29,891 nucleotides of DNA, from IMG/VR virus record IMGVR_UViG_3300020430_000066, positions 1-29,891 of that record; one strand, given 5' to 3'. Source of the stretch: a virus. The notes under the pieces are model-generated. The model saw only the letters and a program-made list of their open reading frames with translations. It was not told where the DNA came from and searched no databases. A program made the position numbers and the translations under genes. Shown one piece after another: positions 1 through 29,891 of the stretch. Within the stretch, counting starts at the first letter, position 1, and every line of letters begins with the position of its first letter.

Positions 1-567
1 TTTATAGTTTATGATCCAAAGACTACAGAGAATATGGCCAGGAAGAATGTATCAATGGCCAAGCACGAACTGCCAGGACAGGAGAGGAAAGAAGCTTTGA
101 AAACTATTAACAAGATCTCCACAAATACTAAAAGGGGAAATGGTAAGGGAAACCCCCAGGTTGACAAAGACAAGGTAAAGGAAACCTCTGGTGTTTCGGA
201 TGGGGAAACCTCTGATGTTGCACGTAACGTATCATATAACGATAATAATAATATTAAGGTAAATAACGAAAAAAGGACAATAATGATTTATATGAAAAAA
301 GTTATAATGGAAGTTTATGGTAAGGACTTTCAATACAACTTTAAGCAGGAGGATGAAGCTCAAAAGCTTATTGAGAGTGGAGTGAAGGTTGATGAAGAAA
401 CTTATCAGAAGATGAAGCAAGCACTGCTCTGGTTCAGAAACAAAGAACCATACAAGGATGCTCCAGGTCATATTAACTTCTTTAAAAGCTTTCTATTGGG
501 CCAGAATAAAGCTCCTTTTGATGTAAAGACTATGATAAAAAAGATTGTGAATAGGAAAAAGCTTTGA
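1..567 (+). CDS. Hypothetical early protein, 3' part (5' end outside window)
   Basis: The frame is open from the first base of the window, and the codons before the first ATG at 34 read as ordinary protein (IVYDPKTTEN). That ATG has no convincing Shine-Dalgarno, so the gene probably begins upstream. Residues 1-80 from the ATG are Lys/Asn/Thr-rich and probably disordered. Residues 85-177 are predicted helical with charged and aromatic residues, ending in a basic tail (KKIVNRKKL). A charged linker plus helical C-terminal domain just before the late genes recalls phage replication-initiator or helicase-loader proteins, but I see no diagnostic motif, so the function is open. The stop is TGA at 565-567. 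Confidence 0.65.
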   Translation, partial: FIVYDPKTTENMARKNVSMAKHELPGQERKEALKTINKISTNTKRGNGKGNPQVDKDKVKETSGVSDGETSDVARNVSYNDNNNIKVNNEKRTIMIYMKKVIMEVYGKDFQYNFKQEDEAQKLIESGVKVDEETYQKMKQALLWFRNKEPYKDAPGHINFFKSFLLGQNKAPFDVKTMIKKIVNRKKL

Positions 568-603
568 TTGTACAAGATCTAAACGTTGAATTAATTTTTG
601 AAC

Positions 604-765
604 ATGGCCATAAGTAAGAAAATTTATAACATGGGGGGTAGCAAAAAAATATACAGAAAAAAAAAGGCAGCATACATCCCCTCCCAGGCAAGCAGTACGT
701 ATAGGGGTATCATAAAAAATTTTCCTTATTCCACAAAAGAAAAAAAAAATAGTTATGGATTTTAA
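604..765 (+). CDS. Small basic protein, 53 aa
   Basis: A 53-codon frame starting MAISKKIYNM and rich in Lys, Tyr and Ser, like the other basic micro-proteins of this phage. Its last codons overlap the ATG of the next small membrane protein at 755, the compact stop/start arrangement used throughout the genome. There is no good Shine-Dalgarno before ATG 604, and an inner ATG at 631 is an alternative. It fills most of the 326-base stretch between the first gene and 894, which otherwise holds only the 38-residue frame at 755. Function unknown; it could be a chance open frame. Confidence 0.4.
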   Translation: MAISKKIYNMGGSKKIYRKKKAAYIPSQASSTYRGIIKNFPYSTKEKKNSYGF

Positions 766-871
766 GAAATTACAAGAAAAATTATCTGTATGGTCGCTTT
801 ACAACCGAGAATACATAGTTGGTTTTATACTAGGTTTTCTGTGTGGTATTTTATTAAGCTTATGGATATAA
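755..871 (+). CDS. Single-span membrane micro-protein, 38 aa
   Basis: Translates to 38 residues: a charged, amphipathic N-terminal half (MDFKKLQEKLSVWSLYNREY) followed by one hydrophobic span (IVGFILGFLCGILLSLWI) running to the stop. The composition is typical of small phage inner-membrane proteins and unlike a random AT-rich frame. It overlaps the end of the 53-codon frame and stops 22 bases before the next gene. The upstream region is A-rich without a clear Shine-Dalgarno, so translation may be coupled. Function unknown. Confidence 0.55.
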   Translation: MDFKKLQEKLSVWSLYNREYIVGFILGFLCGILLSLWI

Positions 872-893
872 CAACAAAAACAGAGGAGGATAA

Positions 894-1172
894 ATGCAAA
901 AGACGTTTTTGAAGCTAAAAGCTTTTAAAAATACTTTTAACAAAGGCCCAAAATTTTCCTGGAAAAAATTTAAGATAGAGGAAGAAATAACTCTACAGCC
1001 AGGAACTTATGATATTGATGTTTGGGAAAATGTAAGGGAAGTAACATCTGACAATAGAGGAAATAAAAAGGAACAAGAATATTTGACTATTGAGCTAAAA
1101 GAACCTTATATAAAACCAGAGCAAAATCAGAACGAGGCCAAAGATGACATGGATGATGAAATACCCTTTTAA
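894..1172 (+). CDS. Small protein with SSB-like acidic C-terminal tail
   Basis: 92 residues behind a strong Shine-Dalgarno (GAGGAGGA, 883-890). The body (about residues 25-70) has alternating hydrophobic and charged residues compatible with a small beta-barrel. The protein ends DDMDDEIPF. That end closely matches the acidic tip of bacterial single-stranded DNA-binding proteins (E. coli SSB ends DDDIPF), which recruits replication and repair proteins. Known: this tip is a docking peptide. Inferred: this is either a miniature OB-fold ssDNA-binding protein or a protein mimicking the SSB tip. The length is short for a classical OB-fold SSB. It sits between the early region and the terminase genes. 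Confidence 0.72.
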   Translation: MQKTFLKLKAFKNTFNKGPKFSWKKFKIEEEITLQPGTYDIDVWENVREVTSDNRGNKKEQEYLTIELKEPYIKPEQNQNEAKDDMDDEIPF

Positions 1173-1192
1173 GAGCCATAGAGAGTGCTACA

Positions 1193-1273
1193 ATGGGTAA
1201 GTTAGTCAAATCTGGTATGAAGGGCCAGGCAGATCATAAAAGCTCTCCAGGAGCTTCTAAATCGTTTTTTTGA
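1193..1273 (+). CDS. Possible micro-protein, 26 aa
   Basis: A 26-codon frame (MGKLVKSGMKGQADHKSSPG then ASKSFF) in the 114-base gap before the terminase small subunit gene. It is basic and Gly/Ser-rich, like neighbouring micro-proteins, and stops 13 bases before the next ATG. The only ribosome-binding candidate is weak (agagag about 8 bases upstream). Length alone cannot separate it from chance; conservation in related phages would be needed. Confidence 0.3.
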   Translation: MGKLVKSGMKGQADHKSSPGASKSFF

Positions 1274-1286
1274 ATAAGGTAATAAC

Positions 1287-1742
1287 ATGGCAAGGACAAA
1301 AGCAAAAACAACTCATCCAGTAGTTAAATATGGTGGAGTGAGGATGCTGCAGAAAAGGATCAAGCGCAGCGAAATCATAGACCACAGCAAAGACGCAGTG
1401 GCCCAGGAACTGGTGGATCTATCAACTAGCAACATAACTGATATTATTGATTGGGAGAATGGCAAGATAAGATTAAAAGAAATTAGCGAAATTCCAGAAA
1501 AAGCTTTGAGATCTATAAAAAAGATTAGGGTATATGGGAAAGAAAACAGTAACTTTGAAGTTGAAATGCACGATAAAATTAGATCTCTCCAAACAGTGGC
1601 CAAAGCTGCAGGATTACTAGAACAAGAAAAATCGGATGATGACAAGCCTGCTGTCATTGGTATCAAGATAGAAGGGCCAGATAAGGTTGAAATCAAAGAA
1701 CTTAAAAAAGTTGGAGATGATAAATCCAACTTGGATGAATAG
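1287..1742 (+). CDS. terS: Terminase small subunit
   Basis: 151 residues. Residues 50-115 follow the pattern of phage small terminase C-terminal halves (Terminase_2/XtmA-like): a short acidic stretch (DIIDWENGKIRLKEISEIP), a segment of alternating Lys/Val, then a helix with HDKIRSLQTVAKAAGLL. The N-terminus is basic and probably DNA-binding. TerS recognises phage DNA and feeds it to the large terminase for headful or site-specific packaging. Position two small genes upstream of the TerL gene supports the call. The C-terminal tail is Asp/Lys-rich. A modest Shine-Dalgarno (AAGGT) precedes the ATG. Confidence 0.8.
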   Translation: MARTKAKTTHPVVKYGGVRMLQKRIKRSEIIDHSKDAVAQELVDLSTSNITDIIDWENGKIRLKEISEIPEKALRSIKKIRVYGKENSNFEVEMHDKIRSLQTVAKAAGLLEQEKSDDDKPAVIGIKIEGPDKVEIKELKKVGDDKSNLDE

Positions 1743-1858
1743 AGCAAATCCTGTATAAGTATTCAACACGTGGGTTTATAAACAACGAAAATCGTGGTGG
1801 AGTATTGCTTTCTCATCCTAGGCTAGTCAAAGCAGCTCCACCCATTGAAACATTATGA
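1735..1858 (+). pseudogene. Open frame without a start codon between terS and the next gene
   Basis: From 1739 a frame of 39 codons runs to a TGA at 1856-1858 that overlaps the next gene's ATG (ATGA), the coupling used elsewhere in this genome. The product contains GGVLLSHPRLVKAAPPIETL and looks like real protein, but its frame has no usual start near the beginning; its first codon after a stop is ATA. ATG 1735 lies one base out of frame: removing one A at 1738-1739 would give ATG ATA GAG CAA and a 40-residue protein. Possibilities: an assembly or base-calling error, a real frameshift, a non-canonical start, or chance. Confidence 0.35.
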
Positions 1859-2088
1859 AATATATTTTGATATTGTATATGTGTACTATGACAACTGGAG
1901 AGTGTCCATCTAGCCATATACCAGGTTATCAGTTTTTAACTCACTATGATTGTGTCAATGCAGGTTATGGACTTGCTCAAAAAACTTTCCAAGGATTACA
2001 AGAGCTAGAAGAATTTGAAAAAGATTATATGGAAAGAGAAAAAGTTGCTGTAAGGTTTGAGTGTAAGGAAATCAAAACAGGTGCGTAA
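1855..2088 (+). CDS. Small cysteine-containing, probably exported protein, 77 aa
   Basis: The N-terminus is hydrophobic (MKYILILYMC), suggesting membrane insertion or export without a strongly charged signal peptide. Cysteines lie at residues 10, 17, 33 and 70; the later ones could pair in the periplasm. The middle reads YDCVNAGYGLAQKTFQ, then an acidic helix, then VRFECKEIK. The architecture resembles the 72-residue protein at 24901 (short hydrophobic lead, Cys in a helix, second Cys in a C-terminal strand). It lies just before the membrane micro-protein and terL. I do not know its function. Confidence 0.75.
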   Translation: MKYILILYMCTMTTGECPSSHIPGYQFLTHYDCVNAGYGLAQKTFQGLQELEEFEKDYMEREKVAVRFECKEIKTGA

Positions 2089-2200
2089 AAAAATAAAAAA
2101 TAAACAATGGCTGCTTTGGAATATTTATCATACTGTATTAGCTGTGTTACTTGCAGGATTATTAATTATTGAGTTAATAGAGCTAATATGGATGATCTAA
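2081..2200 (+). CDS. Single-span membrane micro-protein, 39 aa (GTG start)
   Basis: A GTG-initiated frame with a basic head (RKKIKNKQW) followed by a long hydrophobic span (YHTVLAVLLAGLLIIELIEL) and a short tail: a typical one-pass inner-membrane protein obeying the positive-inside rule. An AAGGAA sits about 10 bases upstream of the GTG. It overlaps the 3' end of the 77-residue gene by 8 bases and the start of terL by 13 bases. terL has no good Shine-Dalgarno of its own, so it may be translated by coupling. Function unknown. Confidence 0.6.
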   Translation: MRKKIKNKQWLLWNIYHTVLAVLLAGLLIIELIELIWMI

Positions 2201-3696
2201 ATTTTAATTTTAAAAAATCTCCTACAGTTTATGGTTTCTTACAAGATGATAGTTTTGTAAGAGGAATAGTTGGCCCAGTTGGATCTGGCAAATCCTATGC
2301 CTGCGCTGCTGAAATATTTATGCGAGCAGTAAAACAAAAACCTTCTCCTAAAGATGGAATTAAATATACTAGGTTTGTTGTAGTTAGAAACTCATATCCA
2401 GAATTAAGAACTACAACTATTAAAACCTGGCAGGAAATTTTCCCAGAAAATATCTGGGGTGGTATGAGATGGTCGCCTCCTATATCTCATCATATAAAAC
2501 TACCTGCCAGGGATGGAGCTGCAGGTATTGATTGTGAAGTTATATTTCTAGCTTTGGATCAACCCAAAGATGTTAGAAAACTTTTATCACTAGAGCTGAC
2601 AGGAGCATGGGTTAATGAGGCACGTGAACTTCCAAAACAAGTAATTGATGGATTAACACACAGGGTTGGAAGATACCCAAGCAAAGCAGATGGTGGGCCT
2701 TCCTGGAGAGGAGTATGGATGGACACGAACCCTATGGAGGATGACCACTGGTGGTATGATATTTCTAAAAAAGGATCTTTGCCAAAAGGTAAATTTGGTT
2801 GGAGATTTTTTGAGCAGCCTGGAGGAGTGAAAGAAGTTTCAAATGTAGATCTGCCAGAGATGCCAGAAGCAAATGGTTTTACTTTTTCTGCAGGCAGTTG
2901 GTGGCAAGAAAATGATGCAGCAGAAAATATAAATAATTTACCAAGTGGATATTACACACAGATATTAGCAGGTAAGTCAAAAGATTGGATAAGATGTTAC
3001 GCAGAAGGTAAATATACTTTTGTCCAAGATGGCAAGCCAGTGTGGAGTGAATATGATGATGCAAGTATGTGTGTTGAAAGATTAGAACCAGAACGTGGAT
3101 TTCCTATTGTGATTGGCCTGGACTTTGGTTTGACACCTGCTGCAGTGTTTGCACAAAGATTAGGTAATGGCAGATGGCATATCCTGCATGAGCTTGTAAC
3201 TTTTGATATGGGCCTGGAAAGGTTTGGTCAAATACTAAAATCAGAAATAGAAATAAAATATCCTAAATATGATTTATCAATATGGGGAGATCCTGCAGGA
3301 TCATCCAGGGATCAGATATACGAAGTTACAGCTTTTGAACATTTAAAAAGTTTGGGTATCAATGCCAAGCCTACAGCTACAAATGATTTTAAAACTAGAC
3401 GTGAAGCAGTTGCAGCTCCTATGACTAGATTGTTAAATGGTAAGCCTGGCTTTTTGATTGATAGTAGATGTAATAAAATTAGAAAATCTTTAGCAGGTGG
3501 TTATCATTTCAAACGAGTACAAATATCTGGCCAGGAAAGATTTAAAGATCAACCAAATAAAAATCAACACTCACACGTAGGAGATGCTTTAGGATATGCG
3601 CTGCTTGGTGGTGGAGAATTCAGAAGATTAACAAGACCAAATCAAACTGGGTTTGTAAGATCTGCACTTGCTAAATTAGATTTTGATTTATGGTAG
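2188..3696 (+). CDS. terL: Terminase large subunit (ATPase and nuclease)
   Basis: 502 residues, the packaging motor. Walker A is GPVGSGKS at residues 29-36, and a Walker B-like strand ends in WVNEARE near residues 141-147, where E144 is the likely catalytic carboxylate. The C-terminal RNase H-like nuclease shows the expected acidic residues: D312 in GLDFG, D368 in WGDPAG and D466 in HVGDALGYA. The length is slightly below T7 gp19 (586). It translocates DNA into the prohead through the portal and cuts it. Its ATG lies inside the preceding membrane micro-gene, and its stop overlaps the next gene by 7 bases. Confidence 0.97.
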   Translation: MDDLNFNFKKSPTVYGFLQDDSFVRGIVGPVGSGKSYACAAEIFMRAVKQKPSPKDGIKYTRFVVVRNSYPELRTTTIKTWQEIFPENIWGGMRWSPPISHHIKLPARDGAAGIDCEVIFLALDQPKDVRKLLSLELTGAWVNEARELPKQVIDGLTHRVGRYPSKADGGPSWRGVWMDTNPMEDDHWWYDISKKGSLPKGKFGWRFFEQPGGVKEVSNVDLPEMPEANGFTFSAGSWWQENDAAENINNLPSGYYTQILAGKSKDWIRCYAEGKYTFVQDGKPVWSEYDDASMCVERLEPERGFPIVIGLDFGLTPAAVFAQRLGNGRWHILHELVTFDMGLERFGQILKSEIEIKYPKYDLSIWGDPAGSSRDQIYEVTAFEHLKSLGINAKPTATNDFKTRREAVAAPMTRLLNGKPGFLIDSRCNKIRKSLAGGYHFKRVQISGQERFKDQPNKNQHSHVGDALGYALLGGGEFRRLTRPNQTGFVRSALAKLDFDLW

Positions 3697-4193
3697 AGCT
3701 GCATATAGATAAGCTGCAAGAGCTTATGGGCCTGGATGGTGTTGACAAAAAGATAACTCATTTTCATCCAAAACATTTATGGTTTTTAAATTTAAGAGAT
3801 TACGAAAAAAAATATTTTGATTATATTCCTGGTTATGAAAACTATCTTGCTAAAAATACTATTCATAATGCTGCTTACACTGGTTACTATTTTGGCAAGC
3901 CAGTAGTATCTTTTGGCCTGTTAAGAATATTTCCAAAAGTTGCAGAAGCTTGGCTAATTCCTACAAAAGAACTAAATAACCTGCGTGTAGCTTTACCTTT
4001 TCACAAAGCAACCAAAGCTTTTTTTAACCATGCCTTTGATCTTTTTGATTTAGATAGAATTCAAGTAACTGTAGATACAACGAATAAAGATGCTTTGAAG
4101 TGGATTGAAACTATGTTATTTACTAGGGAAGGCATAATGAAAAAATTTGGGCCAGGTGGAACAGATTGCATTATGTTAAGTAGAATAAAATAA
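3690..4193 (+). CDS. T7 gp13-like, GNAT-fold internal virion/assembly protein
   Basis: 167 residues, overlapping the end of terL (ATGGTAG). The pattern is that of the gp13/DUF2833 group with an acetyltransferase-like fold: a central strand (PVVSFGLLRIFP), a strand with WLIPTKEL, a helix (FHKATKAFFNHAFDLFD) and a terminal strand-turn (RIQVTVDTTNKDALKWIE) that mimics the GNAT signature of variation after the core. T7 gp13 is needed for virion morphogenesis. No convincing acetyl-CoA pyrophosphate loop (Q/RxxGxG/A) is visible, so catalysis is doubtful. The family call rests on fold pattern and genome position. Confidence 0.78.
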   Translation: MVELHIDKLQELMGLDGVDKKITHFHPKHLWFLNLRDYEKKYFDYIPGYENYLAKNTIHNAAYTGYYFGKPVVSFGLLRIFPKVAEAWLIPTKELNNLRVALPFHKATKAFFNHAFDLFDLDRIQVTVDTTNKDALKWIETMLFTREGIMKKFGPGGTDCIMLSRIK

Positions 4194-4205
4194 AAGGAGC
4201 AAACT

Positions 4206-4448
4206 ATGGGTGGTGTATTTTCAAAACCTAAAATTCCAGATCCACCAAAGCAGGTGGAAACTGATATATCAGCAAGGGAAAAAGCTGCAGATAAAGCTGA
4301 AGCAGATAAGAAGCAACAGCTTGCTAGACGAATACGAGCTAGAAGAACTGGTGGCAGAAGGCAACTATTATCTTCTGCAAGACAGGACAGCGAGCTAGGT
4401 GTACCATTTGGATCAACTGGATCTTTAGGATATAGCAGAAATGTCTAA
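4206..4448 (+). CDS. Small basic phage protein with MGGVFSKPK N-terminus, 80 aa
   Basis: A good Shine-Dalgarno (AAAGGAG) lies just upstream. The protein opens MGGVFSKPKIPDPPKQ, a Gly/Pro-rich head often seen in small proteins beside phage portal genes. A charged helix follows (AREKAADKAEADKK), then a basic cluster (RRIRARRTGGRRQLL) and a Ser/Gly tail. It is probably a structural or assembly protein, but no biochemical function is known to me. It starts the micro-gene cassette that runs to the portal gene. Confidence 0.8.
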   Translation: MGGVFSKPKIPDPPKQVETDISAREKAADKAEADKKQQLARRIRARRTGGRRQLLSSARQDSELGVPFGSTGSLGYSRNV

Positions 4449-4518
4449 AGCAAAAAATAAATATAAACGAAAACCTAGAAATAGGAAAAAGGAGGAAGAT
4501 GCCAAACGTAACAACTAA
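4441..4518 (+). CDS. Lys/Arg-rich micro-protein, 25 aa
   Basis: The ATG overlaps the last codons of the 80-residue gene (AATGTCTAA) and the frame runs into the start of the next micro-gene. The 25 residues are almost entirely Lys, Arg and Asn with an acidic pair (RNRKKEED). The next gene's AGGAGG Shine-Dalgarno lies inside it. It may be a real basic peptide or merely a frame that carries ribosomes to the next start. Its overlap at both ends argues for translation. Confidence 0.48.
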   Translation: MSKAKNKYKRKPRNRKKEEDAKRNN

Positions 4519-4666
4519 AGATGGTAAGAAAAGAAATTTTCCATATACAAAAAAAGGAGCAACTCAAGCGAAGGCTTTTGCAAAAGCTTCTGGTGGTAAA
4601 ATGAAAATGGATATGAAATCTGCCATGAAAAGAAAAATTGGAAAAAAAAAATCTAAAGGATATTAA
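4499..4666 (+). CDS. Lysine-rich micro-protein, 55 aa
   Basis: A near-perfect Shine-Dalgarno (AAAAAGGAGGAAG) ends directly at the ATG. The protein is strongly basic: N-terminal TTKDGKKRNFPYTKKG, a helix with ATQAKAFAKASGG, then a Lys/Met tail (KMKMDMKSAMKRKIGKKK). Its TAA overlaps the next ATG (TAATG). Such charge suits DNA or RNA binding or packing beside DNA in the capsid; that role is inferred. No known domain is recognised. Confidence 0.75.
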   Translation: MPNVTTKDGKKRNFPYTKKGATQAKAFAKASGGKMKMDMKSAMKRKIGKKKSKGY

Positions 4667-4872
4667 TGGCAGCTCCAGAGAAATACGTTAAGAAGTTTGG
4701 AAGATCCAGAGCTAACAAAATTTACAGGCGAGGATTAGGTGCATATTATTCGTCTGGCAGTAGGCCCAAGATGTCGGCACACGCATGGGCAGTGGCTAGA
4801 TTGAAAGCTCATGCTGCAGGTAAAGCAACTGTCAAAAAAGCAGATGGAGATCTGTTTAGAAAGAAATCGTAA
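4666..4872 (+). CDS. Basic micro-protein with SSGSRP motif, 68 aa
   Basis: Starts in a TAATG overlap. It contains RRGLGAYYSSGSRP followed by HAWAVARLKAHAAGK, a combination I recognise from small conserved proteins of marine phages, although no function is known to me. Net charge is strongly positive; the end is GDLFRKKS. Coupled translation with both neighbours (TAATG at each end) makes it one unit of the cassette. Confidence 0.83.
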   Translation: MAAPEKYVKKFGRSRANKIYRRGLGAYYSSGSRPKMSAHAWAVARLKAHAAGKATVKKADGDLFRKKS

Positions 4873-5057
4873 TGTACACTAGAAAATTTAAAGAAGTACC
4901 AAAAACAAAAAAGAAAGTACCAATTAAATATGTTAGTGGTGCTAAAAATCCAGGAGCAAGAGAAGCTGAAATAATTAGAACTAGAAAATTATATAAGCAA
5001 GGAAAATTAACTCCTGCTATGATGGATAGAATAAGCAAACAAAGGAGCAAAGGATAA
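4872..5057 (+). CDS. Basic micro-protein, 61 aa
   Basis: Starts in a TAATG overlap and ends in another. Sequence features: KTKKKVPIKYVSGAKNPGAR, a helix with EAEIIRTRKLYKQGK, then LTPAMMDRISKQRSKG. The KYV-SG-AREAEI-RTRKLYKQGK arrangement recalls a group of short phage proteins of unknown function often found near capsid-assembly genes. It is soluble, helical and very basic. Structural or DNA-associated roles are plausible but unproven. Confidence 0.83.
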   Translation: MYTRKFKEVPKTKKKVPIKYVSGAKNPGAREAEIIRTRKLYKQGKLTPAMMDRISKQRSKG

Positions 5058-5170
5058 TGGCATATAGTAAATACAGTAAGAAACAAAAGAAGTTAGCTGC
5101 AGTGGCAAATCCCAAAAAAAAAATTACCAGAGCAGATTTTAAAAAAATAATGAAAAGGAAGAAAACATGA
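5057..5170 (+). CDS. Basic micro-protein, 37 aa
   Basis: Begins in a TAATG overlap (5055-5059) behind AAAGGAGCAAAGG and ends in an ATGA overlap with the next gene. The 37 residues (MAYSKYSKKQKKLAAVANPK, then KKITRADFKKIMKRKKT) are about 40 percent Lys/Arg. The YSKKQKKLA-ANP-KITRADF layout looks like a conserved phage micro-protein rather than noise. Function unknown. Confidence 0.75.
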   Translation: MAYSKYSKKQKKLAAVANPKKKITRADFKKIMKRKKT

Positions 5171-5277
5171 TTATATTCGGTCATACTCCTAGAGAGTGGA
5201 AAAGAAGGGCCAAAGAAAACAAATGGTATGTTGTTGCTTTGGTTGTTTTTTTTGCGCTAGGAGCTGCAATATTTTAA
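5167..5277 (+). CDS. Single-span membrane micro-protein, 36 aa
   Basis: The ATG overlaps the preceding TGA (ATGA) and the TAA is directly followed by the next ATG. A basic, tryptophan-containing head (PREWKRRAKENKW) precedes one hydrophobic span (YVVALVVFFALGAAIF) ending at the stop, giving an N-in single-pass protein. It is the only membrane protein in a run of basic soluble micro-proteins. It could tether an assembly step or alter the host membrane; that is inference. Confidence 0.75.
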   Translation: MIIFGHTPREWKRRAKENKWYVVALVVFFALGAAIF

Positions 5278-5550
5278 ATGGTTGCCAAGAAGTATCAAAA
5301 CCCAAAAGGTGGATTGAATGAGAAGGGCAGAAAATACTTCAAGAGAACAGAAGGCAGTAATTTAAAAAGACCACAAAAAAGTGGTACGAGTGGGAGGAGA
5401 GTAAGTTTCGCTGCCAGGTTTTCTGGCATGAAAGGGCCTATGAAAGATAGCAAAGGTAGGCCAACAAGAAAGGCTTTGGCACTGAAGGCCTGGGGTTTTG
5501 GATCAGTTGCTGCAGCCAGAAACTTTGCTAACAAAAATAAAAAGAGTTAA
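5278..5550 (+). CDS. Conserved basic phage protein (DUF6321-like), 90 aa
   Basis: Carries a highly conserved-looking block: GGLNEKGRKYFKR, NLKRPQKSGTSGRRVSFAAR, FSGMKGPMKD, then KALALKAWGFGSVAAARNFA. I recognise this as the family I know as DUF6321, common in phages including marine ones; its function is not established. The abundance of Lys/Arg and the invariant-looking RRVSFAARF..MKGP core suggest nucleic-acid contact. It lies just before the portal gene (2-base gap) and closes the micro-gene cassette. Confidence 0.83.
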   Translation: MVAKKYQNPKGGLNEKGRKYFKRTEGSNLKRPQKSGTSGRRVSFAARFSGMKGPMKDSKGRPTRKALALKAWGFGSVAAARNFANKNKKS

Positions 5551-5552
5551 TT

Positions 5553-7121
5553 ATGCACGAAGCAAAAAAAATATTGGAGAGAATTAAAAAGGCAGAGGGA
5601 AAGAAAGAACTTTGGAGAGATATTTACCAGGAGTGTTACGAGTATGCACTGCCACAAAGAAATCTATATGATGGTTACTATGATGGAGGAACTCCAGGAC
5701 AAAGAAAAATGTCTAAAGTTTTTGATAGTACAGCCATAAATTCTACACAAAAATTTGCAAATAGAATTCAATCAGCTCTGTTTCCTCCCTACAGAAAGTG
5801 GGTACGAATTCAACCAGGTAACGAGATACCAGAAGATAGAGCTTCTGCTGCACAAATAGAACTTGATAAGATCAATGACAAAATGTTTTCTGTTTTAAGA
5901 CAAACAAATTTTGATCTAGCAATAGGAGAGTTTTTATTAGATCTAGCTGTTGGTACAGCTTGTATGTTGGTGCTGCCTGGAGATGATGAAGAACCAATTA
6001 AGTTTATTACAGTGCCACAATACTTGATTGCTTTTGAAGAAGGAGCTTATGGTACAATCCAAAATGTTTATAGAAGATTAAAATTAAAAAACTCTACTAT
6101 TCAACAACAATACCCAGATGCAAAGATACCACCAGAGTTTCAGAAACTTATACAAGAAAAACCAGATGAACATACAGAACTTTATGAAAGCACAATGTAC
6201 CATGAAGATGATGGTTTCTATCACTACTGTGTAATATGGAAAAAAGGGCCAGACAAGATTGTACATAGAACTTATGAAACAATGCCTTGGATTATAAGTA
6301 GATACATGAAAGTTGCAGGCGAGATCTATGGCAGAGGGCCACTGATTACTGCGTTGCCAGATATAAAAACATTAAACAAAACTGTTGAGCTGTTGTTGAA
6401 AAATGCAAGTCTAAATATTGCAGGTGTCTATACAGCTTCAGATGATGGAGTGTTAAATCCTCAAACTGTAAGAATAGCTCCAGGTGCGATAATACCTGTA
6501 GCAAGAAATGATGGCCCTACAGGCCCAAGTTTGAAACCACTACAAAGATCTGGAGATATAAATTTATCACAGCTTGTTATTAACGATTTACGATTAAATG
6601 TAAAAAAGATCATGTTAGATGAGAGTTTGCCTCCAGATAATATGAGTGCAAGATCTGCTACCGAAATTGTAGAAAGGATGAAAGAACTTTCTCAAAACCT
6701 TGGCTCTGCGTTTGGTAGATTGATTTCAGAAGCTGTACTCCCTTTAGTTAGAAGAACTTTAGCTGTTATGAATGATAAAGAAATCATAACATTACCTCTG
6801 AAAGTCAATGGATTAGAGATTAAAATGCAGCCTACTTCTCCATTGGCTCTTGCACAATCTAACGAGGAAGTACAAACAGCTATGGGTTGGATGCAAATAA
6901 TTCAGCAGCTTGGCCCTGTAGGACAGATGGCAGTAAGAATAGATAAGGTTGCAGATTTTGTGGCAGATAAATTAGGAATTCCTGCAGATTTAAGAACTAC
7001 TCCAGAGGAAAGACAGCAGTTGATTGAACAAGCGCAGCAACAAGCACAGATGATGCAGCAACAGCAAGCAGCTCCTGCTACTCAAGAAGAAGAAGTTAAT
7101 GCTCAAGCAAAGGTAAGTTAA
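5553..7121 (+). CDS. Portal (head-tail connector) protein, T7 gp8-like
   Basis: 522 residues, close to T7 gp8 (536). The N-terminus (EAKKILERIKKAEGKKELWR, DIYQECYEYALPQR) and the segment FDSTAINSTQKFANRIQSALFPP with KWVRIQPG are hallmarks of podovirus head-to-tail joining proteins. Later LDESLPPDNMSARSATEIVERM matches the channel/stem region. The C-terminus is Gln-rich (about residues 483-515) and probably flexible. The dodecameric portal is the DNA entry and exit pore and the docking site for terminase and tail tubes. There is no good Shine-Dalgarno; coupling to the upstream micro-gene is likely. Confidence 0.96.
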   Translation: MHEAKKILERIKKAEGKKELWRDIYQECYEYALPQRNLYDGYYDGGTPGQRKMSKVFDSTAINSTQKFANRIQSALFPPYRKWVRIQPGNEIPEDRASAAQIELDKINDKMFSVLRQTNFDLAIGEFLLDLAVGTACMLVLPGDDEEPIKFITVPQYLIAFEEGAYGTIQNVYRRLKLKNSTIQQQYPDAKIPPEFQKLIQEKPDEHTELYESTMYHEDDGFYHYCVIWKKGPDKIVHRTYETMPWIISRYMKVAGEIYGRGPLITALPDIKTLNKTVELLLKNASLNIAGVYTASDDGVLNPQTVRIAPGAIIPVARNDGPTGPSLKPLQRSGDINLSQLVINDLRLNVKKIMLDESLPPDNMSARSATEIVERMKELSQNLGSAFGRLISEAVLPLVRRTLAVMNDKEIITLPLKVNGLEIKMQPTSPLALAQSNEEVQTAMGWMQIIQQLGPVGQMAVRIDKVADFVADKLGIPADLRTTPEERQQLIEQAQQQAQMMQQQQAAPATQEEEVNAQAKVS

Positions 7122-7122
7122 T

Positions 7123-7398
7123 ATGGCAAAAAATGGATTTGATGATTTAGGTTGGGAAAGTTTGGATTTCATGGAAGAAGTGCAAACAACAGATGAACAG
7201 AAAAAAAAGAATTCTCTATATGCAAAAGTGTTTAGCTCTCCAGAAGGACAGATTGTTTTACAGGATCTAAAAAGCAGAACTGTTGAAGCTGCATCTTGGT
7301 TTCCTGGAGCAGATCAACATTATGGGTATGTACGAGAAGGACAGAACAGTATTGTAAGAGAAATACTTTCAAGAATAGAACGAGCCAAACAAAACTAA
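7123..7398 (+). CDS. Bbp19-like small phage structural protein, 91 aa
   Basis: One base separates it from the portal stop. Residues 33-90 (YAKVFSSPEGQIVLQDLKSR, then FPGADQHYGYVREGQNSIVR and EILSRIERAK) follow the compact helical pattern I know from the Bbp19 group of phage proteins, in which FSSPEGxxVLxDL and REGQxxxVxxI are conserved. Position between portal and scaffold fits a head-assembly role. The exact function is not known to me. Confidence 0.72.
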   Translation: MAKNGFDDLGWESLDFMEEVQTTDEQKKKNSLYAKVFSSPEGQIVLQDLKSRTVEAASWFPGADQHYGYVREGQNSIVREILSRIERAKQN

Positions 7399-7409
7399 AG
7401 GAGGGATGA

Positions 7410-8246
7410 ATGGCTGAAGAAGGACAACAACAAGAAACAGAGAAAACAGAAGAACAAAAACCAAATGGTTTAGTTGACGAGGCTAGGCAAAATGCTCCAG
7501 AAGAAGAAGCTCCTGTTGAGCAAGATCCTATATCTCATGTAGCTTCTGAAAAACCAGAGGAAGATAAACTTGGAGAAGTTGAAGATGAAGATGAAACTTT
7601 TGAAAGACCAGATTATTTTCCAGAAAAATTTTGGGATGAAAAAGAAGGGCCAGATATAGAAGCTCTAGTAAAAAGCTACACTGAAATACAAAAAAAAATG
7701 AGCCAGGGTAAAGGCAAAGCTCCAGAAAATTATGATGTTAATTTTTTGAAAGAGCAGCAAGTAGATATTGATAATGATCCACTTGTTAAAGGATCTCTTG
7801 AATGGGCCAAAACTCATGGACTTACCCAAGAAGCTTATGAAGATCTTGCAAAGATGTTCATGGAAACAGGAGAAGAAACTGTTGCTAGAACAAATGCAGA
7901 TATAGCTTCACAAAAAAAATTATTAGGAAACAAAGCAGATGAGAGAATTGGATCTGTTATGAAGTTTGCTGATACTTTGAGAGCTAGAGGTGTTTTATCA
8001 GATGAAGAAGTAAAAGAATTTGATGAAATGGCAGGCACAGCTCTTGGTGTAAAAGTTATAGAAAAAATAAGATCTTATTATGGAGAACAACCAATACCAA
8101 CTACAGAACCTACAGAAGATTTAGGTATGTCGCATGAAGAAATCAAAGGTATGGTTGCAGATGCAAGATATGGAAAAGATCCTGCATTTACTGCAAAAGT
8201 AGAAAAATTGTTTGAAAGAGCCTTTCCAGGCGAATATAAACCATAA
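7410..8246 (+). CDS. Capsid scaffold (assembly) protein, T7 gp9-like
   Basis: 278 residues behind a strong AAAGGAGGG. The first 65 residues are extremely Glu/Asp-rich, as expected for a disordered scaffold N-terminus. The block RPDYFPEKFWDEKEGPDIEA with LVKSYTEIQKKMSQGKGKAP is a signature of podovirus capsid assembly proteins. The rest is helical and ends VEKLFERAFPGEYKP, probably the coat-binding helix. It sits directly before the capsid gene, as in T7 (gp9 then gp10). Scaffolds fill the prohead and leave before DNA packaging. Confidence 0.93.
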   Translation: MAEEGQQQETEKTEEQKPNGLVDEARQNAPEEEAPVEQDPISHVASEKPEEDKLGEVEDEDETFERPDYFPEKFWDEKEGPDIEALVKSYTEIQKKMSQGKGKAPENYDVNFLKEQQVDIDNDPLVKGSLEWAKTHGLTQEAYEDLAKMFMETGEETVARTNADIASQKKLLGNKADERIGSVMKFADTLRARGVLSDEEVKEFDEMAGTALGVKVIEKIRSYYGEQPIPTTEPTEDLGMSHEEIKGMVADARYGKDPAFTAKVEKLFERAFPGEYKP

Positions 8247-8251
8247 CAACA

Positions 8252-8285
8252 CTGGGGTTGCACAAAATACTTGATGCAACCCTAG
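8252..8285 (+). promoter_or_regulatory. Perfectly paired stem-loop between scaffold and capsid genes
   Basis: An 11-base stem, ctggggttgca (8252-8262) with tgcaaccctag (8275-8285), pairs along its whole length with one G-U pair and encloses a 12-base loop. Only a short TTTT (8288-8291) follows, so it is a weak fit to an intrinsic terminator. A 3'-stabilising hairpin, RNA-processing site or partial attenuator fits better. It lies 5 bases after the scaffold stop in a 172-base gap, the largest gap in the structural genes. Confidence 0.6.
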
Positions 8286-8379
8286 AATTTTAGTATTAAT
8301 CAAATCAGAAGATAACCGAAAAAATTTGGCCTTCAGTTAAAAGCTGTAGCCTTTTCCTTGAAAAGACAACTACCAATAA

Positions 8380-8408
8380 ATGTTAAACAAAAACTATGTT
8401 AAACAAAA
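8380..8408 (+). repeat. Tandem 13-base direct repeat in the capsid leader
   Basis: ATGTTAAACAAAA occurs at 8380-8392 and again at 8396-8408, a 16-base period ending next to the capsid Shine-Dalgarno (AAAGGAG, 8406-8412). The first copy also opens a 11-codon frame (MLNKNYVKQKE) that stops at 8415, three bases before the capsid ATG. It may be an operator, a translational enhancer or a leader peptide. A weak TTGAAA at 8358-8363 lies upstream, but the matching -10 is poor. Confidence 0.5.
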
Positions 8409-8418
8409 GGAGTAAAAC

Positions 8419-9267
8419 ATGGCAATAAATATAAGTAATGCGTTTGTTACTTTGTTTGATGCTGAAGTTAAGCAGGCATATCAAGGAGAGAGTAAGCTCC
8501 GAGATACTGTAAGACTACGTTCTGGCCAAAGCTCCAACACTGTAAAATTTCCAAAAATTGGAAAAGGTGTAGCTACAGCTAGAATTCCTCAAACAGATGT
8601 AACACCACTAAACGTAACATATTCGCAGGTTACTGCGACTATGTCGGACTATAATGCTGCAGAATACAGCGATATATTCCATCAAGCAAAAGTGAACTTT
8701 GATGAAAGACGAGAGTTAGTTGAAGTTGTATCTAAAGCTATTTCAAGAAGGCAAGATCAACTTATCATTGATGCTCTTAATGGATCATCAACTTCACTTA
8801 CAGTTGCGAAAACTGTTGTAACAACAGGATCTGCAACTGCCTCAAACTTGAACGTAGGTAAAATGATTGAAGCTAAAAAGCTTATGGATGCAGGTAACGT
8901 TCCAAGTGAGGGAAGATGTTTAGTAATTCATGCTAACAACGTGGCAGGATTACTAGCAGATGAAAGAGCAATATCTAACGATTTTGCAGTTAAAGCTCTA
9001 CTAAATGGAGAAGTAACTGCTATGCTTGGTTTCCAAATCATCATAATCGGAGATAGAGCTGAAGGTGGCCTTCCACTATCAACTAACGACAGAACTTGTT
9101 TTGCGTTCCACAAATCAGCTATGGGTATGGCTGAAGGTATGGGGATCAAAACAGAGATCAACTATGTACCAGAGAAAACTTCTTTCTTGGTTAATAGTAT
9201 GTTTTCAGCAGGTGCTGTGGCTATTGATGATGAAGGTATCGTTAAAATAACGTGTGATGAAAGCTAA
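8419..9267 (+). CDS. Major capsid protein
   Basis: 282 residues with a strong AAAGGAGT upstream; shorter than T7 gp10A (345). The sequence fits a HK97-fold podovirus coat: N-terminal helix region (AFVTLFDAEVKQAYQGESKL), a beta-rich Thr/Val segment (TVKFPKIGKGVATARIPQTD), helices with DERRELVEVVSKAISRRQDQ, and a C-terminal VNSMFSAGAVAIDDEGIVKI strand pair. Order scaffold-capsid-decoration and the dedicated leader region support the call. Being the most abundant virion protein, it is expected to have its own expression signals, which the leader stem-loop and repeat may provide. Confidence 0.93.
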   Translation: MAINISNAFVTLFDAEVKQAYQGESKLRDTVRLRSGQSSNTVKFPKIGKGVATARIPQTDVTPLNVTYSQVTATMSDYNAAEYSDIFHQAKVNFDERRELVEVVSKAISRRQDQLIIDALNGSSTSLTVAKTVVTTGSATASNLNVGKMIEAKKLMDAGNVPSEGRCLVIHANNVAGLLADERAISNDFAVKALLNGEVTAMLGFQIIIIGDRAEGGLPLSTNDRTCFAFHKSAMGMAEGMGIKTEINYVPEKTSFLVNSMFSAGAVAIDDEGIVKITCDES

Positions 9268-9282
9268 TAGAGGAGGATAATT

Positions 9283-9564
9283 ATGGCATATACTAATGCA
9301 AACTTACAGCCTATCGGAGGACAATCCAAGGCAGGTACTGCTCCTCAAATGTGGAGTTACACTGCACCTGGAACAGATGCGATTGCTGACATTAATTCAG
9401 AAGGCTACTTCAATGGAGCTGCTGATGTATTAAAAGTTGGCGATTTAATTCATGTTTGGGATAGCTCTGTACCGACTTCAACTTTAGTAACTGTGTTATC
9501 AAACACAGGAACTGTTGTTGACGTATCAGATGGTACAGCTCTATCTGTCGCTGATGCTGACTAA
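9283..9564 (+). CDS. Capsid decoration/stabilising protein, 93 aa
   Basis: Preceded by GAGGAGGATAATT. The protein is small, acidic and rich in Ala, Thr, Asp and Gly, with the pattern WSYTAPGTDAIADINSEGYF followed by DVLKVGDLIHVWD and beta strands (STLVTVLSNTGTVVDVSDG). This layout is common for the small beta-rich protein encoded directly after the capsid gene in many podoviruses and other phages, where it decorates or cements the shell. The role is inferred from position and fold pattern. It ends 9 bases before a strong terminator. Confidence 0.8.
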   Translation: MAYTNANLQPIGGQSKAGTAPQMWSYTAPGTDAIADINSEGYFNGAADVLKVGDLIHVWDSSVPTSTLVTVLSNTGTVVDVSDGTALSVADAD

Positions 9565-9573
9565 TAACTAGAC

Positions 9574-9612
9574 GAGTAAGGGGGAAGAAATTTCCCCCTA
9601 CTCTTTTTTTTT
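9574..9612 (+). terminator. Intrinsic terminator after the capsid/decoration genes
   Basis: GAGTAAGGGGGAA (9574-9586) pairs with TTCCCCCTACTC (9592-9603), with one bulged A at 9579, around a short GAAAT loop, and is followed by nine T (9604-9612). The GC-rich stem and uninterrupted T-run make it the clearest terminator in the window. It should separate high-level head-gene transcripts from tail-gene transcripts, much as T7 uses its terminator after gene 10. Confidence 0.93.
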
Positions 9613-9632
9613 AATTTAAGGTAAAAAGGATT

Positions 9633-10247
9633 ATGGCAGCAGGCGATACAAAAGTAACTATAGCGAATAACGCATTAACTCTATTAGGCGCAAATACTAT
9701 AACTTCATTTACAGATGGATCAAAGGCTGCAGGAATTGCAAACAATATGTATGACTTTGTAAAAAAGCATACATTATCAATGTACCCTTGGAAGTTTGCT
9801 TTGAAAAAACAAGAGCTGCAAAAAGATACAGCTACACCAGTTAATGAATGGGATAATCAATTTACTTTACCTTCAGATGCTGTATCAACTTTACCAGTTG
9901 CAGTTTTTTTCTCTGGACAATCAAATGCTCCTAAAGAATTAAATTTTGAAATTTACGAAAATAAATTAGTAACGAACTCTACAGAAGTTTATATAGATTA
10001 TGTCTATGATGTAGCAGAAGGAAATATGCCAACTTATTTTGTTACGTTATTAGTATATCAGTTAGCTTGGCATCTAGCAGAGCCAATAACAGATCAAACA
10101 ACTAAATCTGATTATTGGAAAACTCATGCTCTGGGTAATCCTTCAGATCAAGGCAGAGGTGGTTATTTTAGAACTGCAACCCAAATAGATGCTCAAGGAC
10201 AGCCTCCAAATGTTATTGAGGACTATGTACTAACTAATATACGATAA
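9633..10247 (+). CDS. Tail tubular protein A, T7 gp11-like (gatekeeper)
   Basis: 204 residues, close to T7 gp11 (196). The opening VTIANNALTLLGANTITSFT with FVKKHTLSMYPWKFALKK is the family signature: an N-terminal helix pair followed by the conserved P-W-x-F-A. The centre holds YIDYVYDVAEGNMPTYFVTL followed by AWHLAEPIT. Twelve copies form the ring below the portal that receives the nozzle. The gene follows the terminator and its stop overlaps the next start (TAATG), so A and B are translationally coupled. Confidence 0.94.
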   Translation: MAAGDTKVTIANNALTLLGANTITSFTDGSKAAGIANNMYDFVKKHTLSMYPWKFALKKQELQKDTATPVNEWDNQFTLPSDAVSTLPVAVFFSGQSNAPKELNFEIYENKLVTNSTEVYIDYVYDVAEGNMPTYFVTLLVYQLAWHLAEPITDQTTKSDYWKTHALGNPSDQGRGGYFRTATQIDAQGQPPNVIEDYVLTNIR

Positions 10248-12244
10248 TGGCAGATAACGAAAATATAGTAAGAATACAAACAAACTTTACTGCAGGAGAA
10301 TTTGATCCCTTGTTGAGAGCTAGGATTGATCTTGAACAGTACAGAGCTGCAGCTCAAACTTTGACAAATGTTGTATGTATGCCTCAAGGTGGAGTAGAAA
10401 GAAGGCCAGGCCTTATGTACATAGGTACAATACCTTCTGGAGCTTCTCCTCAAAATGGAACAAGATTAGTATCTTTTGAATTTTCTACAACTCAACAGTA
10501 CGTTTTTTTATTTGTTTCAGATAGACTATACATTTACAAACAAGGAACTTTACAAACAAATATAAATTCTTCTGGTAATGATTATTTAGATCTATCTTCA
10601 ACAGGAATAAACTCTGCAAAACTTGCAACATTATACTTTGCACAATCTGCAGATACATTGATTATCTGCCATGAAGATATGAACCCTGTAAAAATAACTA
10701 GAGGAGCTTCTCATACATCCTGGACAGTATCAAATATAACTTTTGATTTTGTACCTTACTATCCATACTCACTAGCAACTTCAAATCCTGCAGGAACAAT
10801 TACACCTTCTGCTATTGAAGGAACTATTGAAATTACATTTAGCTCAAGTGTTGCATCATCAAGTTATGTACACCAGTACATCAATGCAGAAAATGGTATT
10901 GGCAGAGCAAGAGTTGTAAAATTTGTAAGCAGCACAAAAGTAGAAGCTTTTGTTGAAATACCCTTTGCTAACACAAATGCTATTGCAAATGGAGATTGGG
11001 AGCTTGAGAATGGTTATGAATTAGTATGGAGTAGTACACGTGGATTTCCAAGAAGCTGCACTTTCCATGAAGGCAGACTATTTTTTGGTGGATCTAAAAG
11101 TAGGCCCTCTACAGTTTGGGGATCACAGGTTGGACAATTTTTTAATTTTAATCCAGGACAGCAGCTTGCAGATGAAAGTGTTGAAGCAACTTTAGATACA
11201 GATCAAGTGAACGCAATCCATGGTATTATATCCAATAGAGATTTATTAGTATTCACTTCTGGTGGAGAATTTTTTGTACCTCAAGGAAGTTTAGATCCTA
11301 TTGAACCAAACAATATAATTTTTAAAGTAACTACAAGAACAGGATCAAAACAAATAAAACCTATTGTTGCTGACAATGCAACTTACTTTGTTCAAAGACA
11401 AGGTAATCAACTTATAGAATTTGTTTTTACAGATAGTGATGTAAATTACAGATCTAATAACTTCTCTTTGTTTTCATCTCATTTAATAAACAATCCAGTG
11501 GATATGACACATAAAAGTCAAATAAGCACTTCAAGCACAAATAGAATTATTTTAGTGAACAATGATGGATCAATAGCTTGCTATTCTTTTTTACGATACC
11601 AACAAGTTGTATCTCCTTCTAAATGGCTGACAGATGGATTATTTAAAAATGTAACAACAGATTTTGATGAAGTTTATTGTGTTGTGCAAAGAACAATAAA
11701 TTCTCAAACAGTATATCATTTAGAAAAATTTGATGATGATTTTACTACAGATGCAGCTACACAATTTTTTGGTGGTACACTTCCAGGATCTACAAGTGTA
11801 TCTGGATTAAATTATCTGGAAGGAAAAACAGTTGATGTTGTAAGAGATGATCTGGCCCTTGCACAAACAACAGTAAGCTCTGGTGGAATAACAATAGACA
11901 AAACTCCAACAGAATATATTGAAGTTGGAATTCCATATACTCCTACAATAGTTACACTGCCTGTAGAAACCAGGCTGCCAAATGGAAATGTACAAGGTTT
12001 TCTAAAAAGAATTACAGAAGTAAATTTAATTTTAAATAGTACACAAAGTATAAAAGTAGATACAGAAGAAGTACCATTTAGAAATTTAGAAAGTTTAAGT
12101 CTAGGAACTGGCATTGAGTTTTTTACAGGACTAAAAACAGTGCAGCCATTATCTGGATTTACAACTGACAGCACATTAACTATAACACAAACAAAGCCTC
12201 TGTTTTTTACTCTACTAGGTGTAGAATACAAGGTAAGCATATAA
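10247..12244 (+). CDS. Tail tubular protein B, T7 gp12-like (nozzle)
   Basis: 665 residues (T7 gp12 is 794). The N-terminus NFTAGEFDPLLRARIDLEQY followed by MPQGGVERRPGLMYIG is diagnostic for the family. Downstream come RGFPRSCTFHEGRLFFGGSK and WGSQVGQFFNFNPGQ, also characteristic of the nozzle protein's beta-propeller region. Six copies form the tail nozzle through which internal proteins and DNA leave. Its start overlaps the tube A stop. The protein is Ser/Thr/Asn-rich and beta-strand-dominated. Confidence 0.94.
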   Translation: MADNENIVRIQTNFTAGEFDPLLRARIDLEQYRAAAQTLTNVVCMPQGGVERRPGLMYIGTIPSGASPQNGTRLVSFEFSTTQQYVFLFVSDRLYIYKQGTLQTNINSSGNDYLDLSSTGINSAKLATLYFAQSADTLIICHEDMNPVKITRGASHTSWTVSNITFDFVPYYPYSLATSNPAGTITPSAIEGTIEITFSSSVASSSYVHQYINAENGIGRARVVKFVSSTKVEAFVEIPFANTNAIANGDWELENGYELVWSSTRGFPRSCTFHEGRLFFGGSKSRPSTVWGSQVGQFFNFNPGQQLADESVEATLDTDQVNAIHGIISNRDLLVFTSGGEFFVPQGSLDPIEPNNIIFKVTTRTGSKQIKPIVADNATYFVQRQGNQLIEFVFTDSDVNYRSNNFSLFSSHLINNPVDMTHKSQISTSSTNRIILVNNDGSIACYSFLRYQQVVSPSKWLTDGLFKNVTTDFDEVYCVVQRTINSQTVYHLEKFDDDFTTDAATQFFGGTLPGSTSVSGLNYLEGKTVDVVRDDLALAQTTVSSGGITIDKTPTEYIEVGIPYTPTIVTLPVETRLPNGNVQGFLKRITEVNLILNSTQSIKVDTEEVPFRNLESLSLGTGIEFFTGLKTVQPLSGFTTDSTLTITQTKPLFFTLLGVEYKVSI

Positions 12245-12254
12245 GGAGAAAACT

Positions 12255-12698
12255 ATGGCACAATTTGCAGCAGTAGCAGCTTCAGTAGGATCAGCAGTAT
12301 TACAATACAGAGCTGCCCAAGCAACAGAGCTTGGTTATAAAGCAAAAGCAAAACAGGAAGAATTAAAAGGCAGAGTATCTGCTGTCCAGGCAAAAGAAGA
12401 TGGTAACAAAGTTTTAGACAACATGATTGCACAAATGGCTTATGGTAATGCCTTTGCAGGTAAAGGAAACATAGATCCTTTTTCTGGAAGTAAATTAGGA
12501 GTAAGTATAAAAATGCAATCACAAGGTATTGCTGAATATAATATTGCTCAAACTAATGCACGTATTGCAAAAGAGATGGGTTTTTACCAGGCGAGAATAG
12601 ATAGATCTGCAGGTAAAACAGCAAAAACTTTAGGTTATGCGAATGCTGTAGCAACACTAGGAACAGGAATATATCAATACAACCAAATGACAGGATAA
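12255..12698 (+). CDS. Internal virion protein, T7 gp14-like
   Basis: 147 residues behind AAGGAGAAAACT. It is almost wholly helical and alanine-rich: AAVAASVGSAVLQYRAAQAT, AKQEELKGRVSAVQAKEDGN, AYGNAFAGKGNIDPFSGSKL (a conserved turn in gp14-like proteins) and AKTLGYANAVATLGTGIYQY at the end. T7 gp14 is ejected first and forms an outer-membrane pore for the ejectosome. Length is slightly below T7 gp14 (196). Position between the nozzle and gp15-like genes is as in T7. Confidence 0.87.
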   Translation: MAQFAAVAASVGSAVLQYRAAQATELGYKAKAKQEELKGRVSAVQAKEDGNKVLDNMIAQMAYGNAFAGKGNIDPFSGSKLGVSIKMQSQGIAEYNIAQTNARIAKEMGFYQARIDRSAGKTAKTLGYANAVATLGTGIYQYNQMTG

Positions 12699-12699
12699 T

Positions 12700-14793
12700 A
12701 TGGCAACAAGAAAGATACAATATAGACCACTAGGAGTAAGATTAAGATCCTTACCTTCTGTTACTAGATCTGACATAACAGAAACTAGAAGGGGTTTATT
12801 AAATCTTTCACAAAAATTAGATCAAATTTCTGCCATAGGTTTTAAAGAGATGGGCAAACAAGCTGCTATTGAAGGAGCTACAGAAGGAGAAAAATTTAAA
12901 GCATACAAAGTAGAAGAAGATGATTTTGGTAATACATCTATTAGCTTTATGGAAGCTCCAGAGATGGGATCAACTCCAAGAGCAAAAGCATATTACAAAT
13001 CAGCTCAAGCTGCAGCTAAATTACAAATCAAATCTTTGTTTGAACAAAAATTATATGATGCTTATACAAGCAACAGAGCAGATATAGCAGGTTTCAATAA
13101 ACAAGCTAAAGATATATCAGATGGATTATTAGAAAGTTTGAGAGAAAAAAATCCTCAACTATTTAATTATTTTCAATATGACTTTGAACAATCTTCAATA
13201 ACTTATGCAAAATCAGTTTATACAAATTGGTCAAGTACAAAGAACGATATAGAAACTGTAACCTTTCAAGGGTATGTAAATTCTGGTCATGCTGCAAATA
13301 TTATAAAAATGGCAGCTAAAGGAGAAGAAGGCCTGGCAAAAGCAGGTATCTTTGTAAATAATATGACAGGCGATTATCTTAACCTTGGGCCTAAAGAAGC
13401 TTTTATTGCAGGAAATATATCAATAGGAGCAGATGATACTAGATTAGGTATAAAAAATTCTAAAGAACTTTCTAAAGATATTGATTATGCAAGAAACACT
13501 TTTCAAAAAATATATTTAGAAGAAGTATTCAAACAATACAAAGGTAATCATGTTGCTTTGGTCAAGGCTATAGAAGAAGTAAGAGGTGGCACATACATTA
13601 CAAAAGACTTCTTTAATGCGCTAGAAGCTGAAGGACAAGTGATTGGTGTTGGATCTACAAGAATTAGTGAAATATTAAATGATGATGACAGAGATAAACT
13701 TGCAAAAGAACTATTTACAATATTTCATAATGAAACAGATAGAGTAAATAAATTATTTGAAGGAGATAAAAAATATATAAATTTACAAGCAGCTCAAGAT
13801 CAATCAACAATTTTAAAACAAATCATAGGATTAGAAAGATTATCTAGTGATGCAGATAGCTCTGGATTAGAAAAAGATATTACAAAAGCTATATCTGATT
13901 TCAAAGCTAAATATCCTACAGAAGATGCTTTAAAAATGGCTGAAACTTTAGAAGAAACATTTTTTAACAGATATAATGCAGATGATGATATGCCTGGAGT
14001 AAAGCAGTTGTATGAAGAAGATGCAAGACTTGGAATGTTAAATATGGATGATTTAAAAAAAGATACAAGACTTACTGGCACTACAAAAGCAAAAGTTATA
14101 GAAATGGCAAATTCTTATAATATTGGAGATAAACACTGGACAGATCACAATCTTTATAAAGAAGGATTGGCAATCATAAACAAAATGGAAGCTCAAAGCG
14201 CAGGAGGTTTATTTCAAATAACTAATACAGATGCAGAAAGACAAGAAAAAATAAATTTAACTTTTAGAAAAACATTTGAACATCTTATTGACATGAGAGG
14301 AATTCCTATAGGAAATAGTGGTAACAGAATAAATCCAATACATATTGCTGATACACTCAACAAGTTAAATGCAGATGGCAAAATTGTGGCAACAAAACAA
14401 GAATTTAAAAAATTTGAAGGTGGTAAAGATCAATCTACTGGAGATCCAAACATTTCAAAATATAACAATTTACAAGTTTTAAAAGAAAGAGCTGAAATGG
14501 ATCTTGCAGAAACTAAAGATGACAAAAAAAGAGAAACAATAAGTGCAGAAATAAAAAGATTAGAAGGCGAACAATCCAAAGTATTAGAACAAATACCTGG
14601 AGGGTTAAAAGGTTTGGAAGAAAAAGAAAGTAAATTTGATAATTCAAAAGTATTCTTTGTAACAGAAGGAGGGCAGCTTGAAGAACTTACACCAGGCAAA
14701 GTATTACAGCTTCTCCAAAAAGATCCTTATCAACTATTGATACCTTCAAGGTTGGAAGAATATAAACAAATATTAACAATAACAGGGGATTAA
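12700..14793 (+). CDS. Internal virion protein, T7 gp15-like
   Basis: 697 residues (T7 gp15 is 747). A basic N-terminus (RKIQYRPLGVRLRSLP) leads into helical repeats and long charged helices throughout, with no membrane span. Family-like features are GFKEMGKQAAIEGATEGEKF and the following AYYKSAQAAAKLQIKSLFEQ. T7 gp15 forms the periplasmic tunnel of the ejectosome with gp16. The gene is one base from the gp14-like stop and its TAA overlaps the next ATG. Lys/Glu-rich coiled coils occupy residues about 590-650. Sequence identity to T7 gp15 looks low, so position weighs heavily in the call. Confidence 0.83.
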   Translation: MATRKIQYRPLGVRLRSLPSVTRSDITETRRGLLNLSQKLDQISAIGFKEMGKQAAIEGATEGEKFKAYKVEEDDFGNTSISFMEAPEMGSTPRAKAYYKSAQAAAKLQIKSLFEQKLYDAYTSNRADIAGFNKQAKDISDGLLESLREKNPQLFNYFQYDFEQSSITYAKSVYTNWSSTKNDIETVTFQGYVNSGHAANIIKMAAKGEEGLAKAGIFVNNMTGDYLNLGPKEAFIAGNISIGADDTRLGIKNSKELSKDIDYARNTFQKIYLEEVFKQYKGNHVALVKAIEEVRGGTYITKDFFNALEAEGQVIGVGSTRISEILNDDDRDKLAKELFTIFHNETDRVNKLFEGDKKYINLQAAQDQSTILKQIIGLERLSSDADSSGLEKDITKAISDFKAKYPTEDALKMAETLEETFFNRYNADDDMPGVKQLYEEDARLGMLNMDDLKKDTRLTGTTKAKVIEMANSYNIGDKHWTDHNLYKEGLAIINKMEAQSAGGLFQITNTDAERQEKINLTFRKTFEHLIDMRGIPIGNSGNRINPIHIADTLNKLNADGKIVATKQEFKKFEGGKDQSTGDPNISKYNNLQVLKERAEMDLAETKDDKKRETISAEIKRLEGEQSKVLEQIPGGLKGLEEKESKFDNSKVFFVTEGGQLEELTPGKVLQLLQKDPYQLLIPSRLEEYKQILTITGD

Positions 14794-16451
14794 TGAACAG
14801 ATTAGATTTAATATCATCTTTAGAAGGCACAGAAGGTAATGGAGATTTAGAAAGATTACTTGCTTTACGTACACACGAAACAAACAATCTCCATCCTACT
14901 AATGTTAGAGAAACTGCAGAAAAAGACAAAGCATTTAGTACAATAGAAAAAGCTTTTAAATCTGACAATGTTAAGAGTGCAGCTATGCTTGTTGAAATGA
15001 ACAAAGAAAAGCTAGATGATAACTACATAGAAGAAAAAACAAAAGAAGATCCAAGACTAAAAAAATTCTTTACTGAAGGATATAAAATGGTTGGTACTGC
15101 TGTTGAGAGTACAATCAACAATGTTTATGAAGTAACAGATGACTTTGTACAGGTTTTGGAAAAGGTTGGTGTGCCTAATGTTTATATACAAATAAAAGAT
15201 GGCAAAGTAGATTTTACTACAAAAAGACCAGAAGATTTTAATCCAAGGCCTTTTGAATTTGTTGATAACCCAGATAGTATGGCAGCTAATTTAGGTGCAG
15301 GATTTTTAGAATTTATGATCCCTTTTACTGGGATGCTAAAAGCAACAAAGGCATATCAAGGTGGTAACATGGCTACTAATGCTTTGAAGGTGTATGGATC
15401 TGGAGCTGTAGCTGATTTTATGTTTTCTCCAGAATATGGCAACTTTGCGAGCTTGCTAGTAGAGCTTGGTGTCCAAAATGAGTTTGTACAATGGTTAGAT
15501 AGTAGGCCAGAAGATGCAGATGATTTGTACCAAAAATTTGTAGCAAGAGGCAAGCAGGTCATAGAAGGTGGTATTATGGGTGCTATGTTTGATACTGCTA
15601 TACGAAGTATAAAATTTATGAAGCAATCCCCAGAATGGGTTGCAAAAGCAAAAACTTATTTAGCTGCTAACTTTGAAGATGCAGGAAGTGGTTTAGCAGC
15701 AGTAGGATCAGATGCAGGAGCTGCTACTTCAAACATATCTGAAGTTATACCTGCTGCAGATAAATCTCTTTCAGATGCAGGATTAGAAGTTAATACTTCT
15801 CCTACAGATACACCATCTACAGGTGCAAAAGACTTACCATCCCAAGATACAACTGTACCTGGGCCAGAGAGAACTGAAACAATCTCTCCAGAAAAAGATC
15901 TAGGAAATAATAATAATTTATCTGCCATAAGTATTGAAAACAAAATATACCAAGTTGATAACGACATCAACACTTTACTTGCAAAAGCTAACGAAAACAA
16001 GCCAATATTAACAGATATGTTAAACAAATTTGATGCACAAATAGAAATAGATATAAAAAAATTAGATAGTATTAACACTAAATTAAAAGTTAAAAACAGA
16101 AATCCTAATGGATTACCAGATTATTTAAGAGCATATATGTTGGCAGAAAATGTAAAAATCAAAGATATATCAGCACAAATTGAAAAGGATCTAAAAGTTT
16201 TAGATAAAGATTACAATAATAAAACAAGATCAATACATTATCAGATTGAAGTATCTCCTGGATTTACTTCTGAAGTACAATTAAGACCAAAAGAAATACA
16301 TCCTATTATAAGCAAACATCATAAGAGATGGTACAGTTTGAGTAAAAAATATGATAATAAAAACGTTATACCACTAGCTTTACAAATGCAGATATACAAT
16401 GCAGAGATAAAATTAGAGGAGAACATAAATAGATTGTTAGGAAGTATATAA
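14793..16451 (+). CDS. Internal virion protein with C-terminal RelA/SpoT-like domain
   Basis: 552 residues in three parts. Residues 1-160 are charged and helical. Residues 160-290 hold a hydrophobic, possibly membrane-active region (NLGAGFLEFMIPFTGMLKAT) and ELGVQNEFVQWLDSRPEDAD, as in parts of gp16-like ejection proteins. A Ser/Thr/Pro/Ala linker spans about 300-375. Residues 400-535 look like a RelA/SpoT nucleotidyltransferase: LPDYLRAYM (D443, R446) at the RDLxGxR-like position, TRSIHYQIEV (478-487) at GYxSxH, and SEVQLRPKE (E494) at the VEIQIRT position. Both metal-binding acids appear kept, but the Gly-Tyr of GYxSxH is Lys-Thr, so activity may be altered or lost. Coupled by TAATG at both ends. 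Confidence 0.8.
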   Translation: MNRLDLISSLEGTEGNGDLERLLALRTHETNNLHPTNVRETAEKDKAFSTIEKAFKSDNVKSAAMLVEMNKEKLDDNYIEEKTKEDPRLKKFFTEGYKMVGTAVESTINNVYEVTDDFVQVLEKVGVPNVYIQIKDGKVDFTTKRPEDFNPRPFEFVDNPDSMAANLGAGFLEFMIPFTGMLKATKAYQGGNMATNALKVYGSGAVADFMFSPEYGNFASLLVELGVQNEFVQWLDSRPEDADDLYQKFVARGKQVIEGGIMGAMFDTAIRSIKFMKQSPEWVAKAKTYLAANFEDAGSGLAAVGSDAGAATSNISEVIPAADKSLSDAGLEVNTSPTDTPSTGAKDLPSQDTTVPGPERTETISPEKDLGNNNNLSAISIENKIYQVDNDINTLLAKANENKPILTDMLNKFDAQIEIDIKKLDSINTKLKVKNRNPNGLPDYLRAYMLAENVKIKDISAQIEKDLKVLDKDYNNKTRSIHYQIEVSPGFTSEVQLRPKEIHPIISKHHKRWYSLSKKYDNKNVIPLALQMQIYNAEIKLEENINRLLGSI

Positions 16452-19400
16452 TGGGAAGGTTTGGTAAATTTAATGCTGCAGAAATGGCTAAAGAAGTACA
16501 AAAATTTTTTACTAAAGGAATACCAGAACTTGAGCAATACTCCGAAAAAACACTCAAGAAACAAGTCAAGGCCCAAGATCTACTCAAAGAAAAAGGATCT
16601 CCAGAAGAATTATTTGACAAAAAATTTATAAAAAATTTAGAAGCTGCAGCTAATAAAAACCAATTACCACCAGAATTATTCCCAGGTAACTTTGATAGTT
16701 TTAAAAACTCTCTTTGGTACAAGGTAAAAGATGAAGGCGATATTGATGCTTTGATAGAAGTTGTATCAAAACATTATAGTAAAAATGCTTTAGAGGCTAG
16801 GAGAGGTAATAAAAAAGGTGTACTAAAAGATGAAGTTGTAAAAGAGCTAGCAGATGAACTAAATATATCTATTAAGACTTTGCAAAACAGAAGAATTGGA
16901 TCTGTCTATACAGTAGAACAAATGTATGGAGCTATAAAATTATTAAAAGATTTTAGAAAAGTTTTAAAATTATCTCTAAAAAAAGCAGTATCAGAAAATG
17001 CTTCTGGACAAGAAAAAGCTTTTGCAGTGCAAATGACACAAACATATTCTTCTGTACTTAACCAGGTCATGGGTGCAAGAGCTGAACTAGGAAGATCATT
17101 TAGAATATTGAGAGAAATGAAAAATGGTTTTGACCAGATACAAGATGAAGATAAAGCTTTGCAAGCTGTCTTTGACAGTATTGGTGGCAAAGAATTGAAT
17201 GAAAGAAAACTAGAAGCTCTCTATGGTATTATAGAAAACAATGAGAATTCTGTAGCCAGAGCTACAAGACAGTTAAATTTAGCATCTACTAGAGATATGC
17301 TGTTCCAGGTTTATTATAACAATCTTTTATCTGGTATTGACACACACATGGTAAATCTTGGTGCAGGTGTAGTGCTGCAGCATTTTCATCATCTAGCAAG
17401 ATTTGCAGGTGGTACAAAAGGATCTGTAAATAAAATGCTAAACAAACAATACAAGGGCCTTACTTTCAAGCAGGCTCTTGCAGGTTACTATGGTTATATG
17501 CAATCAATGATAGATGGCACTAGAGTATTTGCTTCATCATTATTGACAGGAAGATCTATAGATACATTTTCTAAAGTACCTATTGATGACAGTATTTCTG
17601 GTGGCAAGATAAATATTAGAAATCTTACATACAATTCTGTTGGTAAAGTAAATAAAAGATTGAGAGAAAGACTAGAAGAAGATCCTAAATTTTTAAATGA
17701 CAATATGTATTTTAAAGGTGCAGATGCTATTTTAGATGTATCTACAAGATATGCTCCAAGATTTATGAGAGCTGCAGATGATATGTTAAAATTTATGTTC
17801 TACAGATCGGAGCTGCATACTCATGCTTACAACAAAGCTATGCAAGAAGTAGAAAATGGGGTGCTTGCAGATAAAGATTTTGCATTAAGAGTACAAGAGA
17901 TAGTTAATGATCCAATAAAACAAGCTCCAGAAATTAGACTAAAAGCTTTGGATGAAGCAAGAGATACAGTTTTACAAAGAAGATTAGATAAATTTGGATC
18001 TGCTATTTATGGTGTGTTGAAAGAACAAGCAAATATTCCAGGATCTGCATTTTGGGGAACAACGTTAAAAGTAATTACACCATTTTTTGGAACACTATAC
18101 AATCTAACAAAAGTGGGTTTTGAGCTTACACCAGTTATAAATGCAGCTATAGCAGCTACTCCAGGCACAAAATTAAACACTATGTTAAAATCTACGAACC
18201 AGGTAGAGAGAGATATGGCTATAGGCCACTTAATTGCTTCACATGGGTTAGTCTTTATGTCCACTCTTGCAGCTATGAATGGTTATGTAAAAGGTGGAGA
18301 TCCTGTTTTTAGCAGCAAAAGAGATGCTAAATCTTTAAAATTTATGAAAACAGGGCCAGATGAATTTTCTGTTGTAGTACCTTGGTCAAAGATAGATCCA
18401 GAAGGAGAATTTATAGGATCTTTACATGATGGCAAAGATAGATCTTATCAACTTAATAGATTAGATCCTGCAGGACAGTGGCTTACAATAGGATATAATA
18501 TTGCACAAATGACAGAGGCAAGTGAAGGAGAGATAACAGAAGCTGTTATAAAATCTATTTTATCTGTTGGAGAAAAAACAATATCATCTTCTTTTGCTGT
18601 TAATATTGCAGATACTATAGAGATATTTTCAGATAATTATGGAACAGGAGATCCAACACAATTTACTAGAAAGGTAATAAAATGGGGTGCAAAGAACGTA
18701 GCAAACTTTGTACCAACTTCTTCACGTATGAGAATGAATATAAATAAACTAGGAGATGTAGATGAAAATGGTAACTTGATTGCTAGAACAGGAGATCTGC
18801 CAGATGTATTTACTTTAGAAGATCCAGATGATGGACAGATAAAAGTTTTTGTGGACAATGGGGATGGCACTTATGAAATGATAAATCAAAGCAGCGCAGA
18901 GGAAAATTCAAGCACAGTTGATAGAATGATAAATGATTTTACTAGAGAGCTTGGTAATGAAGTAGATAAAAGAATTGATAGGCAATCACTAGAGCAAGCA
19001 GTGGATTGGTGGGGGAGAGATGCAACAGAAGATCCAAGAATTGGGCCAGGTGGTGTTATTTATTCTCCTGTAAAATACAGAGATATGGAATGGAACGTAC
19101 AATCTCTTATTGATACAGGTTTATTTAGTGAGGAAGATACTCAAAAAACTGTACCTCTTTTACATAGAAACGAAAAATTTGATAGTATTGCAAACATGAG
19201 AACGCAAGATGGCAAGCCTTTATTTGCTAATATTTTAAATATTGTTGGTGTAGCAGGAGAGTTTGAACGATTGAGTTATGGGCCAAGCAATCATCCTGCC
19301 TATATTTCTATCAGAGGCCAAAGAATTAAGTTAAGCAGAGAGCAGCATAACGATTACAAAAAAATGATAAATGGAGATTTTTCTGTTTTGCCTCCAAGTG

Positions 19401-19774
19401 TTTTAGAAAATGTTGAAGCTTATGTATCTCCAGAATATTATGAAAATGTTATGATGAACAATGTATCTTTGAAGGACAATCTACTTACACTTTTTAATTC
19501 TGATATGTATTATATCTATGGATCAGATGATGACACTGCAACTACTTCAAGAGAAACAATGATTGATAATACTATAAGATTTCATAGGCATGGAAAACCA
19601 GAGCAATTTAAAAATAGCTTTGAAACTAGCGAAAATTTAAGAATTGGTCTTGATGGCCCAGATAAATTATTGATGTTAAAATATCCAGATTTAAAGTATA
19701 AAGCACTTGAGTTGACTAAAAATATAAATGACAAAAATATGAAACCTTTAAGAGAAGTTATAGGAGCAGAATAA
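16451..19774 (+). CDS. Large internal virion (ejection) protein, T7 gp16-like core
   Basis: 1107 residues, the longest gene here. Predominantly helical with hydrophobic segments. The diagnostic block is VYYNNLLSGIDTHMVNLGAG near residues 290-312, matching the LLSGxxTHxVN motif of giant podovirus internal core proteins. Further on are FWGTTLKVITPFFGTLYNLT and LIASHGLVFMSTLAAMNGYV, consistent with membrane-interacting segments that cross the inner membrane during DNA ejection. No lysozyme or lytic transglycosylase domain is visible, unlike T7 gp16, whose N-terminus carries one. With the preceding 552-residue protein it may represent a split gp16. TAATG coupled. Confidence 0.87.
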   Translation: MGRFGKFNAAEMAKEVQKFFTKGIPELEQYSEKTLKKQVKAQDLLKEKGSPEELFDKKFIKNLEAAANKNQLPPELFPGNFDSFKNSLWYKVKDEGDIDALIEVVSKHYSKNALEARRGNKKGVLKDEVVKELADELNISIKTLQNRRIGSVYTVEQMYGAIKLLKDFRKVLKLSLKKAVSENASGQEKAFAVQMTQTYSSVLNQVMGARAELGRSFRILREMKNGFDQIQDEDKALQAVFDSIGGKELNERKLEALYGIIENNENSVARATRQLNLASTRDMLFQVYYNNLLSGIDTHMVNLGAGVVLQHFHHLARFAGGTKGSVNKMLNKQYKGLTFKQALAGYYGYMQSMIDGTRVFASSLLTGRSIDTFSKVPIDDSISGGKINIRNLTYNSVGKVNKRLRERLEEDPKFLNDNMYFKGADAILDVSTRYAPRFMRAADDMLKFMFYRSELHTHAYNKAMQEVENGVLADKDFALRVQEIVNDPIKQAPEIRLKALDEARDTVLQRRLDKFGSAIYGVLKEQANIPGSAFWGTTLKVITPFFGTLYNLTKVGFELTPVINAAIAATPGTKLNTMLKSTNQVERDMAIGHLIASHGLVFMSTLAAMNGYVKGGDPVFSSKRDAKSLKFMKTGPDEFSVVVPWSKIDPEGEFIGSLHDGKDRSYQLNRLDPAGQWLTIGYNIAQMTEASEGEITEAVIKSILSVGEKTISSSFAVNIADTIEIFSDNYGTGDPTQFTRKVIKWGAKNVANFVPTSSRMRMNINKLGDVDENGNLIARTGDLPDVFTLEDPDDGQIKVFVDNGDGTYEMINQSSAEENSSTVDRMINDFTRELGNEVDKRIDRQSLEQAVDWWGRDATEDPRIGPGGVIYSPVKYRDMEWNVQSLIDTGLFSEEDTQKTVPLLHRNEKFDSIANMRTQDGKPLFANILNIVGVAGEFERLSYGPSNHPAYISIRGQRIKLSREQHNDYKKMINGDFSVLPPSVLENVEAYVSPEYYENVMMNNVSLKDNLLTLFNSDMYYIYGSDDDTATTSRETMIDNTIRFHRHGKPEQFKNSFETSENLRIGLDGPDKLLMLKYPDLKYKALELTKNINDKNMKPLREVIGAE

Positions 19775-19775
19775 C

Positions 19776-21587
19776 ATGGCAATAAATCCAATACTTACAG
19801 GGGAACGTAGAAATCAATACACTTCAAGTGGATCTCTAGGCCCATATAATTTTACGTTTGTAATTTTTGCAGATACAGATCTAGCTGTTTATGTAGATAG
19901 CACAAAAAAAACATTAACCACTCACTACACAGTTTCAACAAACACCAATGGCACAGGATCTATAACCTTTACTTCTGGTAATGCGCCTGCCAATGCTGCA
20001 ATAGTAACAATTATAGGTAACAAAGATTTAGCAAGAGCAACTGTATTTTCTTCTGGAGGCCCACTTACTGCAGATAGTTTAGAAACTGAATTCAATAATA
20101 GTTTATTATTTTTACAACAATTAGATGAAAAAATTTCAAGATGTTTGACTTTACCAATAGAAACAGCAAACACTAGGCCTTTTGCTTTACCAGATAAATC
20201 TACAAGAGCTTCAAAAATTATGGCTTTTGACGCAAATGGTAATCCAGAAACAACAGTAAATTCTTCTGGACTAGACACACTCTCTGGAATAGCAACTGAA
20301 ATCCAAGCTTTAGCAGCAATAAGCAGCGATATAACTGCAGTAAATTCAAATGCTACAAACATTAACAACCTTGCAGCTCAAATATCTGCTGTAACAAATG
20401 TCAATTCAAGCTTATCTGCAATTAATACTGTTAATAGCAATATTTCTGCAATCAACACAGCTAACAGCAACAGCACTGCTATAACAAACGTAAGTAATGC
20501 AATACCAAATATAAACCAAGTAGCAAATAATTTATCTTCAGTATCAAATTTTGCTAATATTTATTTAGGAGCTTCATCTTCAGCTCCAACTCAAGATCCA
20601 GATGGTTCAGCTTTGGATGATGGAGATCTCTATTTTGATACAAGTACGAATACCTTACGTGTTTATGCTTCTGGTTCTGGATGGCAATCTGCAGGTTCAT
20701 CAATTAATGGTACTTCTGCTAGATTTACTTTTACAGTTTCTAGCTCAACTACCACAATAACTGGAAATGATGATTATGGCAGCAATCTTGCTTATGATGC
20801 AGGATTTGTAGATGTTTATCTAAATGGGGTGCGTATGGTAAATGCTTCAGATGTAACTGTAACATCTGGAACGTCTATTGTTTTTGCAAATCCGATTGGT
20901 GCTTCTGGAACAGATACAGTGGATGTTATTGCCTTTGGTACTTTTCAAGTAGCCAACATAGCTGCTTCTGCAATTACATCTGGCACGTTAGGTGTAGCAA
21001 GGGGTGGTACAGGAAAAACTACTTCAGATCTATCTGGCCAGGCAGGAAAAGTTTTAGTAGTTAATGCTGCTCAAAATGGTTTTGATATTGGCCAGGCAAG
21101 CACAGCAGAAGTTTATGGTTTCAACACTTCATTTACAGCTTCAACAGTTTATTACAATGTAGCTGTACAATCTGTAGGAGGAGCAAATAAATATTTTATA
21201 ATGGGCCAACAGCAAAAAACTTTAGAATTAGAGGAAGGCAACACATATATTTTTGACCATCCCTCTGCTCATCCATTAAGATTTTCTACAGATAGTAACA
21301 ACTCAACTCCTTATACTACTGGAGTTACAGTGGTTTCATCAACTAGGGTACAAATAGTAGTAGCTGCAAATGCTCCTACTTTGTATTATTATTGTAATGT
21401 TCATGCAGGGATGGGTGGCCAGGCGAATACACCTGCTCCTGTGAATAATACTTTACAAGTTACAACAACAAATCAAGGAGCAGATAATATAGATGCTGCT
21501 ACTTATGCTGCCTTTGATGATGTAATTTTTGCAGCTTCTGGTATAACATTTAGCCTGGATAATGGAGATTTAATTGCAACAATATAA
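19776..21587 (+). CDS. Tail fibre with T7 gp17 N-terminal anchor and cupredoxin-like domain
   Basis: 603 residues. Residues 1-150 are the T7-type fibre anchor that binds the tail (NPILTGERRNQYTSSGSLGP; FADTDLAVYVDSTKKTL; DEKISRCLTLPI). Residues 165-260 are degenerate Asn/Ile/Ala repeats, likely a trimeric coiled coil. Residues 310-395 form a beta domain (DVYLNGVRMV). GTLGVARGGTGKTT (404-417) is a common fibre connector. Residues 463-550 resemble a cupredoxin: H495 or H499 early, then YYYCNVHAGMGG with C540, H543 and M546, the His-Cys-His-Met set of type 1 copper sites. The C-terminus is short beta structure. It binds host surface receptors. Confidence 0.92.
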   Translation: MAINPILTGERRNQYTSSGSLGPYNFTFVIFADTDLAVYVDSTKKTLTTHYTVSTNTNGTGSITFTSGNAPANAAIVTIIGNKDLARATVFSSGGPLTADSLETEFNNSLLFLQQLDEKISRCLTLPIETANTRPFALPDKSTRASKIMAFDANGNPETTVNSSGLDTLSGIATEIQALAAISSDITAVNSNATNINNLAAQISAVTNVNSSLSAINTVNSNISAINTANSNSTAITNVSNAIPNINQVANNLSSVSNFANIYLGASSSAPTQDPDGSALDDGDLYFDTSTNTLRVYASGSGWQSAGSSINGTSARFTFTVSSSTTTITGNDDYGSNLAYDAGFVDVYLNGVRMVNASDVTVTSGTSIVFANPIGASGTDTVDVIAFGTFQVANIAASAITSGTLGVARGGTGKTTSDLSGQAGKVLVVNAAQNGFDIGQASTAEVYGFNTSFTASTVYYNVAVQSVGGANKYFIMGQQQKTLELEEGNTYIFDHPSAHPLRFSTDSNNSTPYTTGVTVVSSTRVQIVVAANAPTLYYYCNVHAGMGGQANTPAPVNNTLQVTTTNQGADNIDAATYAAFDDVIFAASGITFSLDNGDLIATI

Positions 21588-21627
21588 GATTGATTATTTT
21601 TTAAAAATTTTATAAAAAGGAGAAACT

Positions 21628-22362
21628 ATGGCAACTATAAATATCGGATCGCTTTCATTATCATCTCACAAAGGAGATTATGATAATTCAACTTCTTACG
21701 TTAAAAATGACGTAGTCTATTACGCAACTACAGGCAGTGCCTATATTGCAAAGCAAGCAACAACAGGAAACCTTCCAACAAGCACAGCTCACTGGAATGT
21801 TTTTGCTGCAGGATCTGGTGGTATATGGAACGCAGGTTTATCACTTGGCAGCGCAAATCAAATTTTGCAAGTCAATTCTGGTGCAAGTGCTTTAGAATTT
21901 ACTAATAAACCACAAGGAATAGCTGAGGCTGATATGTGGAGGATGACATCAAATACTGGTACTACTTCAAAAGACCCAGTAGATAATCTTGAAAGATGTG
22001 ATGACGCAACTTTTGCAAAGATTGGAACTGGTATGTCATACTCATCTGGTATTTTTACTTGGCCTAATACTGGTTTGTGGTTGGTTCGTTGGAATTGGGA
22101 TGGAGATAGCTCCAATGTTGGTGGTCAAATGAAAATAATGGTCTCTACAGATAGTGGTTCAAATTATGATGAAGTAAGCTCCCCACATGTAGGAGATGGT
22201 CAAGGTTGGTATGTTGGTGCTAGTACAGAAGCTTTTGTTAATGTTACTAATGTCTCAACATTTAGAGTTAAATTTAAAAAAGATGGTGCTTGGAATATGT
22301 ATGGAAATACCGACAAAAACAGAACTTGTTTCACATTTATAAGACTAGGAGATAGCCAATAA
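21628..22362 (+). CDS. Tail-associated protein: CBM-like N-terminus, C1q/TNF-like C-terminus
   Basis: 244 residues behind AAAAAGGAGAAACT. Residues 15-62 (KGDYDNSTSYVKNDVVYYAT to WNVFAAG) have the pattern of CBM5/12-type carbohydrate-binding modules (Y-V-x-x-D-x-V-Y ... A-x-W). Residues 100-244 resemble the C1q/TNF-like jelly-roll heads of marine phage tails: LERCDDATFAKIGTGMSYSS, GIFTWPNTGLWLVRWNW and a final CFTFIRLGDSQ strand. C1q-like heads trimerise and bind ligands at tail tips. It follows the main fibre gene, so a second receptor-binding or fibre-tip protein is likely. The domain names rest on pattern recognition. Confidence 0.82.
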   Translation: MATINIGSLSLSSHKGDYDNSTSYVKNDVVYYATTGSAYIAKQATTGNLPTSTAHWNVFAAGSGGIWNAGLSLGSANQILQVNSGASALEFTNKPQGIAEADMWRMTSNTGTTSKDPVDNLERCDDATFAKIGTGMSYSSGIFTWPNTGLWLVRWNWDGDSSNVGGQMKIMVSTDSGSNYDEVSSPHVGDGQGWYVGASTEAFVNVTNVSTFRVKFKKDGAWNMYGNTDKNRTCFTFIRLGDSQ

Positions 22363-22379
22363 TAAGGAGAATATAAATT

Positions 22380-22679
22380 ATGGAAAAAGATTATTTAAGT
22401 TTAGCTTTAGACACTTTTAATAATGGTGGTTGGTACACTTGGAAAAAGGAAGATGACAATGGTAATGTTATTCCTAGCAACCAACGAATGCAATATCAAT
22501 ACATTAAGATTACTAAAGATGGTGCAACTATGCCAAGCGAAACTGAGGTAAATGCAAAAATGCAAGAACTCAAAGACATAGATGATAATAAACCAAATAT
22601 AAAAGCTAGTGCAAAAGCTAAACTTATTGCAGGAGAACCTCTTACCGAAGAAGAAGCAAACATACTTGTAGGAGTTTAA
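22380..22679 (+). CDS. Small tail-region protein, possible fibre chaperone, 99 aa
   Basis: Preceded by AAGGAGAATATAAATT. Acidic and helical in its C-terminal half (SETEVNAKMQELKDIDDNKP; EPLTEEEANILVGV), with an aromatic N-terminal region (NNGGWYTWKKEDDNG). Small proteins between fibre and adhesin genes are often fibre-assembly chaperones, but no family is recognised here. Its final codons carry the AGGAG that serves the next gene. It lies at the start of the stretch with fewer GATC and GGCC words than the rest of the genome. Confidence 0.8.
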   Translation: MEKDYLSLALDTFNNGGWYTWKKEDDNGNVIPSNQRMQYQYIKITKDGATMPSETEVNAKMQELKDIDDNKPNIKASAKAKLIAGEPLTEEEANILVGV

Positions 22680-22683
22680 TCCT

Positions 22684-24294
22684 ATGACGAAAGCTAGAGA
22701 TATAGCAGATTTCAAATTTGAAAACATAGTAGATACTGGTACTACTGGTACTAAAGTAGCTACAGGTACTACAGCACAACGAGGTTCTACTACTGGTCAA
22801 TTTAGATTTAATTCTACAACTGGATTAGCTGAATATTATGATGGTACTGATTTTAGATCTATTGATAGTCCACCATCAGTTTCAAGTGTTAATACATCAA
22901 ATTTTGAAAGTTCAGCTTTACCAACTAATATAGTTATTACTGGAAGCAATTTTGCTTCTGCTATTACTGTTAAATTTATTGGTAATGATGGAACTGAAAC
23001 TTCAGCAGGTACAACCACGAGAGATAGTGCAACACAAATAACAGCACAAATACCAAACACAATTACAAGTGCTAATGAGCCTTATAATGTTAAAGTAACA
23101 AACAGCTCATCAAATTTATCAAATACTTTAGCAAATGCTTTTAATATAGATGCAGCTCCAGCCTTTTCTGTTGCTTCTGGTTCTTTAGGAACAATATTAA
23201 GTGGTGCTTCTGGTTCTGGTCTTACACAAGTTACTGCTAGTGATGATGAGGGAGATAGTATTACTTTTTCAATTTCGTCTGGTTCAATTCCTGCAGGATT
23301 AACTTTTAATTCTAATGGTTCTTTTTCTGGTAATGCCAGTAATGTAGGTACAAATACTGTTTCAACATTTACAGTTCAAGCAAGTGATGGAACAAACACA
23401 TCAACAAGACAATACACAGCACAAGTCAATGCACCGACTTATGTTCAACTATCTGGCTCTGGTACTTGGTCTGTTCCAAGTGGAGTTACAAGTGCAGAGA
23501 TATTAATAGTTGCAGGTGGTGGTTCTGGAGGTCGTTCTCCAAATGTAGCTTCTGGTGGTGGAGGTGGTGGAGGAATTGTCCACACTTCTTCTTACACATT
23601 TACATCAACTGACATATCTAATGGTATTGCCTATGTTGTGGGTGATGGTGGTACTGGTGTTGGAATGAATGGTGTTCAAGATGACGAAAGTAATGCTACT
23701 GAAGGTGTAGGACAATATGGTCACGATACTACTTTTGCTATTTCTGGTGGCACAATCACAGCTAAAGGTGGTGGTTATGCAGGTGGTTATGATGCTTCTT
23801 CTTACAGACCTGCAAGACAAGGTGGTTCTGGTGGTGGAGGTTCTTGGGATCAATTAAGTGGTGCTTCATCTAATCAAGCTACATTTTCTGGTTGGACATC
23901 TTATGGAAACTCTGGTGGAAATTTTGTAAATTCTGGTGGAGGAAATGCTTTGAATGGTGCAGGTGGCGGAGGTGCAGGTGGAGCAGGTGCTAACATGAAC
24001 AATGCAGGTTCTGGTGGTAATGGTGGTGTTGGACAATTATTTTCTAATTTTACATCTTATGGTGCTTCTGGCTACTTTGGTGGAGGTGGCGGAGGCGGAA
24101 ATGACAGTAACGCAAATGCTTCTTCTGGCGGAAATGGCGGAGGTGGTAATGGCGGACATACTGGAAGTAAATCTGGCTCTAATGGTACTGCCACAACTGG
24201 TGGTGGAGGCGGAGGTGCTAGTTCAGATGGTTACAACAACTTCACTTATAAAGGTGGAAATGGCGGCTCTGGAACTATCTTAATTAAATACTAA
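22684..24294 (+). CDS. Glycine-rich tail adhesin with IPT/TIG-like and Ig-like domains
   Basis: 536 residues. Residues 1-60 (MTKARDIADFKFENIVDTGT; STTGQFRFNSTTGLAEYYDG) are a virion-attachment head seen in many marine phage tail proteins. Residues 62-155 fit an IPT/TIG Ig-like fold (PPSVSSVNTSNFESSALPTN). Residues 156-250 fit a cadherin/He_PIG-like Ig domain (SIPAGLTFNSNGSFSGNA). From residue 257, TWSVPSGVTSAEILIVAGGG introduces a glycine-rich domain to the end with many GGGG runs, typical of polyglycine-II-type adhesins such as T-even gp38. It probably determines receptor specificity. Codon use is GGT/GGC-rich here, unlike the rest of the genome. Confidence 0.85.
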   Translation: MTKARDIADFKFENIVDTGTTGTKVATGTTAQRGSTTGQFRFNSTTGLAEYYDGTDFRSIDSPPSVSSVNTSNFESSALPTNIVITGSNFASAITVKFIGNDGTETSAGTTTRDSATQITAQIPNTITSANEPYNVKVTNSSSNLSNTLANAFNIDAAPAFSVASGSLGTILSGASGSGLTQVTASDDEGDSITFSISSGSIPAGLTFNSNGSFSGNASNVGTNTVSTFTVQASDGTNTSTRQYTAQVNAPTYVQLSGSGTWSVPSGVTSAEILIVAGGGSGGRSPNVASGGGGGGGIVHTSSYTFTSTDISNGIAYVVGDGGTGVGMNGVQDDESNATEGVGQYGHDTTFAISGGTITAKGGGYAGGYDASSYRPARQGGSGGGGSWDQLSGASSNQATFSGWTSYGNSGGNFVNSGGGNALNGAGGGGAGGAGANMNNAGSGGNGGVGQLFSNFTSYGASGYFGGGGGGGNDSNANASSGGNGGGGNGGHTGSKSGSNGTATTGGGGGGASSDGYNNFTYKGGNGGSGTILIKY

Positions 24295-24500
24295 TGCCTA
24301 GAAAAAAAATTACTCCAAGTGTAACACTAGCAAAAATAAATACAAAGCTAGACCATATTCATAGAGATTTAGAAAAGAATACAAAGGATATAGCAGCTCT
24401 TAAGGAGCAAATGGCTATGGGTAAGGGTGGGTTGAAAGTTGTTGCCTGGCTAGGAATAGTAGTAGGTGGCATAGTAACTGCGTTTGGATATTTTAAATGA
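24294..24500 (+). CDS. Coiled-coil, single-span membrane protein (XhlA/holin-like), 68 aa
   Basis: Overlaps the adhesin stop by one base. A basic head (PRKKITPS) leads into a coiled coil at residues 10-42 (LAKINTKLDHIHRDLEKNTK) and a Gly-containing membrane span at 46-66 (LKVVAWLGIVVGGIVTAFGY). This coiled-coil-plus-TM form matches haemolysin XhlA-type proteins of phage lysis modules. It opens the lysis cassette and its stop overlaps the next start (ATGA). It could be a holin partner or membrane anchor; the precise role is unproven. Confidence 0.78.
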   Translation: MPRKKITPSVTLAKINTKLDHIHRDLEKNTKDIAALKEQMAMGKGGLKVVAWLGIVVGGIVTAFGYFK

Positions 24501-24904
24501 AAGTTAGTGATAACACAAATGTTCAACTTCCTCTACGTAATTTAGTTTCAATCATAGGAGCTGTAGCTGTAGGTGTATGGGCCTACTTTGGTATTGTAGA
24601 AACTCTCAACAAACATAGTACAAGACTAGAGCTTATGACTTCAGATCTTGAAAAGAATACAGAGTTTAGGATCAAGTGGCCACGAGGAGAAATGGGATCG
24701 CTGCCTGCAGATAGTGAGCAGTTTATGCTTATAGAAGATTTATATAAACAAACTGAAAAACTTACTGAAAACCAAGAAATGAATACAAGCAATAAATTAA
24801 GAATTGAGTTTATGGAAAAGCAAGTTAGTAAGATGTTGCAAGATATAGAAAAATTAAAAGATGCGAATAGAGAAATCAAATATACAAATGAAAATGGACA
24901 ATGA
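24497..24904 (+). CDS. Membrane-anchored coiled-coil protein, possible spanin-like, 135 aa
   Basis: An N-terminal span (residues 14-33, RNLVSIIGAVAVGVWAYFGI) is followed by long charged helices: LNKHSTRLELMTSDLEKNTE, then a short Trp/Pro loop (KWPRGEMGSLPAD), then a second coiled coil (RIEFMEKQVSKMLQDIEKLK). An N-in anchor with a periplasmic coiled coil is the shape of an inner-membrane spanin, but no outer-membrane lipoprotein partner with a lipobox is visible next to it. It overlaps both neighbours by ATGA, so the three genes are co-translated. Confidence 0.75.
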   Translation: MKVSDNTNVQLPLRNLVSIIGAVAVGVWAYFGIVETLNKHSTRLELMTSDLEKNTEFRIKWPRGEMGSLPADSEQFMLIEDLYKQTEKLTENQEMNTSNKLRIEFMEKQVSKMLQDIEKLKDANREIKYTNENGQ

Positions 24905-25119
24905 TTGAAACCATAGTAGCTCTTTTATTAATAGTTAATAACGAGATTGTTGAACACAGAATACAACCTGCTATGAGTGAGTGCCTCAAGGGCAAGAGGG
25001 TTGCAGAGAGGCAGCTCAAGGGTGGCAGTAACGTACAGTATCAGTGTATAAAATCAGAGGCAGAAATTGAAACAGATAAATTAGGCAACAAACATATCAA
25101 AAAATTAATACTTAAATAG
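24901..25119 (+). CDS. Small exported or membrane-anchored Cys-pair protein, 72 aa
   Basis: Hydrophobic N-terminus (IETIVALLLIV) then NNEIVEHRIQPAMSECLKGK with C28, and a strand with QYQCIKSEAEIE containing C49. It looks like a small conserved protein I have seen in marine phage genomes, but its function is unknown to me. The layout resembles the 77-residue protein at 1855. No lipobox precedes the cysteines, so it is not an obvious o-spanin. It starts in an ATGA overlap and its TAG overlaps a GTG start (TAGTG). Confidence 0.75.
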   Translation: MIETIVALLLIVNNEIVEHRIQPAMSECLKGKRVAERQLKGGSNVQYQCIKSEAEIETDKLGNKHIKKLILK

Positions 25120-25241
25120 TGGCCAAACAAAAATTTATAGACTTCTTGCCAAGGCCCAAGCCTAGGAAAAGACCAGGCAGGCACAGTAAAAAACCCAATA
25201 AAAAATTTAATAGAAAGAAATATGTTGGCCAGGGCAGGTAA
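25119..25241 (+). CDS. Arg/Lys-rich micro-protein, 40 aa (GTG start)
   Basis: GTG start inside TAGTG. After a short hydrophobic opening (AKQKFIDFLPRPKP) the chain is dominated by basic residues: RKRPGRHSKKPNKKFNRKKY then VGQGR. The KPRKRPGRHxKKPNK...GQGR arrangement is one I recognise as a recurrent small protein in marine podovirus genomes. It probably contacts nucleic acid or the membrane; its function is not established. It lies between the Cys-pair protein and the holin-like gene. A weak hairpin (25248-25262) with six T follows it. Confidence 0.7.
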   Translation: MAKQKFIDFLPRPKPRKRPGRHSKKPNKKFNRKKYVGQGR

Positions 25242-25284
25242 TAGAAGTGTTGCACTACAACAATATTTTTTGTAAAAGTAAATC

Positions 25285-25665
25285 ATGTTACCTTTTTTAG
25301 GCATATTGAAAAATCCTATCTTTCGCCTGGTGGCTGACAAGACCATAGGCGCAATCTCCCATAAGTTGGAGAAGGATAAGATAATCAAAGCAAAAGAGAT
25401 AGAAGCTACAACCAAGCTTGATATTGCTAAAGTAGGTGTACAACTAGAACAAGTTAAGCAGCAGCAAAACTCATGGAAAGACGAGTACCTTGTAGTTTTT
25501 TACACACTGATTTTTCTTGGGCATTTCGTACCATGGACACAGCCATGGATGGATAGAGGATGGCAGATCCTGGGCCAAGCAGATCCTATGTTCTGGTATA
25601 TTATTTTAACAATAGTGGGAGCTAGCTTTGGTGTAACTACTTTAAAAAAAATAGGTAAAAAATAA
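25285..25665 (+). CDS. Holin-like membrane protein (3TM-holin type), 126 aa
   Basis: An amphipathic, basic N-terminal half (NPIFRLVADKTIGAISHKLE, then a KIIKAKEIEATTKLDIAK helix) precedes two hydrophobic spans: about residues 67-86 (EYLVVFYTLIFLGHFVPWTQ) and 102-121 (MFWYIILTIVGASFGVTTLK). The WKDEYLVVFYTLIFLGHF...WYIILTIVGASFG arrangement matches the C-terminal part of the 3TM-holin family. A holin would form the inner-membrane lesion that releases the lysozyme two genes downstream. The lysozyme has no signal sequence of its own, which supports a nearby holin. Confidence 0.8.
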   Translation: MLPFLGILKNPIFRLVADKTIGAISHKLEKDKIIKAKEIEATTKLDIAKVGVQLEQVKQQQNSWKDEYLVVFYTLIFLGHFVPWTQPWMDRGWQILGQADPMFWYIILTIVGASFGVTTLKKIGKK

Positions 25666-25826
25666 TGGCAGTAAAAAAAGTATTAACAAAAAGACAACTT
25701 GTTACTCTTGAGAGGCATAAGAAACATCATACAAACAAGCACATATCTGAAATGAAAAAGGCTATGCTCGCAGGAAAAACGTTCGGTCAAGCTCATAAAC
25801 TAGCCCAAAAGAAAGTGGGTGCTTAA
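25665..25826 (+). CDS. His/Lys-rich micro-protein, 53 aa
   Basis: Lies between holin-like and lysozyme genes with TAATG overlaps at both ends. Sequence: KKVLTKRQLVTLERHKKHHT followed by NKHISEMKKAMLAGKTFGQA and HKLAQKKVGA. Seven histidines and many lysines in 53 residues suggest metal or nucleic-acid binding. The L-x-x-R-Q-x-x-x-L-x-R-H-x-x-HHT pattern recurs in small marine phage proteins as far as I recall. Function unknown; its co-translation with the lysis genes is the only contextual clue. Confidence 0.8.
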   Translation: MAVKKVLTKRQLVTLERHKKHHTNKHISEMKKAMLAGKTFGQAHKLAQKKVGA

Positions 25827-26257
25827 TGACAGTTAAAGAACGTATAAAAGAACATGAAGGTTTTAGAGATACAGTGTATTTGGATAGTCTGGGTAAGAGG
25901 ACAGTTGGATATGGACACCTTTGCGTAGAGGATCACTGGGAAGATGGCAAGAAATATGACAAAGAATATTTAGATGAAATCTTTGATAAAGATTTTCAAA
26001 ATGCTGCAGATCAATGCGAAGATCTTTGTAATGATTATGAGCTAGATTTACCAGAAACAGTTACAGATGTTTTGATAGAAATGATTTTCCAACTTGGTAT
26101 TGGAAATGTAATGAAGTTTAAAAAATGTTTGGCAGCTCTCCAGGAGAAAGACTTTGAAACTGCAAGCCTGGAAATGTTGGATAGTAGATGGGCATCTCAA
26201 ACTCCATCAAGAGCAGAGAAGTTATCTTTGATTGTTAAAGAAGCTGCAGGAAGTTAG
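25826..26257 (+). CDS. Endolysin: T4-type lysozyme (GH24)
   Basis: 143 residues (T4 lysozyme is 164). The catalytic set of T4 lysozyme falls at identical positions: E11 in EHEGFR, D20 in VYLDSLG and T26 before VGYGH (H31). The C-terminus SRWASQTPSRAEKLSLIVK matches the conserved T4-type SRW..QTP.RA block. It hydrolyses the MurNAc-GlcNAc bond of peptidoglycan at the end of infection. It has no signal peptide or SAR anchor, so it needs a holin to reach the wall. Its start overlaps the preceding stop (TAATG). It converges with the leftward gene after a 1-base gap. Confidence 0.96.
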   Translation: MTVKERIKEHEGFRDTVYLDSLGKRTVGYGHLCVEDHWEDGKKYDKEYLDEIFDKDFQNAADQCEDLCNDYELDLPETVTDVLIEMIFQLGIGNVMKFKKCLAALQEKDFETASLEMLDSRWASQTPSRAEKLSLIVKEAAGS

Positions 26258-26258
26258 A

Positions 26259-26576
26259 TTATCTTTTTGCAATATCTCTTTTGATATACCAATTATTCCA
26301 AGTATGTTTCTTTCCATCATTATGAAACCTGCCAAGAATTCCTTTATCAACTAAAGCGCAAAGCTTGTTGTAGGTTGCTGTTACACTGCTCATCTCCATG
26401 GCAGCTAGTATTCTTACAGAGGGAGCATGGCCTTTCTCATCATTAAATTTTTTAAAATTTACAAACACTGCCATTTGTCCAGGAGTAACAGAGTAATTAA
26501 TTTTTTCCTGTAAAAATCCAGATCCATCACACCTTGGACAAATAGTTTTAGTATTATATTTTTTATTGTTTGCCAC
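26259..26576 (-). CDS. Zinc-knuckle plus winged-helix regulator, 105 aa (GTG start)
   Basis: The start is GTG (complement of 26574-26576) with GGAGAG upstream inside recT. Residues 13-20 are CPRCDGSG, one half of a DnaJ-type zinc site. Residues 28-95 read as a winged helix: TPGQMAVFVNFKKFNDEKGH, APSVRILAAMEMSSVTATYN, KLCALVDKGILGRF. The helix-turn-helix followed by a basic wing (HNDGKKHTW) suggests DNA binding, as in LexA/MarR-like repressors. It could regulate the recombination operon or late genes. Only one CxxC pair is present, so zinc binding would need a dimer. Confidence 0.8.
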   Translation of the reverse strand: MANNKKYNTKTICPRCDGSGFLQEKINYSVTPGQMAVFVNFKKFNDEKGHAPSVRILAAMEMSSVTATYNKLCALVDKGILGRFHNDGKKHTWNNWYIKRDIAKR

Positions 26577-27507
26577 CCAACTCTCCTGCTATGGTCATAT
26601 ACTCATTCCAGATTGATGTATGTAATCCACTATCAACCTTATCTACTTCTTTCAAAGTATCATCATTAATAAGTAGGAGCTGCTTCAAGAACTCAAGCTT
26701 CTTCTGCTTGGAAGTTGTTTTATGATTTTTTATTTTATTCATATTGTTCATAAATTCTTCTGCAAAAGATTTAGGATCTTCACAATAAACAGCAGGCCCT
26801 TTCAATCTTCTCATATCCCAGGGAGATTTATCATCCTCTGGTTGAGTATCTTGTTCCTGGGCCATAGGAGCTTCAGAATGACCAAGCTTTCCTTTGCCTA
26901 TAGTTGTATCATCTTTTGCCTTTGATGCCTCTCCTGGCTCATCTATGGGCTTTTTAGATAGGTTATCTAGCTGCTTTGATACTGGAGTTATATCTTTTAT
27001 AGAGCTTTTAGGATAATCCTGCGCTTCTTCTGCAGAAATCATACCACCCAAAGCATCTGCAAATACATCTCTTAATGCAAAGCCTCTAGCTCTCATCTTT
27101 AACATACGATCTGGGTAAGATTTCCATGGCCCTGGTCTATTCAACAGGCCTGCCTTCGCAGCTTCTCCCATAGTGAACTGGGATTTGTACCAGGATTGTC
27201 CTTTTCTTTTAATCTCACACACTGCTGTTCTTGCAGATCCTTCTCCAGATATTGTTTCTTTTATATCCTCAAACTCTGGATGCCTTCTGCATAGTGCAAT
27301 CATTGTATCTCCATAGATACTTGGCTTGCCATTTATCACAGCAATATTCTGCAGTGATTGTATTGGCGATAATCCAAGCTCATCTCCCCAACTCATAGCC
27401 AGGTAAATATCTGCAGGCTTACCTCTGAATTGTTGAGGTACTAAATTTGATGAAGCAATTTCTTTAGCAAACTGCATCTTCGGATCTTTCTTTACTAGAT
27501 CACTCAT
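26563..27507 (-). CDS. recT: RecT-family single-strand annealing protein
   Basis: 314 residues. The signature region is residues 35-85: YLAMSWGDELGLSPIQSLQN, IAVINGKPSIYGDTMIALCR and the following FEDIKETI, followed by KGQSWYKSQFTMGEAAKAGL with PWKSYPDRMLKMRARGFALR. The C-terminal third is Lys/Asp-rich and probably flexible. RecT pairs complementary ssDNA exposed by the partner exonuclease, repairing and recombining phage genomes. The ATG overlaps the TGA of the 85-residue gene (ATGA), and an AAGGAAA lies upstream. Co-directional with the YqaJ exonuclease, it forms a Red-like pair. Confidence 0.94.
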   Translation of the reverse strand: MSDLVKKDPKMQFAKEIASSNLVPQQFRGKPADIYLAMSWGDELGLSPIQSLQNIAVINGKPSIYGDTMIALCRRHPEFEDIKETISGEGSARTAVCEIKRKGQSWYKSQFTMGEAAKAGLLNRPGPWKSYPDRMLKMRARGFALRDVFADALGGMISAEEAQDYPKSSIKDITPVSKQLDNLSKKPIDEPGEASKAKDDTTIGKGKLGHSEAPMAQEQDTQPEDDKSPWDMRRLKGPAVYCEDPKSFAEEFMNNMNKIKNHKTTSKQKKLEFLKQLLLINDDTLKEVDKVDSGLHTSIWNEYMTIAGELGGKQ

Positions 27508-27761
27508 ACTAATTTTCCTTGTCTAGGATCTTCAGTTAATGGTTTAAATAAAATATCAATCAACCTGTAAGATCCTTTAAATTTAGATTGAAAAACTTTA
27601 GAGCTTGGTTGTAGATGCTGCAGCTCCTCTGGTTTTAGCTGCATAATTTTGTTGTTATGGGTTATCTCTAATCCACCTTTTTTTATTGCAGCCTGTACTT
27701 CATAATCTCTGACAGATACATACTTGCCCTGCCAAAGTTTAGTTACTTTTTTCTTTTTCAT
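27504..27761 (-). CDS. Unknown 85-aa protein between exonuclease and RecT
   Basis: The ATG at 27761 is chosen because AGGAGGAC lies directly upstream (complement of 27763-27770); a longer frame to 27887 overlaps the exonuclease gene and lacks such support. It overlaps the 3' end of the exonuclease gene by 23 bases and recT by 4 (ATGA). Residues 8-25 (KLWQGKYVSVRDYEVQAAIK) and the ITHNNKIMQLKPEELQHLQP segment are followed by a basic strand (KVFQSKFKGSYRLIDILF). No family is recognised. Tight coupling within a nuclease/annealase pair suggests an accessory recombination factor. Confidence 0.82.
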   Translation of the reverse strand: MKKKKVTKLWQGKYVSVRDYEVQAAIKKGGLEITHNNKIMQLKPEELQHLQPSSKVFQSKFKGSYRLIDILFKPLTEDPRQGKLV

Positions 27762-28683
27762 TGTCCTCCTTGATTTGTATTGTGTTAGATCTTTTTGAGT
27801 ATGCTTCTTGAGCAGGTACAATTTTCTCTGGCTTTGCTTTGTAGTTTCTTGTTGGCCAAGAAATTTTAAAGTTATTGTACTTGGCAAAGGCAGCTTCTCC
27901 CATAGCTCCTTTGATTATATCCTGTGAGCTTTCAATCTTTTTCTTTCCAGATTTGATTTCAAGATTGCCCTCATGCCAGGTGTTGATAGCATCTCCAATC
28001 TGGTTGTTACCAGATAGATCTTTGGTATCATCTTTTGCTTCTGGATAAACCAAAGAGAAATCAGAACTTTTTTCTGGATCGTAAAATATTTCTTTTTCTC
28101 TCCTGCTCCAGAACTCACGCACAGCATTACTGATAAGATCCTGCGTTTCTTTGTGTGGGAATATTGGCCAGTATTGTATCTCCCACGTCTTGATATTGAA
28201 TACCATTACAACAGATCTCCCAATGTTAGTACACATCATCTGGCCCTGGACTTGTACTGGCCCTTTGTACAAAGGCAGTGTTGGTTCATGGATTGATGTA
28301 ACTTTGTATTCAAATACTATATCTCCCTGCAGCTCATGGGCCTGGCCAAGTGGATCTGTTATCACAATTTTTTTTTCAGCTATGGCCCAATCATCTATGC
28401 TTGCTCCAAGTGGAGTATGTACTGCAGTGTATGGTTTTTCTTTTGCACCTTTTTTAAATTTTAAATTTGGAAAATCTTTCTTTGCAATTTTTTGTAATAC
28501 TTCTTCAAAGTAATCTGTGTACTTGGAATAGTTAAGCTGCTCTGGTTCAACCCAAGATCCATTCTTTTTGTCAATGAATTCCTGGAGCAGCTCATTCTTT
28601 GATGGCGCATTTGGATGTCCAACTCCCATCAATATTGGCAGCCTGCTGCAAGTCATGTATTTTAAATCATCTGTTACTTTCAT
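27739..28683 (-). CDS. YqaJ/lambda-type phage exonuclease
   Basis: 314 residues with AGGAGC before the ATG. The N-terminus SRLPILMGVG is the conserved entry segment of YqaJ nucleases. The PD-(D/E)XK core is visible as GASIDDWA (D97/D98) followed by DIVFEYKVTS (E125, K127) and PVQVQGQMMCTNI (Q146), the conserved VQ-Q helix. It degrades the 5' strand of DNA ends and yields 3' overhangs for RecT. The C-terminal 90 residues are Lys/Glu-rich and probably flexible, and may interact with the annealase. It is co-transcribed with recT and the 85-residue gene. Confidence 0.93.
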   Translation of the reverse strand: MKVTDDLKYMTCSRLPILMGVGHPNAPSKNELLQEFIDKKNGSWVEPEQLNYSKYTDYFEEVLQKIAKKDFPNLKFKKGAKEKPYTAVHTPLGASIDDWAIAEKKIVITDPLGQAHELQGDIVFEYKVTSIHEPTLPLYKGPVQVQGQMMCTNIGRSVVMVFNIKTWEIQYWPIFPHKETQDLISNAVREFWSRREKEIFYDPEKSSDFSLVYPEAKDDTKDLSGNNQIGDAINTWHEGNLEIKSGKKKIESSQDIIKGAMGEAAFAKYNNFKISWPTRNYKAKPEKIVPAQEAYSKRSNTIQIKEDNEKEKSN

Positions 28684-28726
28684 ATTTGCTCCTATATTAG
28701 TTAATTAGTAGTACAAAACAAGATAG

Positions 28727-29422
28727 TTATCTGTACATTTCCACATTTCTTACAGAGCTAGCATACCATTTGCCCTCTGTTTTGCTCTTGATCCCTCTGG
28801 CATTGAGAGCAGCAGCAATCCCTCTGTAGGTATTTACTTTGCCATTCTCTCTTATGTCCTTGATCTTTGGTAAGATCTCTCTGGCAAATTCAGCAGCAGC
28901 TTTCTTCTTTGCTTCAACAGCTAGAGCTGCAGCCTGGGCCAAGTTAGTTGTATTGCCAAGCTTGGTAATAATTCTATTGGAAGCTTTGGTTCTGTGCTGC
29001 CCATCTCTTTTTAATTTTTTTTTGATTTGTCTTAATCCATTTCTTGTTCTTTGTTGGATCATCTTAACTTCTCTTTGAGCTATAACAGCCAGGATTGATA
29101 TGGTTGTTTCATCTGCCTCTGGCATATCACAGATAGTAAATTTAACTCCATCCTCCTGGAGCTGTAAAAAGAAACTAGCTTTTCTTGTTAGCCTGTCCAT
29201 TGTAGCAATCAACAATCTTGCATTGTTTTCTTTTGCAAACTGGATGGCAGCCTGGAGCTGCTTCCTGTTGTTTTTTAATCCACTCTCTTGTTCAGTAAAA
29301 GTTTTCAACAAAACAGATCCATCTCTTTTTGAAATAAAATCTTTTATCTTATCTTGTTGAGCAGCAATACCCAGGAGCTGCTTCTTGGTACTTGTTCTTA
29401 AATAACCAACGTAGTTATTCAT
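28727..29422 (-). CDS. Compact serine recombinase/resolvase
   Basis: 231 residues behind AGGAGGATCAA. The N-terminal catalytic domain shows YLRTST with nucleophile S11 and R9, ESGLKNNRKQL, MDRLTRK (R77, R80) and the E-helix region QREVKMIQQRTRNGL. The C-terminus has RGIAAALNARGIKSKTEGKW with YASSVRNVEMYR, the helical element of the large-recombinase domain, but no zinc ribbon or long coiled coil. It is therefore larger than a resolvase (about 185) and far smaller than a serine integrase (450 or more). It could integrate, invert or resolve phage DNA. Start overlaps the HTH stop (ATGA). Confidence 0.93.
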   Translation of the reverse strand: MNNYVGYLRTSTKKQLLGIAAQQDKIKDFISKRDGSVLLKTFTEQESGLKNNRKQLQAAIQFAKENNARLLIATMDRLTRKASFFLQLQEDGVKFTICDMPEADETTISILAVIAQREVKMIQQRTRNGLRQIKKKLKRDGQHRTKASNRIITKLGNTTNLAQAAALAVEAKKKAAAEFAREILPKIKDIRENGKVNTYRGIAAALNARGIKSKTEGKWYASSVRNVEMYR

Positions 29423-29673
29423 TTGATCCTCCTATTATATTTGTTCATTAAAAAAAGTATTTTTGATTTGTGAATTTTAAAAACAATACGCAGCCTTCTT
29501 ATCATGTAATCAGATAAACCATTTGATCCCTTCTCATACTTCTGGACTTGCTGAAAGGTTACTCCGATTTTTTCTGCAACTTTGCTTTGTGTTAATTTTA
29601 ATTGCTTCCTTCTTCTTCTAATTTTTTTGCCAATAAATTTTCTAGTTTCCAACTCTTGGGGTGTTAGATCCAT
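29419..29673 (-). CDS. Cro/CI-type helix-turn-helix regulator, 84 aa
   Basis: ATG at 29673 is chosen because GAGGAC lies four bases upstream; an ATG at 29697 would add eight residues but has no such site. The core is FIGKKIRRRRKQLKLTQSKV with AEKIGVTFQQVQKYEKGSN, a textbook HTH_3/XRE domain (LTQxxVAExxGVTxxQVxxYEKG). The remainder is a basic C-terminal helix. It may repress the leftward operon or govern a lysis/lysogeny-like choice with the adjacent recombinase. It overlaps the upstream unknown gene by 32 bases and the recombinase start by 4. Confidence 0.9.
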   Translation of the reverse strand: MDLTPQELETRKFIGKKIRRRRKQLKLTQSKVAEKIGVTFQQVQKYEKGSNGLSDYMIRRLRIVFKIHKSKILFLMNKYNRRIK

Positions 29674-29863
29674 CTTTGTCCTCATCTGTCCAAACAAGAA
29701 TACTCTTGCCTATGACTTTTGTTTTACATTTATTTTTTTTATAAACTTGCATTGATTGTAAAAAGAATTCTTCAAGCTCCTTGTAAGTATCAAAGGTGTA
29801 CTTCAGTACAGCACCAGTGGAGGATTGCACCACCACTGGAGTATATTTTTTATTTAAACTCAA
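29642..29863 (-). CDS. Hypothetical 73-aa protein, probable TTG start
   Basis: The first codon used, the complement of 29861-29863, is TTG, preceded by AAGGTGGG at a suitable distance. The frame stays open to the window edge, so a start outside cannot be excluded. The protein has an N-terminal beta pattern (KYTPVVVQSSTGAVLKYTFD), a helix (TYKELEEFFLQSMQVYKKNK) and a final strand with WTDEDKDG. It is unrecognised. It overlaps the HTH gene by 32 bases and is the first visible gene of the leftward operon; the promoter must lie beyond the window. Confidence 0.6.
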   Translation of the reverse strand: MSLNKKYTPVVVQSSTGAVLKYTFDTYKELEEFFLQSMQVYKKNKCKTKVIGKSILVWTDEDKDGSNTPRVGN

Positions 29864-29891
29864 GATCCCACCTTTTGTAATTGTGAATATT

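Follow-up and report, generated by a model that had tools for sequence, protein, structure and literature searches.

The C-terminal part of a 552-residue phage protein, ORF B, is a divergent transferase domain of the RelA/SpoT family (residues ~413 to 525; Pol-beta fold). ORF B is encoded in a 29,891-base record of a marine, T7-like virus; the record was analyzed as a whole and is referred to here as the window. ORF B makes up the N-terminal half of an internal virion protein D (IVP-D; the T7 gp16-like ejection protein) that is split in two. Profile comparison, divergent orthologues that exceed the Pfam cut-off, and the fold of an AlphaFold model converge on the family assignment, bearing out the RelA/SpoT-like domain that had been proposed in an initial annotation of the sequence. 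We propose, with a probability of about one-half, that the domain is a virion-delivered effector, which would be packaged and ejected with the DNA and would transfer pyrophosphate from ATP to an acceptor that is neither GTP nor GDP.

The structural genes of the window follow a T7-like order, namely, terminase, head-tail adaptor (portal), scaffold position, major capsid protein, tail tubular proteins A and B, a 147-residue ORF, ORF A, ORF B, ORF C, and tail fiber (Table 1). ORF A matched no family in Pfam and PHROG profile searches. The motifs that the initial annotation had read in ORF B, LPDYLRAYM (with D443), TRSIHYQIEV, SEVQLRPKE (with E494), and HH-K-WY, were all found where it had placed them. 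It had drawn the domain from residue 400 to residue 535; the RelA/SpoT identity held, and the limits have been adjusted to the core given above and to a larger exchangeable unit that comprises residues ~300 to 552 (window positions ~15690 to 16448). It had missed that a donor-site Arg is replaced by Asp (D420) and a second Arg by Val (V433), and that the protein is half of a split ejection protein.

Table 1. Features of ORF B and its neighbors (positions are those of the window)
Feature	Position	Strand	Remark
ORF A, 697 aa: position of internal virion protein C (gp15-like)	12700..14793	+	synteny
ORF B, 552 aa: split internal virion protein D (gp16-like) N-terminal half plus RelA/SpoT-like cassette	14793..16451	+	residues 155-291 align with the N-terminal part of single-chain IVP-D
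ORF B residues 1-300: IVP-D N-terminal region	14793..15692	+	most hydrophobic stretches 164-182, 205-223, 255-273
ORF B residues 301-379: Ser/Thr/Pro/Asn-rich low-complexity linker	15693..15929	+	exchanged cassette begins here
ORF B residues 380-412: leading helices	15930..16028	+	
ORF B residues 413-525: RelA/SpoT (SYNTH)-like transferase core	16029..16367	+	
Donor-site positions D420 and K422	16050..16058	+	
D443, catalytic/metal Asp (FaRel2 D90)	16119..16121	+	invariant
KTRSIH (477-482), equivalent of the GYxSxH G-loop	16221..16238	+	T478 for Tyr, H482 retained
E494-V-Q496-L-R498, syn4 ExQxR motif	16272..16286 (E494 codon 16272-16274)	+	E/Q/R invariant
ORF B residues 526-552: C-terminal helix	16368..16448	+	variable cassette end
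ORF C, 1107 aa: rest of internal virion protein D	16451..19774	+	phrog_6651

Searches of viral contigs with the domain returned close relatives only, and a divergent subfamily (II), whose domain is 31 to 35% identical to that of the window, was reached only via a search with the neighboring ORF C (L047 and L043, then L054, L046, and L045). Eight contigs, including the window, carry allele I, and five carry allele II; no relatives of the domain were found in annotated phages or GTDB genomes. Compared with the Pfam RelA_SpoT model (PF04607), the window copy scored below threshold (E value of 0.027; 15.2 bits versus a cut-off of 27), with a match that was colinear over positions 4 to 106 of 113. 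Orthologues at the same place in the same gene exceeded this cut-off, at 29.2 bits for L043 and 27.1 bits for L047. When a profile of six close relatives was compared with a reference alignment of 16 RelA/SpoT proteins drawn from phage-collection records, a score of 34.7 over 134 columns was obtained, relative to at most 22.8 for 300 column shuffles, 13.3 for the reversed profile, and at most 15.7 for 73 windows of this phage's other proteins. A two-subfamily profile matched the RelA/SpoT reference in hhalign with a probability of 96% (P = 4.8e-9, 134 columns; score of 58.7, with 200 shuffles reaching at most 21.2), and the sole match of a 10-member alignment among PDB sequences was a colinear GTP pyrophosphokinase (E value of 0.057). 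The order and spacing of SYNTH-domain residues are likewise kept, from K422 (the donor Lys), S426, and K430 through D443, K472-D473-Y474, R479/S480/H482, and E494/Q496/R498 to H510/Y514. Matches of the domain to the Pfam families Protein_K, Peptidase_C33, PAZ_2, Enkurin, and Fib_alpha and to a PHROG methyltransferase were dropped as short, coiled-coil-like, or inconsistent across relatives, and PDB sequence matches to SYNZIP6, tektin, and PvuII, obtained with the single sequence or the six-member alignment, were noise.

AlphaFold run on the six close sequences was uninformative (pLDDT of 47). Using the two-subfamily alignment, from which canonical SAS proteins were excluded since MAFFT misplaced the DxxG motif, one of five models reached moderate confidence (pLDDT of 66.6, pTM of 0.62), and the other four remained below a pLDDT of 39. 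A Foldseek search of the PDB with this moderate-confidence model returned Rel/RelA, RelP/SAS1, SAS2, Tas1, and FaRel2 as all of its top 16 matches, so that the structure prediction by which the initial annotation had proposed to judge the fold retrieved RelA/SpoT structures. Because the superpositions on the Rel and SAS structures are loose (TMq of 0.38 to 0.52, root mean square deviation of 5.4 to 7.5 Å), the geometry of the model should not be over-read. A 95%-identical viral protein of 551 residues, already present in UniProt/BFVD and predicted separately, shares the fold (TMq of 0.81).

In FaRel2, residues R64, K66, S70, K74, and R77 bind ATP, D90 binds the metal, and Y128 and R95 contact the acceptor adenine (PMC11782079). 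The residues at these positions, in the same order, are D420, K422, S426, K430, V433, D443, T478, and Y448 in the window and R, K, K, K, R, D, L, and K in subfamily II. D443 and E494, on whose conservation among relatives the initial annotation had staked its assignment, are invariant in 11 of 11 sequences, including the divergent subfamily, and K472-D473-Y474, R479, H482, Q496, R498, H510, and Y514 are also identical in both subfamilies. Overall, the two subfamilies share the same residue at 14 of 20 canonical positions, versus 36 of 106 for the core as a whole (hypergeometric P = 3e-4, a value that is indicative only, since the list of positions was hand-picked from the literature and the alignment).

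The guanine-stacking Tyr of GYxSxH is Thr in the window (T478), as had been pointed out initially, and both the acceptor-base Tyr and the acceptor-base Arg (Y448 in the window) are missing from both subfamilies; the G-loop reads KTRSIH in the window and KLRTTH in allele II. At the donor site, the window allele retains the Lys and has lost two Arg residues, and allele II retains both Arg residues and thus a nearly complete site. With substitutions at the acceptor-base residues in both subfamilies and two donor-site Arg residues lost from the window allele, the domain is unlikely, on the basis of its sequence, to be a canonical (p)ppGpp synthetase. Given that neither the complete donor-site Arg and Lys set nor the G-loop with its acceptor-stacking Tyr is present in the window allele, we class the domain as a member of the RelA/SpoT-fold superfamily and not as a (p)ppGpp synthetase, with the activity of the window allele uncertain; the R-to-D and R-to-V changes at its ATP site may have weakened catalysis.

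The carrier is homologous to a podovirus ejection protein, in agreement with the initial annotation, as judged by both IVP-D homology and synteny. In outgroup autographiviruses (HTVC011P, HTVC041P, CRP-361, CRP-118, and the uncultured S28-C10), IVP-D is a single chain, to which ORF C and residues 155 to 291 of ORF B are homologous in consecutive stretches, and the genes lie between the IVP-C position and the tail fiber. The HTVC041P chain resembles ORF B up to residue 234, and its residue 515 already corresponds to residue 280 of ORF C, which leaves no space for an insert at this site. Hence, the gene has been split in the window lineage, with ~250 residues added at the break. The start codon of ORF C overlaps the last base of the ORF B stop codon (TAATG), and an AGGAAG ribosome-binding site lies inside ORF B. 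A sequencing error was ruled out as the source of the split, since the separate stop and start codons are kept in every contig that covers the junction. T7 gp16 is ejected, with its N-terminal part in the periplasm, a membrane region at residues 243 to 410, and gp16-C (residues 411 to 1118) in the cytoplasm (PMC8954989). Based on homology and synteny, ORF B is probably ejected as well. By analogy with T7 gp16, the domain would lie beyond the first membrane region, in the cytoplasm, although the hydrophobic stretches within residues 164 to 273 of ORF B are weak.

Nucleotide identity between relatives shifts abruptly at two points, one at approximately nucleotide 900 of ORF B and the other close to where ORF C starts. 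For L007 and L047, identity is mostly 85 to 97% before the first step (nucleotides 300 to 900), 53 to 65% in the cassette, and 81 to 93% in ORF C. The corresponding values before, within, and after the cassette are 63 to 91%, 93 to 97%, and 77 to 94% for L047 and L043 and 81 to 92%, 97 to 100%, and 81 to 91% for L002 and L003. These steps at the cassette edges indicate that residues ~300 to 552 move as a unit, independently of both flanks. The C-terminal tip is thus variable and exchanged independently of its carrier, with two SAS alleles and a variant with an added domain (L046), and such recombination is the pattern expected of polymorphic effector (toxin) tips. Within allele I, the ratio of nonsynonymous to synonymous substitution rates (dN/dS) is ~0.13 to 0.16 in the SAS core, relative to ~0.20 to 0.24 in the N terminus, values that reflect purifying selection.

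The variant in L046 (331-747) continues for a further ~140 residues after the RelA/SpoT domain (VYRVVPKDV...TGDYVALT...). This added domain resembles the one at the C terminus of ParB-like proteins from mycobacteriophages (phrog_2579, E value of 1.6e-10; ~30% identity by tblastn), and no relative of it was found in the PDB. L043 and L045 have short, differing tails, with ends of similar residues.

We favor the following scenario. The T7 gp16-like ejection-protein gene is split in two in this lineage, and its first half ends in an acquired, exchangeable cassette, in which a flexible linker precedes the transferase domain of RelA/SpoT fold. Belonging to the ejection complex, the first half would be packaged in the virion and expelled at infection; if the region after the first membrane-associated segment faces the host cytoplasm, as in T7 gp16, the domain would arrive there with the DNA. 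The retained metal site (D443/E494) would most likely be used for pyrophosphate transfer from ATP, with a remodeled acceptor pocket, and host physiology or defense would be altered at the time of entry.

The principal rival to this scenario is a pseudoenzyme that has been kept as a fold and binds either a host factor (e.g., host Rel or toxSAS, its antitoxin, the ribosome, or tRNA) or a nucleotide without catalysis, which would make it an injected inhibitor or decoy. We regard this explanation as possible, if somewhat unlikely: the acceptor Tyr and Arg are missing in both subfamilies and the donor Arg is lost in the window allele, with purifying selection on the domain persisting nonetheless, but the metal acids and the E-Q-R of syn4 do not vary between subfamilies that are 34% identical, and the donor-site R/K/K/R persists in allele II, whereas pure decoys often lose such residues. 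The conservation of active-site residues also argues against a purely structural domain, i.e., a spacer or assembly module that serves the packing and refolding of the split ejection protein and has no host target. Although the carrier is an ejection protein and mosaicism is known among gp16 homologues, this role is improbable given that the outgroup phages do without a domain at this site and that the cassette has been replaced by a 34%-identical allele while its near flanks remain mostly 85 to 97% identical, which is unexpected for a tightly fitting part.

A further explanation is that the 552-residue protein is not ejected and instead acts late in the producing cell, as a nonvirion or assembly-stage protein. 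As an ORF of its own, apart from the main body of IVP-D, ORF B could have become free of the complex; however, five outgroup phages have a single-chain IVP-D whose N terminus is homologous to that of ORF B, and all contigs of the lineage that span the region keep the gene between the positions of IVP-C and IVP-D, so we consider this explanation quite improbable. Returning to the virion-delivered effector, a wider but tentative extension is that the break in the split gp16-like gene serves as a polymorphic effector port in podoviruses, through which swappable enzymatic cassettes (RelA/SpoT-fold allele I, allele II, and allele II with a further domain) might be carried into the host cytoplasm by the N-terminal half of the ejectosome protein. 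In this view, the RelA/SpoT cassettes would modify a new acceptor, given the replacement of both acceptor-base residues.

The Apk2 (MuF-SAS) polymorphic toxins of temperate phages carry RelA/SpoT domains in MuF fusions, and the characterized members make (p)ppApp from ATP (PMC12226406). Like these toxins, ORF B has a RelA/SpoT-fold domain at the C terminus of a phage head-associated protein that is thought to be delivered with DNA. In contrast, the carrier here is a podovirus gp16-like ejection protein with an N terminus homologous to IVP-D, and Pfam and PHROG profile searches with ORF B gave no match to a MuF domain. The G-loop also differs, in that both alleles lack the GxN (adenosine) form as well as the GYxSxH (guanosine) form, and there is no adjacent immunity gene, since ORF C begins immediately downstream. 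ORFs A and C flank ORF B directly, and a scan of the window ORFs (all but the smallest) revealed neither a hydrolase nor a known antitoxin family, so that no antitoxin or immunity gene was recognized. Phage polyvalent proteins also carry RelA/SpoT domains (Iyer et al. 2017, PMC5512222) and resemble the present case in that the domain is part of a large, probably injected phage protein that undergoes mosaic domain shuffling, as with the second domain of L046. A text search of that article retrieved polyvalent and MuF contexts and no gp16 or T7-like ejection-protein carrier.

With the toxSAS enzymes FaRel2 and CapRel and with Tas1/Apk1, the domain has in common the fold, as identified by Foldseek (6ox6 and 8pu4), and the D, the E, and the donor Lys; it differs in lacking equivalents of FaRel2 Y128 and R95 and, in the window allele, of R64 and R77. 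The N terminus of ORF B and ORF C are related to T7 gp16 and pelagiphage IVP-D by synteny and sequence homology, although this protein is a single chain in T7, HTVC011P, HTVC041P, and CRP phages, rather than 552 plus 1,107 residues with a ~250-residue cassette at the break. The best single-sequence relative in the reference set (20.2 bits) was gene 6 of Nitrososphaera phage Pro-Nvie1 (L030, FR725450.1), which is also found in a head gene cluster but encodes a stand-alone, 210-residue Rel_Spo-like protein with canonical ARIKD and GYRGYH motifs. Pro-Nvie1 is an archaeal provirus, and its RelA/SpoT-like gene lies between the portal and protease/major capsid genes. We found no report of a RelA/SpoT domain in a T7-type internal virion protein in the open-license literature. 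Injected phage proteins with RelA/SpoT domains have thus been described before; what seems to be new here, to the extent of our search, is the placement of the domain in an exchangeable cassette of a podovirus ejection protein that is split in two.

If the virion-delivered effector is correct, T7-like phages, among them relatives of those that infect abundant marine bacteria, would deliver a stress-signal-type enzyme from the ejection machine as their DNA enters the cell, and the concept of virion-borne effectors developed for MuF and polyvalent proteins would extend to the gp16 ejectosome. The cassette site would be precisely defined and could be mined for other effectors, and the RelA/SpoT fold would have gained a member that probably does not act on the usual acceptors, guanine or CCA-adenine.

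The BFVD fold search also returned RelA/SpoT-like domains in uncultured-phage proteins of ~1000 to 1300 residues (A0A516L6N4, A0A6J5NP43, A0A516LGL6, A0A6J5KIV2, A0A6J5Q8J2, and A0A6J5MFM5), some of which are annotated as DdrB-like or ART-PolyVal-like. Elsewhere in the window, a 536-residue ORF that follows the tail fiber (positions 22684 to 24294) has a C-terminal Gly-rich domain (Pfam Gly_rich_2) and similarity to phrog_2295. The opposite strand encodes a serine-recombinase/resolvase-like ORF (28727 to 29422) and a RecT-family ORF (26563 to 27507), which are unusual beside a T7-like structural module and may point to a temperate lifestyle.
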